DNA of 64,000 nucleotides from assembly GCF_040536835.1 (NCBI RefSeq), contig NZ_CP159578.1, positions 4,030,001 to 4,094,000 of the forward strand, read 5' to 3'. Numbering within the stretch: position 1 is the stretch's first letter; the number at the start of each line of letters is the position of its first letter. Both the position numbers and the translations under genes were made by a program. Shown here piece after piece: positions 1 to 64,000 of this stretch. The notes below the pieces were generated by a model, which saw only the letters and a list, made by a program, of their open reading frames with translations, did no database searches and was not told the DNA's origin. The stretch comes from Salinicola endophyticus. Lineage in GTDB: Bacteria > Pseudomonadota > Gammaproteobacteria > Pseudomonadales > Halomonadaceae.

Positions 1-725
1 GGGGTGATGGCGAAGACCAGATTGTCGATCGGCTGCTTGCCGCGGAAGTAGTCCGGGTTGGCCTGATAGCGGATCGCCGCGTCTTCACGATAAGCGACGA
101 ACTGGAACGGGCCGGTACCGATCGGCTGCTGGTTGGCCTGCTGCGGCTTGCCCTCGTCGATCAGCTGCTGTTCGTACTCCTGGGAGTGGATCGACGCGAA
201 GGGCATCGCCAGGTTGGCCAGGAACGGCGCATTGGGCTCGGTCAGCACGAACTTGACGGTGTGCTCGTCGACCTTCTCGATCGACTTGATCAGCTCACCC
301 ATCGACATCGCGTTGAAGTACTCGAAGTTGCCGTTGGCGAGCTTGTAGTAGGGGTTGCCCTTGTCCATCTGGCGCTCGAAGCTCCAGATGACGTCGTCGG
401 CGTTGAGCGGCCGGCTGGGGGTGAAGAAGTCGGTGGTCTGGAACTTGACGTCATCGCGCAGGTGGAAGGTCACGCTCAGGCCATCGTCGGAGACTTCCCA
501 GCTCTTGGCGATGGCCGGCTCCAGCTCGGTGGTGCCCGGCTTGAACTGCACCAGCATGTTGAACACCGTCTCGCTGGTCGCATCGAAGGTGGTGCTGGTG
601 GTGTAGATCGCGGGGTCGAAGCCCTCCGGCGAGCCTTCGGAGCAGTAGACCAGCGTCTTGGCCATGACCGGGGTCGCGCCCATCATCATGGCCGCCACAC
701 CGGCGGCCAGCAGCGTCTTTTTCAT
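1..725 (-). CDS. dppA: Dipeptide/oligopeptide ABC transporter substrate-binding protein, 5' part only
   Basis: Partial gene: the start codon is at 725 on the minus strand and the rest lies beyond the left edge. The reverse complement opens with a classical Sec signal peptide (MKKTLLAAGVAAMMMGATPVMA, cleavage near residue 22), then KTLVYCSEGSPEGFDPAIYT. That opening, together with FNMLVQFKPGT and ADDVIWSFERQMDKGNPYYK, is typical of the periplasmic DppA/SBP_bac_5 family that binds di- or oligopeptides (or haem) for an ABC importer. An AGGAGA ribosome site sits about 7 nt before the start. About 241 of the usual ~530 residues are present. Permeases would be expected to the left. Family assignment is firm; the exact ligand is not. 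Confidence 0.9.
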   Translation of the reverse strand, partial: MKKTLLAAGVAAMMMGATPVMAKTLVYCSEGSPEGFDPAIYTTSTTFDATSETVFNMLVQFKPGTTELEPAIAKSWEVSDDGLSVTFHLRDDVKFQTTDFFTPSRPLNADDVIWSFERQMDKGNPYYKLANGNFEYFNAMSMGELIKSIEKVDEHTVKFVLTEPNAPFLANLAMPFASIHSQEYEQQLIDEGKPQQANQQPIGTGPFQFVAYREDAAIRYQANPDYFRGKQPIDNLVFAIT

Positions 726-1149
726 TGGAGATTCTCCTGCACAGCGGTCGCTGTCATTGTCTTTGTCGGCTTGTGGCCGTTTATCGTTGTCGCCTTGCCC
801 GCTGACGGCTCGGCCCAGCGGGCAGTCGCCTGAGGTTAGTTCGTCGGTTAGCGTTTAATCAATTGTCCGATAGCGTGAGACATGGTGCTTGCGCTAACGG
901 CGCAATATGGTTATAGCCCAAAACTCTAAGCGCGCCGTCTCGACAAGCCGCCTCAACGCGCCGCCTGCCCCGCGGCCTGGGTGGCGAGGAACGTCGGGGG
1001 CTGCGCGGCCACGGCCAGCATACCGATCAACGTTCCCGTTTAGCCGGTCAATTCAAGCGAGCAGGTAGCGCAGGGGAAAACGAGAGCATTACCGGAGGGA
1101 GGGGTAGGGAAGCAGAGCGCTGGCGCCGGGAGGCTCCGGCGCCAGCCAT
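726..1149. other. Intergenic region, no gene seen
   Basis: This 424-bp gap separates the start of dppA from the end of the GH105 gene. I see no plausible coding frame. The part nearest 725 must hold the dppA promoter. The segment at about 850-940 is noticeably more AT-rich than its surroundings, but I could not assign -35/-10 boxes with confidence. The GH105 terminator hairpin lies at its right end. Confidence 0.6.
1120..1145 (-). terminator. Hairpin downstream of the GH105 gene
   Basis: A perfect 10-bp inverted repeat (CTGGCGCCGG / CCGGCGCCAG) with a 6-nt loop lies 4 nt past the stop codon of the minus-strand GH105 gene. There is no strong T tract after it, so it may be a weak or Rho-assisted terminator or an mRNA-stabilising hairpin. 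Confidence 0.5.
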
Positions 1150-2238
1150 TCAGTGCTCTAGCGCCTCGACCAGGCACAGCAGCGCCATGGACTGGCCGTA
1201 GGCGGTGGGATGGAGGGGAATCTCGCGATAGAAATCGAGCGTATGGCCCATGCGCGTGCCATAGGAGACGTTCGCCAGTTGGCCATCCGCGCCGATGTTC
1301 GAGACCACCGCCGCCAGCGCCCGCTGCCCGGCCTGTGCCCAGCGCGCATTGCCGTAGCCCAGCCTCGCGCCTTTCAAGAAGGCATAGCCGAATGCCGCAG
1401 TAGCAGACATCTCTTCGTAGGCGGTGGGGTCGTCGATCAACGTGCGCCAGGCGCCGCTGGGGCACTGGTAGTCGATCAGGGTCTCCATCTGCGCGCGCAG
1501 CACCCAAGTGAAGTAGCGCTCGAGAGCCGGCGGCAGGTCGGCCATGTCGAGAAAATCCAGCAGACCGGCGGAGATCCACGAGTTGCCGCGGGCCCAGCGG
1601 GCACGTGCGAAGTTGTGATGACCATCGAAGGTCCAACCATGGAACCACAGCCCGCTCTCGCGCTCGCTCAGATAGTGGGTGTGCAACAAGAACTGCAGGT
1701 TGGCCTCTTCGACCAGCGCCTCGCGTCCGGCGGCACGGCCGTAGTGCGCCAGGAACAGCGCGACCATGAACAGGGTATCGTCCCACAGCTCGTCATCATT
1801 GATCTTGTCCGAGACATCGTGCTGGAAGCCGCCGCTACGGGTACGCGGCAGTGTCGCCATGAGCTGGTCCGCCCAACCATCCAGCACCGCCTTCCAGCGC
1901 GCCTCGCGGGTCTCGGCCCAGAGCACCGACAGCGCCAGCATGGGTGCCGTGGTATTGACATTGAGCGGCGGCAGCCCGCGCTCGAGCTGGCGCTCGTACC
2001 AGCCCTCCAGCAGTTGACGCAGGGCGTCGTCACCGCTGCGCTGCCACAACCTGACGACACCATAGAGACCGACCCCCTGGGGCCACTCCCAGCTGTCGAA
2101 GCTGACATAGTCGCCGGCTGAACCATCCAGGTTCGGTTCGTGAAAGCGGCCATCGTGGCGCAACTCGGTCAGGCCTTGGATCACACGATCGATCTGCCGC
2201 TCGAGCGACGCCTGGGAAAGGTCTTGAGATGCATTCAT
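1150..2238 (-). CDS. Glycoside hydrolase family 105/88, unsaturated uronyl hydrolase (YesR/YteR-like)
   Basis: 362 aa, no signal peptide, so probably cytoplasmic. The family removes the 4,5-unsaturated uronic acid left by polysaccharide lyases at the non-reducing end of oligosaccharides, giving 5-keto-4-deoxyuronate. Sequence support: NDDELWDDTLFM (residues 147-158, matching the catalytic Asp region of YteR/YesR) and the downstream WARGNSWIS motif of the (alpha/alpha)6 barrel. The start at 2238 (MNASQDLSQ) is preceded by AGGACGG; a longer frame to 2463 overlaps dctP and is rejected. The gene follows dctP by 88 bp on the same strand and supplies the substrate of KduI encoded nearby. Polysaccharide source (pectin, rhamnogalacturonan, ulvan or glycosaminoglycan) is unknown. 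Confidence 0.85.
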   Translation of the reverse strand: MNASQDLSQASLERQIDRVIQGLTELRHDGRFHEPNLDGSAGDYVSFDSWEWPQGVGLYGVVRLWQRSGDDALRQLLEGWYERQLERGLPPLNVNTTAPMLALSVLWAETREARWKAVLDGWADQLMATLPRTRSGGFQHDVSDKINDDELWDDTLFMVALFLAHYGRAAGREALVEEANLQFLLHTHYLSERESGLWFHGWTFDGHHNFARARWARGNSWISAGLLDFLDMADLPPALERYFTWVLRAQMETLIDYQCPSGAWRTLIDDPTAYEEMSATAAFGYAFLKGARLGYGNARWAQAGQRALAAVVSNIGADGQLANVSYGTRMGHTLDFYREIPLHPTAYGQSMALLCLVEALEH

Positions 2239-2326
2239 CAAGCAACCGTCCTGTTCACTTAGTAGCGATTTTTCAAGTGGTAGCGCATGGGCACGTCGTG
2301 GCGTGCCCTGGTTACCGCCGGCGCGC

Positions 2327-3298
2327 TCAGGGCGCGAGCAGCTGGCGCAGCAGCGCCCCGGTCGCGGGGTCCTGGCGGTAGTCGTCGATGAGCGGCTGCA
2401 CTGCCTCGCGGAAAGGTCCCTGCTCCGGGCGGTTGATCTTGACGCCCATGGCGCGGGCGTCACTCAGCGCCTGGCGCGTGGCAGCGTCCCACAGCCGCCG
2501 ATAGGACTGTGTGGCATGAGCCGCCGCGTCACGCACGATCTGCTGCTGCGCCGGGGTCAGCTTGTCCATGGCACGGTTGGAGATGACCAGGAAATCGGGA
2601 ATGCGCTGATGCTCGTCGAGTGAGTAGTACTTCGCCACCTCACCATGCTTGCCGATGGTCAGCGCGGTGGGGTTGTTCTCGGCCCCATCGATGACCCCCG
2701 ACTGCAGTGCGGTGTAAACCTCGCCGTAGGGCAGCGGTGTGGGAATGCCGCCCATCAGTTCGACCATGCGGATGGAGGTGTTGGAGTTGATCACCCGCAG
2801 CTTCAGCCCCTGCAGGTCCTTGGGAGACTCGATCGGCCTGGGAACGGTGTAGAAGGAACGCGCACCGCTATCGAAAAAGGTCAGCCCCTGAAAGCCCTTA
2901 CTGCGGGTCGCCTGATACACCGAAGCGACGGCATTTCCCCGCATTTTGGCGTAGAAATCCTGCTCGTCCTTGAAGATGTAGGGCAGGGAAAAGACCCGAA
3001 ACAGGGGGTCGAAGTTCTCCAGACTGGCGGCGCTGACCCGGGTGATATCCACGGCGCCATTCTGCAACTGTTCGAGCGCTTCTCGTTCGGAACCCAGCAC
3101 GCCATTGACGAACAGTTTGATCGATACCTCGCCGTCCGTCTTGTCACGTATTTCATCGGCGAACTGCTGTAAGACCACGCTGCTGGGATGGTCCTGAGAC
3201 AGGGTATTGGCCAGTCTCATGCGAACGCTGGCATCGGCACTCACGCTACCGAACAAGACAACAGATAGAGCAACAATCCACTTGAGAAAGTGATGCAT
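2327..3298 (-). CDS. dctP: TRAP transporter substrate-binding protein (DctP family)
   Basis: 323 aa with a Sec signal peptide (about residues 1-24, ending VSADA). RMRLANTLSQDHPSSVVLQQ and YGEVYTALQSGVIDGAENN are hallmark DctP segments; the conserved Arg that binds a carboxylate lies in the LRVINSNTSIRMVE region. It should capture a uronate or unsaturated uronyl oligosaccharide in the periplasm and pass it to DctQM encoded at 4675-6505. Unusually, it is separated from dctQM by the LacI regulator and transcribed in the opposite direction, together with the GH105 gene. A TGAAA-N5-TTTCA palindrome lies about 105 bp upstream of its start. Confidence 0.92.
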   Translation of the reverse strand: MHHFLKWIVALSVVLFGSVSADASVRMRLANTLSQDHPSSVVLQQFADEIRDKTDGEVSIKLFVNGVLGSEREALEQLQNGAVDITRVSAASLENFDPLFRVFSLPYIFKDEQDFYAKMRGNAVASVYQATRSKGFQGLTFFDSGARSFYTVPRPIESPKDLQGLKLRVINSNTSIRMVELMGGIPTPLPYGEVYTALQSGVIDGAENNPTALTIGKHGEVAKYYSLDEHQRIPDFLVISNRAMDKLTPAQQQIVRDAAAHATQSYRRLWDAATRQALSDARAMGVKINRPEQGPFREAVQPLIDDYRQDPATGALLRQLLAP

Positions 3299-3401
3299 GA
3301 CATCCTCCTGGCAGTATTCATGCGGAGGATGTTTTGGCGTTATCGAGGCTATCCACCGCAGACCAGAAAGAGTCTATCCCTCGATGAAAACCAATATCTA
3401 T

Positions 3402-3418
3402 ATGAAAAAAAATTTCAT
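3402..3418. promoter_or_regulatory. KdgR-like palindromic operator upstream of dctP
   Basis: ATGAAA-(A)5-TTTCAT, symmetric over 17 bp and extendable to 8+5+8. A second copy with the same half-sites and spacing is at 4554-4570. The TGAAA-N5-TTTCA geometry is that of the known enterobacterial KdgR operator. The local regulator is a LacI-family protein, so which factor binds is inference. Confidence 0.6.
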
Positions 3419-3472
3419 ATCTTGCACTTTGGTCCCAACGATTTCGACGCGATGCTCTGCCATCGCCGCCCG

Positions 3473-4507
3473 CTACGCTGGCCCACGGGAGCCCGAAAAC
3501 GCCCCCGACGACGCGCGTTCGACGAGGACGCACCCCAACTCGACGCGGCGCGCGGTGTAACTCTCATCGAGCACGTGCTCCCGCATGAGATTGACCGCCG
3601 CCCGGCCAATATCGCGCATGGGCACATGCATGGAGGTGAGCGCAGGCGTCAGGAACTCGCCCTGGGGCAGCCCGTCGATGCCCACCACGGAGACATCCTG
3701 CGGGACACGCAGCCCTTGCGAACGAAGTTCCATCACGACACCGATCGCCAGGCTGTCGCCGGCGCACAGCACCGCGCTGAAATCGTCACCCCGCGCCAGC
3801 CTGGCGGCGATACCGGCACGCGCCGCCTCGGGTGTCCACTCATCGACCTCGACGATGAGCTCGGCGTGGGCGGCGGCAACCTCTTCCGGCAGCGAATCTA
3901 GCCACCCCTCGCGGCGACGCGCGATGGTGCGGCGTCCGGGATTGGTACAGAACAGAATGCGGCGATGCCCCAGCTCGACCAGATACTGGGTCGCCGCTGC
4001 CGCCGCCGAGCGGTTGTGAGGTGCCACGCTGGAGAGGCGCATCAAGGGGTCGTCGCCGTTGACCAGCACGATGGGCTTGCCCAGCGTCCGCGCCTGGGCC
4101 AGCACCACCTCGTCGTCCACCGCCAGGAACAGCATGCCGGCCACTTCCGGCGACGCGGCAGCCGCCTCGAGCAGCGCCAGCTCGCTGTCGCGGTCGGGCG
4201 CACTCTGCATCTCGAGGGTCAGATCGAGCAGCCGCGCCTGGGCCTGGATGCCGTAGAGCACGTGGGTGGTGAACTGATTGCGCTGGTAATCCACCACCGA
4301 GCGCGCGCTCGCCAGCACGACGATGCGCTGGCCGGCCAGGGTGCTCGGCTGCTGATAGTTGAGCTCACGCGCGGTGGCCAGAATGCGTTCGCGCAGATCG
4401 GCACGCACGCCGGGTGTTCCCGAAATGGCGCGCGAAGCGGTGCTGATGGATACCTGGCAGTGGGCTGCCACGTCGGCGAGCGTCAGCCGTCTCCCCTTGT
4501 TCTTCAT
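3473..4507 (-). CDS. LacI-family transcriptional regulator of the uronate locus
   Basis: 344 aa. N-terminal helix-turn-helix (LTLADVAAHCQVSISTASRA, about residues 8-27) with the LacI hinge, then a periplasmic-binding-like sensor domain (IVLVNGDDP, VLCAGDSLAIGVVMELRSQG, SVVGIDGLPQGEFLTPALTS). Placed between the two halves of the TRAP/uronate gene set, it probably represses both arms until a uronate intermediate (for example KDG) binds. Two identical-geometry palindromes, 3402-3418 and 4554-4570, sit at the promoters it would control. The start at 4507 (MKNKGRRLTLADVA) fits the family. Confidence 0.88.
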   Translation of the reverse strand: MKNKGRRLTLADVAAHCQVSISTASRAISGTPGVRADLRERILATARELNYQQPSTLAGQRIVVLASARSVVDYQRNQFTTHVLYGIQAQARLLDLTLEMQSAPDRDSELALLEAAAASPEVAGMLFLAVDDEVVLAQARTLGKPIVLVNGDDPLMRLSSVAPHNRSAAAAATQYLVELGHRRILFCTNPGRRTIARRREGWLDSLPEEVAAAHAELIVEVDEWTPEAARAGIAARLARGDDFSAVLCAGDSLAIGVVMELRSQGLRVPQDVSVVGIDGLPQGEFLTPALTSMHVPMRDIGRAAVNLMREHVLDESYTARRVELGCVLVERASSGAFSGSRGPA

Positions 4508-4553
4508 CGCCTCTCTCCCTGTTCGCCGTCACGCTATGACCATTGTATAAATA

Positions 4554-4570
4554 ATGAAATTTTTTTTCAT
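4554..4570. promoter_or_regulatory. KdgR-like palindromic operator between lacI and dctQ
   Basis: ATGAAA-(T)5-TTTCAT in the divergent promoter region of the LacI gene (minus) and dctQ (plus). It is the same palindrome as at 3402-3418, with the spacer AT-inverted. It probably serves both divergent transcripts. Confidence 0.6.
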
Positions 4571-4674
4571 ATTGCAAACAAAAATGGCGTCATTCACGCT
4601 TTGTCATCGCCACGGTTTCGTACCACTCGACAATAAACGTCCCTGACGGCGAAAACCTCCGATGGAGCTTTATC

Positions 4675-5181
4675 ATGCTGTCGTTAAAACGCTGGCTGGA
4701 AAGAGCACTACTGTTTTCGATTTCGACAATGCTGGTCATCATGGTGTGTCTGATGCTGTGGCAGGTCATTACCCGCTATTTGCTCGGCGTACCGGCCATC
4801 TACACCGAAGAGACACTGCGTTTCTTGATGATCTGGATGGCATTGATCGGCTCCGCTTACTGTTTCAGCACCCATCAACACCTCTCTCTGGACCTGATCC
4901 CCGCGCGACTTTCCCACGCTTTCGCCAGAGTGCTTTACCTGATCAATTCGCTGATCGTGCTCGGCTTCGCCGTGATCGTACTGCTGCTCGCCGGCTGGCA
5001 GACCAGTCTTTCCAACCTGGACCAGGTCTCTCCCATTCTTCAGATTCCGATGGGCTACGTGTACTTGATTCTGCCGCTATCAGCCGTACTCATCATCGCA
5101 CTCCAGCTCGCCAATCTCTGGCTGGTCTTGGGCAACCGCCTGCCTCTCCCGTATGGCGCCGCTGGCGACGGGGAGGCGTGA
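4675..5181 (+). CDS. dctQ: TRAP transporter small permease (DctQ family)
   Basis: 168 aa with four predicted membrane helices, the usual DctQ topology. Features: MLSLKRWLERALLFSISTML, then MVCLMLWQVITRYLLGVP (the WQVxxRY motif is typical) and YTEETLRFLMIWMALIGSA. It forms the membrane complex with DctM that imports the ligand of DctP using a sodium gradient. First gene of the plus-strand operon; its stop at 5179-5181 lies 1 nt before the dctM start. Confidence 0.9.
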   Translation: MLSLKRWLERALLFSISTMLVIMVCLMLWQVITRYLLGVPAIYTEETLRFLMIWMALIGSAYCFSTHQHLSLDLIPARLSHAFARVLYLINSLIVLGFAVIVLLLAGWQTSLSNLDQVSPILQIPMGYVYLILPLSAVLIIALQLANLWLVLGNRLPLPYGAAGDGEA

Positions 5182-5182
5182 C

Positions 5183-6505
5183 ATGACGTTCTATCTGGAT
5201 TTCATGGCCGATCCGCTGCACGCCACCTGGGTCCTGTTCGGGCTGTTCGCTCTGCTGCTGGCCATCGGCACGCCGATTTCGCTGTCGATCATCGTGGCGT
5301 CGATGCTGGTGGGCGTGGCGTATCTGCCGGCGGACACCATGCTGTTCGTGTCGACCCAGAAGATGTTCTCAGGCCTCGACAGCTTCACCCTGCTGGCGAT
5401 CCCCTTTTTCATTCTCGCCGGGGACATCATGAACAAGGGCGGCATCGCCATTCGCCTGATCGACCTGGCGCGCCTTATCGGCGGCCGTTTACCCGGTGCG
5501 CTGGCGCATACCAACGTGATCGCCAACATGCTCTTCGGCGCCATCTCGGGCTCATCGATCGCCGCCGCCGCGGCCGTCGGCGGCACCATGGGTCCGCTGC
5601 AGCGGCAGGCGGGCTATGCCCCCAGCTACAGCGCGGCGGTCAATATCGCCTCCGCCCCCACCGGTATCCTGATTCCGCCCAGCGGGCCGCTGATCCTGTT
5701 CTCGCTGGTCTCCGGCGGCACCTCGATCTCGGCGCTGTTCGTTGCCGGCTACCTGCCGGGGCTGCTCATGGGCCTGACCGTGATGCTGGTCGCGGGTGTG
5801 ATCGCCAGACGCCGCGGCTATCGCAGCAGCCTGAACGCCACGCCGGACGAAGCCCTGCGCATCGTACTGCGTGCCCTGCCGGCGCTGTGCCTGGTCGTGG
5901 TGGTGATCGGCGGTATCGTACTGGGCGTCTTCACCGCCACCGAGGCGGCGGCGGTCGCGGTGCTCTACGCCCTGGTGCTGTCACTGATCTACCGCATGGC
6001 CACGCCGCGCGAATATCTACAGATTCTCAAGCGTTCAGCGGTGCTGACAGCGTCGATCCTGTTTCTGATCGCCGCCTCCGGGGTGATGTCCTACGTGATG
6101 ACGATCGCCGGCATCCCCGACCTGATCGCCGAGGCGGTGCTGAGCGTCGACAACCTGATCGCGGTCTTCCTGATCATGAATCTGTGCCTGCTGGTCATCG
6201 GCTTCTTCATCGATCTGACCCCGGCGGTCCTGATCTTCACGCCGATCTTTCTGCCCATCGCCCAGCAGATGGGCATGGACCCGGTGCAGTTCGGCATCAT
6301 GCTGATCTTCAATCTCGGGGTCGGCTCCATCACTCCGCCGGTCGGCAGCGTACTGTTCGTGGGCTGCTCGGTATCGGGCCTGCGCATCGACCAGGTCATC
6401 CGCCCGATTCTGCCCTTCTTCCTGGCGCTGGTACTGGCTCTGGCGCTGGTCACCTACGTGCCCTGGCTATCACTGGGGCTGCCACGCCTGTTCGGCCTCA
6501 TGTAG
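5183..6505 (+). CDS. dctM: TRAP transporter large permease (DctM family)
   Basis: 440 aa, about 12 membrane helices. FFILAGDIMNKGGIAIRLID, NMLFGAISGSSIAAAAAVGG and the C-terminal NLGVGSITPPVGSVLFVGCS are signature DctM segments. I chose the ATG at 5183, just after the dctQ stop and with a GGGGAGG ribosome site, over a longer frame that overlaps dctQ. It is the transport subunit for the uronate or unsaturated oligouronide captured by DctP. Confidence 0.93.
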   Translation: MTFYLDFMADPLHATWVLFGLFALLLAIGTPISLSIIVASMLVGVAYLPADTMLFVSTQKMFSGLDSFTLLAIPFFILAGDIMNKGGIAIRLIDLARLIGGRLPGALAHTNVIANMLFGAISGSSIAAAAAVGGTMGPLQRQAGYAPSYSAAVNIASAPTGILIPPSGPLILFSLVSGGTSISALFVAGYLPGLLMGLTVMLVAGVIARRRGYRSSLNATPDEALRIVLRALPALCLVVVVIGGIVLGVFTATEAAAVAVLYALVLSLIYRMATPREYLQILKRSAVLTASILFLIAASGVMSYVMTIAGIPDLIAEAVLSVDNLIAVFLIMNLCLLVIGFFIDLTPAVLIFTPIFLPIAQQMGMDPVQFGIMLIFNLGVGSITPPVGSVLFVGCSVSGLRIDQVIRPILPFFLALVLALALVTYVPWLSLGLPRLFGLM

Positions 6506-6587
6506 CCGGCGAGTCGCGCTTAACCATTCCAACCCAGACCCCGGACGGGGCTGAGTCAGCCTCATCGACCGATACGGAGAGAACGCT

Positions 6588-7328
6588 ATGTCACGCTTTT
6601 CACTCGCGGGGCGCAACGCCTTGATCACCGGCGCCAATACCGGCATCGGCCGGGCCATCGCCATCGCCATGGCCGAAGCCGGCGCCAGCGTGGTCTGCGC
6701 GGGGCGACGCTCGACGCAGGAGACGGTCGAGGCGATTACCGCGCGCGGCGGTAGCGCCAGCGCGCTGACACTGGATTTCGCCGACCCCATGGCTGCCACC
6801 GAGCTGTTCACCGAGACCAAATTCGACGTGCTGGTCAACAATGCCGGTACCATCCGGCGTGCCGACGCCGTCGACTTCACCGAAGCGGACTGGGACGCGG
6901 TGATCGACGTCAATCTCAAGGCGCTTTTCTTCACCTCCCAGGCCTTCGCCAAGGCCATCCTCGCCCGCGGCGACCACGGCAAGATCGTCAATATCGCCTC
7001 CCTGCTCAGCTTTCAGGGCGGCATTCGCGTGCCCTCCTATACCGCGTCCAAGCACGGCGTGGCGGGCTTGACCAAGCTGCTGGCCAACGAATGGGCGGCC
7101 CGGGGCATCAACGTCAACGCCATCGCGCCGGGCTACATCGCCACCAACAACACCGAAGCGCTGCGTGACGACCCCGAGCGCTCGGCCGCGATCCTCGCCC
7201 GTATCCCAGCCGGACGCTGGGGGGAACCAGACGACATCGCCGATAGCGCGGTGTTTCTCGCCTCACCGGCTGCCGACTACATCCATGGCGCACTGCTGAA
7301 TGTGGATGGTGGCTGGCTGGCACGTTGA
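6588..7328 (+). CDS. kduD: 2-dehydro-3-deoxy-D-gluconate 5-dehydrogenase KduD
   Basis: 246 aa short-chain dehydrogenase. TGANTGIGRAIA (NAD-binding), NNAGTIRRADAVDFTEADWD, catalytic Ser in NIASLLSFQGGIRVPSYTAS with YTASKHG, and the KduD-like end YIHGALLNVDGGWLAR. KduD reduces 2,5-diketo-3-deoxygluconate to 2-keto-3-deoxygluconate (KDG), the step after KduI, which is encoded 37 bp downstream. A GAGAG site precedes the start. KDG kinase and aldolase are not in this window. Confidence 0.93.
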   Translation: MSRFSLAGRNALITGANTGIGRAIAIAMAEAGASVVCAGRRSTQETVEAITARGGSASALTLDFADPMAATELFTETKFDVLVNNAGTIRRADAVDFTEADWDAVIDVNLKALFFTSQAFAKAILARGDHGKIVNIASLLSFQGGIRVPSYTASKHGVAGLTKLLANEWAARGINVNAIAPGYIATNNTEALRDDPERSAAILARIPAGRWGEPDDIADSAVFLASPAADYIHGALLNVDGGWLAR

Positions 7329-7364
7329 TTGTCTTTTTCACTTCCACTCACTCGGAGAGCATCC

Positions 7365-8201
7365 ATGAGCATGATCAAACGCTACGGCGCCGGACCCGAC
7401 CAGATCGACACCATGAACACCCAGGCCCTGCGCGAGACCTTCATGGTCGAGGGCCTGTTCAAGGCCGGTGAGATCACCTTCGCCTATACCCATCTGGATC
7501 GCATGATCGTCGGCGGTGCCGTGCCGCTGGAGAGCCCGCTGCACTTCGGTGACGGCGGCGATGTCGGCACGCCGCACTTCTTCGACGCGCGCGAGATGGG
7601 GATTGCCAACCTGGGCCGGCCGGGCTGGGTCGCGATCGACGGCGAGCGCTACGCGCTGGGCAACCGCGACGTGCTCTACGTCGGCCGCGGGGCGAAGTCC
7701 ATCGAACTGGGCAGCGACGACGCCGGCAAGCCCGCACGGTTCTACATGAACTCGGTGCCCGCCGGCGCGGACATTGCGCATCGGCTGATTCCGCAATCCG
7801 AAGCGAAGGTGATCACCCTGGGCGATGCAGCCAAGAGCAACGCGCGCTCGCTGGCCATGTACGTACACCCCAAGGTGGCGCCCTCCTGCCTGCTGCTGAT
7901 GGGCATCACCGATCCGGCCCCCGGCTCGCTGTGGAACACCATGCCGCCGCACCTGCACGAGCGCCGCATGGAGGCCTACTGCTATTTCGACCTGGCCGAC
8001 GAGGATCGCGTGATGCACTTCATGGGGCGCCCCGACAATACCCGGCACCTGGTGGTGGCCAACGGCGACGTGGTGCTGTCGCCGGCGTGGTCGATCCACA
8101 TGGGCGCCGGTACCGGCCCTTACGCTTTCGTCTGGGGCATGACCGGCGAGAACCAAGCCTATGAAGACGTCGACCCCGTTGCCATCGAGAGCCTGCGCTG
8201 A
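7365..8201 (+). CDS. kduI: 5-keto-4-deoxyuronate isomerase KduI
   Basis: 278 aa, the same length as E. coli KduI. The cupin metal site is visible: PPHLHERRMEAY supplies His, His and Glu, and SIHMGAGTGPYAFVWGM a third His. KduI converts 5-keto-4-deoxyuronate (released by GH105) to the substrate of KduD. The start at 7365 (MSMIKRYGAGPDQIDTMNTQ) is preceded by GGAGAG; the upstream in-frame codon at 7329 has no ribosome site. The stop overlaps the next start (TGATG), indicating translational coupling. Confidence 0.95.
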   Translation: MSMIKRYGAGPDQIDTMNTQALRETFMVEGLFKAGEITFAYTHLDRMIVGGAVPLESPLHFGDGGDVGTPHFFDAREMGIANLGRPGWVAIDGERYALGNRDVLYVGRGAKSIELGSDDAGKPARFYMNSVPAGADIAHRLIPQSEAKVITLGDAAKSNARSLAMYVHPKVAPSCLLLMGITDPAPGSLWNTMPPHLHERRMEAYCYFDLADEDRVMHFMGRPDNTRHLVVANGDVVLSPAWSIHMGAGTGPYAFVWGMTGENQAYEDVDPVAIESLR

Positions 8202-10660
8202 TGACCCTGCGAACTGGAGAGCCGTTGACCTACTGGCAGGTACTGCCGCTGGTAGAAGAGGCCTACGACGTGCCCGACACGACCATGGAGGGTGAGATGG
8301 ATTCCACCTTCTTCCTGACCAAGGAGAAGAACTGGATTCCGCACACCTACCCCTGCCGGACCGCCTATATCGCCGAGCGACGTGACCGACCGCTCGACCC
8401 ACAGACGCTGCCCGACTGGCGGGCGGCACGCAACGTGCTGCCGATGGGCTCACCGTGGCTGGACCTCTCGGGCTTCTGGTTCCGCGCCACGCGCATCCAG
8501 GGCTGGGCACGTACCACGATTCGCGCCCAGCAGGCCGGCAAGGCGCGCCTGCGCGCGGGGATCTGCGGCGCGGTGCAGCTCTACGTCAACGGCGACAGCG
8601 CCGGTTGGCTGTCGCCGGCGACCCGCAACGCCATGGCCGAGACAGAATTCGAAGCCGAATTGCAAGCGGGCGATAACGACATCGTTTTCCAGTTCGAGGA
8701 CCTGTGCGAACGCGATGCGGTGATTCGTCTCTCGCTGGTGTGGCTAGACGGGCCCGATGCCCGCGCCGGCTACCCCTTCACCGCCGCCCCCGAGACGGTG
8801 CGCGAGGTAGAGAGCGCACTCAGCGCCATGCACCTAGACCGTGCCGTCTACGACGGCGAGGCGGTCGAACTGGTCTGCCCTCAGCCGTTCACGCGGCCCG
8901 TGACGGCCAGCGTGGAGATCGCCGGGCATTTCATGTCCCACGGCAAGCGCCGGATGACGCTCGAGATCCCCGCCGGGGCGCAGCGAGTACGTCTGTGCGA
9001 CTCCCGTGAACTGCCCGCCGACTACCGCTATTTCGATATCGCGTTCGACTACGAAGGCTTCGTCACCGAGCTGCGACTGGGAGCGGAGATCACCCAGCGC
9101 ACCGCGCTGGGCGCGCCCGCCGAGACGCTGAGCGAGCGCATCGACGAGACGCTGGCCTGGATCGCCGCCAACGCCGAGTCGGACACCGAGCGTGCCCTGG
9201 CCTGTCTCGATGCCGGCAGCGAGGAGATGCGCGCCACTGCCGAGCGCATCATCGAAGCAGAGCTGCCCGCCATCGAGCAGTGCTACGACTGTGCCGACTT
9301 CTCGCTGGTGCCGCTGCTGTGGGCGCGCATCCAGCATGGGCACCGGCTGTCGCCGGCGTTGGTGGCACGCCTCGATGCCGCCATCCTCGACTACCGCTAC
9401 TGGATGGACGAGCCGGGCAACGACGTGCAGTGGTACTTCTCCGAGAACCACGCCCTGCTCTTCCATACCGCCTGCTACCTGGCCGGCCATCTGCACCCGC
9501 AAGCGCGCTTCCGGCGCTCGGGACGCACCGGTACCGAGCAGCGCGAGACAGGTCGGCAGCGGCTGATGGCGTGGTTCGATCACTTCGAGCGCGCGGAGAT
9601 GGCCGAATTCAACTCCGCGCCCTATTTCCCGATCGACCTCAAGGGATTCACCGCGATTCACGCCCTCGGCCCCGACGCCGAGCTACGCCAGCGCGCGGCG
9701 CGTGCGATCGAGCGGCTGGTCACGATCGTCGCCAACTCGGCGCATCAGGGGGTTCTCACCGGCGCCCAGGGGCGCAGCTACCAGCACTCGCTGTGTGTTG
9801 CCGACACCCTGGAACTGACCGGCCTGGCGCGTCTGCTGTGGCGTAAAGGCGGTTTCGGCGCCCACGTTCACTGCCTGGCGCAGCTGGCGCTGTGTCTGCG
9901 CGATCACGGCCTGTGCTTGCCCGAGACGCTTGCGCCGCGCGCCTGCTGGCAGGCCGACGAGGGCCAGGAGTGGGTCTATCGTCAGGGCGAGCACGGTTTC
10001 GCCCGGCTCTACCACTACAAGACCCGCGACACCGCCATGGGCAGCACGGTGCGCTATCGCTGGTACGAATGGGGCTATCAGGAAACCCTGCTGCAGGGGC
10101 GGATCGGCCACGAGCCGCACGCCCAGCTCTGGATCAATCATCCCGGCGAGCGGGTCCAGGCGGGTTTCGGCCGGCCCTCGTTCTGGGGCGGCTCGGCCAG
10201 CATTCCCCGCGTCCAGCAGTACCGCCAGTTGGCGTTGGTGATGTTCGACGGCGACGACACCCAGCCCGATTTCACCCACTGCTGGTTCCCCACCCCCGCG
10301 TTCGACGAATGGCGGCTCAACGCGCGTGGCGCCGTGGCCCGCTCGGGCGATGGCGTCCTCGCGCTGACCACCAGCGACACACCCGAGCTGATGACACGCG
10401 GCGCCTCGGCCCATCACGAGCTGCGCGTTCCCGGACGCCAGAGCTGGTGGGTCCTGCGCCTGGGACGGCACACCCCAGCCGGGAACTTTCTCTCGCGCTA
10501 TCAGCTCATCCCCGAGCGCGAGCGCGATGTCTGGGTCATCCATGACCCGGACTACGGCCGTGTGCGTTTCCACGATGACGGCCGGGTGGAAGCCGAGGGG
10601 CGCCTCATCGACCCCGACGCTTTCACGCTGGCGGGCCAGCGCGAACGACTCGCCGACTAG
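8201..10660 (+). CDS. Large putative cytoplasmic glycan hydrolase or lyase, unclassified
   Basis: 819 aa, no signal peptide. From the sequence I infer three parts: an N-terminal beta-sandwich resembling a carbohydrate-binding fold (about 85-175, with QLYVNGDSAGWLSP and AGDNDIVFQFEDL); a helical region with the spacing of an (alpha/alpha) toroid (about 310-590), containing VQWYFSENHALLFHTACYLA and AEFNSAPYFPIDLKGFTAIH; and a C-terminal beta-rich domain (about 620-819) with WGGSASIPRVQQYRQLALV. Conserved-looking Glu/Asn/His in SENHALLFH and Asn/Tyr in FNSAPYFPID are candidate catalytic residues. It is coupled to kduI by a 1-nt overlap, so it probably cleaves an imported unsaturated or uronate-containing oligosaccharide. 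I cannot assign a CAZy family. Confidence 0.7.
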   Translation: MTLRTGEPLTYWQVLPLVEEAYDVPDTTMEGEMDSTFFLTKEKNWIPHTYPCRTAYIAERRDRPLDPQTLPDWRAARNVLPMGSPWLDLSGFWFRATRIQGWARTTIRAQQAGKARLRAGICGAVQLYVNGDSAGWLSPATRNAMAETEFEAELQAGDNDIVFQFEDLCERDAVIRLSLVWLDGPDARAGYPFTAAPETVREVESALSAMHLDRAVYDGEAVELVCPQPFTRPVTASVEIAGHFMSHGKRRMTLEIPAGAQRVRLCDSRELPADYRYFDIAFDYEGFVTELRLGAEITQRTALGAPAETLSERIDETLAWIAANAESDTERALACLDAGSEEMRATAERIIEAELPAIEQCYDCADFSLVPLLWARIQHGHRLSPALVARLDAAILDYRYWMDEPGNDVQWYFSENHALLFHTACYLAGHLHPQARFRRSGRTGTEQRETGRQRLMAWFDHFERAEMAEFNSAPYFPIDLKGFTAIHALGPDAELRQRAARAIERLVTIVANSAHQGVLTGAQGRSYQHSLCVADTLELTGLARLLWRKGGFGAHVHCLAQLALCLRDHGLCLPETLAPRACWQADEGQEWVYRQGEHGFARLYHYKTRDTAMGSTVRYRWYEWGYQETLLQGRIGHEPHAQLWINHPGERVQAGFGRPSFWGGSASIPRVQQYRQLALVMFDGDDTQPDFTHCWFPTPAFDEWRLNARGAVARSGDGVLALTTSDTPELMTRGASAHHELRVPGRQSWWVLRLGRHTPAGNFLSRYQLIPERERDVWVIHDPDYGRVRFHDDGRVEAEGRLIDPDAFTLAGQRERLAD

Positions 10661-12367
<1,707 letters not shown>

Positions 12368-12442
12368 GACCGATTTCCTAGCCCGACATGGGCGTTGGCG
12401 CACCGGAGGAGGATAATGGCCGCGCCGATCATGCGGACTGAC

Positions 12443-12461
12443 GGCACCCGTCGTGGGTGCC
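12443..12461 (+). terminator. Hairpin after the porin gene
   Basis: GGCACCC-GTCGT-GGGTGCC, a perfect 7-bp stem with a 5-nt loop about 75 bp past the porin stop and before the Fur-like box of the next operon. No T tract, so terminator strength is uncertain. Confidence 0.45.
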
Positions 12462-12486
12462 TGTACAGCATGACGGGCGGTGTTAT

Positions 12487-12505
12487 GATCGAGAATCATT
12501 TTTGT
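12487..12505 (+). promoter_or_regulatory. Fur-box-like site upstream of the iron permease
   Basis: GATCGAGAATCATTTTTGT closely resembles the GAGAATCATT half of typical gammaproteobacterial Fur boxes and contains ATGAT-N5-ATCAT. It lies about 45 bp before the chosen permease start, consistent with iron-repressed transcription of the permease-ATPase pair. Confidence 0.55.
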
Positions 12506-12546
12506 TCGCCCGCGGATTCTCCCTCCATGCCCTGCCGCTACCCGTC

Positions 12547-13611
12547 ATGACCACCGCCGCTGTCGCCTCTTCCAGCAGCGCCGATCGCTACCTTGCCCGG
12601 CGCCGACGCCACTATGTGCTGATCGCGGTGACCGCCGTGCTCACCTGCGTGTCGCTGCTCGCCGATGTCGCCATCGGCCCCGGACACTATCCGCTGCCGG
12701 CGGTGGTGGCGGCGATCGTCTCCCCCGACAGCGCGCCGACCACGCTGGCGATCGTGGTGTGGGAGATCCGCCTACCGGTGGCGCTGATGGCCGTGGTGGT
12801 GGGTCTGGCCCTGGCCAGTGCCGGGGCCGAGATGCAGACCATCCTCGACAACCCCCTGGCCGACCCCTTCACCCTCGGGATCTCCGCCGCCGCCAGCTTC
12901 GGCGCGGCGCTGGCGATCGTGCTCGGCGTCGGTGTGCTGCCCGGCGGCGAGGCGCTGCTGACCACGCTCAACGCCTTCGTCATGGCGATGCTCGCATCAC
13001 TGCTGATCTGGCTGGTCAGCCGGCTGCGCGGGGTCAGCGTGCAGACCATGGTGCTGATGGGCATTGCGCTGATGTTCTTCTTCAACGCCCTGCTCGGCAT
13101 CCTGCAGTACGTCGCCTCGGCGCAGTCGCTGCAGCAGCTGGTGTTCTGGTCGCTGGGCTCGCTGTCACGCACCAGTTGGCCCAAGGTGGGCATCATTGCC
13201 GCCGCGCTGGCACTCACGCTGCCGGTCTTCTTCATCGCCGGCTGGCGCCTGACCGCGCTGCGCATGGGCGAGCTGCAGGCCCGCGCCATGGGCATCGATG
13301 TCGCCAGGCTGCGGCTGCTGATGCTGCTGTGCTGTTCGCTGCTCGCCGCCACCGCGGTCGCCTTCGTCGGCACCATCGGCTTCATCGGGCTGGTCGGGCC
13401 GCATATCGCGCGGCTGCTGGTGGGTGAGGATCAGCGCGTCTTCCTGCCGCTTTCGGCGCTGGTGGGGGCGCTACTGATGTCGCTGACATCGATCGCCTCC
13501 AAGACCCTGATCCCCGGGGTACTGCTGCCGATCGGCATTCTCACTGCGCTGATCGGGCTGCCGTTCTTCGTCTCGCTGATCATCAAGAGCCGGCGCGAGG
13601 TGTGGGGATGA
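12547..13611 (+). CDS. FecCD-family iron-siderophore/haem/cobalamin ABC permease
   Basis: 354 aa with about ten membrane helices. LASAGAEMQTILDNPLADPF is the FecCD signature loop (usually GxxxQxxxxNPLAxP), followed by TLGISAAASFGAAL. GEL-QARAMGIDVARLR is the coupling helix that contacts the ATPase, and FIGLVGPHIARLLVGEDQR is strongly conserved. Start at 12547 chosen because the in-frame codon at 12457 lies upstream of the Fur-like box and encodes no plausible N-terminus. Overlaps the ATPase gene by 4 nt (ATGA). No periplasmic binding protein gene is adjacent, which is unusual for this family. Confidence 0.9.
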   Translation: MTTAAVASSSSADRYLARRRRHYVLIAVTAVLTCVSLLADVAIGPGHYPLPAVVAAIVSPDSAPTTLAIVVWEIRLPVALMAVVVGLALASAGAEMQTILDNPLADPFTLGISAAASFGAALAIVLGVGVLPGGEALLTTLNAFVMAMLASLLIWLVSRLRGVSVQTMVLMGIALMFFFNALLGILQYVASAQSLQQLVFWSLGSLSRTSWPKVGIIAAALALTLPVFFIAGWRLTALRMGELQARAMGIDVARLRLLMLLCCSLLAATAVAFVGTIGFIGLVGPHIARLLVGEDQRVFLPLSALVGALLMSLTSIASKTLIPGVLLPIGILTALIGLPFFVSLIIKSRREVWG

Positions 13612-14402
13612 CGCTGACGATCGAGTCTCTGTCGGTGACACTGGGGCGCACGCCGGTGCTGCAGGGGGTCACCGGGCTGCGCGCCGCCCCGGGCGAGGTG
13701 ACCGCGCTGATCGGCCCCAACGGCGCCGGCAAGTCGACCCTGCTCAAGGCGATCGCCGGGCTGGTGCGCTACCACGGCCAGGTGCATCTCGCGGCGCAGG
13801 ATCTGGCCGGGCTCGCCCACGCCGAGCGCGCGCGCCGGGTCTACTATCTGCCCCAGGAGAGCACCACCCGGGCCGCGCTGAGCGTGTTCGAGGCGGTGCT
13901 GCTGGCGCGGCGCACCACCCATCCGGCATGCGGTCGCGACGACCTGGCGCGGGTCGAACGCCTGTTGCACACCCTGGCGCTGACGCCGCTGGCCGAGCGC
14001 GATCTGGGCCAGCTCTCCGGCGGCCAGCGCCAGCGCGTGGCGATCGCCCAGGCGATCGTGCGCGAACCGCAGGTGCTGATGCTCGACGAACCAACCAGCG
14101 CTCTCGACCTGCACCACCAGTTGCAGGTGCTGGCGTGGCTGCAGGCTACCGCCCGCGAGCAGCACATCGCTGTGATCATCGCCATCCACGACCTCAGCCT
14201 CGCCGCGCGCTTCGCCGACCAGCTATGGATGCTGGGGGCCGGCGGCCGGGTGTGCGCCACCGGCTCACCGCGGGAGGTGCTCACCGCCGCCCGGCTGCGC
14301 GAGGTCTACGCCATCCATGCCCACGTAGAGTGGCCGGCGGACGAACCACCCCGGGTGACACCGCTGGCGGCGCTGAACGCGCTCGGCGGCGTCGATCCGT
14401 AA
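13608..14402 (+). CDS. FecE/BtuD-family ABC transporter ATPase
   Basis: 264 aa. Walker A GPNGAGKST (residues 33-41), signature LSGGQRQRVAIAQAI, Walker B VLMLDEPTSALD and the switch His in IIAIHDLSLAARFAD. It energises the upstream permease for uptake of ferric siderophore, haem or cobalamin. Start taken at the ATG overlapping the permease stop; a GTG two codons earlier is possible. A TonB-dependent siderophore receptor with its own Fur-like site lies about 40 kb away at 52753 and could feed this importer. Confidence 0.92.
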   Translation: MTLTIESLSVTLGRTPVLQGVTGLRAAPGEVTALIGPNGAGKSTLLKAIAGLVRYHGQVHLAAQDLAGLAHAERARRVYYLPQESTTRAALSVFEAVLLARRTTHPACGRDDLARVERLLHTLALTPLAERDLGQLSGGQRQRVAIAQAIVREPQVLMLDEPTSALDLHHQLQVLAWLQATAREQHIAVIIAIHDLSLAARFADQLWMLGAGGRVCATGSPREVLTAARLREVYAIHAHVEWPADEPPRVTPLAALNALGGVDP

Positions 14403-14625
14403 GCGCCAGGATGGCGGGCGCGGACACGTCGGTGCTGTGGTACGAAGACCTTGTAATGCGACGATGTTGTGATGCGAAGAAGACGTTGCATTGACCACTG
14501 CTTGTTTTCACCATCGAAAACAACTCCCTCTCCAACAAAACCCTTCATAACCCCCTGTTTTCATAAATTTACCGATATAACACCAGTCCATTCACATAAT
14601 CCTAAGACCTTTGTCGCACATCCAT

Positions 14626-14666
14626 GATGTTCGTTTTCGCGCAATAATGCCCTCAAACGAAACATC
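14626..14666 (+). promoter_or_regulatory. Candidate GlpR operator upstream of glpD
   Basis: GATGTTCGTTTTCG at 14626 and AAACGAAACATC at 14655 form an imperfect inverted repeat just before glpD. ATGTTCG is the half-site of DeoR-type GlpR repressor operators. No glpR gene is in the window. The 281-bp gap before glpD holds nothing else I can assign. Confidence 0.5.
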
Positions 14667-14683
14667 AGAGAGCGAACTCGAAC

Positions 14684-16198
14684 ATGAGTAGCGACACTTA
14701 CGACCTGATTGTCATCGGCGGCGGCATCAACGGCGCCGGCATTGCCCGCGACGCGGCGGGCCGGGGGCTGTCGGTACTGCTGGTCGAGGCCGACGATCTC
14801 GCCAGCCATACCTCCTCGGCTTCCACCAAGCTGATCCATGGCGGCCTGCGCTATCTGGAGCAGTACGAATTCAAGCTCGTGGCCAAGGCGCTCTCCGAGC
14901 GGGAAGTCCTGCTCAAGATGGCGCCCCATATCATCTGGCCGATGCGCTTCGTGCTTCCCCACCAGAAGCATCTGCGTCCGGCGTGGATGATCCGCACCGG
15001 CCTGTTCCTGTATGACCACCTCGGCGGCAAACAGACCCTGGCGAACTCCCACGGGGTCAAGTTCTCAGACCATCCGGCCGGCGCACCGCTGAAAGCGGAG
15101 TTCACCAAAGGCTTCGTCTATTCGGATGCCTGGGTCCAGGATGCCCGGCTGGTGGTTCTCAACTGCATGGATGCGGCCAGCCGCGGGGCGCGCATCATGA
15201 CCCGCACCCGGGCCGAGACGGCGACACGCAGCGCCGATGGCTGGCAGGTGACGCTCAAGACCGCCGAGGGCGAGACCAGCGAGGTTCACGCGCGGGGGCT
15301 GGTCAATGCGGCGGGGCCCTGGGCGGTGCGCTTCCTGGACGATATCGCCTCACAGAACCACTCCTATGCGCTGCGCCTGATCAAGGGCAGCCATATCGTG
15401 GTCGAGCGTCTGTTCGCGCACGACTACGCCTATATCTTCCAGCAGCCGGATGGCCGCATCGTCTTCGCCATCCCCTATGAGCGCGACTTCACCCTGATCG
15501 GCACGACCGATGTCGAACATCAGGGCGCGCCGGGCAAGGTGGCGATCGACGCCGACGAAATCGCCTACCTCTGCGAGGCCATCAACCGCTACTTCGAGCG
15601 CCCGATCGGCCCTGACGACGTGGTCTGGAGCTACTCCGGCGTGCGCCCGCTGCTCGACGATCACGAAGACAACGCCAGCGAGATCACCCGCGACTACCGC
15701 ATCCAGCTCGATACGCGCGGCGGCGCACCGCTGCTCAATATCTTCGGCGGCAAGCTGACGACCTATCGCCGGCTCGCCGAGGATGCCGTCGACCAGCTGG
15801 CGCCGGCGCTCGGCCACCGCGAGAAGGCCTGGACCCACAGCGGCCATCCGCTGCCCGGCGGCGATGACGCCGATCCGCAGCAGCTGGTCGCATCGCTGCA
15901 GAGCCGCTACCCCTTCGTGCCATCGCCGATGGCCACGCGCCTGGTGTTCAACTACGGCACTCGGGCGCTGACGATCCTGGGCCAGGCCGAGGGGCTGGCC
16001 GATCTCGGCGAACACTTCGGCGCCGATCTCTACGCCGCCGAGATCGACTACCTGCGCGCACACGAATGGGCGCGCACCGCAGAAGACATCCTCTGGCGCC
16101 GCACCAAGCTCGTCCTGCGTCTCGATGACCGCGAGCAGCGCCGACTCGCCGATTATCTCGCAGCATCCGCTGCCAATATGGAGGAGAAAAAAGCGTAA
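14684..16198 (+). CDS. glpD: Glycerol-3-phosphate dehydrogenase (aerobic, FAD-dependent)
   Basis: 504 aa. N-terminal FAD-binding motif DLIVIGGGINGAGIARDAAG and the GlpD signature SSASTKLIHGGLRYLEQYEF (about residues 46-65); GTTDVEHQG and SGVRPLLDD in the substrate domain; C-terminal cap region. It is a peripheral inner-membrane enzyme oxidising glycerol-3-phosphate to dihydroxyacetone phosphate and passing electrons to quinone. Length matches E. coli GlpD (about 501). It leads a glpD-glpF-glpK run, a different order from the E. coli glpFK and glpD units. Confidence 0.96.
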   Translation: MSSDTYDLIVIGGGINGAGIARDAAGRGLSVLLVEADDLASHTSSASTKLIHGGLRYLEQYEFKLVAKALSEREVLLKMAPHIIWPMRFVLPHQKHLRPAWMIRTGLFLYDHLGGKQTLANSHGVKFSDHPAGAPLKAEFTKGFVYSDAWVQDARLVVLNCMDAASRGARIMTRTRAETATRSADGWQVTLKTAEGETSEVHARGLVNAAGPWAVRFLDDIASQNHSYALRLIKGSHIVVERLFAHDYAYIFQQPDGRIVFAIPYERDFTLIGTTDVEHQGAPGKVAIDADEIAYLCEAINRYFERPIGPDDVVWSYSGVRPLLDDHEDNASEITRDYRIQLDTRGGAPLLNIFGGKLTTYRRLAEDAVDQLAPALGHREKAWTHSGHPLPGGDDADPQQLVASLQSRYPFVPSPMATRLVFNYGTRALTILGQAEGLADLGEHFGADLYAAEIDYLRAHEWARTAEDILWRRTKLVLRLDDREQRRLADYLAASAANMEEKKA

Positions 16199-16305
16199 GC
16201 GTTCACCCAATCATGCTCCGGCCATCGGCTTCACGATCAACCCGTCACCGCCGTTCAGGTTCTTTCGGAGCTCACCACCGCTAGACGAATATCACGGGAG
16301 TCAAT

Positions 16306-18592
<2,287 letters not shown>

Positions 18593-18640
18593 GCGCTCGC
18601 CCGCCCAACGAGACGGCTTGTCCAGGTCGTTTCGCCAAAG

Positions 18641-18681
18641 ACAAGGCCCGAGTTCTCCGAGCCAGGGGACTCGGGCCTTGT
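18641..18681 (+). terminator. Intrinsic-type terminator of the glp operon
   Basis: A perfect 13-bp stem (ACAAGGCCCGAGT pairs with ACTCGGGCCTTGT) and a 15-nt loop, 48 bp past the glpK stop. GC-rich with only TGTCGTC after it, so the T tract is poor, but the stem is the strongest in the window. Confidence 0.7.
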
Positions 18682-18813
18682 CGTCTCGGCCGCAAACGTG
18701 CCCAGCCCGCTTCCCAGTCCCCCAAGACGAAGTGCCCTCGAATCCGGATAATGGCCGCCATCCACCTCCCGTCAGCCACGGAGGTCAGCCACTTACCAAC
18801 GCGGTCTCTCTCC

Positions 18814-21009
18814 ATGGAAATCAAGGTCAACTATCTCGACAACCTGCGCCAGGAAGCCAAGTTCGACGACTTCACGGTGATCACCGACCAGCCGATCCGC
18901 TACAAGGGCGACGGCTCGGCGCCGGGGCCGTTCGACTACTTCCTCGCCTCCACGGTGCTCTGCGCGGCCTATTTCGTGCGGGTCTACTGCAACGCCCGCG
19001 AGATCCCCACCGAGAACATCCGGCTGTCGCAGAACAACATCGTCGACCCGGAGAATCGCTACAACCAGATCTTCCGTATCCAGATCGAACTACCGGCGGA
19101 CATCTCCGACAAGGACCGCACCGGCATTCTGCGATCGATCGAGCGCTGCTCGGTCAAGCGGGTGATCCAGAACAACCCCGAGTTCCAGATCGAGGCGGTG
19201 GAGAACATCGACGAGAACGCCCAGGCGCTGCTGATGGGTGGCTCGCTCGACAAGGACGGCGAGAGCCAGGCGACCTGGATCGAAGGCAAGGACCTGCCGC
19301 TGGAGCAGACCATCGCCAACATGACGGGCATCCTCGAGCGCCTCGGCATGAAGATCGAGATCGCCTCCTGGCGCAATATCGTGCCCCACGTCTGGTCGCT
19401 GCACATTCGCGATGCCGCCTCACCGATGTGCTTCACCAACGGCAAGGGCGCGACCAAGGAAGCCGCGCTGTGCTCGGCGCTGGGCGAGTTCATCGAGCGC
19501 CTGTCGTGCAACTTCTTCTACAACGATCAGTTCTTCGGCAACGAGATCGCTGCCAGCGAGTTCGTCCACTACCCGAACGAACGCTGGTTCCAGCCGGGGC
19601 CGGACGACGCGCTGCCCAGCGAGATTCTCGACGACCACTGCCGCGCGATCTTCGACCCGGACGGCGAGCTCCGAGGCTCGCACCTGTATGACACCAACTC
19701 CGGGCGCACCGACCGCGGCATCGTCTCGCTGCCGTTCAAGCGCCACTCGGACGGCGAGACGGTATGGTTCCCCTCCAACCTGATCGAGAACCTCTATCTC
19801 AGCAACGGCATGAGCGCCGGCAACACCCTCGCCGAAGCGCAGGTGCAGTGTCTCTCCGAGATCTTCGAGCGGGCGGTGAAGCGTCAGATCATCGAGCAGG
19901 AGATCGCGCTACCGGACGTCCCCGAGGCGGTACTGGCGCAGTACCCGACGATTCTCGAAGGCGTGCAGGCGCTGGAGGCCCAGGGCTTCCCGGTGCTGGT
20001 CAAGGATGCCTCCCTCGGCGGGCGCTTCCCGGTGGCGTGCGTGACGCTGATGAACCCGCGCACCGGCGGCGTGTTCGCCTCCTTCGGCGCGCACCCCAGC
20101 CTGTCGGTCGCCATCGAACGCAGCCTCACCGAGCTGCTGCAGGGGCGCAGCTTCGAGGGCATGAACGATCTGCCGCCGCCCACCTTCAACTCCCAGGCGG
20201 TGAGTGAACCGAACAACTTCGTCGAGCACTTCATCGACTCTTCCGGCGTGGTGTCGTGGCGTTTCTTCAGCGCCACGGCGGACGTCGACTTCGTCGAGTG
20301 GGACTTCTCCGGCACCAACGACGAGGAGGCCGAGCGCCTGTTCGCGATCCTCGAAGACGAGGGGCTGGAAGCCTATGTCGCCACCTTCGAGGATCTCGGC
20401 GCCCCGGTGTGCCGCATCCTGGTGCCCGGCTACTCCGAGGTCTACCCGGTCGAGGATCTGGTGTGGGACAACACCAACATGGCGCTGGCCTTCCGCGAGG
20501 ATATCCTCGCCCTGCACCGCCTCGATGAGGCGCAGCTGACCGACCTGCTCGAGCGTCTGGAGGAGAGCGAGCTCGACGAGCAGATGAAGATCGTCACCCT
20601 GATCGGGATCGAGTTCGACGACAACACCGTGTGGTCGGAGCTGACCATCGCCGAGCTGAAGCTGCTGATCCAGCTGGCGCTGGGGCGCCTCGAAGACGCT
20701 CTGGACGGCGCGCAGATGTTCTTGCAGTTCAACGACAACACCGTCGATCGCGGGCTTTTCTATCAGGCGCTGTCGGCGGTACTCGAGATCGCCCTGGAAG
20801 ACGATCTCGAGCTCGACGACTACCGCCACAACCTGACCCGCATGTTCGGCGAGGCGAAGATGGCAGATGCCATTGGCGCGGTGGAAGGCTCGGTGCGCTT
20901 CCCCGGGCTGACGCCGACCAGCCTCGCGCTCGAAGGCATCGAGCGCCACCAGCGCCTGCTCGAGAGCTATCACAAGCTGCACGCCTGGCGGGCGGCCAAC
21001 GCGCGTTGA
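18814..21009 (+). CDS. ycaO: OsmC domain - YcaO domain fusion protein
   Basis: 731 aa. Residues 1-150 resemble an OsmC/Ohr domain (MEIKVNYLDNLRQEAKFDDF, PGPFDYFLASTVLCAAYFVR). Residues about 165-560 are a YcaO domain very like E. coli YcaO: ATP-binding FTNGKGATKEAALCSALGEF and ERL, SNGMSAGNTLAEAQVQCLSE, TELLQGRSFEG. A helical TPR-like tail (570-731) follows. YcaO proteins use ATP to activate amide backbones or assist RimO methylthiolation of ribosomal protein S12; the OsmC part is usually a thiol peroxidase, but here the second catalytic Cys is not obvious. The fusion is known in other gammaproteobacteria. Start at 18814, as MEIKVNYLDN is the natural OsmC opening. Confidence 0.88.
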   Translation: MEIKVNYLDNLRQEAKFDDFTVITDQPIRYKGDGSAPGPFDYFLASTVLCAAYFVRVYCNAREIPTENIRLSQNNIVDPENRYNQIFRIQIELPADISDKDRTGILRSIERCSVKRVIQNNPEFQIEAVENIDENAQALLMGGSLDKDGESQATWIEGKDLPLEQTIANMTGILERLGMKIEIASWRNIVPHVWSLHIRDAASPMCFTNGKGATKEAALCSALGEFIERLSCNFFYNDQFFGNEIAASEFVHYPNERWFQPGPDDALPSEILDDHCRAIFDPDGELRGSHLYDTNSGRTDRGIVSLPFKRHSDGETVWFPSNLIENLYLSNGMSAGNTLAEAQVQCLSEIFERAVKRQIIEQEIALPDVPEAVLAQYPTILEGVQALEAQGFPVLVKDASLGGRFPVACVTLMNPRTGGVFASFGAHPSLSVAIERSLTELLQGRSFEGMNDLPPPTFNSQAVSEPNNFVEHFIDSSGVVSWRFFSATADVDFVEWDFSGTNDEEAERLFAILEDEGLEAYVATFEDLGAPVCRILVPGYSEVYPVEDLVWDNTNMALAFREDILALHRLDEAQLTDLLERLEESELDEQMKIVTLIGIEFDDNTVWSELTIAELKLLIQLALGRLEDALDGAQMFLQFNDNTVDRGLFYQALSAVLEIALEDDLELDDYRHNLTRMFGEAKMADAIGAVEGSVRFPGLTPTSLALEGIERHQRLLESYHKLHAWRAANAR

Positions 21010-21047
21010 TCGGGGGCGCTAATGAGGCACCCTGATCGGCAACGGCA

Positions 21048-21974
21048 CTAGCCGCCGCTGGCTTCGACGATGTAGCGCGCGATCATCAGATCGAGATGTG
21101 CGCCACCGCCGTTCTTGTAGAGCGTGATGTCGCTATCGTCCCGGCGCCCGGGCGCGCCGCCGAGCAGCTCGCGCAGGTCGCCCAGCACATCGCTCGCCGC
21201 GATGGTGCCGGCGGCCAGCGGGATAGCCAGCTCGCCGATATGGCCCATGGTGCTGTCGCGGCTGTCGACGAACAGCCGCGCGCGGGTCAGCAGGGTGTCA
21301 TCGGCCTCGCGCATATCGGCCTTGAAGGCGCCGATCAGGTCGACATGGGTGCCGGGGCGCACCCACTCGCCGCGCAGAAACGGCTCACGCGCCAGCGTGG
21401 CAGTGGCGATGATATCCGCCTGCCCGGCGGCCTCGGCCAGCTCGCTCACCGCCACCACGGGTATCCGGTGGTCGGCATAGCGTTCGGCCAGCGCCGTCGC
21501 ACGGGCCGGCGTACGGTTCCACAGGCGGATGCATTCGAGTGAAGGGAACAGCGCGCTATAGGCTTCGATCAGGCTCGCCGCCACCGCTCCGGCGCCACAG
21601 ATCAGCAGCTCGCGGCTGTGCGGCCGCGCCAGGCACAGCGCCCCGAGTACCGAGTCGCTGGCGGTCTTGATCTCGGTGACCAGTCGGCTGTCGAGCACTG
21701 CCTGCAGCCGGCCATCCTCCGGGGCGAAGTAGAGCATCGCCCCCTGCACCGTGGGCAACCCGCGCGCGGCGTTGGCCTCGAACACGGTGACCGCCTTGGC
21801 GCCGTAGCCGAGCCCGGGAATAAAACAGGAGCGGTTGAGCAGCGTGCCCTCGGCCGGGCCGAGAAAGCTGTCGTCGATCTGGGGCGGCGCGCCTAGATGG
21901 CCCTGGCGCAGGGCCTCGACCGCGCCCGCCCAATCCAGCGCGCCGCGCGTCTCCGCATAGCCGATCTGGCGCAT
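21048..21974 (-). CDS. Ornithine cyclodeaminase / mu-crystallin family protein
   Basis: 308 aa. The family's Lys and NAD-binding parts are visible: GYGAKAVTVFEANAARGLPT, LDSRLVTEIKTASDSVLGA (catalytic Lys region), the Rossmann motif LLICGAGAVAASLIEAYSAL, WNRTPARATALAERY, and PGTHVDLIGAFKADMREADD. Members include ornithine cyclodeaminase, alanine dehydrogenase and delta1-pyrroline-2-carboxylate reductase; the substrate cannot be told from sequence alone. It stands alone, converging on ycaO. Confidence 0.85.
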   Translation of the reverse strand: MRQIGYAETRGALDWAGAVEALRQGHLGAPPQIDDSFLGPAEGTLLNRSCFIPGLGYGAKAVTVFEANAARGLPTVQGAMLYFAPEDGRLQAVLDSRLVTEIKTASDSVLGALCLARPHSRELLICGAGAVAASLIEAYSALFPSLECIRLWNRTPARATALAERYADHRIPVVAVSELAEAAGQADIIATATLAREPFLRGEWVRPGTHVDLIGAFKADMREADDTLLTRARLFVDSRDSTMGHIGELAIPLAAGTIAASDVLGDLRELLGGAPGRRDDSDITLYKNGGGAHLDLMIARYIVEASGG

Positions 21975-22058
21975 CCGTTGGCCCTCACTGCTGGTGTCGT
22001 ATTGGTCGTCTCCGATCGACCCTATCCAGTGTGGGTGCCGCAGCGCAAGCGCCGACGC

Positions 22059-22502
22059 TCAGGCGGGGCCGGCCTCGAGCAGGCGCACCGCCAGGTGCAC
22101 GAAGTCCACCGACGAGACGATCCCCACCAGGCGCCCGTCGCCATCGACCACCGGCATCGCGCCGTGACGATTGTCGAGCAGGGTACGCCCGGCCTCGGCC
22201 AGTGGCGTCTCCGGCGTCAGCGTCAGCACCTCGCCGGAAAGCACCTCTTCCACCGGGATCAGGGCCAGGTGATGGCTCAGGCGGTTCGAGCCATAGACGT
22301 TGGTGATCTGCAGCGCCTCACGCAGCACCACCTTCTGATTGAGCATTCCCACCAGCCGCTCCTGCGCGTCGAGCACCGGCAGATGCCGAATCTTGTGCTC
22401 GCGCATCGCTTCGTTGCCATCGTGCAGCGACTGATCGAGACGCAAGGTAAGCACGTCGCGGATCATGATATCCGCCACGCGTTGGGGTAATGCCTGACTC
22501 AT
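22059..22502 (-). CDS. Tandem CBS-domain protein
   Basis: 147 aa made almost entirely of two CBS domains: VADIMIRDVLTLRLDQSLHD ... HKIRHLPVLDAQERLVGML (about 9-70) and VEEVLSGEVLTLTPETPLAE ... HGAMPVVDGDGRLVGIVSSV (about 83-140). Such stand-alone pairs bind adenosine nucleotides and sense energy state, but partners are unknown. It has no operon partner here. Confidence 0.9.
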   Translation of the reverse strand: MSQALPQRVADIMIRDVLTLRLDQSLHDGNEAMREHKIRHLPVLDAQERLVGMLNQKVVLREALQITNVYGSNRLSHHLALIPVEEVLSGEVLTLTPETPLAEAGRTLLDNRHGAMPVVDGDGRLVGIVSSVDFVHLAVRLLEAGPA

Positions 22503-22737
22503 GCCGACTCTCCTCGAGTGACCCTAGGGGGAATAGACCAACCGTTGATCCATACATAGATCGATCGACCATTCTGCTGATTATCGGCAGCCGAGCGGCC
22601 TGGCGTAGGCCCTATATGAGCTCTTGGGCGAAAAACTCCTGCGTTCACCGACCGCGTGCGGCGACGCTTCACGTCGCCGTCATCTCCCCGCTCTAGGCTT
22701 CTCGCGTAACGCCCGTGACCGCCCGAGGAGATGCCCC

Positions 22738-24306
22738 GTGACCACCCCCAAGCCCCCCATCACCCGTCGCGAACTGCTGGCCCGCGGCGGCCAGCTCGGC
22801 CTTGCCACTGCCGGCCTGCTCGGCGCGCCGGCCATCGTGCTCGCCGAAGGGCGCCGCCCCAGGGTAGAGGGCGGGGTCATGAGCGGCGATGTGCTGGCCG
22901 ACCGCGCCATGCTGTGGGCCCGCGCCGACCGCCCGGCGCGGATGCTGATCGAGGTCGCCGACAACCCCGATTTCCGCGCCGCCCGCCAGCTTCCCTGGGT
23001 CGACGTACTGCCCGACAGCGGGCTGATCGGCAAGCTCGACGCCACCGGGCTCGGCGGCATGCCGGAAGTCCACTATCGGGTGCGTTTCGCGGCTCTGGGT
23101 GACGCCCGGGCGGTTAGCGAGCCGGTGGTCGGCCGCCTGCGCCTGCCGCCGAACGCACCGCGGGATCTGCGCTTCGTGTGGTCCGGCGACGTGGTCGGTC
23201 AGGGCTGGGGGATCGACGAATCGCGCGGCGGCATGCGCACCTGGGAGGCGATGCGCCAGGTGCGCCCGGACTTCTTCATCCATTCCGGCGACAGCGTCTA
23301 CGCCGACGGCCCGCTCGAATCGCAGGTAGCACTGCCCGATGGCAGCACCTGGCGCAACGTCGTCACGCCAGCCAAGCAGAAGGTGGCCGAGACCCTCGAG
23401 GAGTATCGCGGCCAGCACGCCTACAACCATCTCGACGCCAACTTCCGCCGTTTTGCCGCCGAGGTGCCGATGCTGGCCCAGTGGGACGACCACGAGACAA
23501 TCAACAACTGGTATCCGCAGGAGATTCTCGACGACGACCGCTATACCGAGAAGCGCGTAGCCCTGCTCGCGGCCCGCTCGCGTCAGGCATTTCTCGACTA
23601 CATGCCGTTGCGGCTGTCTTCAGCGGCGCCGCAGCGCATCTACCGCCGCTTCGCCTATGGCCCGGGTATGGAAGTGTTCATGCTCGACATGCGCAGCTAT
23701 CGCGGCCCCAACAGCGCCAACCGCCAGGCCGAAGCCTCGCCGGCCACCGCCTTCATCGGCGAGGACCAGTTCCGCTGGCTGCACCAGGCGCTCAAGCGCT
23801 CCACCGCGACCTGGAAGATCATCGCCGCCGACATGCCGATCGGCCTGGTGGTGCCGGATGGCGACGACTTCGAAGCGATCGCCAACGCCGACCCCGGCCA
23901 GCCGCTGGGGCGCGAGCTGGAGCTCGCCCGCCTGCTCAAGGCGATCCGCGACGACGATATCGCCAACGTGGTGTGGTTCACCGCCGACGTGCACTACACC
24001 GCCGCCCACCACTACGCGCCGGAGCGCGCGGCCTTCAAGCAGTTCAAGCCGTTCTGGGAGTTCGTCAGCGGCCCGCTCCACGCCGGCACCTTCGGCCCCA
24101 ATGACTTAGACGCCACCTTCGGCCCCAAGGTGGTCTTCCAGAAGGCACCGCCGGCGGGGCAGAAGAACCTGCCGCCCTCGGCGGGCTATCAATTCTTCGG
24201 CCAGGTCGACCTCGACGGCGAGAGCGAAACGCTCACGGTGACACTGAAGGATAGCGACGGCACCGCCCTGCATACGCAGGTGCTGACCCCCGAAAATCGC
24301 GCCTGA
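22738..24306 (+). CDS. phoD: PhoD-family alkaline phosphatase/phosphodiesterase, Tat-exported
   Basis: 522 aa from a GTG start at 22738, with GAGGAG 7 nt upstream. I chose GTG because it opens a clean twin-arginine signal (ITRRELLARGGQLGLATAGL, cleavage after about residue 36); the ATG at 22731 is out of frame. The PhoD N-terminal domain (GVMSGDVLADRAMLWARADR) and metallophosphatase motifs (WSGDVVGQGWGID, IHSGDSVYADGP, WDDHETINNWYPQEIL, FTADVHYTAAHHY) are present. It hydrolyses phosphate mono- and diesters in the periplasm. No Pho box was looked for successfully. Confidence 0.92.
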   Translation: MTTPKPPITRRELLARGGQLGLATAGLLGAPAIVLAEGRRPRVEGGVMSGDVLADRAMLWARADRPARMLIEVADNPDFRAARQLPWVDVLPDSGLIGKLDATGLGGMPEVHYRVRFAALGDARAVSEPVVGRLRLPPNAPRDLRFVWSGDVVGQGWGIDESRGGMRTWEAMRQVRPDFFIHSGDSVYADGPLESQVALPDGSTWRNVVTPAKQKVAETLEEYRGQHAYNHLDANFRRFAAEVPMLAQWDDHETINNWYPQEILDDDRYTEKRVALLAARSRQAFLDYMPLRLSSAAPQRIYRRFAYGPGMEVFMLDMRSYRGPNSANRQAEASPATAFIGEDQFRWLHQALKRSTATWKIIAADMPIGLVVPDGDDFEAIANADPGQPLGRELELARLLKAIRDDDIANVVWFTADVHYTAAHHYAPERAAFKQFKPFWEFVSGPLHAGTFGPNDLDATFGPKVVFQKAPPAGQKNLPPSAGYQFFGQVDLDGESETLTVTLKDSDGTALHTQVLTPENRA

Positions 24307-24399
24307 GCTCGCCGCCTTTTCGTGCAAGCCCTAGCTACGGCGCCGGCGTGGCAGCCCTGCCCCCGGCGCCCATCGTCAGAGGGGTTTGGAAACACCCTA

Positions 24400-25215
24400 T
24401 TAAACGTAGCGCGCCCGAAACTGCCACTCCCCCGGCCCCACCTCGTTACGGATCGCCGCCACCAGCGCCGGGTCGAGGCGCGGGTCGTCCAGCGCATACA
24501 GGCCGCACCCCGCCAGCGCCTGGCGCACGGTCAGTGCTCCCGAGAGACGCTCGTAGACCACCCGCACGCTGCAGGGCATGCGCTCGCTGCTGTCCGCCAC
24601 CCCGAGCTTGAGACCGGAGAGCCGGAAGACCTGACTCTTGAAGCTGGGGAACAGGATCGTCTGGGTGATCTCGTGGCCGTTGAGCGACTCGTGGTCGACC
24701 AGAAACAGACGGTCGCTCAGCAGCATCGCCACGCCGCGATAGCGGTTGTGACACAGCCGCCCACCGCCGACGGCCGGCATGCGCTCGGTGCGCTGGTAGA
24801 CCACGTCGTCGCCGCGGCGCTCGAGGCACACCAGGGTGCACAGCACGTACCCCGGCCGCGACATCGCCAGATAGTACTCGTGGTAGTAGCCCAGATAGCG
24901 CGACATGCCCTGGCGGCCCGTCTCCAGCAGCGCCGCCGGCAGCGCGGGGGCGCTAAGCGCGGTGTCGGTCTCCCCCGGCCTGCCGGGCCGCAGGTGCACC
25001 AACGCCTGGAACTCGGCGTGGGGCAGCACGATCTCGTGGAGCTCGACCCCGAAGAAATCGCACACCCGGCGCATGGTGTGGCCGGCGGGCCGATAGCGCC
25101 CGTTGAGATAGCGATTGAACTGGGCGCGATTGATCTCGAGCCGCCGACACACCTCGGCAATCGAGCGGTAGTAGCTGCACAGCAGCCGCAGGTTGGCAGC
25201 GAAATCATCATGCAT
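24400..25215 (-). CDS. XRE-type helix-turn-helix regulator with unknown C-terminal domain
   Basis: 271 aa. Residues about 5-60 form an XRE HTH (FAANLRLLCSYYRSIAEVCR, LEINRAQFNRYLNGRYRPAG, MRRVCDFFGVELHEIVLP). The remaining ~190 residues (YLGYYHEYYLAMSRPGYVLC, HNRYRGVAMLLSDRLFLVDH, IFPSF-like ILFPSFKSQVFRLSGLKLGV) form a conserved-looking domain I do not recognise, perhaps ligand sensing. Start at 25215, right at the HTH; the longer frame has only low-complexity Arg/Ala sequence. It is divergent from the AGCS symporter at 25539, which it may control. Confidence 0.8.
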   Translation of the reverse strand: MHDDFAANLRLLCSYYRSIAEVCRRLEINRAQFNRYLNGRYRPAGHTMRRVCDFFGVELHEIVLPHAEFQALVHLRPGRPGETDTALSAPALPAALLETGRQGMSRYLGYYHEYYLAMSRPGYVLCTLVCLERRGDDVVYQRTERMPAVGGGRLCHNRYRGVAMLLSDRLFLVDHESLNGHEITQTILFPSFKSQVFRLSGLKLGVADSSERMPCSVRVVYERLSGALTVRQALAGCGLYALDDPRLDPALVAAIRNEVGPGEWQFRARYV

Positions 25216-25425
25216 GGCGAAGGCTCGTCCGGCCGCAGGTGGTGCACTCTGGTGCACCGGGTGCGCAAAAGAGTGCGCCAGGCTGCAACAGGGCGTCAAA
25301 TTCCCCGCCGCTCGGCGAGTGATTAAATGCGTGGCGGCGCCACGACGCCGTCCACAACGCAATCTACGACGCGGTTCAGGAGGAGACGCTCGACGACGGC
25401 TCGTCCGCGACCACGCGTTCCAAGA

Positions 25426-25515
25426 CAACTCGTTGCATAACAACCGGATTCACAACGGCTGGATTCACCAAAACCGGATTCACAACAACCGGATTCACAA
25501 CAACCGGATCCACAA
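25426..25515 (+). repeat. Tandem 15-bp repeat array in the leader of the AGCS symporter
   Basis: Five contiguous 15-bp units of CAACCGGATTCACAA type fill 25441-25515 (the first and fourth are identical; others differ by 1-4 bases), preceded by a degenerate sixth copy at 25426-25440. The array ends 23 bp before the symporter start and lies in the divergent gap (25216-25538) between the XRE regulator and the symporter. It could be an array of binding sites or slippage product. Confidence 0.85.
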
Positions 25516-25538
25516 CAACATAAGAGCGGAGACAACGC

Positions 25539-27011
<1,473 letters not shown>

Positions 27012-27052
27012 GCCCCCTCGATCACGGCTCCGCCCCGACGGTCCCACCCCAG

Positions 27053-27074
27053 CGGCCCCGCCAAAGCGGGGCCG
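27053..27074 (+). terminator. Terminator hairpin after the AGCS symporter
   Basis: CGGCCCCGC-CAAA-GCGGGGCCG, a perfect 9-bp GC stem with a tetraloop, 41 bp past the stop. No T tract follows (TGTCGCGG). Confidence 0.6.
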
Positions 27075-27136
27075 TGTCGCGGCAACCCGGCTACACTGGC
27101 TCTCGCCGCAGCCCGCGGTGGATACCGAGAGCCCCC

Positions 27137-28414
27137 ATGCCGCCAGCGCCACAGTCCGCCGGGAGCCCGCCTCTCGAATCACACGCGCCTGCCCATACGC
27201 CCTCGCGGCGCAGCAGGCGCGGCCTGGATGGTTTGAACTTCTTCCTCGCTGACGTGCGCGATGGCGTGGGGCCCTTCCTGGGGATCTACCTACTGACCCG
27301 CTTCGACTGGAGCGCGGGGCAGATCGGGCTGGCGATGTCGGCGATGACTTTCGCCACCATGCTCGCCCAGAGCCCCGCCGGGGTGCTGTTGGACATCACC
27401 CGCCGCAAGCGCCTGCTCACCGCGTTGGCCACCCTGGTGGTGGCGGTCTGCAGCGTGCTGATGACGCTGCCGGCCTTCGTCAATCTGCCCGCGATCCTGC
27501 TGCTGCAGGCGCTGATGGGGGTCAGCGCGGCGCTGCTGCTGCCGGCGGTGGCGGCGATCACCCTGGGTATGGTGGGGCGCCGGCGCTTCCCCGAACGCCA
27601 GGGCCGCAACGAGGTGTTCAACCACGCCGGCAACGTGGTCTCGGCCCTGCTGGCGGGGCTGCTGGCGCACTTTCTGAGCGTCGAGTGGCTGTTCTACTCG
27701 CTGCTGCTGTTCGCCTGCGGCAGCCTGTTCAGCGCGCTGATGATCCGCGAGACGGATATCGACCATGTCGCCGCCCGCGGCGCGGTGGCGCAGGAGGCGA
27801 AGGACTCAGCGCCGCAGACCAGTGGCGTGCTGCAGGTGCTGCGCGACCGCCGCCTGCTGATGCTGGGCGCGGCGCTGACGCTGTTTCACTTCGCCAATGC
27901 CGCGATGCTGCCGCTGGTCGGCCAGTACCTGACGATCGGCGATCAGGACGCCGCCTCGCTCTACATGTCGGCCTGCATCGTGATCGCGCAGCTGGTGATG
28001 ATTCCGGTGGCCTGGTGGGCGGGGCGCCGGGCTCAGCGCTGGGGGCGGCGGCCGGTGTTCATGCTCGGCCTGCTCGCACTCCCGCTGCGCGGGCTGCTCT
28101 ACGGGGTCAGCAACGACCCGGTGTGGCTGCTGCTGGTGCAGGCGCTGGATGGCATCGGGGCGGGGATCTTCGGGGTGCTGTGGCTGATCGTAGCCGCCGA
28201 CCTGACCCGCGGCAGCGGGCGTTACAACGCCATCGTCGGGGTACTCGGCACGCTGTTCGCGCTCGGCGCGGCGGCCTCCAACCTGGTCGCCGGCTATGTG
28301 GTGGATGCCAGCGGCTACGTCGGCGGCTTCGTGTTCCTCGCCGCCTTCGGCGCGCTGGCGCCGCTGGTCTATTGGTTCGGGGTGGGCGAAACCCGCAGCG
28401 CCGACGCGGACTAG
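27137..28414 (+). CDS. Major facilitator superfamily transporter
   Basis: 425 aa, 12 predicted helices. NFFLADVRDGVGPFLGIYLL is typical of an uncharacterised MFS subgroup; the loop 2-3 motif LLDITRRKRLLTAL (GxLaDrxGrkr-like) and its second-half counterpart WAGRRAQRWGRRPVF are present. Substrate unknown; nearby redox and regulatory genes give no clear hint. Its stop codon shares the CTAG tetranucleotide with the stop of the convergent mdaB. Confidence 0.85.
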   Translation: MPPAPQSAGSPPLESHAPAHTPSRRSRRGLDGLNFFLADVRDGVGPFLGIYLLTRFDWSAGQIGLAMSAMTFATMLAQSPAGVLLDITRRKRLLTALATLVVAVCSVLMTLPAFVNLPAILLLQALMGVSAALLLPAVAAITLGMVGRRRFPERQGRNEVFNHAGNVVSALLAGLLAHFLSVEWLFYSLLLFACGSLFSALMIRETDIDHVAARGAVAQEAKDSAPQTSGVLQVLRDRRLLMLGAALTLFHFANAAMLPLVGQYLTIGDQDAASLYMSACIVIAQLVMIPVAWWAGRRAQRWGRRPVFMLGLLALPLRGLLYGVSNDPVWLLLVQALDGIGAGIFGVLWLIVAADLTRGSGRYNAIVGVLGTLFALGAAASNLVAGYVVDASGYVGGFVFLAAFGALAPLVYWFGVGETRSADAD

Positions 28415-29040
28415 GCCGGCGTCTGCGCGGTAACACGCTCCGGCGCGGCCTGGACAGGCGCCGTGCCGAACACCTCGTGCAGGTGGGCACGGTAGGCGGC
28501 GACGTCGCGCTCGACGTCGGGCGCCTTGATCACGTCGTTGGCGATGAAGGTGGGCAGCGCCGCCAGCCCCACGAACTGCTGCGACTTGTGGAACGGGAAG
28601 TAGACCCCGTCGACGCCGCGCCCCTCGAAGAAGTCGTCGGGCGAATCGAAGGCTTCGCGGGGGGCGTTCCAGGTCAGCGAGAGCAGATAGCGCCGCCCCT
28701 GGAGCAGCCCACCGCTGCCGTACTGGCGGCTGGGGTCCTGACGCGAGCGACCATCGCTGGCATAGAGCGAGCCGTGGCCGGCGGTGAACACCTCGTCGAT
28801 ATAGCGCTTCACGCTCCAGGGTGCGCCCATCCACCAGCCAGGCATCTGATAGACGATGGCGTTGGCCCACACAATCTTGTCGACCTCCGCCGCGCTATCG
28901 TAGCCCTGCTCGATCACCGTCTCGCGGATCTCGTGGCCGAGCGCGCCCAGCGTCTCCACGGCGGCCGCATGCAGGGTATTGTTGAGTTCACCGCGGGAAT
29001 GCGCGAAGGCCTTGCCGCCGTTGATCAGTAGTATCTTCAT
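28411..29040 (-). CDS. mdaB: NADPH:quinone reductase MdaB (flavodoxin-like fold)
   Basis: 209 aa. MKILLINGGKAFAHSRGELN, IVYQMPGWWMGAPWSVKRYI, DEVFTAGHGSLYASDGRSRQ and YGSGGLLQGRRYLLSLTWNA match MdaB (E. coli modulator of drug activity B, 193 aa), which reduces quinones by two electrons using FAD and NADPH and protects against redox cyclers. Divergent from a LysR regulator 190 bp away, a common arrangement for inducible quinone reductases. Confidence 0.93.
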   Translation of the reverse strand: MKILLINGGKAFAHSRGELNNTLHAAAVETLGALGHEIRETVIEQGYDSAAEVDKIVWANAIVYQMPGWWMGAPWSVKRYIDEVFTAGHGSLYASDGRSRQDPSRQYGSGGLLQGRRYLLSLTWNAPREAFDSPDDFFEGRGVDGVYFPFHKSQQFVGLAALPTFIANDVIKAPDVERDVAAYRAHLHEVFGTAPVQAAPERVTAQTPA

Positions 29041-29230
29041 GCCGGATGTCTCTCCCGATAGCTGGTGGTGACCTCGCCTGGGGCGCTGCGCGCCGTTCGC
29101 TGTCACCCTTCGATGCGGCCTATTGTGGGGTAACCGCACGCGGGAAAAACCCGTGCCCCGGCAACTCATTCTTGCTTTAGAATCAACAACCCGCGCCGAC
29201 ACGCCTCCCGCTACCGACGGCTTACGGATC

Positions 29231-30133
29231 ATGAAAAGTACCTTCGAAGAACAGCAGGCCTTCATCGCCGTGGTCGACTGCGGCTCGATCACCGCTGCCG
29301 CCGAACGGCTCGGCATCACCGTCTCGGGGGTCAGCCGTGCGCTCAACCGCCTCGAACGCAAGCTCGATACCACCCTGATGCGGCGCACCACGCGGCGCCT
29401 GGAGCTGACCCAGGAGGGCGAGACCTTTCTCGACCACTGCCGGCGTATCCTCAATGCGGTGGAGGCCGCCGAGGAGTCGGTTCTCGGCCACCACGACCAG
29501 CCCCAGGGGCGGCTGCGGGTCAACGCCGCCCCGAGCTTCATGCAGCTGGTGATCGTGCCGCTGATCGGCGAGTTCCGCCGCCGCTACCCGGGTATCACGC
29601 TGGCGCTGGATACCCACGACCGTTTCGTCGATCTGCTCGAGCAGCGGGTCGACCTGGCGATTCGTATCGGTGATCTGGAGGACTCCTCGCTGCACGCGCG
29701 TACCCTGGGGCACAGCCCGCTGCGGCTGCTCGCCAGCCCGGCCTATCTCGCACGCCGCGGCACCCCGCAGCAGGTGGCGTCCCTGGCGGACCACGACCTG
29801 CTCGGCTTCAACCAGCTCGACCATCTCAACCGCTGGCCGCTGCGCGATGCCCACGGCGAGCCGCTGCTCATCACCCCCACGCTCAGCGCCTCCAGCGGCA
29901 GTACGCTGCTCAGCCTGGCGCTGGCCGGCGAGGGCATCGTCTGCCTGGCCGACTACATGACTCTGCAACCGCGTCAGCGCGGCGAGCTGGTGGCGGTGCT
30001 GGAAACGGCGACCGAACGCCAGACCCAGCGGATCAGTGCGGTCTACTATCAGCAGGCCGCGCTGACCCGACGCGCCCGCGCCTTCATGGACTTTCTCGCC
30101 GAGCGTCTGCCAGGCAGCCATCTGGAGGCGTGA
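29231..30133 (+). CDS. LysR-family transcriptional regulator
   Basis: 300 aa. HTH in residues 1-60 (FIAVVDCGSITAAAERLGIT, VSGVSRALNRLERKLDTTLM, RRTTRRLELTQEGETFL), then the substrate-binding domain (RLRVNAAPSFMQLVIVPLIG, VDLAIRIGDLEDSSLHAR). It belongs to the CrgA/DsdC-like subgroup that often controls a divergent oxidoreductase, here mdaB. The start at 29231 directly precedes the HTH; upstream in-frame sequence is not conserved in type. Confidence 0.9.
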   Translation: MKSTFEEQQAFIAVVDCGSITAAAERLGITVSGVSRALNRLERKLDTTLMRRTTRRLELTQEGETFLDHCRRILNAVEAAEESVLGHHDQPQGRLRVNAAPSFMQLVIVPLIGEFRRRYPGITLALDTHDRFVDLLEQRVDLAIRIGDLEDSSLHARTLGHSPLRLLASPAYLARRGTPQQVASLADHDLLGFNQLDHLNRWPLRDAHGEPLLITPTLSASSGSTLLSLALAGEGIVCLADYMTLQPRQRGELVAVLETATERQTQRISAVYYQQAALTRRARAFMDFLAERLPGSHLEA

Positions 30134-30209
30134 CGCCGCGTCATCCGACGACACGCTTCACCTAACTGACATACCCGCGTCACCTCAGCGTCATGCAGTC
30201 GCCCCATGC

Positions 30210-30223
30210 TGCAATCGTTTTCA
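30210..30223 (+). promoter_or_regulatory. LacI-family operator upstream of the second LacI regulator
   Basis: TGCAATCGTTTTCA fits the LacI-family operator pattern TGNAANCGNTTNCA at every fixed position, with the central CG, and lies inside a larger GCAAT-N7-ATTGC repeat. It is 105 bp before the LacI start at 30328 and probably mediates autoregulation. Confidence 0.6.
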
Positions 30224-30327
30224 TTGCTGTGGGCAGGTGGGTCGATGTCGTCACGCTGTGGTTTGGGCCGGATCGCCGCGCCCCCTCTCAGGAATATCGT
30301 GCAGACAGCTTCGTCGGGGGGTGGCGC

Positions 30328-31332
30328 ATGGCCTCGCGCCCTTCGCTGATCCAGGTCGCCGAGCAGGTCGGCGTCTCGCCGGCCACGGTGTCGCGAGCGT
30401 TCAACCGCCCGGAGCTGCTCAATGCTGCGACCCGCGAGCGCATTCTGAGCACCGCCAAGCGGCTCGGCTTCCGCCCCAACAAGGTCGGGCGCAGCCTGCG
30501 CTCGGGGAGTACGCGCACGCTGGGCCTGCTGCTGCCGACCCTGGCCAATCCGGTGTTCGCCGCCTGCTTCGAGGGCGCGGAGGCGGCCGCCCTGGATGCC
30601 GGCTACAGCGTGATGCTGGCGACCACCGGCTACGACAGCGAGCGCGAGCGCCTGGCGGCGCGCAGCCTGCTCGATCACCGTGTCGAGGGGTTGATCCTGA
30701 CAGTGGCCGACCCCGCGGACAGCGCCACGCTGGACGAGCTCGGCAGCAGCGGGGTGCCCTTCGTGCTGGCTTACAACGAGTCCGACGACCACCCCTGCGT
30801 CAGCGTCGACAACCACGCTGCCGCTGGCGACATGGTCTCTCATCTGGCCGCGCAGGGGCACCGCCAGCTGGCCCTGATCAGCGGCCCGCTGGCCGCCTCC
30901 GACCGCGCGGCACACCGCCTGACCGGGGCGATGGCGCGCGCCGAGACGCTGGGTCTGCCCGCGCCGATCCATGTGTCGATGTCACGCCATACCGCCGCCG
31001 ACCGCTGCCGACTCAAGGAGCTGCTCGCCGCGCCGCAGCCACCGAGTGCGCTGTTCTGCTCCAACGACCTGCTCGCCGCCGCAGTGATCGCCGAGCTGGC
31101 CACCCTCGGCCGGCGCGTACCCGACGACCTTTCGGTGTGCGGCTTCGACGGCATGGATTTCGGTGCGCTGATGGTGCCGTCACTGGCCAGCGTGCATCAG
31201 CCCAGTAGAGAGATCGGCAGCCACGCCTGTCGCGAGCTGCTGGCGGCGCTCGCCGGGCGGCCCAGCCATTCGCAGCGCCTGCCCCACCGGCTGCTCGACG
31301 GCGGCACCGTCACCGCGCCAGGCCCGCCGTGA
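30328..31332 (+). CDS. LacI-family transcriptional regulator of the ABC/phosphodiesterase locus
   Basis: 334 aa. HTH at residues 5-30 (LIQVAEQVGVSPATVSRAFN), hinge SLRSGSTRTLGLLLPTLANP, sensor domain with SVDNHAAAGDMVSHLAAQGH, ALFCSNDLLAAAVIAELATL and DLSVCGFDGMDFGALMVPSL. Placed 61 bp upstream of the binding-protein gene on the same strand. A near-perfect LacI-type operator precedes it (30210-30223). Effector is likely the sugar or ribosyl ligand of the downstream importer. Confidence 0.9.
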   Translation: MASRPSLIQVAEQVGVSPATVSRAFNRPELLNAATRERILSTAKRLGFRPNKVGRSLRSGSTRTLGLLLPTLANPVFAACFEGAEAAALDAGYSVMLATTGYDSERERLAARSLLDHRVEGLILTVADPADSATLDELGSSGVPFVLAYNESDDHPCVSVDNHAAAGDMVSHLAAQGHRQLALISGPLAASDRAAHRLTGAMARAETLGLPAPIHVSMSRHTAADRCRLKELLAAPQPPSALFCSNDLLAAAVIAELATLGRRVPDDLSVCGFDGMDFGALMVPSLASVHQPSREIGSHACRELLAALAGRPSHSQRLPHRLLDGGTVTAPGPP

Positions 31333-31393
31333 GATTTCACTTTCGCCATGAGATTCCAACCACGCCGCCCCGGCGGCATTCGAGGACGATGAG

Positions 31394-32416
31394 ATGCTGA
31401 ACAAGACGCTGCGCGCTGCCTGTCTGGCGCTGGGCATGACCACCGTGACGCTGGCTTCGCTACCGGTGTACGCCGCCGACGATACCGCGATCTGCTACAA
31501 CTGCCCGCCGGAGTGGGCCGACTGGGGCACCCAGTTGCAGGCCATCGCGGCCGACACCGGCGTTCACGTCCCCCAGGACAACAAGAACTCCGGCCAGTCG
31601 CTGGCCTCGCTGGTCGCCGAGAAGAACAACCCGGTAGCGGACGTGGTCTACTACGGCGTCACCTTCGGCATCCAGGCCGCCGAGCAGGGTCTGGTGCAGC
31701 CCTACAAGCCGGCCCACTGGGACGCGATCCCCGCCGATCTCAAGGATCCGGACGGCAAGTGGTTCGCGATCCACTCCGGCACCCTGGGCTTCATGGTCAA
31801 CGTCGACGCGCTGAACGGCTTGCCGGTGCCGCAGTCGTGGAGCGACCTGCTCAAGCCCGAGTACCGCACCATGGTCGGCTATCTCGACCCCGGCTCGGCA
31901 TTCGTCGGCTATGTCGGCGCGGTCGCCGTCAACCGCGCCCTGGGCGGTACCCTCGACGACTTCACCCCGGCCATCGAGTGGTTCCAGAAGCTGCAGGCCA
32001 ACAGCCCCATCGTGCCCAAGCAGACCGCCTACGCCCGGGTGCTCTCCGGCGAGATCCCGATCCTGCTCGACTACGACTTCAACGCCTATCGTGCGCGCTA
32101 CCAGGACCACGCCAACGTGCGCTTCGTGATCCCGCAGGAGGGCACCGTCAGCGTGCCCTACGTGATGAGCCTGGTGGCCAATGACCCGAACCCCGCGGCG
32201 GCCAGGAAGGTGCTCGACTACGTGCTCTCCGACAAGGGTCAGGCGATCTGGGCCAACGCTTACCTGCGCCCGGTGCGCCCGGAGGCGATCTCGCAGCAAG
32301 CCCAGAGCAAGTTCCTCCCGGCCAGCGACTACGCCCGCGCCGGTACCGTCGACTACGCCCGAATGGCGGCGGCGCAGCGCGCCTTCTCCCAGCGCTACGC
32401 CAACGAGGTGAAGTGA
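31394..32416 (+). CDS. ABC transporter periplasmic substrate-binding protein (Fe3+/phosphonate/polyamine type)
   Basis: 340 aa with a Sec signal (to about residue 28, SLPVYAA). Class II periplasmic-binding fold of the PotD/FbpA/AEP type: PVADVVYYGVTFGIQAAEQG, FAIHSGTLGFMVNVDALNGL, PQSWSDLLKPEYR, ARKVLDYVLSDKGQAIWANA. The family binds iron, polyamines, 2-aminoethylphosphonate and related compounds. The co-encoded phosphodiesterase favours a phosphorylated organic ligand over iron (inference). Two Cys near the N-terminus (ICYNCPPEW) are notable. Confidence 0.88.
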   Translation: MLNKTLRAACLALGMTTVTLASLPVYAADDTAICYNCPPEWADWGTQLQAIAADTGVHVPQDNKNSGQSLASLVAEKNNPVADVVYYGVTFGIQAAEQGLVQPYKPAHWDAIPADLKDPDGKWFAIHSGTLGFMVNVDALNGLPVPQSWSDLLKPEYRTMVGYLDPGSAFVGYVGAVAVNRALGGTLDDFTPAIEWFQKLQANSPIVPKQTAYARVLSGEIPILLDYDFNAYRARYQDHANVRFVIPQEGTVSVPYVMSLVANDPNPAAARKVLDYVLSDKGQAIWANAYLRPVRPEAISQQAQSKFLPASDYARAGTVDYARMAAAQRAFSQRYANEVK

Positions 32417-33297
32417 TGACAGCGGCCCCGCACCGGGCCGCCCCGCTCGCCACGCGGGGCGGTCGCCGGGCAACGCTGGTGGGGCGCCACGCCTGGCTGC
32501 CTATCGCCCTACCCGCCACCACGCTGTTCATCGCCTTCTGGCTGCTGCCGATGGCCAAGCTGGCCGGGCTGGGGGCGGCAACGCCCCAGGGCATGGAGAG
32601 CTCGGCCTACTGGCTGGTGGTGACCCAGCCGCGCTACTGGCAGAGCCTGGCCAATACGGTGGTGCTGTCACTGGGGGCGACCCTCGCCACCCTGGCCATC
32701 GCGCTGCCGGTCAGCCGCTTTCTGGCCCGGCATCCGCACTTCCCCGGGCGGCGGGCACTGATGGCGCTGCTGCTGTTTCCGCTCGCCTTCCCCGGCGTGG
32801 TGGTGGGCTTTCTGGTGATCCTGACCACGGGCCGCCAGGGCGTACTCAACACGCTCTCGCGGGCGCTCACCGGCGAGCCGACGGTGCTCGCCTACGGCAT
32901 GGCAGGGCTGTTCATCGGTTATCTCTATTTTCTGCTGCCGCGCACCATCGGCGTGCTGATGGCGGCGGTGGAGGGCATCGACAAGCAGTGGCTGGAAGCG
33001 GCGCAGACGCTGGGGGCACGGCCGTGGCGGCGGTTCGTCGACATCGAGCTACCGGCACTCGCCAGTGCACTCACCGCCGCAGGGGCGATGTGCTTCGCCA
33101 CCGCCATGGGCGCCTTCGGCACGGTTTTCACCCTCGGCACCCGGATCGACGTACTGCCGATCACCATCTACGACGAGTTCACCAACTACGCCAATATCCC
33201 GGTCGCCGCGGCGCTCTCCGTAGTGCTGGGGCTGGCGACCTGGGCGGTGCTCTACGCCGCCAATGCGGTTGCCGGCCGCGCGGCGCGGGGAGGCTGA
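32416..33297 (+). CDS. ABC transporter permease 1
   Basis: 293 aa, six helices. The EAA coupling loop reads WLEAAQTLGARPWRRFVDIE followed by LPAL. Overlaps the binding-protein stop (TGATG); a GTG one codon earlier is possible. First half of the heteromeric channel with the next gene. Confidence 0.9.
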   Translation: MTAAPHRAAPLATRGGRRATLVGRHAWLPIALPATTLFIAFWLLPMAKLAGLGAATPQGMESSAYWLVVTQPRYWQSLANTVVLSLGATLATLAIALPVSRFLARHPHFPGRRALMALLLFPLAFPGVVVGFLVILTTGRQGVLNTLSRALTGEPTVLAYGMAGLFIGYLYFLLPRTIGVLMAAVEGIDKQWLEAAQTLGARPWRRFVDIELPALASALTAAGAMCFATAMGAFGTVFTLGTRIDVLPITIYDEFTNYANIPVAAALSVVLGLATWAVLYAANAVAGRAARGG

Positions 33298-33318
33298 GAT
33301 GGCCGCAGGAGTTCACCC

Positions 33319-34134
33319 ATGAGGCATTCGCGTTTCGATACCCGGCTGGGCCTGGCCGTGACGCTCGCCGTCACCGCCTTTCTGATCGGCCCGGTACTGC
33401 TCTCGGTCAGCGCGGGGCTGACCCGCAACTACTTCGTCGGACTCGACAGCGGCCTGACCCTCAAGTGGGTCGCCCAGGTCTGGGATCTCTACGCCGACAC
33501 GATCTGGCGCTCCTACGCCGTGGCGCTGATCACCCTCGGCGTAACCCTGGCGCTCGGCGTGCCCGCGGCCTGGGTGCTGACCCTCTACCCCGGCCGCCTG
33601 GCGCGCCTGCTGGAGGAGCTGTTGACCCTGCCGGTGGCGGTGCCGGGGCTGGCCACGGCGCTGGCGCTGATCGTCTCCTGGGGCAGCGTCGGCTGGCTGC
33701 GCAGCAGCGTGGCCTTCATCGTCATCGGCCATGTGCTGTTCACCCTGCCGTTCATGGTGCGGGCGGCGCGGGCCGGCATGCAGGGCGCCGATCTGCGCAC
33801 CCTGGACGAGGCCGCGGCCACCCTCGGTGCCAGCCGCCGCCAGCGCTTCTTCGATATCGTGGTACCGGCCGCCAGGAGCGGCATCGTCACCGGGGCATTG
33901 ACCGTGGTGACGCTCTCCATTGGCGAATTCAACCTGACCTGGCTGCTGCACACGCCGCTGACCAAGACCCTGCCGGTGGGGCTGGCCGACAGCTACGCCT
34001 CGATGCGGCTCGAAGTCGCCTCCGCCTACACCCTCGTTTTCCTGCTGATGCTGCTGCCGCTGATGATCGGCCTGCAGTGGTTCGCCGCGCGCTCGACCCG
34101 CAGCGGCGGCCTGGCCCTCGGAGCCTCGACATGA
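33319..34134 (+). CDS. ABC transporter permease 2
   Basis: 271 aa, six helices, EAA loop DEAAATLGASRRQRFFDIVV (then PAARSG). LLTLPVAVPGLATALALIVS is typical of the CysW/PhnV-like permeases. Starts 21 bp after permease 1 and overlaps the ATPase start by 4 nt (ATGA). Confidence 0.9.
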   Translation: MRHSRFDTRLGLAVTLAVTAFLIGPVLLSVSAGLTRNYFVGLDSGLTLKWVAQVWDLYADTIWRSYAVALITLGVTLALGVPAAWVLTLYPGRLARLLEELLTLPVAVPGLATALALIVSWGSVGWLRSSVAFIVIGHVLFTLPFMVRAARAGMQGADLRTLDEAAATLGASRRQRFFDIVVPAARSGIVTGALTVVTLSIGEFNLTWLLHTPLTKTLPVGLADSYASMRLEVASAYTLVFLLMLLPLMIGLQWFAARSTRSGGLALGAST

Positions 34135-35204
34135 ACATCGCAATATCTGCCCGCTCGGTGACGACCGGTACACCGCCCCACCCCAGCGCCGCCAAGACGC
34201 CGTCCGCCACGGCGCTGGCGATTCGCCTGACCCGCTGCGCCAAGACCTGGCCGGACGGCACCCGCGCGCTCGAACCGCTCGACCTGGAAGTGCAGGCCGG
34301 GGAGACCCTGGCGCTGCTCGGCCCCTCCGGCTGCGGCAAGACCACCCTGCTGCGCCTGATCTGCGGGCTGGAACAGGCCGACGACGGTGGCCGGATCGAC
34401 TTCGGCGATATGGACGTCACCCGGGTGGCGCCGGAGGCGCGCGGAGTCGGCGTGGTCTTCCAGGGCTATGCGCTCTTCCCCAACATGAGCGTGGCGGGCA
34501 ACGTCGGTTACGGCCTGAAGATCCGTGGCGTGGATGCCGCCACCCGCAAACGCCGGGTCAGCGAGATGCTGGCGCTGGTCGAGCTGGAAGCGCTGGCGGA
34601 ACGCCGGATCGACCAGCTCTCCGGCGGCCAGCGCCAGCGCGTGGCGCTGGCCCGGGCGATCGCCATCCAACCCCGGGTGCTGCTGCTCGACGAGCCGCTC
34701 ACCGCGCTGGATGCGCGCCTGCGCCAGCAGCTGCGGGTCGATCTCGCGGCGCTGCTGCGTCGGCTGGGTATCACCTGCGTGATCGTCACCCACGATCAGG
34801 AGGAGGCGATGATGCTGGGTGACCGCGTGGCGGTGATGTCCGCCGGCCGGCTGGAACAGCTCGGCACCCCGGAGACGCTCTACCGCCAGCCGGCCTCGCC
34901 GTTCGTCGCCGACTTCCTGGGCACCCTTTGCCGGCTGCAGGGCGAGGCAGTGCACCGCCACCACGGCGTCGACACGCTCACCTTCCGCCCCCACGAGATT
35001 CGTCTCCACGCCCCCGGCAGCGGGCTCGAGGCGCGGATCGAGGCGCGCTTCTTCCTCGGCAGCCACGTGCGCTTCGAATTGACCCTCGACGACGGCCAGC
35101 GCTTCACCGCCCTGGCAGCGGCCAGCGCCGGCTGGCAGCCGGGTGAGCGCGTCGGTATCAGTCTCGTCTCTTCTTCATCGGCCCAGGAGCCATTGCCATG
35201 CTGA
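34131..35204 (+). CDS. ABC transporter ATP-binding protein (PotA/FbpC type)
   Basis: 357 aa. Walker A LLGPSGCGKTTLLRLICGLE (about residues 64-83), signature LSGGQRQRVALARAIAIQPR, Walker B VLLLDEPLTALDARLRQQLR, switch IVTHDQEEAMMLGDRVAVMS, and a C-terminal TOBE regulatory domain (LTFRPHEIRLHAPGSGLEAR). A 30-residue low-complexity N-terminal extension precedes the domain; an internal start cannot be excluded. Overlaps the phosphodiesterase start by 7 nt. Confidence 0.93.
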   Translation: MNIAISARSVTTGTPPHPSAAKTPSATALAIRLTRCAKTWPDGTRALEPLDLEVQAGETLALLGPSGCGKTTLLRLICGLEQADDGGRIDFGDMDVTRVAPEARGVGVVFQGYALFPNMSVAGNVGYGLKIRGVDAATRKRRVSEMLALVELEALAERRIDQLSGGQRQRVALARAIAIQPRVLLLDEPLTALDARLRQQLRVDLAALLRRLGITCVIVTHDQEEAMMLGDRVAVMSAGRLEQLGTPETLYRQPASPFVADFLGTLCRLQGEAVHRHHGVDTLTFRPHEIRLHAPGSGLEARIEARFFLGSHVRFELTLDDGQRFTALAAASAGWQPGERVGISLVSSSSAQEPLPC

Positions 35205-36019
35205 TCGCCCAGATCACCGACCTGCATCTACGCCGCCCCGGCCAGAAGGCGTACCGGGTGGTCGAGACCGACCGCTATCTCGCCCCGGCGGTGGCTGCGC
35301 TCAATGCCCTCAAGCCGCGGCCGGACGTGGTCCTGATCAGCGGCGATCTCACCGACTTCGGCCGCCCCGAGGAGTACGCCACCCTGGCCGAGCAGCTGGC
35401 GCCGCTGGCGATACCCTGGTATCTGATCCCCGGCAACCACGACGATCGCCAGGCCCTGCGCGCGGCCTTCCCGACCCATGACTACCTGGGTGGCCCGAAT
35501 CAGGCGTTCATCCAGTACGTCGTCGAGGGCTTCCCGCTGCGCCTGATCGGGCTCGATACCCTGGTTCCCGGCGAGAGCCGCGGCGAGCTCTGCACCGAGC
35601 GGCTCGACTGGCTCGCCGATCGGCTCGCCGAGCAGCCCGAACGCCCCACGCTGATCTTCATGCACCACCCGCCATTCGATACCGGCATCGGCCACATGGA
35701 TGCCATCGGCCTCAGCGGCCGCGAGGCGCTGGCCGCGCTGGTGCGCACCTATCCCAACGTGGAACGCATCGTCTGCGGCCACGTCCACCGCACCCTCTTC
35801 CAGCGCTTCGCCGGCACTCTCGCCAGTTGCTGCCCCAGCACCGCGCACCAGGTGGCGCTGGACCTGCGCGATGACGGCCGCTCCGCCTTCGTACTGGAGC
35901 CGCCGGGCTATCACCTGCACCTGTGGCGCGACGGGGTGCTGACTACTCACCACGCCGTGATCGGCGACTACGCCGGGCCCTACCCGTTCCACGAGGCGGG
36001 CGGGCTGATCGACGAGTGA
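35198..36019 (+). CDS. GpdQ/CpdA-like metallophosphodiesterase (class III)
   Basis: 273 aa, the length of Enterobacter GpdQ (274). Binuclear metal motifs: AQITDLHLRRPGQKAYRVVE (DxH), LISGDLTDFGRPEEYATLAE (GDxxD-like), YLIPGNHDDRQALRAAF (GNHD), FMHHPPFDTGIGHMDAIGLS and VCGHVHRTLF (GHxH). No signal peptide, so cytoplasmic. The family cleaves glycerophosphodiesters, cyclic nucleotides and other phosphodiesters. Encoded inside the ABC operon, it probably processes the imported ligand. Confidence 0.9.
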   Translation: MLIAQITDLHLRRPGQKAYRVVETDRYLAPAVAALNALKPRPDVVLISGDLTDFGRPEEYATLAEQLAPLAIPWYLIPGNHDDRQALRAAFPTHDYLGGPNQAFIQYVVEGFPLRLIGLDTLVPGESRGELCTERLDWLADRLAEQPERPTLIFMHHPPFDTGIGHMDAIGLSGREALAALVRTYPNVERIVCGHVHRTLFQRFAGTLASCCPSTAHQVALDLRDDGRSAFVLEPPGYHLHLWRDGVLTTHHAVIGDYAGPYPFHEAGGLIDE

Positions 36020-36132
36020 GCCGCGGAGAAGTGAAGGGTCATGCTTGCGATGAGCAAGCAGAGATAGCCGCTGGTGCCGGCCCGCCCCAATAGCGGCCGC
36101 CCGACGAAGGTCTAAGTGCCAAGCGTGCGCGC

Positions 36133-36152
36133 AGACTGTACAAGTCTGTACA
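36133..36152 (+). promoter_or_regulatory. Candidate GntR operator overlapping the regulator start
   Basis: Two head-to-tail 10-bp units, AGACTGTACA and AGTCTGTACA (9/10 identical), the second ending at the A of the GntR start codon; the pair also contains AGACT-N5-AGTCT. Position over the start suggests translational-start autorepression by the GntR/UTRA protein. The rest of the 36020-36151 gap shows nothing else. Confidence 0.5.
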
Positions 36153-36859
36153 TGAGCAAACCTGTCCGATTCGATAAAAAGCAGCGCGTCGTCGATGAGC
36201 TGGGACGCCGCATCCGCAGCGGTGAATGGTCCTCCGGCCACCAGCTGCCCGGCGAGCACCAGTTGGCGAACGAGTTCAACGTCAGCCGCGGCACGTTGCG
36301 CCAGGCCCTGCTGGAGCTTCAGCGCCAGCAGTACATCGCCACCCAGAGCGGCGTGGGCTCCTTCGTCACCTTCGACGGCATCGCCCTCGACCAGCAGCAG
36401 GGCTGGGCGCGCGCGCTGGCGCGCTCCGGGGTGCGTATCGTCACCGAGCTGTTGAGCCTACAGTGCGTGGAGGACGCGGCCCTGGCCGAGCGCGTCGACG
36501 GCACCCGCTTCGTCGAGATCGTGCGCCGCCGGCGTCTGGCCGAGGGCGAGATCGTCTCGCTGGAGCGCTCGCTGATACCGGCCCGCGGCCAGCTGGCCCA
36601 GCTCCCCGAGCGCGGGCTGATCAACGACTCCATCACCGACACCCTGGCCGCCCACGAGCTGGTGGCGGCACGCGGCGAGCAGTGGCTGAGCCTGGCTGCC
36701 CTCGACGAACAGCAGGCCGAGCGGCTGGAGCGGCCGGCCGGCACTCTGTTCATGCAGTCGACCCGGCTGACCCTGGATACCCACGATCGTTTCGTCGAGC
36801 ACGTGACCAGCCTGCTCGATCCGGCTCACTTCCACTTCCATCTGGCTTTCGATTCATGA
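36152..36859 (+). CDS. GntR-family (HutC/UTRA) regulator, YegW-like
   Basis: 235 aa. Winged HTH at residues 8-70 (GEWSSGHQLPGEHQLANEFN, VSRGTLRQALLELQRQQYIA) and a UTRA ligand domain (RFVEIVRRRRLAEGEIVSLE, STRLTLDTHDRFVEHVTSL). Start at 36152 chosen because the earlier in-frame ATG at 36116 lies before the TGTACA operator. Position directly before an ADP-ribosylglycohydrolase, permease and PfkB kinase mirrors E. coli yegW next to yegTUV. Confidence 0.88.
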   Translation: MSKPVRFDKKQRVVDELGRRIRSGEWSSGHQLPGEHQLANEFNVSRGTLRQALLELQRQQYIATQSGVGSFVTFDGIALDQQQGWARALARSGVRIVTELLSLQCVEDAALAERVDGTRFVEIVRRRRLAEGEIVSLERSLIPARGQLAQLPERGLINDSITDTLAAHELVAARGEQWLSLAALDEQQAERLERPAGTLFMQSTRLTLDTHDRFVEHVTSLLDPAHFHFHLAFDS

Positions 36860-37887
36860 CCGACTCTTCTGCCGCGCCCGACCTGCGCCGTCGCGCGCTG
36901 GGCGCTTTCTACGGCCTGGCCCTGGGCGATGCACTGGGCATGCCGACCCAATCCTTCAGCCGCGCCGAGATTCGCCAGCGCTTCGGCACCCTCGACACCC
37001 TGCACGACGGGCCGGCGGATCAACCTATCGCCCCCCACATGCCCGCCGGCTCGATCACCGACGATACCGAGCAGGCCGTGCTCGTGGCCGAACTGCTGAT
37101 CAGCGGTCACGGCCATATCGAGCCGCTGGCCTTCGCCCGCGCACTCTCCGCGTGGGAGGCCGACATGAAGGCGCGGGGTTCGCAGGATCTGCTGGGGCCT
37201 TCCACCAACCGCGCCCTGGCGATGATCGCCGAGGGCGTCGGTCCCGATCAGAGCGGGCGCTTCGGCACCACCAACGGCGCCGCCATGCGTATCACACCGG
37301 TGGCCATCGCCACGCCGTCGGCCCCCCGCGAGACGCTGCTCGAGGCAGTGATCGAGGCCAGCCAGGTGACCCACAACACCTCGTTGGGCCTGGCCAGCGC
37401 GGCGGCCGTCGCTGGGGCCATCTCGGCAGGCCTGGAGGGCGCGCCGCTGGACCAGGCGCTGAGTGTCGGTCACGAGCTGGCCGCGCTGGGCGAACAGCGG
37501 GGGCACTGGAGCGCCGGCGGACTGATCTCGGCGCGCATCGCCTGGGCACGCCAGTTGGTCCGGGGCTGCGACCACGAGACGGGCGTCGCGCTGATCCATG
37601 ACCTGATCGGCACCTCGGTCGCCTCTCAGGAGTCGGTGGTCGCCACCTTCGCCCTTGCCGAACTCGCCGGCGACGAGCCGCTGACAGCGCTCACCCTGGC
37701 CGCCGGCATCGGCGGCGACACCGACACCATCGCCGCCATGCTGGGCGCCATCCTCGGCGCCTGCCACGGCCCCGAGAGCCTGCCCGGCGCGCTGGTGGCG
37801 CAGGTCGCGCGCGTCAGTCACTTCGCTCCGGAACCGCTCGTCGATCAGCTGCTGGCACTGCGCCGGCGCCATACCCAGCACCACTGA
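36856..37887 (+). CDS. ADP-ribosylglycohydrolase family protein, YegU-like
   Basis: 343 aa. Metal-site motifs of the DraG/ARH fold: GLALGDALGMPTQSF near the N-terminus, GSITDDTEQAVLVAELL (Thr-Asp-Asp) and GGDTDTIAAMLGAILGACHG near the C-terminus. The fold hydrolyses N- or O-glycosidic bonds of ADP-ribose or related ribosyl compounds. Coupled to the GntR gene by a 4-nt ATGA overlap. Whether it acts on a protein or, as the context suggests, on a small nucleoside-like molecule is open. Confidence 0.9.
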   Translation: MTDSSAAPDLRRRALGAFYGLALGDALGMPTQSFSRAEIRQRFGTLDTLHDGPADQPIAPHMPAGSITDDTEQAVLVAELLISGHGHIEPLAFARALSAWEADMKARGSQDLLGPSTNRALAMIAEGVGPDQSGRFGTTNGAAMRITPVAIATPSAPRETLLEAVIEASQVTHNTSLGLASAAAVAGAISAGLEGAPLDQALSVGHELAALGEQRGHWSAGGLISARIAWARQLVRGCDHETGVALIHDLIGTSVASQESVVATFALAELAGDEPLTALTLAAGIGGDTDTIAAMLGAILGACHGPESLPGALVAQVARVSHFAPEPLVDQLLALRRRHTQHH

Positions 37888-37976
37888 TCTCCAGGACCAC
37901 CCATACCCAGGAGCATCGATAGCCAGGGGTGCTCATCCCCTGGACCGATACCCCCTGGACCAACAGGATAAACGCC

Positions 37977-39431
37977 ATGGCCTCTCTCGATGCGTCGGCC
38001 GCAAAAGCGGGACAACTGGAAACACGCGGGATCGAACCGGCGCCGGAAGCGGAGTGTCACGGCCATCCGCTGCAACTGTTCTGGGTCTGGTTCGCCGCCA
38101 ATATCAGCATTCTCGGCCTGCCGCTGGGCGCAACCCTGGTCGTCTATCAACAGCTGGCGATCTGGCAGGCGTTCATCGTCGCGGTGATCGGTGCCGGGGG
38201 TTCGTTTGCCGTGGTCGGGCTGATCTCGATCGCCGGCCGCCGTGGCCGCGCGCCCAGCCTAACGCTCTCCCGCGCGATCTTCGGGGTCCGGGGCAATGTC
38301 GGCCCCACGCTGGTCTCGCTGATGTCGCGCCTGGGCTGGGAGACGGTCAACACCACCACCGCGGCCTATGCGCTGCTGTCACTCTCGGCGCTCGTCTTCG
38401 GCACGGCGCCCACCGCGGGCGCGGTCCCCCTGCTGACGCTGGTGTTCATCGCTCTGTTCGTGATCTGCACCCTGCTGGTGTCGGGGCTGGGCCACGCCAC
38501 ACTGTTGGTCATCCAGAAGTGGGCGACCTGGGGCTTCGGCGCGCTGAACATCGTGGTCGCACTGTTTCTGATGGCGACCATCGACTGGCAGGCCGTTGCC
38601 GCGACCCCGGCAGCCCCGCTCAGTGCCGTGCTGATCGGCATCGGCACCATCGCCGCCGGCACCGGCATCGGCTGGGCCAACGCTGGCGCCGATATGTCGC
38701 GCTATCAGCATGGCCGAGTGAAGGGCTGGTCGCTGGTGCTCTCCGCGGCCGCCGGTGCGGGTATCCCGCTGGTCCTGCTGATCACCCTGGGTGGGCTGAT
38801 CTCCGCCGGCGACGGTCACCTGGCCTCGGCCAACGACCCCATCGCGGCGATCCGCGCCATGCTGCCCGACTGGATGGCGGTGCCCTATCTGCTAGCGGCC
38901 TTCGGCGGGCTGCTGCTCTCCAACAATCTCTCGGTCTACTCTGCCGGGCTCACCACCCTCACCCTGGGGCTGCGCGTGAAGCGGGTCTACGCCGTGGTGG
39001 TGGATATCGTGGCGATCTTCGCCGGCTCCATCTACTTCATGCTGATCGCCGGCGACTTCTACGGTCCGTTCATCTCCTTCATCAGCCTGCTGGCCGTACC
39101 CATCACCGCCTGGGTCGGCGTCTTCCTGGTCGATCTCATCCATCGCCACCACTTCTCGGGGCCGGACCTGCTCGATGTCAGCCCGACCAGCGCCTACTGG
39201 TATCACGGCGGTGTCGAGTGGCGCGCCTTCACCAGCTGGGCGCTGGCGATCGTGATCGGCTTCTGCTTCACCAGCATCGGCATCAGCGGGCATGTCTGGT
39301 TCACCGGCGTGCTCGCCGACAGCTGGCTGGGGCACAACGGGCTGGGCTGGATCGCCACCTTCGTGGTCGCCGCCGGCAGCTATCTGCTGATGGGCGGCGC
39401 CCGCCATACGTCGCTGGCGGTGGCACGGTGA
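37977..39431 (+). CDS. NCS1-type purine-cytosine permease family transporter
   Basis: 484 aa, about 12 helices. FWVWFAANISILGLPLGATL, LSRAIFGVRGNVGPTLVSLM, RLGWETVNTT, GWANAGADMSRYQHGRVKGW (NxxxDYxRY-like) and DFYGPFISFISLLAVPITAW are NCS1 hallmarks. It imports a nucleobase or nucleoside with protons or sodium, taking the place of the MFS-type YegT of E. coli. Start at 37977 (MASLDAS). A 10-bp direct repeat CCCCTGGACC occurs twice in the leader, about 37935-37965. GTGA overlap with the kinase. Confidence 0.88.
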   Translation: MASLDASAAKAGQLETRGIEPAPEAECHGHPLQLFWVWFAANISILGLPLGATLVVYQQLAIWQAFIVAVIGAGGSFAVVGLISIAGRRGRAPSLTLSRAIFGVRGNVGPTLVSLMSRLGWETVNTTTAAYALLSLSALVFGTAPTAGAVPLLTLVFIALFVICTLLVSGLGHATLLVIQKWATWGFGALNIVVALFLMATIDWQAVAATPAAPLSAVLIGIGTIAAGTGIGWANAGADMSRYQHGRVKGWSLVLSAAAGAGIPLVLLITLGGLISAGDGHLASANDPIAAIRAMLPDWMAVPYLLAAFGGLLLSNNLSVYSAGLTTLTLGLRVKRVYAVVVDIVAIFAGSIYFMLIAGDFYGPFISFISLLAVPITAWVGVFLVDLIHRHHFSGPDLLDVSPTSAYWYHGGVEWRAFTSWALAIVIGFCFTSIGISGHVWFTGVLADSWLGHNGLGWIATFVVAAGSYLLMGGARHTSLAVAR

Positions 39432-40357
39432 GCGCCGCCCGCCTGATCCATACCGGCCAGGTGATCGTCGACCTGGTGATGCCGATCGAGCGGCTACCGC
39501 CACCCGGCGGCGACACCCTGGCCATGGATGCCACCTTCGAGGTCGGCGGCGGTTTCAACGTCATGGCCGCCGCGAGCCGGGACGGCATGACCGTCGTCTA
39601 CGCCGGCGGCCATGGCCAAGGGCGGTTCGGTGACATGGCGCGTGAGGCGATGCGTGGTGAGCGCATCGCCTGGCTCGCCCCGGTGGATGAGACCCGCGAT
39701 ACCGGCTTCTGCGTGGCGCTGGTGGACCAGGCCGCGGAGCGCACCTTCATCACCCATCTCGGCGCGGAGATCGGCGGCCGCGACGTGCTGCACCGGCTCG
39801 CCCCGACGCCCCAGGATCACGTTCTGGTGAGCGGCTATACGCTGCTGCATGAGCGCGCGGCCGCCACGCTGATCGACTGGCTGCGCCGGCAACCGGCATC
39901 GCTCCCGGTGGCATTCGACCCCGGCCCGATGATCGGAGACCTCTGCCCGCAGCGGCTGGACGAGATCCTGCGGCGCACCACCCTGCTCAGCTGCAACGCC
40001 GAGGAGGCCCAGGCGCTGACCGCCACCGACTCGCTAGCGGCCGCACTGAGCGCGCTGCCCGCACGGACTCAGGCACCACTGGTCGTGGTCCGCGATGGGC
40101 CGCGCGGCTGTCATCTGCTGGCGGATGGCCAGCAGCATCATGTGGCCGGCTTCGACACCCGCGCCGTCGACACCAACGGTGCCGGCGACGCCCATACCGG
40201 CGTACTGCTGGCGGCACTGAGCCGCGGCCAGACGCCCGAACAGGCCGCACGCCGCGCCAATGCGGCCGCGGCAATCGCTGTCAGCCGGCATGGCCCGGCC
40301 ACCGCCCCGGCGAGTAGCGAGATCGATGCCTTGCTGGCGGAGCAGGCAAAGGCGTAA
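39428..40357 (+). CDS. PfkB-family carbohydrate/nucleoside kinase, YegV-like
   Basis: 309 aa from a GTG overlapping the permease stop. PfkB signature 1 region EVGGGFNVMAAASRDGMTVV and signature 2 VDTNGAGDAHTGVLLAALSR with the catalytic Asp. VLVSGYTLLHERAA and SCNAEEAQALTA also fit. The family phosphorylates ribose, adenosine, pseudouridine and similar. It closes the GntR-glycohydrolase-permease-kinase set; the product of the glycohydrolase is the natural candidate substrate (inference). Confidence 0.88.
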   Translation: MSAARLIHTGQVIVDLVMPIERLPPPGGDTLAMDATFEVGGGFNVMAAASRDGMTVVYAGGHGQGRFGDMAREAMRGERIAWLAPVDETRDTGFCVALVDQAAERTFITHLGAEIGGRDVLHRLAPTPQDHVLVSGYTLLHERAAATLIDWLRRQPASLPVAFDPGPMIGDLCPQRLDEILRRTTLLSCNAEEAQALTATDSLAAALSALPARTQAPLVVVRDGPRGCHLLADGQQHHVAGFDTRAVDTNGAGDAHTGVLLAALSRGQTPEQAARRANAAAAIAVSRHGPATAPASSEIDALLAEQAKA

Positions 40358-40410
40358 CGCGGGGAGCCGGGTTGGCGTGTAAAACGAGGAGGGGGATATC
40401 GGCTCAGAAT

Positions 40411-40516
40411 GGCCCGAACAGCGCCTCGTAAACCCCGATGGCGCTGTCGTAGGGCGTGAACCGACGTTTGGGGGTACCGCGAATAGTAGGGCGATTCGCG
40501 GAGCTGCCCTGCTTTA
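40411..40516 (-). pseudogene. Possible C-terminal gene remnant
   Basis: In the minus-strand frame that ends with TGA near 40411, about 30 codons read like a protein C-terminus (RPTIRGTPKRRFTPYD, then SAIGVYEALFGPF and stop). No start or complete gene is present in the gap 40358-40516. It may be a leftover from recombination at the edge of the effector island. I do not recognise the parent protein. Confidence 0.25.
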
Positions 40517-40954
40517 TCAGATTTGAGTGATCTCAAAACGTGTCGCCAAGATCTCGAGCAACATCTCCCGATCCTCGGCTGTCAGCATGTTCATGGCGAA
40601 CGCCATCTTGCGAGAAGACTTTTCTGATTTATCGTCGTGCCGCCGATAATGCACCAAGAGCACCTTCTTCTTACGTTCGACACGCTCCACTTCGCTGTCG
40701 AGAATCGTGCGCGCCCTCGCCAAAGGGGCCGGCTGGAATACAAGATAGTCGGCTCCGATACGAGCAACGGGAGAGAAATGAAACCAGCACCCCATGCCCA
40801 CCATAAGCCCGCCCATCCCGATGATCCCTACGGGTGCGGAGGGAACGCTCAGCAGCATAAACAAGCCAAGCGCCAGGGCAACACCACCGACACCCAGCAT
40901 CAGGCGCGCTTGTGTTTTGGCATAAAATTCCTGCCCTTGTGAAATCGTCGACAC
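40517..40954 (-). CDS. Small membrane protein with PH-like cytoplasmic tail, cargo island
   Basis: 145 aa from a GTG at 40954 with GAGGGAAG upstream; an earlier ATG (41038) would overlap the neighbouring gene. Two adjacent hydrophobic segments (LMLGVGGVALALGLFMLLSV and VGIIGMGGLMVGMGCWF) are followed by a charged domain (RTILDSEVERVERKKKVLLV, MLTAEDREMLLEILATRFEI) that looks like a membrane-anchored PH-type fold. Not recognised. Its place after the DUF6708 array suggests an accessory or further immunity role. Confidence 0.65.
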   Translation of the reverse strand: MSTISQGQEFYAKTQARLMLGVGGVALALGLFMLLSVPSAPVGIIGMGGLMVGMGCWFHFSPVARIGADYLVFQPAPLARARTILDSEVERVERKKKVLLVHYRRHDDKSEKSSRKMAFAMNMLTAEDREMLLEILATRFEITQI

Positions 40955-40982
40955 GTTACTTCCCTCGATATCCGAATGCGTT

Positions 40983-41303
40983 TCAGCGTGAGTTTTCTTC
41001 AGCCAGTGCGCGGCGCTTGTCGAGCGAGGCATCGTCACTCCGGCTGCTGGCGCGACGAGCCCCGTAGACGGTAATCAGCCCCAGCGGGACGAAGCAAATA
41101 GAGCCAATGATCACGAGGACGAACCCTGGCTTGTGCTTGCCGCTCCACAGCATCAGCGCACCCAACAGAGCCACTAGCCAAGAGGCCCCGGTCAGGTAGA
41201 TCAAGACATCCGGCACGGACTCACCGGGCTCCATATAGAGGCCATTGATCAAACCCAACCACCAAAGAAAGGTAATCCCCAACCCCAGAAAGACCGTTTT
41301 CAT
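40983..41303 (-). CDS. Small hypothetical integral membrane protein
   Basis: 106 aa from ATG 41303 (MKTVFLGLGITFLWWLGLIN). Three hydrophobic segments: residues 1-20, about 33-55 (VLIYLTGASWLVALLGALML) and 60-80 (FVLVIIGSICFVPLGLITVY), then a charged tail. Not recognised. It lies 28 bp before the PH-like membrane gene and probably forms a pair with it. Confidence 0.65.
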   Translation of the reverse strand: MKTVFLGLGITFLWWLGLINGLYMEPGESVPDVLIYLTGASWLVALLGALMLWSGKHKPGFVLVIIGSICFVPLGLITVYGARRASSRSDDASLDKRRALAEENSR

Positions 41304-41706
41304 AGCGCTCTCCATCAAATAAAAGACTGACACACCCTGGCGAGCGGCAAATATTATCAGCCCTGCACTGACCCGCAACCAAAAGTTTATTTAAGACACA
41401 AGGCGCGCAGAGAACAGCCTTTGCATCATCCGACTTGTAGAAGATGCTGCCAGTTTCGCACTCGAGAGCACTTACGACGGCTTCCACTGTCTCAGACTGA
41501 TCCCTTCGCAGCCCGACAAAAAACCAAAAAACCACATAAAAGAAACGCCTTGATGCTTTTCAGGAAGCAACTCAGCAATATTTGAAACGCAAAACCATGC
41601 CTATTTAAACAGTCTTTCCAAACCTCCCGACCCGAACACAGCCCTATAGCAAACACCACCATTCAAAAGCGTCCAATTTTTCGGGCCACACTAGAAAAAA
41701 CGATCT
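41304..41706. other. AT-richer intergenic region in the cargo island
   Basis: About 400 bp with no convincing gene. A minus-strand frame over 41221-41535 (opening VFWFFVGLRRDQSETVEAVV) is possible but overlaps the 106-aa membrane protein and has no clear family features, so I leave it uncalled. Base composition is distinctly lower in GC than outside the island. Confidence 0.5.
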
Positions 41707-42651
41707 TCAACGATTAGAAAGCACTATCTCCGGACCACACTCATCGATAATTTCTTGAGACCACTGGGGCACTTCGCAGTATTTGCAACAAAAGTAATGT
41801 CCCGCACCACCAACCACCTTGGGAATAAAGGTGACCACACTCATTAAAACAGACAACAGCTTAATGACTAGCGATTTTGACTTCACCTTAGGGTCAACAA
41901 CTTCCATTGCCTGCCTGAAACTAGGCTTGAGTGAAACATAGTCGTCTTCTTTGGGCTCATCCAAGCTACTAATATCCTGCAAGGTCATAAACTGACGAAC
42001 ATACTCGAATTGGTAGCTCAACCAACGCTCCGTCATGCTCCCAGCAACATGACCTAAATTAATCATTTCTTCGCCAATAGAAAAGCTATCCAGCACACCA
42101 TCGTACTCATTCAATACATAACCGCGCACCTCATAGTCGCGTCCCTCGGGCCCTCCTGCCCGTTTTGGCACGATACAATAGGTACAGCGACGCCAAGAAT
42201 AGGTGACAGGTTGGCCGTCATGAATGCTAAAAAAGTGAACATTTCCCGTGCGACGATTAAATGTAACAGGAGATATAGCATAGCCTTTAACTTCTTTCCA
42301 AGCCAGCCAAAAAAAGCCAAAAGCTAAAGGCAATCCCATCAGTGCAAAAACAGGCATCACCCACAAAGGCATGGGGGTGTAAAATGGAAAGCTAGCAAAA
42401 AAAAAGAAAAGGCACAAAACAACCACCCCTCCACCTCCACACCAGCCAAGATAAATCCCCCTCCGCTCAAACTCAGAGTCGGCGACTGCAAGCACTTTAT
42501 TACTATATAATAGCGTGAGGCGCGTAGGCCGAGCATCGTCAGCAGCCGGTTCATCCAAGGAAAAGCGACGCTCCTTGCCGTCAGCAGGGAGCTCGAATTG
42601 ATACTTAGGTATCATACCCAGGCTTTTCAAAACCTGAATTCGCCTTTTCAT
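41707..42651 (-). CDS. DUF6708-type membrane protein, copy 1 (putative T6SS immunity)
   Basis: 314 aa. Opens MKRRIQVLKSLGMIPKYQFE; two membrane segments at about 60-120 (GGGVVVLCLFFFFASFPFY and LWVMPVFALMGLPLAFGFFW), then a soluble domain (NVHFFSIHDGQPVTYSWRRC, GGPEGRDYEVRGYVLNEYDG, SFSIGEEMINLGHVAGSMTE) and a Cys-rich end (GAGHYFCCKYCEVPQWSQEI). DUF6708 proteins are found with T6SS cargo. Start at 42651 chosen because the third paralogue begins at this point and GGTGAGG lies just upstream. Almost identical to copy 2 except in the membrane hairpin. Confidence 0.75.
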   Translation of the reverse strand: MKRRIQVLKSLGMIPKYQFELPADGKERRFSLDEPAADDARPTRLTLLYSNKVLAVADSEFERRGIYLGWCGGGGVVVLCLFFFFASFPFYTPMPLWVMPVFALMGLPLAFGFFWLAWKEVKGYAISPVTFNRRTGNVHFFSIHDGQPVTYSWRRCTYCIVPKRAGGPEGRDYEVRGYVLNEYDGVLDSFSIGEEMINLGHVAGSMTERWLSYQFEYVRQFMTLQDISSLDEPKEDDYVSLKPSFRQAMEVVDPKVKSKSLVIKLLSVLMSVVTFIPKVVGGAGHYFCCKYCEVPQWSQEIIDECGPEIVLSNR

Positions 42652-42808
42652 ATGCCTCACCATAGCGTCGACTGACTTCTCGGGCATCCAAGCACGTGGG
42701 AAATGCCCACACTTGAATGTGGGGCATGCACCAGGGTTTTTAACAAGCAAGCGAGGCGAACCGGCATCCAATATTACTCATGCTAGCTCGCCCTACAAAA
42801 CGAGACCT
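42652..42808 (-). repeat. Duplicated 157-bp spacer, copy 1, with alternative hairpins
   Basis: Nearly identical (I count three differences) to 43754-43910. It contains GTGGG (42696), CCCAC (42706) and TGTGGG (42718), so CCCAC can pair with either neighbour, giving mutually exclusive stems. It lies upstream of copy 1 and downstream of copy 2 in the transcript. Confidence 0.75.
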
Positions 42809-43753
42809 CTAGCGATTAGAGAGAACTATCTCCGGACCACACTCATCGATAATCTCTTGAGACCACTGGGGCACTTTGCAGTACTTGCAACAAAAGTAAT
42901 GTCCCGCACCACCAACCACCTTGGGAATAAAGGTGACCACACTCATCAACACAGCCAACAGCTTAATGACTAGCGATTTTGACTTCACCTTAGGGTCAAC
43001 AACTTCCATTGCCTGCCTGAAACTAGGCTTGAGGGAAACATAGTCGTCTTCTTTGGGTGCATCCAAGCCACTAATATCCTGCAAGGTCATAAACTGACGA
43101 ACATACTCGAATTGGTAGCTCAACCAACGCTCCGTCATGCTCCCAGCAACATGACCTAAATTAATCATTTCTTCGCCAATAGAAAAGCTATCCATCACAC
43201 CATCGTACTCATTCAGTACATAACCGCGCACCTCATAGTCGCGTCCCTCGGGCCCGCCTGCCCGTTTTGGCACGATACAATAGGTACAGCGACGCCAAGA
43301 ATAGGTGACAGGTTGGCCATCATGAATACTAAAAAAGTGAACATTCCCCGTGCGACGATTAAACACAACAGGAGACATCGCATAGCCTGTAATCTCTTCC
43401 CAAGCCAGCCACCAGAATGCAGCAGCCAAAGGTAATGTCACAAGAGCAAAAGCAAACGTCAACCAATATGGCGCATGTGCATAAAAGGGAAGACCTCCCA
43501 AGGCAAAGAAAAACAACAAGATAACCAACCCACCGAAGCCGCACCAGCTCAGATAAATACCTCTTCGCTCAAACTCAGAATCGGCGACTGCAAGTACTTC
43601 ATTACTATATAATAGCGTGAGGCGCGTAGGCCGAGCATCGTCAGCAGCCGGTTCATCCAAGGAAAAGCGACGCTCCTTGCCGTCAGCAGGGAGCTCGAGT
43701 TGATACTTAGGTATCATCCCCAGGCTTTTCAAAACCTGAATTCGCCTTTTCAT
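42809..43753 (-). CDS. DUF6708-type membrane protein, copy 2 (putative T6SS immunity)
   Basis: 314 aa. Same architecture as copy 1. Residues 1-58 and about 125-314 are nearly identical to copy 1, but the membrane part differs strongly (GFGGLVILLFFFALGGLPFY and YWLTFAFALVTLPLAAAFWW). Stops of copies 1 and 2 are exactly 1102 bp apart. The pattern indicates recent duplication with focused change in the membrane hairpin, as expected if that part recognises different pore-forming toxins. Confidence 0.78.
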   Translation of the reverse strand: MKRRIQVLKSLGMIPKYQLELPADGKERRFSLDEPAADDARPTRLTLLYSNEVLAVADSEFERRGIYLSWCGFGGLVILLFFFALGGLPFYAHAPYWLTFAFALVTLPLAAAFWWLAWEEITGYAMSPVVFNRRTGNVHFFSIHDGQPVTYSWRRCTYCIVPKRAGGPEGRDYEVRGYVLNEYDGVMDSFSIGEEMINLGHVAGSMTERWLSYQFEYVRQFMTLQDISGLDAPKEDDYVSLKPSFRQAMEVVDPKVKSKSLVIKLLAVLMSVVTFIPKVVGGAGHYFCCKYCKVPQWSQEIIDECGPEIVLSNR

Positions 43754-43910
43754 ATGCCTCACCATAGCGTCGACTGACTACTCGGGCATCCAAGCACGTG
43801 GGAAATGCCCACACTTGAATGTGGGGCATGCACCAGGGTTTTTAACAAGCAAGCGAGGCGAACCGGCATCCTATATTACTCATGCTAGCTCGCCCTACAA
43901 AACGAGATCT
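43754..43910 (-). repeat. Duplicated 157-bp spacer, copy 2, with alternative hairpins
   Basis: Second copy of the spacer at 42652-42808, offset by exactly 1102 bp, with the same GTGGG / CCCAC / TGTGGG arrangement (43798-43825). It separates DUF6708 copies 3 and 2. Confidence 0.75.
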
Positions 43911-44858
43911 CTAGCGATTAGAGAGAACTATCTCCGGACCACACTCATCGATAATCTCTTGAGACCACTGCGGCACCTTGCAACACTTGCAACAAAAATA
44001 ATGTCCCGCACCACCAACCACCTTAGGCACGAATATTACAATATCAATAAAAGCAAAAAGAAACTTAACCACAAGAGACTTTGGCTCAGCTTTGGGTTGC
44101 ACCAAGTTCATGGACTGCTTGAAGCTGGGCTTGAGAGATACATAATCCCCCCTATTTGGCGGCTCTAGAAAACCAATATCTTCGCTTGTCATAAACATAC
44201 GAATATACTCGTAATGACAGGCAAACCAACGCTCCACGAACTCCTTCGATCTACGGGCAGGATTGATAGCCTCCTCACCGATAGAGAAACTATCTAAAAC
44301 ACCATCATAGTCATTAAGCACATATCCACGCAGCTCGTAATAGCTTCCTTCGGGCCCACCACTACGCTTTGGAACAACACAATAAACACATTTCTCCCAC
44401 GGATAACTTACTGGCTTGCCGTTAACAATGCTAAAAAAATAAACCTTCCCTGTGCTTCTATTAAAAACCACAGGATAGACTGCATAACCTTTTAACTCTT
44501 GCTTAGCAAGCCATAAAAATGCAGCCGCTGATGGCAGCGCCACTAATCCGACAAAGGGTATAATCCAATAAGGCGCAAGCGGAAACAAAAAAGGCATACT
44601 GCCAAAAAATAAAAACGCAGTAATAAAAATCATACAACCTATAAAAGACCAGCTTGTATATAGCCCGCGTCTCCGGAATTCGGAATCGGCAACTCCCAAC
44701 AGTTTTTGATTGTAAATTAGCGTCACTCTTGAAGGCCATGCTTCATCGGCGGCGCTCGAAGTTACGGAATGACGAATTTCATTGCCGGCGCTTGGAAGCT
44801 CGAACTGATACTTCGGAATCATTCCAAGAGCCGTCAACAGCCGATTTCGCTTTTTCAT
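43911..44858 (-). CDS. DUF6708-type membrane protein, copy 3 (putative cognate immunity)
   Basis: 315 aa, clearly diverged from copies 1 and 2 over most of its length (opens MKKRNRLLTALGMIPKYQFE; membrane segments SFIGCMIFITAFLFFGSMPF and WIIPFVGLVALPSAAAFLWL), yet its last ~38 residues (VVGGAGHYFCCKCCKVPQWS and on) are almost the same as theirs. Starts 3 nt after the VasX-like effector stop with AAGGG inside the effector's last codons, so it is translationally coupled and the best candidate for the effector's own immunity protein. Confidence 0.78.
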   Translation of the reverse strand: MKKRNRLLTALGMIPKYQFELPSAGNEIRHSVTSSAADEAWPSRVTLIYNQKLLGVADSEFRRRGLYTSWSFIGCMIFITAFLFFGSMPFLFPLAPYWIIPFVGLVALPSAAAFLWLAKQELKGYAVYPVVFNRSTGKVYFFSIVNGKPVSYPWEKCVYCVVPKRSGGPEGSYYELRGYVLNDYDGVLDSFSIGEEAINPARRSKEFVERWFACHYEYIRMFMTSEDIGFLEPPNRGDYVSLKPSFKQSMNLVQPKAEPKSLVVKFLFAFIDIVIFVPKVVGGAGHYFCCKCCKVPQWSQEIIDECGPEIVLSNR

Positions 44859-44861
44859 AAC

Positions 44862-47600
44862 TTACCCTTCAAATACGTTTTTGAGATCCTTTTGGGACTC
44901 TTTTATAGTCAAAAATCTCTCATCCACACCATAAAAACAGTGGCTTAGCCACTGTTGAGCCTTTGAATCCACCCATATCGATATCAAGACATTGATAGCA
45001 AGCATGATCACTATCACGAGAACACCGAGCAAAGAAAACATTCCAGCAAATATCACCGCAAAGCCCGCAAAAACATTACCTGCTGCTGAAAGCCCATACA
45101 ACGCAAAAAGGCATATATTTCCTTTTCTTAAGGAATCATAAGCATTTACAAAATCATAGGCAGCGAATACAAAAGCCGCCCCAGCACCTAAAAACTTACC
45201 CAAAACACCCAAGCTGCTAGAAAAACTCATCACTCTACCTGAAAATTGCCGCCCTGCTGCTACAAGCCCATTCACACCTGCTTCTACTGTCTCGCACAGG
45301 CCACCGACGACACCGGCCAGCGAGGTCCAGAACTTGACTGACAGCTCGCGTCGGCTGAATGAATTTGCATTATCCAGCGCCTTGCCCGCGTAGTACCAGG
45401 AGATGCCCGAGAAGAACAAGGAGACCGCATTCATTCTGACTTCGCCATTAATGGCTTGCTGGAAGCCCGGCATGATGCCTTCGCGAATGTTACGCGGGGT
45501 CAGAACGATAGGTTCACGAGAGCGCAAGATTCTCTCCGCTGTCGCGCGCCCGGCCCCCTGGCCGTCACTGATTGTCGCCAGGCGTGCGCGATCCACGAAG
45601 ACGAAGTGCTGAGAGCCGATCTGGTCGTACTGGCCTGTTCTTTTTAGCATCTCTCGTAGCGCACGCTGCATCTGAAGTCGGCTGGGCCGCTTGTTCGCCG
45701 GGATGGCCAGGCGCATTTCCTCGGCCAGAAGATTGACGAACTGCGTAGGCGTGCCCCTCAAGGGGCGCTCCACAATCCATTGATCGGTGGAGAACATCGA
45801 TGCCATCAGATAGAGGTTCTTCGCAGTGCCGTCGACACCCTGGGAGAGTAACTTGGCAACCGGCGCCCCGGAATGATAGATCAGCCTGGTGAAGGCGTTG
45901 CGCCCCGCGGTTTCGCTCGTTTCCGGGTTCAGCATCGCTTTGGCGCTTTTCTGCCATGCGGCGTTGAATTTGTCGAGAATCGTTACAGCGCTTTGTACGG
46001 TCAGGGGCGGCGCGCTATCGATCTCCGCCAGGTGGTCATCCTGGTTATGCCCGAGGCTCCGTAGCAACGGGTTTTCAGGGTCGGTGGGGTTACCCGCACT
46101 CGCCCATGTCCTCAGTATTTCGGCACACTCCTCCCGATCAGCGGCATCGTCGATGCAGTCGACGAAGTGGTTGACATAGTTCACCCCGGAATCGAGTTCG
46201 TCCGTCCGATAATCCGAGGAGAAGATCCTTTTCAGATCGGGAGAGTCCAGCCAGGTCGCGTGATCTTGAGAGAGCGGTATGTCTATCGACTCGGAATCGG
46301 CTTTGAGAGTTTCCTTGACACTTTGATAGTCGTCTTCGATTTGCTTGTCAGTCCGCGCCAGGAACTTCTGCCCTTCCCGGGTTTCCTTCCAGGCAGCCTG
46401 CCGGACCTCCTTGATACTCTCATCGGTCAGTCGCTCCGAGGTGGCCTCCTTGTGCGCTATCCTGGCTGCAATAATGTCGTTTTCTTCTTGTAATTCATCT
46501 CTGAATCGCAGCTGATGCTCACTCGGGCCTACCATTTCGATCCGCGCGTTGATTTGCTGCAGCTGTAGCTCATTGTATTCCAGCATTTCTGGATCACGCA
46601 GCAGCACGGATTGCCGTTGGCGCTTTTCGGCCTGGTTCCCCACCGACTCGCGTATAGTTTGTATCCCCGCCCAGGATGATAGCCGCCAACTGAAACGCTG
46701 CAGCGACGCTGACACCGCCTGAATCTGTTCGGCATTGAGCTCGACGGTGATACCCCGCGGGTCGTGCGTCGCGAAGATAATGGCGCGGCCCTGCGATTTA
46801 CGCTCGGCTGTCTCGACCAGGTCGTCGGCTTCGATGGCGCGCCAGTGGAACGGATAGACGGATTCAAACTCAGCGGTGTTTTGCGGATCATCCTCATCGG
46901 CCACGGTGCTATGAAAGCTCTGCCAAGCGTTGTGCCGATATTCGCTCACCCAGTCACTCACCGCCGACAGCGGCGCGGTGTGTGGCTGGCCAGCGGCGGG
47001 GGAGATACACAGAGACGGGTTGAGCGGCTGCATGCGGGTCGCGGGGTCACGGGCGATGCGATCGCGCACGGTTGCGTCCCAGTCGGTATCCGAAAATGCC
47101 AACCAGGCCTGGGTGACCTTTTCTGGCTGGCTGATGGTCACGCAGCGCGCCATCTGCCAGTCGCTGGAACGTCGGCACGCCTTATTTGCTTCCATATTGG
47201 GCGTCAGATGGCCGTCGAGCGGTATCGGCATGAAGTTGCTATCGCTGGTGACGCGATATTTGCGCCATATCACGCCATCGGCATCGCCACTGGGGAAGTG
47301 CATGTAGAAATAGCCAGCGCGCATGCTGCGTAGAATATAGGTCGCACGCTGCATGGCTTTATCCAGAACGCCCTCGCCGAAATTGCCGCCACTGGTGATG
47401 GGTGCGAGGCCGCTGATGCTATGGGCATGGCTCTCTGCGATCGCCGAATAACGCACCGGCAGAATCACCAGACCTGGGGACTTCTGGCACATCTGGCAGT
47501 CGCTGCAACCGCCGGTCTCGGCAGAGGTATCGGTGTTTCCACCGGACGTATTGGCGACCGCCGTCGCAACCGCTTCGTTGATGTCTGGAATCGCACTCAT
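44862..47600 (-). CDS. VasX-like T6SS pore-forming effector (BTH_I2691-type)
   Basis: 912 aa. The N-terminal region matches the VasX N-domain style: GCSDCQMCQKSPGLVILPVR (CxxCxxC, about residues 32-51), YILRSMRAGYFYMHFPSG. A long soluble middle (to about 730) is followed by several hydrophobic segments: AVSLFFSGISWYYAGKAL, SLAGVVGGLCETVEAGVNGL, FLGAGAAFVFAAYDFVNAYD, FALYGLSAAGNVFAGFAVIF and GVLVIVIMLAINVLISIWVD, i.e. a colicin-like membrane-inserting end. It would be delivered by VgrG and permeabilise target membranes. Starts 1 nt after the DUF4123 stop. Confidence 0.85.
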   Translation of the reverse strand: MSAIPDINEAVATAVANTSGGNTDTSAETGGCSDCQMCQKSPGLVILPVRYSAIAESHAHSISGLAPITSGGNFGEGVLDKAMQRATYILRSMRAGYFYMHFPSGDADGVIWRKYRVTSDSNFMPIPLDGHLTPNMEANKACRRSSDWQMARCVTISQPEKVTQAWLAFSDTDWDATVRDRIARDPATRMQPLNPSLCISPAAGQPHTAPLSAVSDWVSEYRHNAWQSFHSTVADEDDPQNTAEFESVYPFHWRAIEADDLVETAERKSQGRAIIFATHDPRGITVELNAEQIQAVSASLQRFSWRLSSWAGIQTIRESVGNQAEKRQRQSVLLRDPEMLEYNELQLQQINARIEMVGPSEHQLRFRDELQEENDIIAARIAHKEATSERLTDESIKEVRQAAWKETREGQKFLARTDKQIEDDYQSVKETLKADSESIDIPLSQDHATWLDSPDLKRIFSSDYRTDELDSGVNYVNHFVDCIDDAADREECAEILRTWASAGNPTDPENPLLRSLGHNQDDHLAEIDSAPPLTVQSAVTILDKFNAAWQKSAKAMLNPETSETAGRNAFTRLIYHSGAPVAKLLSQGVDGTAKNLYLMASMFSTDQWIVERPLRGTPTQFVNLLAEEMRLAIPANKRPSRLQMQRALREMLKRTGQYDQIGSQHFVFVDRARLATISDGQGAGRATAERILRSREPIVLTPRNIREGIMPGFQQAINGEVRMNAVSLFFSGISWYYAGKALDNANSFSRRELSVKFWTSLAGVVGGLCETVEAGVNGLVAAGRQFSGRVMSFSSSLGVLGKFLGAGAAFVFAAYDFVNAYDSLRKGNICLFALYGLSAAGNVFAGFAVIFAGMFSLLGVLVIVIMLAINVLISIWVDSKAQQWLSHCFYGVDERFLTIKESQKDLKNVFEG

Positions 47601-47601
47601 G

Positions 47602-48420
47602 CTACGTCGTTTCCCGGTTGGTCAGTTGTTCCTGAATGGTTTCCCAGCGGGCCTGAGGCCAATTGCCGGTCACGTGTCGATAGGCTGCACCACCACTCGC
47701 CAAGGCAATGGCGTTTGCGATATCGGGGTGCCGGATGATGTCGGGGTGGATCAACAACTCATGCAGCGCCAGCGCGACGCGATCTTGCAGATCACGCAGC
47801 CCTAGCGCTTGCCCATGGTCCAGACAGGCGGCAACCCGTTTACCGGCGTCGCGGTCGTCGCGTGGTGCCTGGGGGTCGTGAGCGCGCCACTGTTGCAGGC
47901 AGGCGCGCAGGGTGGGCAGCTCGTTCAAGCGGCGCGTCTGGGTGTCGTCGAGTGTCAGCCGCAGCCAGTGAGGCGCGCGCGGCTCATTGTCGATCTCGAC
48001 CCACTGCGACGACGCATCCAGAAACGCCCAACGTGAGATTCTGCCCAACAGGGAGTGCAGCTGATCCTGAGCAAGAATCCAGCGGAGATGCGTCATGACG
48101 CGCGGGTCGAAGTAGCGGCAATACATCCAGCGCGATGCGGGCGTAGCCGCAAGGCAGTACCGGCTCAACTGGTCTCTGAGCACGTCTGCTTCGACGTCGG
48201 CCCACAGCAGCGCGCAGACTGTCGGCGGCATGCCACGCCGCGAGACGTTTTGCGCCTGCGCTCTGAGCGTCTCCAACGAGGCCTTGTCGATACGATAAAG
48301 ATGCGGCGTCAGCCCATGCAGGTCCGGCCTGCGCCGTGGCAACAAGGCACCGATAGGCTCGCAGTCGTCACCGAGCGCCAGTGGCCCGTTCAAGTGATCG
48401 TGCAGCAACCAAGCCGTCAT
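47602..48420 (-). CDS. DUF4123 T6SS effector adaptor/chaperone (Tap/TEC)
   Basis: 272 aa from ATG 48420 (a GTG one codon earlier also fits), with GAGG 7 nt upstream. DUF4123 features: LYRIDKASLETLRAQAQNVS, TVCALLWADVEADVLRDQLS, RYFDPRVMTHLRWILAQDQL, HSLLGRISRWAFLDASSQWV. These adaptors load a specific effector onto the VgrG tip. Sits between vgrG and the VasX-like gene, the standard order for VgrG-adaptor-effector modules. Confidence 0.88.
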   Translation of the reverse strand: MTAWLLHDHLNGPLALGDDCEPIGALLPRRRPDLHGLTPHLYRIDKASLETLRAQAQNVSRRGMPPTVCALLWADVEADVLRDQLSRYCLAATPASRWMYCRYFDPRVMTHLRWILAQDQLHSLLGRISRWAFLDASSQWVEIDNEPRAPHWLRLTLDDTQTRRLNELPTLRACLQQWRAHDPQAPRDDRDAGKRVAACLDHGQALGLRDLQDRVALALHELLIHPDIIRHPDIANAIALASGGAAYRHVTGNWPQARWETIQEQLTNRETT

Positions 48421-48429
48421 CACAGCACC

Positions 48430-51054
48430 TCAGCCATCCACCAGCGATGAACCACGGTTCGCGGCACCCTGGTGCTTCGTCGCGCAGTCTGATCCCTCCG
48501 GCAACTCGGGCATGGCCGCGTCCAGGCTCGCGGGCCCACCGAAGACGTGCTGGGCCCCCTTGATATCGATCTTGCCGGGGCCATGAACATCGATATTGCC
48601 GCCTTCGATGCGGATATAGCCGCCACCACTGTTCAGCAGGATGCCGTTGGCGGCGTTGATCTCGACCCGCCCTTCGGTGGAGGTGATCTTGACGTCCTTC
48701 TCGGCGGTCAGCGCCATCTCGTCGCTCTGCGCCTGCACCTCGACCTTGCCGCGGGCGGCGAACAGCTTCATACCGGCGCGGTAGACGAACAGCGAGAGCT
48801 TCTCGGAGATCGAGGCGACCAGGCTCTTGCCGGTGGCCACGTTGACGTCCTCGCCGCTGGAGACGCTCAGCGAGCGGCCCTGGGCCAGGTGGGTCGATTC
48901 CGGCGTGCTCAGGGTGATGCCGGCGGGCGAGGCCATATGCAGCCAGGGCGCTTTCATGCGTGCCGCTTCGCCGCGGCCGCCACTGTCAGTGGCGCCACGG
49001 GCGTTGTCCTGCTTGGCATCCGCGAGCTGTTCGCTGTTGCCGTAGGTGTCGTCGGCGTCCTCGCCCGCCTGCTTGAGCTGCTCGCGGGCGTCGAGGGCGT
49101 CGGCGTTGTGATCCTGGGCACTCTGGCTGAGGCTGTCGCTGAGCTGGTAGGCGCTGTCGAGCTGCTGTTTGGCCGGCGTCAAATCGAGCTGGTCACCGCT
49201 GGCGCCGAGCTGGCCCCAGCTGGTGAGGTAGAGCCCCTGATTGGCGCGGATGGCGCCATAGGCATCGGTACGCAGCTCGAACCCGGTGCCGCGGAAGGCG
49301 CCACGGGTGTTGCCGGTCTGGTGGATCAGGTAGCCGAGGTTGAGCTGGCTCTTCTCCGCTTCGGAGTTGAGGCGCACCCGCTCCTGGTCGGTGGCATCGT
49401 CGAACACCAGCTCGTTGTACTTGCTGCCGCGGTAGGTCTTGCTCTTGAAGCCCGAGAGCAGGCCGTGGCTGTGCCAGTCCGGCGTCTGCTCGCCGTTGTA
49501 GACCCGGCCGGTGATCAGCGGGCGGTCGGCGTCGCCTTCGAGGAAGTCGACCAGCACTTCCTGGCCGATACGCGGCACGAACACCCCGCCCCAGCCGGCG
49601 CCGGCGTTGGGCTGGGAGACCCGCAGCCAGACGCTGCTGCTTTCATCGTTCTGCCCCTGGCGGTCCCAGTGGAACTGGACGCGCACGCGGTTGAGATGGT
49701 CGGTGTGGATCTCTTCATTGGCCGGGCCGACCACGGTGGCGGTCTGCGGCCCGCCGATCACCGGGCGGCGGTGGGTCAGCGGATGGCGGTAGGGTTGGCT
49801 GAGGCGCTGGGCTTCGAGGTCGACCAGAAAGTGGCCGGTGCCGCCACTCATGTAGTCGGAGAGACGGTCGCTATCGCCTTCGTCTTCCAGCCCGTGCGCC
49901 TTCTTGGCGGCGTCGAGCTGGGGCTGCAGGCTGCCCGGCAGCGCCTGGAGCTGGGCCGAGACCGGCAGCGCGTTCTCGGCGTGGACGGTGACGCCCAGCA
50001 GCAGGAACTGGCGCTCTGGCTCGCCGCCGCTGTCGTGCAGCGGGTGCTGGGTGAGTTCGAACCAGCGCCCGGCCTGGAGCTGACGCGCACCGCCGCTGCC
50101 GCGGAAGCGCTTGGCGCGGGACTCATGGGCTTCCAGGCGGTTCTCGGTCAGCCGTTCACCGCGCTCATGGCCGTGGTAGTAGTACTCGCCGGCGTAGTCG
50201 TAGAGTTCGGTTGGCGGCAGGTTGCCCTGGTCGCTGAGGGTGTCGAGCCCGGTGCGCTTGGTCAGCGAGGGCTGCTTGTAGTCGAAGGTGCCCACGCTGA
50301 CCCGGGTGGGCTGCTGGGTACGCACGCCGCCCCACTGGGTCAGGGCGTCCTCGCGCTCGGTGGCCGCCTGGCGGTGGAAGCGGATCGCCTGGGGGCTGAC
50401 CGGTTGGGTGGTATCGACATCGTCGGTGATCACCAGCCGATGCCCGTCGAAGCCCGACCCGGAGGCTTCAGAGGAGGCGTTATCCGCGTCCTGTTCCTGC
50501 CCCGAATATTCGAAGTAGTACCATAACCCTTCCTCCTCCAAGAGACGACTGACGAAGTTCAGATCGCTCTCGCGATACTGCACGCAGTAGCTTCTGGCCG
50601 GGTAGTCGCGGCGCAGGTCGAAGCGGTAGCGCCCCTGGGCCAGCTCGTAGTCGTCGAACACGGCGGTGAGCACATCGACGACGCTACGATCCTGGAAGAT
50701 GCGGCTGTCGCGGCCCAGGCCGAGCATGGCGAGCCACGGTACCAGGGTGAGCTGGTAGTAGGTGACACCGCCATCTTCGCCCAGCAGCGCGGCCTCGGAG
50801 ACCAGCCCGTGCAACGGGCGGTAGCTGCCGTCGGCCTGCAGGATCGAGAGCCGCGCCGGCTGCGCCATCAGCGTCTTGAGCTCGATATCGCCCTGCTGGG
50901 AGATGCAGTCGAGGGTGTAGGTAAAGGGGGCGCTGACGCGCTCTTCGCCCACCAGCCGATGGGGCACGAGGGCGGTGCCGGCGATATCGAGGGTCAGCAG
51001 CCGCTGCGACTGCGACAGATCGATATCGAAGGTGTCGAGGAGATCGTTGAGCAT
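48430..51054 (-). CDS. vgrG: Type VI secretion tip protein VgrG with DUF2345 extension
   Basis: 874 aa. gp27-like base domains (RLLTLDIAGTALVPHRLVGE, RDYPARSYCVQYRESDLNFV, SRLLEEEGLWYYFEYSGQEQ), gp5-like OB domain around residues 440-530 (RVRVQFHWDRQGQNDESSSV, PRIGQEVLVDFLEGDADRPL), then a long C-terminal beta-helix/DUF2345 region (SEKLSLFVYRAGMKLFAARG, SGGGYIRIEGGNIDVHGPGK). It is the puncturing tip of the T6SS. No structural tss genes are in the window, so this is an orphan cargo module. Start 51054 (MLNDLLDTFDIDL). Confidence 0.95.
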   Translation of the reverse strand: MLNDLLDTFDIDLSQSQRLLTLDIAGTALVPHRLVGEERVSAPFTYTLDCISQQGDIELKTLMAQPARLSILQADGSYRPLHGLVSEAALLGEDGGVTYYQLTLVPWLAMLGLGRDSRIFQDRSVVDVLTAVFDDYELAQGRYRFDLRRDYPARSYCVQYRESDLNFVSRLLEEEGLWYYFEYSGQEQDADNASSEASGSGFDGHRLVITDDVDTTQPVSPQAIRFHRQAATEREDALTQWGGVRTQQPTRVSVGTFDYKQPSLTKRTGLDTLSDQGNLPPTELYDYAGEYYYHGHERGERLTENRLEAHESRAKRFRGSGGARQLQAGRWFELTQHPLHDSGGEPERQFLLLGVTVHAENALPVSAQLQALPGSLQPQLDAAKKAHGLEDEGDSDRLSDYMSGGTGHFLVDLEAQRLSQPYRHPLTHRRPVIGGPQTATVVGPANEEIHTDHLNRVRVQFHWDRQGQNDESSSVWLRVSQPNAGAGWGGVFVPRIGQEVLVDFLEGDADRPLITGRVYNGEQTPDWHSHGLLSGFKSKTYRGSKYNELVFDDATDQERVRLNSEAEKSQLNLGYLIHQTGNTRGAFRGTGFELRTDAYGAIRANQGLYLTSWGQLGASGDQLDLTPAKQQLDSAYQLSDSLSQSAQDHNADALDAREQLKQAGEDADDTYGNSEQLADAKQDNARGATDSGGRGEAARMKAPWLHMASPAGITLSTPESTHLAQGRSLSVSSGEDVNVATGKSLVASISEKLSLFVYRAGMKLFAARGKVEVQAQSDEMALTAEKDVKITSTEGRVEINAANGILLNSGGGYIRIEGGNIDVHGPGKIDIKGAQHVFGGPASLDAAMPELPEGSDCATKHQGAANRGSSLVDG

Positions 51055-51275
51055 GCGGTTTTCCTGATCGCGGTGGCGGCGCCGGTCGACGAGGGTCAGA
51101 GACAATGTTCAGAGGATCAGGATAACGCATCACTGGCGAAATGTTTGTAGGAGATATGCTACGGCTGGCGTGAGATATCGGCCGAAAAATCGGCGGAATA
51201 ACCCACTCTTCGGACAAAAGAAGGAGTATGGAAGAATAACGATAACGCCATTCTCATCGGGAGCGCGTACTGCCC

Positions 51276-52205
51276 ATGTCGACCACCGATTCGTCGCCGT
51301 TTTCGACCTTCGAGATTCCGCCGACACGCCGCCACGCCGAAACCATCGACTTCATGCTGTCGCGCCCCGCCCTGGCGCTGCTGCCGGAGTCACTACGCCC
51401 GGCGGCGCGGAGTTTTCTCGCCTATCTGGCGACGCTCCCCGGCAGCGCCCCCCACGCCTGCCCCGCCTGCGAAAGCCGTGCGATCTATCTGGCCGCGCCC
51501 GCCGGCAGTGGCGGCATGCGCCGCGACAGCTATGCCTGCCGCACCTGCCGCAAGCGCTTCACCGTCTTGACCGGTACGCCGCTGCATCTGCTGCGCTCGG
51601 AGGAGAAATGGAAACCCTGGATGAGCTACCGCTTTCAGGGTTTCTCCCAGGAGCTGATCGCCAACTTCCTGGGGATCAGCAACAAGGCGTCGATGACCTG
51701 GAGCCGGGCCTTTATCAAGGCCATGGCCGATTACGACAGCGCGCTGCACGCCTGGTGGCAGGCGCATCAGTCCCCCGAGATATCCGAGCTGACCGAAGAG
51801 GCGGCACGGGCCCTGGCCGAGTGCCAAGCGATGCTGGATGGGCTGCGCGACACCAGTGACCGTCGCTGCCCCTACTGCGGCTCGGCCTCGGTTCAGGTGA
51901 TCACCAGCCGCCGCGCCACCGAGTACCAGTGCCACGGCTGCCAGCGGCGCTACAACAATCTCACCGAGACGCCGCTCTCCCACCTTCAGCACATCGAGCT
52001 CTGGCCCGAGTACGTGCGCCATCTCGTGCTCGGCTACCACGACACCGAGCTGGAGCAGATCTTTGGCCTGAGCAAGCCGCTGACCAACCTCTGGCGCCAA
52101 CGTTTTCTGCAGCTGTTCCAGGCGCGCTGGCCGCTGCTGGCCCACTGGACGCTGTGGCAGTGGTCACGCCGCCGTGCTAATCCCGGTGAGATACCGCTGG
52201 CCTAA
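51276..52205 (+). CDS. DUF746-like protein with two zinc-ribbon/HTH repeats
   Basis: 309 aa. It contains the same block twice: a Cys4 zinc ribbon (CPACESRAIYL ... CRTCRKRF, about 60-88; CPYCGSASVQV ... CHGCQRRY, about 195-225), a T-x-TPL element (LTGTPLHLL / LTETPLSHL), a Trp-rich helix and an HTH-like segment (ELIANFLGISNKASMTWSRA / ELEQIFGLSKPLTNLWRQRF). This is the N-terminal layout of InsA/IS1595-type transposases without a catalytic domain, so it is likely a DNA-binding protein derived from a transposase. Divergent from vgrG. The stop codon lies inside the palindromic element at 52202. Confidence 0.75.
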   Translation: MSTTDSSPFSTFEIPPTRRHAETIDFMLSRPALALLPESLRPAARSFLAYLATLPGSAPHACPACESRAIYLAAPAGSGGMRRDSYACRTCRKRFTVLTGTPLHLLRSEEKWKPWMSYRFQGFSQELIANFLGISNKASMTWSRAFIKAMADYDSALHAWWQAHQSPEISELTEEAARALAECQAMLDGLRDTSDRRCPYCGSASVQVITSRRATEYQCHGCQRRYNNLTETPLSHLQHIELWPEYVRHLVLGYHDTELEQIFGLSKPLTNLWRQRFLQLFQARWPLLAHWTLWQWSRRRANPGEIPLA

Positions 52206-52350
52206 GAGGGTGTTTACAAAATGCCTGCGCTCGGCAATACGGCGTTAAAATCGGCCTCAAAATGCTCATTTACCCTATGTAAACTCCGCTTTTTCGACCG
52301 ATTTTGCCTTGTCTCGCCTTCGCTCGCCGAATTTGTAAACATCCTCTAAG
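52202..52350. repeat. 149-bp palindromic MITE-like element
   Basis: Ends are a 19-bp inverted repeat (CTAAGAGGGTGTTTACAAA at 52202; the other end reads CTTAGAGGATGTTTACAAA on the minus strand, 17/19). Inside, AAAATCGG (52247) pairs with CCGATTTT (52298), and flanking CGCTCGGC-like segments continue the symmetry. It has no coding capacity, overlaps the DUF746 stop codon and could act as a bidirectional terminator. Confidence 0.7.
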
Positions 52351-52450
52351 AACTCACTTCCAAACCCTCTGACGATGGACGCCGCCCCCTGCTGGCGGGG
52401 CCCACCGGGATCGACCATGCTGGGGATTCAACCCCGGCAAGGAGGCCAGT

Positions 52451-52738
52451 ATGAAACCGCAAACGCTATGGACCCTGGTGGGCACCACGATGGCGATCGC
52501 CTCGGGCGTGGCCGCCCGGGAGGCGCTGAAGCATACCGCACGGCGCAGCGCGTTCGAGCCGCCGGTCAACCCAGACGACCCCGATGTGCGCTGGCGCGAG
52601 GCGCTGCTGTGGGGTGCGGCGTCCGGTGCCGCGGTAGGTCTGGCACGTATCCTGGGCTGGAAGATGGCTTCCAGCGGCATGCGCCGGGCGCGCCGCACGC
52701 GGCGCGGCCAGCGAGTGCTCGCGCGTCTGGAGCGCTGA
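52451..52738 (+). CDS. DUF4235 small membrane protein
   Basis: 95 aa. Opens MKPQTLWTLVGTTMAIASGV (membrane segment), then PPVNPDDPDVRWREALLWGA and ASGAAVGLARILGWKMAS, the standard DUF4235 pattern of a second glycine-rich helix after the NPxDPxVxWREA motif. Function unknown. AAGGAGG site 5 nt upstream. Confidence 0.85.
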   Translation: MKPQTLWTLVGTTMAIASGVAAREALKHTARRSAFEPPVNPDDPDVRWREALLWGAASGAAVGLARILGWKMASSGMRRARRTRRGQRVLARLER

Positions 52739-52752
52739 TCTACCCTCAGCGT

Positions 52753-54915
52753 TCAGAACGTATAGCTCAACGTCGAGGTCACATTGAGCGGTTCGCCATA
52801 GACACCGTAGGTATCGAAATAGCTGTAGTACTTGCGGTCGAACAGGTTGTGCACATTCACCTGCAGCGCCAGGCTCGGTGTGAACTGGTAGCGCCCGAAG
52901 AGATCGGCGATGGTGTAGCTGGGCTGCTCGAAATCGCGGGTCTCGCCATTGGGGCCGGCCTGGCGGGCGAAGGTGCGGCTCTGCCAGCGCCAGCCGCCAC
53001 CCAGGGTGAGCTGGCGCCACTGCGGCACCCGGTAGCTGGCGAAGAGATTGGCCTGGGTGCGTGGCCGGTCGCCATTGAACGTGCCCTCTGCCGAGGTCGC
53101 GGTGTAGTGGGTGAAGCCGGCGGTCAGCTCCAGATCGTCGGTGACCGCGCCGTTGACCTCCATCTCGAAGCCTTCACTGACCACATCGCTGACCGGGGTC
53201 GCCGTGGTGACCAGCGAGCCGGGCGTTAGCACGATGTCCGCCACGTTGTCCTGTTCGAGCCGGAACACCGCCAAGGAGGCGTTGAGCAGGCCGTCGAACC
53301 AGGCCGCCTTCAGCCCGGTCTCGTAGTTCTTGCCCACCAGCGGGTCGAGATAGCCGTTGCCGCCCGCCAGCCGGTAACTCTGCGGTTGGAAGATCTCGGT
53401 ATAGCTGGCATAGGCCGACCAGGTGTCGTCGAGGGTGTAGATCAGCCCGCCGTAGGGGGTGATCTCACGCTCGTCCTGCGCATGGTTGCCCAGCGTGCTC
53501 GACCAGGTGCGCCCGTGCCAGTCGGTGTAGCGCGCACCGAGAATCAGCGTCAGCGGCTCGGCCAGGGAGAAGCGTGCCACGCCGTAGAGCGCCTTCTGGC
53601 GGCTGCTGGCACGCTCGGAGGGCGCAAAGTCGGGCCACGCCTGCGCCGGCGTGGTGCCGTTCCAGGCGTCGAAGTCATCGACCGCGAAACCGTTGGTGAA
53701 GGTGTTCTCGTAGTCATTGGACTGGTCGTGATAGCTGCTCCCCAGTACCAGCTGGTGCGTGCGACCGAACAGCGAGAACGGCCCCTCCACATAGCCATCC
53801 ACGCCGTCGACCCGGCGCTCGCCGCTGTTCCAGCCGGTGTAGTAGTAGACCCCCTGCCCCGTCTCCCGATCTGGAAAGCCGTAGGGGTAGGCGAGCCGAG
53901 AGTCCAGCGTGCTCTCTTCATGGGTCGCCGCCGCGTGCAGCGTCCAGCCCCCGCCGAAGCGGTGCTCGAGCTGGGCGAAGCTCTTCTTCGACTCCCAGGC
54001 GTTGTAGGACCAGTCCGGCGCCACACTGAAGCCGCGGGTGTAGTCCGTCTCGCTGCCGTCGCTGTACCACAGCGGCAGCCCACCCCAGGTCGGTGACGAG
54101 GTACGCCCGCGCTGGGTGTCGTAGCCCAGCGAGAGCGTGGTGTCGTCGCTGACATCGGCATCGATGACCAGGTAGCCGTAGCGCTTGCGCTCGCCGAAGC
54201 GGTCTAGATAGCTGTCGCCGTCCTCGTAGCCACCGACGAATCGCGCCCGTACGTCGCCCGAGCGGGTCAGCGGCGTGGTCACATCGACCACGCTGCGTGA
54301 GCGGTCCCAACTGCCGTAGCTGGCGCTGATCGAGCCGGTGGGCTCGCGGCTGTCGGCATGCTTGCGCACGAAGTCGATCGAGGCCCCGGGGTTGCCGGCG
54401 CCGGTGAGCAGCCCGTTGGCGCCGCGTACCACCTCGATGCGCTCATAGATGGCGGTGTTCAGCGCACCCTCGCCGAAGTACCAGCGGCTATCGGTGTTGA
54501 GCGTGGGGATGCCATCGTACTGGTAGCTGTTGATACGGAAACCGCGGGCGTAGAAATCGACGCGGCTGCTGTCGATGCGGTTCACCGAGATACCCGTGGC
54601 GTTGCTCAGGACATCCTCGACATCCCATAGCCCCTGATCCTGCATTCGCTGCTGGGTGATGATGCTCACCGTCTGCGGCACCTCGCGCAGCGTGGTCTCG
54701 AAACGCGTGCCCGCGGTGGTGGTGGAGCGGGTGTAGCCGACATTGTCATAGAGGCTCGCGGCGGAGACGGTCAATGTCTGCAGCGCTGTCGTCTCGTCGT
54801 CCTGGGCCATGGCGGAAGCGAGCGGCAGCAGCGCGGTGGCACCCAGCAGCGTGCCGAGCGGCATGCGCAGGGCACGCCGCGACGGCGACGCCCGGTGGCG
54901 AACGGGGGTTGGCAT
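52753..54915 (-). CDS. TonB-dependent ferric-siderophore receptor (FpvA/FhuE/FoxA-like)
   Basis: 720 aa. Signal peptide to about residue 38 (LLPLASAMA). Plug domain: TTLREVPQTVSIITQQRMQD, NRIDSSRVDFYARGFRINSY and IERIEVVRGANGLLTGAGNP-type sequence (about 105-200); 22-strand barrel after it, ending NVTSTLSYTF with terminal Phe. Start 54915 (MPTPVRHRAS) has AAGGGAT upstream; a longer frame adds a non-signal N-terminus. A Fur-like palindrome lies 126 bp upstream. Imports ferric hydroxamate or similar siderophores with TonB energy. Confidence 0.93.
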   Translation of the reverse strand: MPTPVRHRASPSRRALRMPLGTLLGATALLPLASAMAQDDETTALQTLTVSAASLYDNVGYTRSTTTAGTRFETTLREVPQTVSIITQQRMQDQGLWDVEDVLSNATGISVNRIDSSRVDFYARGFRINSYQYDGIPTLNTDSRWYFGEGALNTAIYERIEVVRGANGLLTGAGNPGASIDFVRKHADSREPTGSISASYGSWDRSRSVVDVTTPLTRSGDVRARFVGGYEDGDSYLDRFGERKRYGYLVIDADVSDDTTLSLGYDTQRGRTSSPTWGGLPLWYSDGSETDYTRGFSVAPDWSYNAWESKKSFAQLEHRFGGGWTLHAAATHEESTLDSRLAYPYGFPDRETGQGVYYYTGWNSGERRVDGVDGYVEGPFSLFGRTHQLVLGSSYHDQSNDYENTFTNGFAVDDFDAWNGTTPAQAWPDFAPSERASSRQKALYGVARFSLAEPLTLILGARYTDWHGRTWSSTLGNHAQDEREITPYGGLIYTLDDTWSAYASYTEIFQPQSYRLAGGNGYLDPLVGKNYETGLKAAWFDGLLNASLAVFRLEQDNVADIVLTPGSLVTTATPVSDVVSEGFEMEVNGAVTDDLELTAGFTHYTATSAEGTFNGDRPRTQANLFASYRVPQWRQLTLGGGWRWQSRTFARQAGPNGETRDFEQPSYTIADLFGRYQFTPSLALQVNVHNLFDRKYYSYFDTYGVYGEPLNVTSTLSYTF

Positions 54916-55016
54916 GATAGATCCCTTGCGTGGCGTCTCGGCGACGCTCGTTGTCGTGTCGGCGCCGGCCTCCGCGAGGCAGCGCGGGCACGGCGATCGC
55001 ACGGGATCATATGCAA

Positions 55017-55051
55017 ACGATTATTATTTATCAATGCGCTTGATAATCAAA
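55017..55051 (-). promoter_or_regulatory. Fur-box-like region upstream of the TonB receptor
   Basis: TTGATAATCAA at 55041-55051 is a perfect palindrome carrying the TGATAATCA core of the Fur consensus; an AT-rich block at 55017-55036 (GATTATTATTTATC on the plus strand) matches the consensus partially on the minus strand. Suggests iron repression of the receptor gene. Confidence 0.6.
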
Positions 55052-55177
55052 CTCGAATGAGCGCTCAGGAGAGCCAGCCGCGCGAGATGCCGCCTCAAGC
55101 CCTTGGCATCGAGGCCGACAAGACGTCGCCATAGTCTGCTCTACCCTGACCATCGGCGCCGCCACGGCTGCACCCGG

Positions 55178-56476
55178 CTACAGCGCGCCATCGGCGATCG
55201 CCCGCGCCAATGTCGGCGACAGCGGCAGGCGCGGCAGCAGCGTCGCCTGATAAGCGTGGTAGAGATCGGGCTTGCCTGACCACACCTCGTTAGAGGGGCG
55301 GTTGTGGCGGTCGAGCTCCTGCCACCAGCTGCCACGCTCACGATCGACCAGGTAGCTGTCGATGTAATCCCAGAAGCGCCGGTACCAGGTTTCGTACTCG
55401 GTATCGCCAGTGCGCTTGAGCAGCGCCGCCGCGGTCGAGGCGGCCTCCGCCAGGGTCCAGTGCATGCGCTCGTGAACCACCGGCCGGTCGTGCCAGTCGT
55501 GGGTGTAGATCAGCCCCGGCTCGCCATCCACATGCCAGGCCAGCTCGGTGGCCCGCCGAAACAGCCCGCGAGCGTCTTCCAGCAGCCAGCCGGGGGCGCT
55601 CTCGCCCTGACGCAGCAGGCCGCTCTCCAGGTGCAGCATCAGCCGCGCCCACTCGAAGGCGTGGCCCGGGGTGGCGCCGTAGGGGCGGAACGGATCCTTG
55701 GGGGTGTCCTGGTTGTAGTCGCGCCACTCCTGCCAGTCGCTGTCGAAGTGCTCGACCACGCGGTAGGCGTTGGGGCGGGCATGGGCATGAATGATCTTGT
55801 CGACGATGGAGAGCGCGCGCTGGCGCCATTTGGGCGCGTCGAGGACGTCGGCGAGCTGCAGGAAAGCCTCGGTGGCGTGCATGTTGCTGTTGCCACCGCG
55901 GTAGGCTTCGCTGTCGCGCCAGTCGCGCGAGAATCCCTCGCGCAGGCGACCCTCGTCCTCGGCCCAGAAGCGCGTCTCGATGACCTCGACGATCTCGTCG
56001 AGCAGGGGGCCCGCCGCCGGATCGCCGGCCTGCCAGGCGCTGGCAGCGGCCAGGGCGACGAAGGCGTGGATGTACGCCTGCTTGGTCTGTTCCTCGCCTT
56101 CCCGCGGTAGGGCCGCGTACCAGCCGCCGTGCTCGGCATCCCTGAGCGGGCCGCGCAGGGCCGCCACGCCGTGGGCCACCAGCGGCGCCGCCCCGGGCTC
56201 GCCACGCATCGCCGCCAGCGCGAAGCAGTGGGTCATGCGCGCGGTGATCATGGTGTCCGGATGGGCGTCTTCGGGCAGGCGGCCATCGTCGTCCAGGGCG
56301 GCGAAACCGCACTGGGGATGGCGCGAGGCGCGGTAGAACGCCAGTAGACGCCGGCCTTCCGCTTCGAGCCAGGCCCAGTGCGAGAGACGATTCAGCCAGC
56401 TACCACGCCGCGGCGGCAGATCGGGATGTGCCCCAAGGGTATGAGTGCCGGGAAATTGCGTCTCTGGCATGTGCAA
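55178..56476 (-). CDS. AGE-family sugar epimerase/isomerase (mannose isomerase / YihS type)
   Basis: 432 aa (a second ATG two codons in is equally possible). (alpha/alpha)6-barrel motifs of the N-acylglucosamine 2-epimerase superfamily: RMTHCFALAAMRG, GGNSNMHATEAFLQLADVLD, PYGATPGHAFEWARLMLHLE, YTHDWHDRPVVHERMHWTLA and GKPDLYHAYQATLLPRLPLS. The HATEA, PGHxFEW and HAYQA segments with catalytic His resemble YihS and bacterial mannose isomerases, which interconvert aldoses and ketoses (mannose, sulfoquinovose). Substrate not certain. Stands alone; a 14-bp tandem array lies in its upstream gap. Confidence 0.85.
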   Translation of the reverse strand: MHMPETQFPGTHTLGAHPDLPPRRGSWLNRLSHWAWLEAEGRRLLAFYRASRHPQCGFAALDDDGRLPEDAHPDTMITARMTHCFALAAMRGEPGAAPLVAHGVAALRGPLRDAEHGGWYAALPREGEEQTKQAYIHAFVALAAASAWQAGDPAAGPLLDEIVEVIETRFWAEDEGRLREGFSRDWRDSEAYRGGNSNMHATEAFLQLADVLDAPKWRQRALSIVDKIIHAHARPNAYRVVEHFDSDWQEWRDYNQDTPKDPFRPYGATPGHAFEWARLMLHLESGLLRQGESAPGWLLEDARGLFRRATELAWHVDGEPGLIYTHDWHDRPVVHERMHWTLAEAASTAAALLKRTGDTEYETWYRRFWDYIDSYLVDRERGSWWQELDRHNRPSNEVWSGKPDLYHAYQATLLPRLPLSPTLARAIADGAL

Positions 56477-56543
56477 CGGGCCTCCTCTGCCCGAGTGTCG
56501 AGTTCACGTATCGCTGCCCAGTGTCGAGCCCGGACCCGTCTAC

Positions 56544-56599
56544 GTCGATAACCCAGTGTCGATAACTCAGCGCCGATAACCCGGTGTGGATAAGTCAGT
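56544..56599 (-). repeat. Tandem 14-bp repeat array upstream of the AGE-family gene
   Basis: Four contiguous 14-bp units: GTCGATAACCCAGT, GTCGATAACTCAGC, GCCGATAACCCGGT, GTGGATAAGTCAGT. Further degenerate AGTGTCGAG copies occur at about 56496-56530. It lies in the 205-bp gap between the SDR gene and the AGE-family gene. Confidence 0.8.
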
Positions 56600-56681
56600 G
56601 CGCTGGCTCGACGCCGAGAATAACGACAGTGACCGCTCGGCGTCGACGAGGGCCCGCAGGGACACCGCCCGAGTGCGACTG

Positions 56682-57545
56682 TCAGCCGTTGACCACGACC
56701 CCGCCATTGGGGTGCAGGGTCTGGCCGCTGATGAAGGAGGCATCCAGCGAGGCCAGGAAGACATAGCACGGCCCCAGCTCCCAGGGCTGGGCGGCACGCC
56801 CCATCGGCGTCTCGCTACCGAAATCCTCGAGCATCTGTGGGTCGTGCGCGCCCAGCGTCGCCGGCTGCAGCGGGGTCCACACCGGCCCCGGCGCCACCGC
56901 GTTGACGCGCAGCCCACGCCCGACCACCTGATTGGAGAGCGCGCGGGTGAAGCTGATGATCGCCCCCTTGGTGGCGCTGTAGTCGACCAGGAAATCGGGG
57001 CCGATATAGGCGTTGACCGACGCGGTGTTGATGATCGCGTCGTCCTCGCCCAGATGCGGCAGCGCCGCCTTGGTGAGATAGAACATGCCATGCATGTTGG
57101 TGGCGAAGGTCTCCTCCCACTGGGTGTCGCTGAGCTCGGCGAGGTCGTTGCTCACCTGCTGGGTACCGGCATTGTTGACCAGGATATTGAGCCCGCCAAA
57201 GTGCTCGATCACCTGCGCCAGCGACGCGCGGCAGAAGGCGGCATCGCGCATGTCGCCGGCGATCAGCAGGCAGCGCCGGCCCTCGGCCTCGACCAGCCGC
57301 TGGGTCTCGCGGGCGTCGTCGTCTTCGCTCAGGTACATCACCGCCACGTCGGCGCCTTCACGGGCGAAGTGGATCGCCACCGAACGACCGATCCCGCTGT
57401 CGGCACCGGTGATCAGCGCCACCTTGCCCTCGAGCTTGCCGCTGCCGCGATAGCCGTCGCGGATGAAGACCGCCGGCGGCTGCATCAGGCTCTCCTTGCC
57501 GGGCAGTGTCTGCTGCTGGGCGTGGATCTGGGTCTTCTTGACCAT
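56682..57545 (-). CDS. SDR-family oxidoreductase (YghA/general stress protein 39-like)
   Basis: 287 aa. A 38-residue N-terminal extension (QTLPGKESLMQPPAVFIRDG) typical of the YhdF/YghA subgroup, then VALITGADSGIGRSVAIHFA (cofactor), NILVNNAGTQQVSNDLAELS, NTASVNAYIGPDFL and YSATKGAIISFTRAL (Ser-Tyr-Lys), and GRAAQPWELGPCYVFLASLD near the end. Substrate unknown; family members are stress-associated. Stands alone. Confidence 0.9.
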   Translation of the reverse strand: MVKKTQIHAQQQTLPGKESLMQPPAVFIRDGYRGSGKLEGKVALITGADSGIGRSVAIHFAREGADVAVMYLSEDDDARETQRLVEAEGRRCLLIAGDMRDAAFCRASLAQVIEHFGGLNILVNNAGTQQVSNDLAELSDTQWEETFATNMHGMFYLTKAALPHLGEDDAIINTASVNAYIGPDFLVDYSATKGAIISFTRALSNQVVGRGLRVNAVAPGPVWTPLQPATLGAHDPQMLEDFGSETPMGRAAQPWELGPCYVFLASLDASFISGQTLHPNGGVVVNG

Positions 57546-57637
57546 GAGGTAACTCCCTGTAAGTGAGCGGCTGACGAAAAGCGCAGTTTCACGCTGAGAT
57601 GAATCGAATCAGCAAGCTGAAAATGACGAAAAAAGAT

Positions 57638-57660
57638 CCACTCGGATTGGCGCCGAGTGG
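57638..57660 (-). terminator. Intrinsic terminator of the VIT-family gene
   Basis: CCACTCGG-N7-CCGAGTGG, a perfect 8-bp stem; on the minus strand it is followed closely by TTTTTTCG, so it is a good Rho-independent terminator about 50 bp past the stop of the VIT gene. Confidence 0.75.
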
Positions 57661-57708
57661 TTCCTTCACACCTAGTTCAGCGCACCCGTCCTGGCAAGTG
57701 CCGACCCT

Positions 57709-58416
57709 TCAGCCCCCGGCGATGCCGAAGGCCCAGCCCACTGCCGCCGTGGCGAGCATCGCCAATACCCCCCAGAAGGTGACCCGCACCACCGCCACCC
57801 GCGCCCGGGAGCCGCCGATCCGCGCCGAGACCAGCCCCAGCAGCGCCAGCGCCAGCAGCGAGCCCAGCGCCACCACCAGCGGTATCGCCAAGCGCGTACT
57901 GGATAGTGCCCCGAGCAGGGTGAAGGCCAGCGGCAGCGCCGCACCGGAGAAGAAGGAGAGCGCCGAGGTCCAGGCCGCCTGCAGTGGCCGCGCCGAGTTG
58001 ACGCTGCTGAAGCCCAGCTCGTCGCGGGCGTGGGCGGCCAGCGCATCGTGCTGCATCAGCGTCTCGGCGACTTCATGCGCCAGCGGCGGTGACAGCCCGC
58101 GAGTTTCGTAGATCTCCGCCAGCTCGCGCACCTCGAGTTCGTAGTTGGCCTTGAGCTCGCGCCGCTCCCGGGCCAGATCGGCACGCTCGGTATCCTTCTG
58201 CGAACTCACCGAGACGTACTCACCGGCCGCCATCGACATCGCCCCGGCCACCGCCCCGGCCACACCGGCGGTCAAGACGCCGCCCAGGCCGCTGCCGGCG
58301 GCCGCCATGCCGATCACCAGACTGGCGGTGGAGACAATACCGTCGTTGGCCCCCAGCACCGCTGCACGCAGCCAGCCCACACGGTCGGAATAGTGGCGCT
58401 CCTTGGGAATGTTCAT
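57709..58416 (-). CDS. VIT1/CCC1-family iron/manganese carrier
   Basis: 235 aa from ATG 58416 (MNIPKERHYS, AGGAA 6-7 nt upstream); ATG 58437 is an alternative. WLRAAVLGANDGIVSTASLV and AGAVAGAMSMAAGEYVSVSS are the two signature helices of the family; the cytoplasmic metal-binding helices (ERRELKANYELEVRELAEIY, EVAETLMQHDALAAHARDE) are Glu-rich as expected. Exports Fe2+ or Mn2+ from the cytosol or sequesters it. Ends at a clear terminator. Confidence 0.9.
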   Translation of the reverse strand: MNIPKERHYSDRVGWLRAAVLGANDGIVSTASLVIGMAAAGSGLGGVLTAGVAGAVAGAMSMAAGEYVSVSSQKDTERADLARERRELKANYELEVRELAEIYETRGLSPPLAHEVAETLMQHDALAAHARDELGFSSVNSARPLQAAWTSALSFFSGAALPLAFTLLGALSSTRLAIPLVVALGSLLALALLGLVSARIGGSRARVAVVRVTFWGVLAMLATAAVGWAFGIAGG

Positions 58417-58596
58417 CGCAGGTTCCTGTATGGCCATGTCTCTCCCATCGCGATGAGTCTGACGTTTTTACCTTAAGCCAAACCTAAGCCTGCTGCCGCT
58501 AGTCTGGGCTCCCGAGCCTGTTCCGGTGTCACGACCTGCCGCTCGCCCCGGGGGCTCACCTCGACGCCGACTCGCTCATGACAAGGATCGCCCGCC

Positions 58597-59136
58597 GTGA
58601 ACTCGACACTCCCCCAGCGCTACTCCGCCAAGGCCCGCCACTTTCACTGGAGCGTGGCCTCCTTCGTCGTGCTGGCCTATGCGCTGATTCTCTCGACGGA
58701 TCTCTTTCCGCGCAGCAGCGGTATTCCCGACGTGCTGCTGCAGAGCCACTTCTGGGCCGGTATCGGCGTGCTGCTGCTGGCGACACCGCGCCTGCTGGAG
58801 CGTCTGCGGCGCACGCCGCCGCCGGTCGCGCCGGCGCTGCACCCGCACCTCGAACGGCTCTCGCGGGTCACCCACTGGGCGCTCTACGCCTTTCTGTTCG
58901 CGCAGCCGCTGCTGGGCATCTTCACCGTGTGGCTGAGCGACGGCGCCATCCCCGTGCCGGGCACGTCGCTGGCGCTGGCGTCGCCCTTCCCTCTCAGCCC
59001 AGCGCTGGGGCAGAGCGTGGAGGAAGTGCACACGACCCTGGGCACGATCTTCTACTACGTCATCGGGCTGCACCTGGCCGCGGTGTGCTGGCATCAGTTC
59101 GTGCGTAGGGACAATCTGCTCAAGCGCATGCTCTGA
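58597..59136 (+). CDS. Cytochrome b561-type di-haem membrane protein (CybB family)
   Basis: 179 aa from a GTG start. Four helices with haem-ligand His: YSAKARHFHWSVASFVVLAY, SHFWAGIGVLLLATPRLLER, RVTHWALYAFLFAQPLLGIF and VHTTLGTIFYYVIGLHLAAV. Small prokaryotic b561 proteins oxidise superoxide or pass electrons to quinone. Divergent from the VIT gene. Confidence 0.9.
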   Translation: MNSTLPQRYSAKARHFHWSVASFVVLAYALILSTDLFPRSSGIPDVLLQSHFWAGIGVLLLATPRLLERLRRTPPPVAPALHPHLERLSRVTHWALYAFLFAQPLLGIFTVWLSDGAIPVPGTSLALASPFPLSPALGQSVEEVHTTLGTIFYYVIGLHLAAVCWHQFVRRDNLLKRML

Positions 59137-59156
59137 TCCAAGGCGAGAAGACAGCA

Positions 59157-59180
59157 CCCGGGGCTGGTGAGAGCCCCGGG
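59157..59180. terminator. Bidirectional hairpin between the b561 and gntP genes
   Basis: CCCGGGGCT-N6-AGCCCCGGG, a perfect 9-bp stem in the 73-bp gap between two convergent genes. Likely serves both. Confidence 0.6.
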
Positions 59181-59209
59181 CGCCGGACGTACAGATACCA
59201 CGAGGGGCA

Positions 59210-60595
59210 CTACCCCATGAAGGCGTTGGCGATCAACAGCGCCACCAGGCCGGTGGCCCAACCCAGGGTGGTGGGTACCGACAGCACCAGTAACTGGTGC
59301 TTGGCGGTCTTGACCCCTAGCAGACGGTTGACCACCCAGAAGTAGCTATCGTTGAAGTAGCTGAAGAAGAGCCCGCCCAGACACGCCGCCTGCGCCGCCA
59401 GCACCATATTGACGTCGGGCATGGCAGAGAGGATCGGCGCCGAAATCGACGCCCCGGTGATCATCGAGACCGTGCCGCTGCCCTGCACGAAGCGCACCAG
59501 GGTGGCGATCAGAAACGGAATCAGCACCGCCGGCAGTGCCAGCCCGGCAATGCTCTGACCGATGTAGTCACCCGCGCCGCTGGCCCGCAGCACCGCCCCC
59601 AGCGCGCCCCCGGCACCGGTCACCAGCAGGATGATACCGGCACTCTCGACGCCCTTTTCCAGATGCGCCAGCACCTGATCCTTGGGCATCTTCGGCACCA
59701 GGCCATAGACCGCCGCCAGCACGCCGATACCCACCGCGATGACCGGATGGCCGACGAACTGCACCACCTGGACGAAGACACCCGGTGCATCGCCACCGCC
59801 GGTCAGCGCGGTCACCAGGGTGTTCAGGAAGATCAGCCCGATCGGCAGCACGATCGGCAGTACCGCCTTACTCAGGGTCGGCAGCTCGGATTCCGCCAGC
59901 GGCGTGGCGACCGGGTCGGTATCGTCACGCTTGAGCGAACCGGGCACGTCGCGCTCGATCATCGCTTCGATCCGCGGGCCCATGATGCGCGCATAGAGCA
60001 CCATCACGATCAACGCCGGGGCCGTGAACACGATGCCCCAGGCGATCATCAGCCCGATATCCACACCAAAGATGCCGGCGACGCCCAGCGGGCCCGGGGT
60101 CGGCGGCACCGCGCTGTGGGTCACCGCCAGCCCCGAGGCGAGCGCGATCCCCAGCGTGAGGACCGAACGCCCGCTATTGCGCGCCAGCGCCCGCACCAGC
60201 GGGTTGAGAATCACGTAGGCGGAGTCGCAGAAGATCGGGATCGAGACGATATAGCCGGTGATCGCCATGGCCCAATCCTCACGCTCCTTGCCGAGCAGCC
60301 TGAGGATCGCGTAGGCCATGCGCTGCCCCGCCCCGGAGACTTCCAGAATCCGCCCCATCATCACCCCGAAACCGATCACCAGGCCGATGGTGGAGAGCGT
60401 CTTGCCAAAGCCGGTGGTGATCGCATCGATCACCGCATTGGGCGACATGCCACCGATCAGCCCGGCGATCGAAGCGGCGATCACCAGCGCCAGCAGCGTG
60501 TGCACCCGGGTTTTGATGACCAGCGCGATCATCACGAAGATGGCGATACCCAGGCCAATGATGACCTGAGGACCTGCGACAGCAGCGTCTGTCAT
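59210..60595 (-). CDS. GntP-family gluconate/four-carbon acid sugar permease
   Basis: 461 aa, about 12-14 helices. LLALVIAASIAGLIGGMSPN, TTGFGKTLSTIGLVIGFGVM, SIPIFCDSAYVILNPLVRAL and SGLAVTHSAVPPTPGPLGVA are GntP-family signatures. Family members import gluconate and related aldonates with protons. Its overlap with denD (ATGA) and the nearby ltnD/otnI point to D-erythronate or L-threonate as substrate (inference). Confidence 0.92.
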   Translation of the reverse strand: MTDAAVAGPQVIIGLGIAIFVMIALVIKTRVHTLLALVIAASIAGLIGGMSPNAVIDAITTGFGKTLSTIGLVIGFGVMMGRILEVSGAGQRMAYAILRLLGKEREDWAMAITGYIVSIPIFCDSAYVILNPLVRALARNSGRSVLTLGIALASGLAVTHSAVPPTPGPLGVAGIFGVDIGLMIAWGIVFTAPALIVMVLYARIMGPRIEAMIERDVPGSLKRDDTDPVATPLAESELPTLSKAVLPIVLPIGLIFLNTLVTALTGGGDAPGVFVQVVQFVGHPVIAVGIGVLAAVYGLVPKMPKDQVLAHLEKGVESAGIILLVTGAGGALGAVLRASGAGDYIGQSIAGLALPAVLIPFLIATLVRFVQGSGTVSMITGASISAPILSAMPDVNMVLAAQAACLGGLFFSYFNDSYFWVVNRLLGVKTAKHQLLVLSVPTTLGWATGLVALLIANAFMG

Positions 60596-61575
60596 GGGTG
60601 GACTCCTTGATTGGATTTATCGTTGAGTTCGTCTTCGCGGTAGGCGCGGATGATGGCGTCGAAGTCGGCATCCGCGCGCAGGCCCAGGGCCAGCGAGTGC
60701 GTGACTTCCAGCCCACCGGGCCAACTGGCGACGATGGCGTCGATGCGCGCATCGGGTACGAAGCGCACCCGCTCACGCGCGGCCGCACCGGCGCTGCGCT
60801 CCAGCGCCGCCAGCATCTCGTTCACCGTGACCGTGATGCCGGGCAGGTTGAGGGTGCGCCAGGCGCCGAGCCGCTCCGCCGGCAGCGCCAGCGTCTGGGC
60901 CAGGTTCTCGACCACGGTGCGCGGCGAGGAGAGCCACAGCGGCAGCTCACCGGACACCGGGCAGGTGGTCTCGACCCCGGCCAGCGGCTCGCGGATGATT
61001 GCGCTGGCGAACGACGACGCCGCCTGATTGGGCTTGCCCGGGCGTACCACGATGGTGGGCAGACGGCAGACCCGGCCGTCGACGAAGCCGCGCCGGCTGT
61101 AGTCGTTGACCAGCAGCTCGCCGATCGCCTTCTGCGCGCCATAGGAGGAGCGCGGCTGTGGGCCGATCGCCTCGGCTACCGGCTGTTCGAGCCCCGGCCC
61201 GAACACCGCCAGCGAGCTGGCGAACAGGAAGCGCAGCGGCTGCGGACGCTCACGGCAGGCGTCGAGCAGCGTGCGCGTCGCCTCCAGGTTGACCCGCATG
61301 CCGAGTTCGAAATCGGCCTCGGCCTGGGCGCTCACCACCGCGGCCAGATGGCACACGGCGCCGGTGTCCGCGGCGAACGCCGAGGCCACCAGCGCCGGGT
61401 CGGCGACATCTCCGCTCAGCGACTCGATCCGCGCATCGGCCAGCGGGCACGCCGCCAGATCGATCGAGGTCACCCGGGTGACCGCCTCTCCGTCGATGGT
61501 GATCTCTCCCGACAGCAGCCGGCTGATCAGTCTGGCGCCGAGAAAGCCGGCGCCTCCTGTGACGATGACATGCAT
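60592..61575 (-). CDS. denD: D-erythronate dehydrogenase DenD (NAD-dependent epimerase fold)
   Basis: 327 aa extended SDR. VTGGAGFLGARLISRLLSGE (NAD site), FASSLAVFGPGL and SSYGAQKAIGELLVNDYSRR (Ser, YxxxK). The length, VCRLPTIVVRPGKPNQAASS and PLWLSSPRTVVENL fit DenD, which oxidises D-erythronate at C2 to 2-oxo-tetronate, the substrate of OtnI encoded at 63584. Divergent from the regulator and co-transcribed with the permease. Confidence 0.88.
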   Translation of the reverse strand: MHVIVTGGAGFLGARLISRLLSGEITIDGEAVTRVTSIDLAACPLADARIESLSGDVADPALVASAFAADTGAVCHLAAVVSAQAEADFELGMRVNLEATRTLLDACRERPQPLRFLFASSLAVFGPGLEQPVAEAIGPQPRSSYGAQKAIGELLVNDYSRRGFVDGRVCRLPTIVVRPGKPNQAASSFASAIIREPLAGVETTCPVSGELPLWLSSPRTVVENLAQTLALPAERLGAWRTLNLPGITVTVNEMLAALERSAGAAARERVRFVPDARIDAIVASWPGGLEVTHSLALGLRADADFDAIIRAYREDELNDKSNQGVHP

Positions 61576-61656
61576 GCTGGTTCTCCTGGTTGAGCGCCCT
61601 GCCTTAGGCGCTGCCTGACCAAAGGCGAATGGCGCGGGCGTTTGAGATTTAGCATC

Positions 61657-61667
61657 TTGTCTGACAA
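61657..61667. promoter_or_regulatory. FadR-type GntR operator in the divergent promoter
   Basis: TTGTCTGACAA is a perfect palindrome fitting TNGTNNNACNA, the pattern bound by FadR-subfamily regulators. It sits between denD (minus) and the FadR-type regulator (plus). Confidence 0.65.
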
Positions 61668-61756
61668 ATTATGCTTGGCAGCAACATCGCCATTGGTCGG
61701 ATAGGGTCTACGACAGGCGCCACGACGGCGTTCCCCGACCCAAAGCTACGACCAAC

Positions 61757-61792
61757 GTATAAGGAGCACCCCTTGTATAAGGAGCCCCCCTT
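61757..61792 (+). repeat. 18-bp tandem duplication carrying the regulator's ribosome site
   Basis: GTATAAGGAGCACCCCTT and GTATAAGGAGCCCCCCTT (17/18) lie head to tail. Each carries AAGGAG with a TTG codon about 6-7 nt after it, giving two in-frame start options (61773 and 61791) for the regulator. Confidence 0.8.
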
Positions 61793-62543
61793 GAGTGGAG
61801 ACATCTCGGCACCCTCGCGCGGCCCACAGCTCTCGGAGCAGGTGGCCACACGGCTGAGCGAAGCGATCCAGAGCGGCGAGTGGGCCCGCGGCGAACGCCT
61901 GCCCACCGAGGCCGCGCTGGGCCAGCGCTTCGGCATCAGCCGTTCGGTGGTGCGCGAGGCGATCTCGATGCTGCGCAACGCCGGCCTGGTCACCTCGCGT
62001 CGCGGCAGCGGCAGCTTCGTCGCCGACGCGCCGACCGTGTCCCTGCGCCTGGCCCTGCCCGACTCGGATCTCGCCTCGGTGATCGAAGTGCTCGAGCTAC
62101 GCCGGCCACTGGAGGTGGAAGCCGCACGGCTCGCCGCCAGCCGGCGTACGCCCTCGCAGCTGCGGCGCATCCGCAACGCCATGGTGGATATCGACGAAGC
62201 GGTGGAGGCCGGCCACTCCGGCGTGGAGCAGGACCTGGCCTTCCACCGCGCCATTGCCGAGGCGGCGCACAACGCCCACTTCACCGCGGTGCTCGACTTC
62301 TACAACCGCTTCCTGCACCACGCGATCCAGGTCACGCGGACCAACGAATCCCTGCGCGAGACCTTCATGCAGCAGGTGGTCGCCGAGCACCAGGCGATCG
62401 TCGATGCGATTGCCGCCGGCGATGCCGAGGCCGCGGCGCAGGCCGCCGCACGCCATCTGGAACACGCCGAGGTGCGTCTGCGCCAAGCGCCCGAGGATCT
62501 GATCGCGCGCATCCAGGCACAGCGCCCGAGCGCGCCGGAATAA
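61791..62543 (+). CDS. FadR/FCD-type GntR regulator of tetronate catabolism
   Basis: 250 aa from TTG 61791 (TTG 61773 equally possible); upstream ATG 61671 would put the duplicated ribosome sites inside the protein and is disfavoured. Winged HTH (IQSGEWARGERLPTEAALGQ, FGISRSVVREAISMLRNAGL, VTSRRGSGSFV) then a helical FCD domain with metal-ligand-like Asp/His (DLAFHRAIAEAAHNAHFTAV, EHQAIVDAIAAGDAEAAAQA, RHLEHAEVRL). It probably represses gntP-denD and ltnD-otnI via TTGTCTGACAA, with a tetronate as inducer. Confidence 0.88.
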   Translation: MSGDISAPSRGPQLSEQVATRLSEAIQSGEWARGERLPTEAALGQRFGISRSVVREAISMLRNAGLVTSRRGSGSFVADAPTVSLRLALPDSDLASVIEVLELRRPLEVEAARLAASRRTPSQLRRIRNAMVDIDEAVEAGHSGVEQDLAFHRAIAEAAHNAHFTAVLDFYNRFLHHAIQVTRTNESLRETFMQQVVAEHQAIVDAIAAGDAEAAAQAAARHLEHAEVRLRQAPEDLIARIQAQRPSAPE

Positions 62544-62550
62544 ACAAAGG

Positions 62551-62595
62551 CAAGGCAAAGACAGACAAGCCAAAGACAGGCCAGGCAAAGACAAT
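62551..62595 (+). repeat. Degenerate 14-16-bp tandem array before ltnD
   Basis: Three units around the core GGCAAAGACA / GCCAAAGACA: 62551-62565, 62566-62581 and 62582-62595, lying between the regulator stop and the ltnD ribosome site (GGAGAG at 62599). Confidence 0.7.
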
Positions 62596-62609
62596 CAAGG
62601 AGAGAAGGC

Positions 62610-63563
62610 ATGACACAGCACCACACCGCCGGCGATGCCAGCACCGGCGTCAGCCCCAAGGTCGGCCTGATCGGGCTCGGTTCGATGGGCATGGGCATGG
62701 CCACCTCGCTGGTCAAGGCGGGCTTCGAGACCTGGGGCTGCGACCTGCGCCCGGAGGCCCGCGAGCAGTTCGCCGCCGCCGGCGGCCACGCCGTCGCCAC
62801 GCCGGCCGAGATGGCCGCCGAGGTCGAGATCGTGCTCACCGTGGTGGTCAATGCCGCGCAGACGCGTGACGCGCTGTTCGGCGACGCCGGGCTGGTACAG
62901 GCGCAAGGAGGGCTGGCGCCGGGCAGCGTGGTGATCTCGTGTGCCACCTGCGCCCCGGAAGCGGTGCGCGAACTCGGCACAGAACTCGCCGCCCACGATA
63001 TCCAGCTGCTCGATGCGCCGATCTCCGGCGGCTCGGTGAAAGCCGCCCAGGGCCAGCTGACGATGATGACCTCCGGCCCCGAGGCGCTCTATGCGCGCGC
63101 CGGCGCGGTGCTCGATGCGCTGGCGGCCAAGGTCTTCCGGCTCGGCGACGAGCTCGGCCAGGGCTCCCAGGTGAAGCTGGTCAATCAACTACTGGCGGGT
63201 GTGCACATCGCCGCCGCCGCCGAGGCGATGGCCTACGGCATTCGCGGCGGCTGCGACCCGCAGACCCTCTACGAGGTGATCACCCAGAGCGCCGGCAACT
63301 CGTGGATGTTCGAGAACCGGGTGCCGCATATCCTGGCTGGCGACTACACCCCGCACTCGGCGGTGGATATCTTCGTCAAGGACTTGGGGATCGTTCACGA
63401 TACCGCCCATCGCGACAAGTTCCCGCTGCCGCTGACCGCCCAGGCGCTCAACCAGTTCACCCTCGCCTCCGCCCAGGGCCTGGGGCGCGAAGACGACTCG
63501 GCGGTGGTCAAGGTCTATCCGGGCATCAGCCTGCCCGGCAGCGCCGCCAACGACCCTAGTTGA
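62610..63563 (+). CDS. ltnD: L-threonate dehydrogenase LtnD (beta-hydroxyacid dehydrogenase family)
   Basis: 317 aa. Rossmann motif VGLIGLGSMGMGMATSLVKA (about residues 18-37), substrate motif LDAPISGGSVKAAQGQLTMM and catalytic Lys in GQGSQVKLVNQLLAGVHIAA. Oxidises L-threonate (C2) to 2-oxo-tetronate. Followed 20 bp later by otnI. The closest relatives include tartronate semialdehyde and 3-hydroxyisobutyrate dehydrogenases, but the neighbours support LtnD. Confidence 0.88.
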   Translation: MTQHHTAGDASTGVSPKVGLIGLGSMGMGMATSLVKAGFETWGCDLRPEAREQFAAAGGHAVATPAEMAAEVEIVLTVVVNAAQTRDALFGDAGLVQAQGGLAPGSVVISCATCAPEAVRELGTELAAHDIQLLDAPISGGSVKAAQGQLTMMTSGPEALYARAGAVLDALAAKVFRLGDELGQGSQVKLVNQLLAGVHIAAAAEAMAYGIRGGCDPQTLYEVITQSAGNSWMFENRVPHILAGDYTPHSAVDIFVKDLGIVHDTAHRDKFPLPLTAQALNQFTLASAQGLGREDDSAVVKVYPGISLPGSAANDPS

Positions 63564-63583
63564 ACCGACGAGAGAGCCACGCC

Positions 63584-64000
63584 ATGCCACGCTTTGCCGC
63601 CAACCTGAGCATGATGTTCAACGAGGTGCCGTTTCTCGAGCGCTTCGCCCGCGCCGCCGAGTGCGGCTTCGCCGGGGTCGAGTTCCTGTTCCCCTATGCC
63701 TGCGAACCGGCGGACATCGCCGCCGAACTGAAGCGCCACGGGCTGGCCCAGGTGCTGTTCAATCTGCCGCCGGGAGACTGGGAGGCGGGTGAGCGGGGCC
63801 TGGCAGCGCTGCCGGGGCGCGAGGCGGAGTTCCGCGCCAGTATCGACACCGCGCTGCGCTACGCCGAGGCGCTCGGCTGCATCCGGCTGCACGCCATGGC
63901 TGGGCTGGTCGTGGAGGGCGTCTCGCCCCAGGCGATGCGCGAGACCTATCTGGAGAACCTGCGCGTCGCCGCGCGCAAGCTGGCCGAGCACGGGCGCACG
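63584..64000 (+). CDS. otnI: 2-oxo-tetronate isomerase OtnI, 5' part only
   Basis: 139 codons present; the gene runs off the right edge (full family length about 260). MPRFAANLSMMFNEVPFLER, FAGVEFLFPYACEPADIAAE, VLFNLPPGDWEAGERGLAAL and ALGCIRLHAMAGL are typical of the Hyi/OtnI xylose-isomerase-like TIM barrel. OtnI converts 2-oxo- to 3-oxo-tetronate, for phosphorylation by OtnK and decarboxylation by OtnC, which should lie beyond the window. Confidence 0.9.
   Translation, partial: MPRFAANLSMMFNEVPFLERFARAAECGFAGVEFLFPYACEPADIAAELKRHGLAQVLFNLPPGDWEAGERGLAALPGREAEFRASIDTALRYAEALGCIRLHAMAGLVVEGVSPQAMRETYLENLRVAARKLAEHGRT

What the first reader, a model, noticed from the sequence alone, without database searches (positions are those of the whole stretch)
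41707..44858. Triplicated DUF6708 array whose copies differ mainly in the membrane hairpin
Three paralogues lie in tandem with an exact 1102-bp period between stop codons, directly downstream of a VasX-like pore-forming T6SS effector. Copies 1 and 2 are nearly identical at residues 1-58 and about 125-314 but strongly different in the two membrane segments between. That is the pattern expected if the membrane hairpin determines which pore-forming toxin is neutralised, with extra copies kept as 'orphan' immunity against rivals. Focused change in one module of an otherwise homogenised tandem family is worth describing.
Basis: partly seen in the sequence, partly recalled or inferred. Interest (0 to 1): 0.75.

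Follow-up and report, generated by a model that had tools for sequence, protein, structure and literature searches.

The report
Toxin-matched immunity hairpins in tandem array
A salt-loving bacterium carries three side-by-side immunity genes downstream of an antibacterial pore-forming weapon; two of them are almost the same gene with a different membrane hairpin, and those hairpins match ones that sit beside variant weapons in other species, which suggests that a short swappable hairpin decides which toxin is neutralised.

Summary
Confirmed: three DUF6708 genes with stop codons exactly 1102 bp apart follow a VasX-family (BTH_I2691) T6SS effector. Copies 1 and 2 are about 97% identical except residues 71-132 (55%; dS 0.91 against 0.11-0.26 elsewhere). 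Copy 3, beside the effector, differs throughout except its last 36 residues.

New: the hairpins of copies 1 and 2 match the effector-adjacent immunity genes of two other species (MFB021, 98%; Chromohalobacter nigrandesensis, 82%), whose effectors differ from the window's mainly or locally in a C-terminal helical segment. The copies are mosaics, not products of in-place point change. In relatives, the immunity hairpin co-varies with effector residues ~801-850; in two of six contrasts the two islands are separated by well-conserved DNA, so linkage alone does not explain the pairing. Of 18 non-adjacent copies tested, 16 have hairpins closest to a foreign adjacent copy (4 of them weakly).

Best reading: copy 3 is self-immunity; copies 1 and 2 are orphan immunity against rivals, with specificity set by hairpin-hairpin recognition in the membrane. 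Protection is untested. Immunity arrays and mosaic tandem immunity genes are known; this hairpin-level version, matched to the toxin, is a new variant.

The parts
48430..51105 (-). VgrG spike protein (891 aa)
   Evidence: TIGR03361 472 bits, cut-off 186; Phage_GPD, T6SS_Vgr, DUF2345
47602..48423 (-). DUF4123 T6SS adaptor (Tap-like), 273 aa
   Evidence: PF13503 36.1 bits, cut-off 25.8
44862..47600 (-). VasX / BTH_I2691-family T6SS effector, 912 aa
   Evidence: NF041559 343 bits, cut-off 150; VasX_N 79 bits
45051..45200 (-). effector residues 801-850: segment that co-varies with the immunity hairpin (two helices around a KGN turn in a low-confidence model)
   Evidence: window scan and block comparison; helices 797-825 and 829-851, model pLDDT about 55-60 there
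43911..44858 (-). copy 3, DUF6708, 3 bp behind the effector: predicted cognate immunity
44472..44657 (-). copy 3 membrane hairpin (residues 68-129)
   Evidence: alignment, hydropathy; 68% identical to the hairpin of MFB021's second copy
43766..43910 (-). intergenic 145 bp between copies 3 and 2, repeated between copies 2 and 1
   Evidence: 142 of 145 identical; only these two places found in the genome
42809..43765 (-). copy 2, DUF6708: predicted orphan immunity; hairpin of Chromohalobacter nigrandesensis type
43370..43555 (-). copy 2 membrane hairpin (residues 71-132; helices 65-90 and 101-126 in the model)
42664..42808 (-). intergenic 145 bp between copies 2 and 1
41707..42663 (-). copy 1, DUF6708: predicted orphan immunity; hairpin of MFB021 type
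42268..42453 (-). copy 1 membrane hairpin (residues 71-132)
43911..44021 (-). conserved 3' end (last 36 codons and stop) of copy 3, shared with copies 2 and 1: possible recombination handle
   Evidence: C-end DNA identity 95% (c3/c2) and 90% (c3/c1) against 64% in the body

Best explanation
The locus is a T6SS effector-immunity cassette with a small immunity archive. [quoted passage not shown] Each DUF6708 protein is predicted to be an inner-membrane protein: a two-helix membrane hairpin set into a beta-rich domain. The hairpin of the immunity protein recognises a short helical segment of the effector (about residues 801-850) in the membrane and blocks the pore. Copy 3, directly behind the effector, neutralises the cell's own effector. 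Copies 1 and 2 keep a common scaffold but carry hairpins that fit the effector segments of other species, so they protect against those rivals. New specificities enter as modules: recombination in the conserved flanks (N-part, body, 3' end, intergenic repeat) exchanges the hairpin, and unequal crossing-over between the shared 3' ends adds copies. Shown here: array, mosaic structure, foreign matches, co-variation. Inferred: membrane topology, direct hairpin-hairpin contact, protection, recombination route.
For: Copy 1 hairpin is 98% (aa and DNA) identical to the effector-adjacent copy of MFB021, copy 2 hairpin 82% to that of C. nigrandesensis, against 55% to each other. Mosaic walks: copy 1, block 67-134, 61 of 63 informative sites MFB021-like; copy 2, block 56-129, 47 of 55 C. 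nigrandesensis-like; both at the permutation floor 5e-5. Partial Mantel, hairpin vs effector tail given effector core: group A (n=9) rho 0.62 p 0.0006, group B (n=9) rho 0.66 p 0.0016; in B hairpin vs core rho -0.03. Window scan in B (G007 numbering): rho between -0.19 and 0.13 for effector windows starting at 621-781, 0.58-0.85 for those starting at 801-831, 0 to 0.13 from 851; immunity windows 0.53-0.85 starting at 31-121, -0.22 to 0.19 from 131; family-wise p 0.006. The 10 close effector pairs of B separate fully: 4 with segment identity 74-100% have hairpins 75-97%, 6 with 52-60% have 21-31%. Two islands divided by conserved DNA in G069f/G066t and MFB021/C. nigrandesensis. 16 of 18 non-adjacent copies with an intact own adjacent copy have hairpins closest to a foreign adjacent copy (12 of 14, 4 of 4). 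The hairpin is not just loose: among 85 pairs with body at least 80%, hairpin identity is under 50% in 49, 70% or more in 20, and above body identity in 9.
Against: No protection data. In group B the wider tail also correlates with the immunity body (rho 0.46, p 0.010; given the effector core 0.32, p 0.056; given the hairpin 0.47, p 0.005) and with the N-part (given the core 0.42, p 0.003); in group A N-part and body correlate too (given the core 0.41 and 0.40, p 0.02 and 0.03), and hairpin itself follows the effector core (rho 0.76). In A the window scan is broad: effector windows starting at 801-871 give 0.53-0.71 and several body windows 0.5-0.64. Copy 3's hairpin and that of MFB021's matching copy share only 68%, and the walk for copy 3 was not significant (p 0.12, 1 of 6 walks). 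The MFB021 and C. nigrandesensis effector segments still share 72%. Two of 18 non-adjacent copies do not fit (G089_3, G167a_2) and 4 of the 16 fit weakly, 38-54%. Salinicola sp. DM10: its effector segment is 94% like that of G069, but the one immunity protein seen with an equal contig length (P0003) has a hairpin only 54% like G069's; it may be a non-adjacent copy, adjacency unknown. In 4 of 6 contrasts the stretch between the two segments is also partly or wholly divergent. Species are few and not independent beyond the core-distance correction.
Confidence: 0.72

Rival explanations
1. Linkage: effector tail and immunity hairpin travel together in one recombination tract because the genes adjoin, so they co-vary without touching each other.
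For: The two segments lie only a few hundred bp apart; in W vs MFB021 the whole stretch from about effector residue 770 through copy 3 is divergent, and in G153/G089, G005/G007 and G069t/G066f the stretch between is partly divergent.
Against: In G069f vs G066t the effector island (74% DNA) and the immunity hairpin (39-51% at 81-125) are separated by effector end 91-95% and immunity 1-40 97% (41-60 83%) identical DNA; MFB021 vs C. nigrandesensis shows islands of 61-70% and 58-75% with 82-86% and 83% between. In group B the effector end (windows from 851) has partial rho 0 to 0.13 with the hairpin. Copies 1-2 kb further on match foreign hairpins.
Confidence: 0.12
2. The hairpin is only a membrane anchor under weak constraint and drifts fast; the match to effector type is a by-product.
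For: Hairpin is the least conserved of three parts in 27 of 31 sibling pairs; hydrophobic segments tolerate exchanges.
Against: Hairpin identity is not uniformly low: 49 of 85 pairs under 50%, 16 at 50-70%, 20 at 70% or more, 9 above body identity. Copy 1 vs MFB021 hairpin has 3 silent and 1 amino-acid change; dN/dS between c1 and c2 hairpins is 0.35.
Confidence: 0.06
3. Specificity lies in the N-part plus hairpin together, with the hairpin as one half of the interface.
For: In group B immunity windows from 31 on correlate (0.53-0.85), N-part given hairpin still correlates (0.30, p 0.05 in B; 0.36, p 0.04 in A), and N-part varies with hairpin in the G153, G089 and G007 arrays.
Against: Copies 1/2 (N 97%), the G069C pair (N 97%) and G069f/G066t (1-40 100% aa) change the hairpin with a near-constant N-part.
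Confidence: 0.25
4. Copies 1 and 2 are functionless by-products of tandem duplication, or serve dosage against the own effector.
For: They share flanks and intergenic DNA, as fresh duplications do.
Against: Their hairpins are not duplicates of copy 3's; outside the hairpin c1/c2 differences are mostly silent (20.8 of 167.7 silent sites, 9.2 of 600 replacement sites; dN/dS 0.05-0.16 by region) with all frames open. No effector found in the genome carries their partner segment: the search gave one further BTH_I2691 effector and a tail fragment, without a DUF6708 neighbour.
Confidence: 0.08

Closest known systems
Orphan immunity gene arrays of Vibrio cholerae T6SS clusters (Kirchberger et al. 2017, PMC5361080; abstract and sections 12-13 read)
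   Same: Immunity genes in a row behind an effector; extra genes resemble cognate immunity genes of other strains; recombination in the cluster; displaced effector tails (seen here in related loci L022, L025, L035).
   Different: There whole immunity genes are shifted downstream, and array members do not cluster with each other, which the authors use against duplication. Here copies 1 and 2 are duplicates in their flanks and foreign in a block of about 60 residues.
Tandem esaG / tipC immunity genes of type VII secretion (Garrett et al. 2022, PMC9484751; abstract and passages read)
   Same: Conserved blocks and conserved intergenic DNA flank variable regions; recombination between tandem paralogues makes mosaics.
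   Different: EsaG neutralises a nuclease; for the membrane immunity protein TsaI (against the depolarising toxin TspA) that paper found no clear recombination. Here the protein is a predicted membrane protein with homology blocks on both sides, and the variable block matches a toxin segment.
PefE variable regions of Proteus mirabilis (Alteri et al. 2017, PMC5714391; abstract and section 12 read)
   Same: A T6SS immunity protein built of conserved and variable modules, with specificity in one short region.
   Different: Predicted beta-propeller, not a membrane hairpin.
Tke5-Tki5 of Pseudomonas putida (PMC12909789; passages read)
   Same: Same effector family (BTH_I2691), DUF4123 adaptor, VgrG; immunity neutralises the alpha-helical pore-forming region.
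   Different: Tke5 has a C-terminal beta-rich domain; the passages read do not map what Tki5 recognises and describe one immunity gene. The family of Tki5 was not tested here.
Tsi3a of Stenotrophomonas rhizophila (PMC13340143; passages read)
   Same: A DUF6708 protein listed as a T6SS immunity protein.
   Different: One table entry; no array, hairpin or specificity analysis in the passages read.
Pore-forming colicins and their membrane immunity proteins (PMC9558359; passages read)
   Same: Works alike: an immunity protein in the cytoplasmic membrane stops a helical pore former. That colicin helical hairpins are what is recognised is recalled, from no call.
   Different: Different delivery; no homology tested; not a member.

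Membership tests
DUF6708 (PF20455) | score above Pfam's cut-off | tested here: met
   3 of 3 copies: 35.2, 36.2, 46.8 bits, cut-off 27
VasX / BTH_I2691 T6SS effectors | NCBIfam model above cut-off over its length, and VasX_N domain | tested here: met
   NF041559 343 bits over residues 34-908; PF20249 79 bits
VasX / BTH_I2691 T6SS effectors | vgrG and DUF4123 adaptor upstream, T6SS in the genome | tested here: met
   VipB sheath gene elsewhere in the genome
VasX / BTH_I2691 T6SS effectors | C-terminal Ig-like beta domain as in Tke5 and Ptx2 | tested here: inconclusive
   the model shows helices only after residue 702 but is poor (mean pLDDT 39)
VasX / BTH_I2691 T6SS effectors | pore formation and membrane depolarisation | not testable with these tools
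   needs bench work
Orphan immunity array | extra immunity genes without a partner effector in the genome | tested here: met
   3 matches to copy 2 and 1 close effector in the genome; the one further BTH_I2691 effector and tail fragment have no DUF6708 neighbour
Orphan immunity array | extra genes resemble cognate immunity genes of other strains or species | tested here: met
   met for the hairpin block, not specifically for the whole gene
Effector-displacement route (model of PMC5361080) | remnants of displaced effectors between the immunity genes | tested here: not met
   tblastn of four effectors finds only the intact effector in the window; remnants exist in L022, L025, L035. So this array is not filed under that route
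Mosaic tandem immunity genes (mechanism as for esaG) | homology blocks flanking a variable block, conserved intergenic DNA, recombinant copies | tested here: met
Mosaic tandem immunity genes (mechanism as for esaG) | protein homologous to EsaG | not tested
   likeness is of mechanism only
PH-like fold | clear structural match | tested here: inconclusive
Pore-forming colicin immunity proteins | sequence or fold homology | not tested
   only an analogy of mode of action

The most novel reading that the evidence does not exclude
The membrane hairpin of DUF6708 proteins is a portable specificity code: a roughly 60-residue hairpin, read against a roughly 40-50-residue helical hairpin of a VasX-family toxin, is by itself enough to set which toxin is neutralised, and bacteria widen their immunity by exchanging hairpins across species inside otherwise constant tandem genes, while toxins change by the matching exchange of their own hairpin.
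Probability: 0.5. Interest if true: 0.85.

Novelty: new variant of a known kind. Interest (0 to 1): 0.7.

Why it matters
In what I read, the part of VasX-family pore formers that their immunity proteins recognise is mapped only to the large helical region (PMC12909789), and a 2025 study says that high variability and lack of recognisable modularity kept it from sorting candidate receptor-binding domains of the family (PMC12718326, passages). This locus and its relatives give a modular reading that narrows immunity recognition to two short segments, offers a natural swap pair (copies 1 and 2) and names the predicted partner of each. It also shows how an immunity repertoire can grow below the level of the gene in a membrane protein, where the staphylococcal counterpart TsaI showed no clear recombination (PMC9484751).

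Tried and rejected
In-place positive selection on the hairpin: not favoured, because silent sites are strongly diverged too (dS 0.91, dN/dS 0.35 for c1/c2).

A mobile or structured intergenic element: the 145-bp spacer was found only twice in the genome, both in the array, and its RNA fold is not unusual (z -1.16). Promoter and terminator scans gave counts near the shuffles (3 found against 4.8, sd 2.5; 7 against 5.5, sd 2.3), so whether copies 1 and 2 have their own promoter is open.

Another own effector as partner of copies 1 or 2: the second BTH_I2691 effector of the genome has other neighbours (Sel1-like by eye, no domain search run) and no DUF6708 gene in the 17-kb stretch looked at.

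Fold of the effector: model too poor to use (mean pLDDT 39). Fold of copy 2: model fair (81), no significant Foldseek match; the second look is kept only as a hint. No solved structure matches the immunity profile by sequence at E 0.1; the effector matches one chain, 9r8g_A (996 aa, E 2e-4, residues 42-223), which by its length I take for Tke5.

Literature: 'DUF6708' gives 1 paper, where passages show one table entry as immunity Tsi3a; 'BTH_I2691' with 'immunity' gives 9 papers, of which I read passages of two; gene conversion with chimeric immunity gave none; 'TsiV2'/'VasX'/'cross-protect' gave 6, listing only except the review already read; 'orphan immunity' with mosaic and recombination gave 159, 20 listed, of which I opened three. 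Colautti 2025 (Ptx2) and the 2025 preprint on orphan immunity in gut bacteria are cited in papers read but were not seen. I claim only that these searches did not show me this pattern.

Rows dropped: the sibling count uses 16 arrays picked by hand; broken, cut or weak copies (in L036, L030, L047, L057, L060, L062, L063) and further copies of other types or behind other effector pieces (L044, third copy of L025, L030, further copies of L039) were left out; four of the 16 (G069C, G066C, G035b, G066A) have effector pieces between the immunity genes. That script ended with an error after printing all 31 rows; the 4 rows where the hairpin is not lowest are M 1-3, M 2-3 and G066A (different immunity types) and G003 (N-part missing, hairpin 20%, body 77%). 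One search covered 15 non-adjacent copies against 28 adjacent ones, of which one (G003_2) has no intact own adjacent copy; one search added the 4 of the later-fetched arrays against 36. Mantel groups use 9 pairs each whose genes adjoin in DNA; group C (4 pairs) was too small and was used only. Protein-only pairs (P0003/P0013, P0007/P0016, P0008/P0015) were kept out, adjacency being inferred from equal contig length. Of these, P0008/P0015 fits as an outside check, P0003/P0013 does not, and P0007/P0016 has no close partner to judge by.
Full report
OBSERVATION. The minus strand of the window reads vgrG (48430-51105), DUF4123 adaptor (47602-48423), VasX-family effector (44862-47600), then three DUF6708 genes: copy 3 (43911-44858), copy 2 (42809-43765) and copy 1 (41707-42663). 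Stop codons are exactly 1102 bp apart twice. Copies 1 and 2 are 97% identical in residues 1-70, 133-282 and 283-318 and 55% in 71-132; 61 of 89 nucleotide differences lie in one 186-nt window (0 of 10000 shuffles). Copy 3 is not a near copy: 58-61% in 1-70, 44-45% in the hairpin, 59% in the body, but 94-97% in its last 36 residues, and the 145-bp spacers behind copies 3 and 2 are identical at 142 of 145 positions. So copy 2 looks like copy 1's scaffold with copy 3's 3' end, as unequal crossing-over between shared 3' ends would give (inference).

MODULE, NOT POINT CHANGE. Between copies 1 and 2 dS is 0.91 in the hairpin against 0.135, 0.110 and 0.261 in the other three regions; dN/dS is 0.35 in the hairpin and 0.05-0.16 elsewhere. 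The hairpins are therefore older lineages than their flanks. Both genes are open and constrained outside the hairpin.

WHERE THE HAIRPINS COME FROM. The genus is Salinicola if G013 is S. tamaricis (equal contig length); both genera are Halomonadaceae. Their effectors are 90% and 79% identical to the window's. In MFB021 the copy next to the effector has the hairpin of window copy 1 (98% aa, 98% DNA, although the N-parts are only 83%/84%); in C. nigrandesensis the adjacent copy has the hairpin of window copy 2 (82%); MFB021's second copy has a hairpin nearest to window copy 3 (68%) on a copy 1/2-type body (93-94%). Three-sequence walks put the foreign block of copy 1 at 67-134 (61 of 63 informative sites), that of copy 2 at 56-129 (47 of 55) and that of MFB021's second copy at 48-131 (58 of 85), each at the permutation floor of 5e-5; of six walks run, the one with copy 3 as the recombinant was not significant (p 0.12). 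The window genome holds three matches to copy 2, one close effector, and one distant BTH_I2691 effector with a tail fragment and other neighbours, so no partner for copies 1 and 2 was found at home.

THE EFFECTORS DIFFER WHERE THE HAIRPIN PREDICTS. Window vs MFB021 effector: dS 0.08-0.15 up to residue 770, then 1.1, 2.0 and beyond estimation to the end. MFB021 vs C. nigrandesensis: DNA identity 81-92% from nt 1981 on except one 90-nt window (residues 811-840) at 54%. Searches of 275 genomes of the family found a related effector in 21 and a related immunity gene in 24. In all four sets profiled, the lowest immunity identity lies at residues ~71-110; the effector minimum is at ~811 in set A1, and less clear-cut in the other sets, where only the last 25 windows were printed.

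CO-VARIATION. For pairs whose genes adjoin, hairpin distance follows effector-tail distance after correction for the effector core: group A (9 pairs) rho 0.62, p 0.0006; group B (9 pairs) rho 0.66, p 0.0016; in B the hairpin does not follow the core (rho -0.03), in A it does (0.76). The wider tail used there also correlates with N-part and body of the immunity protein (given the core: A 0.41 and 0.40; B 0.42 and 0.32; body given hairpin in B 0.47, p 0.005), so the test by parts favours the hairpin but does not isolate it. A window scan resolves it better: in B (G007 numbering, within about ten residues of the window's for the effector; immunity numbers run about 13 lower) the signal sits in effector windows starting at 801-831 (0.58-0.85), with -0.19 to 0.13 for starts 621-781 and 0 to 0.13 from 851, and in immunity windows starting at 31-121 (0.53-0.85), with -0.22 to 0.19 from 131; family-wise p 0.006. 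In A the peak is at 831 with p 0.012 but broad, and some body windows also correlate. Among 10 close effector pairs of B, the 4 with like segments (74-100%) have like hairpins (75-97%) and the 6 with unlike segments (52-60%) unlike hairpins (21-31%). G153 and G089 have effector cores 99% identical and adjacent hairpins 21-22% identical, and each carries the other's adjacent hairpin type in a non-adjacent copy (99% and 100%).

LINKAGE CONTROL. The two segments are neighbours in DNA, so one tract could carry both. In G069f vs G066t the effector island (74% DNA) and the hairpin (39-51% at 81-125) are separated by 91-95% identical effector end and 97% identical immunity codons 1-40 (83% at 41-60); MFB021 vs C. 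nigrandesensis shows islands of 61-70% and 58-75% with 82-86% and 83% between. In G153/G089, G005/G007, G069t/G066f and W/MFB021 the stretch between is also partly or wholly divergent. So a single contiguous tract is unlikely in two of six contrasts and not excluded in four.

NON-ADJACENT COPIES AND SIBLINGS. One search set 15 non-adjacent copies against 28 adjacent ones; 14 have an intact own adjacent copy, and in 12 of 14 the hairpin is closest to a foreign adjacent copy. One search added four from later-fetched arrays (36 adjacent copies): 4 of 4. Of the 16 that fit, 12 do so at 60-100% and 4 weakly (38-54%); G089_3 and G167a_2 do not fit. G010_2 is a clear mosaic (hairpin 89% to a copy of G035, 35% to its own neighbour; body 89% to its own neighbour). 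In 31 sibling pairs of 16 hand-picked arrays the hairpin is the least conserved of three parts in 27, including G352 of another family of the same order. The hairpin is not simply loose: among 85 pairs with bodies at least 80% identical its identity is under 50% in 49, 50-70% in 16, 70% or more in 20, and higher than the body in 9.

OUTSIDE CHECK. Proteins from the large database with contig lengths in common: P0015/P0008 have an effector segment 76% and a hairpin 71% like the window's own pair, although N-part and body are only 59% and 61% and the effectors 65% identical overall; this fits. Salinicola sp. DM10 (P0013/P0003) does not fit as a pair: the effector segment is 94% G069-like, the hairpin 54%; P0003's flanks are 95-96% like copies 1/2, so it may be a non-adjacent copy.

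KNOWN AND NEW. Immunity arrays with displaced effectors (PMC5361080), mosaic tandem immunity genes (PMC9484751) and modular specificity in a T6SS immunity protein (PMC5714391) are known. What differs is the unit of exchange (a membrane hairpin within a tandem membrane-protein gene) and its match to a short toxin segment across species. I therefore rate it a new variant of a known kind.

Noticed in passing
L064 6041-9520 and 9520-12249 (genome 1598040-1604248): A second, distant BTH_I2691 effector (1159 aa) about 20 kb from the VipB gene, followed by an immunity-like gene with Sel1-type repeats (by eye), an effector tail fragment with a changed C-terminus, and a second similar immunity-like gene: the same cassette logic with an unrelated immunity protein.
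   Followed up: partly
L022 5126-7474: In Chromohalobacter nigrandesensis a second effector ORF lacks the first ~145 residues, is near-identical to the upstream effector over ~150 residues and then changes to another effector type with its own DUF6708 gene.
   Followed up: partly
L025 5742-6707 and L035 8535-9488: Displaced effector tails of about 320 aa, each with its own immunity gene, in two genomes of the genus of L022; effector segment and immunity hairpin differ together while much of the rest is shared.
   Followed up: yes
L021 6307-7365: MFB021 carries a third DUF6708 gene of another type whose closest adjacent copy is beside another VasX-family effector in G003 (hairpin 75%, N-part 81%, body 85%); G002 has a copy of the same type.
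   Followed up: partly
L036 5630-8850: In G013 (Salinicola tamaricis by equal contig length) the DUF6708 array behind an open effector frame is broken into pieces by stop codons.
   Followed up: no
window 43914-44021, 42812-42919, 41710-41817: The last 36 codons of the immunity genes are far more conserved (90-95% DNA among the three copies) than copy 3's body (64%), which suggests a recombination handle.
   Followed up: partly
window 40517-41378: Two small minus-strand ORFs behind the array without Pfam match at E 0.01 (131 and 173 aa, hydrophobic stretches) are also present behind the MFB021 array (L021 7570-8437).
   Followed up: no
P0004: A DUF6708 protein 75% identical to copy 2 is filed under Virgibacillus halodenitrificans, a Gram-positive; contamination or mislabelling is likely.
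   Followed up: no
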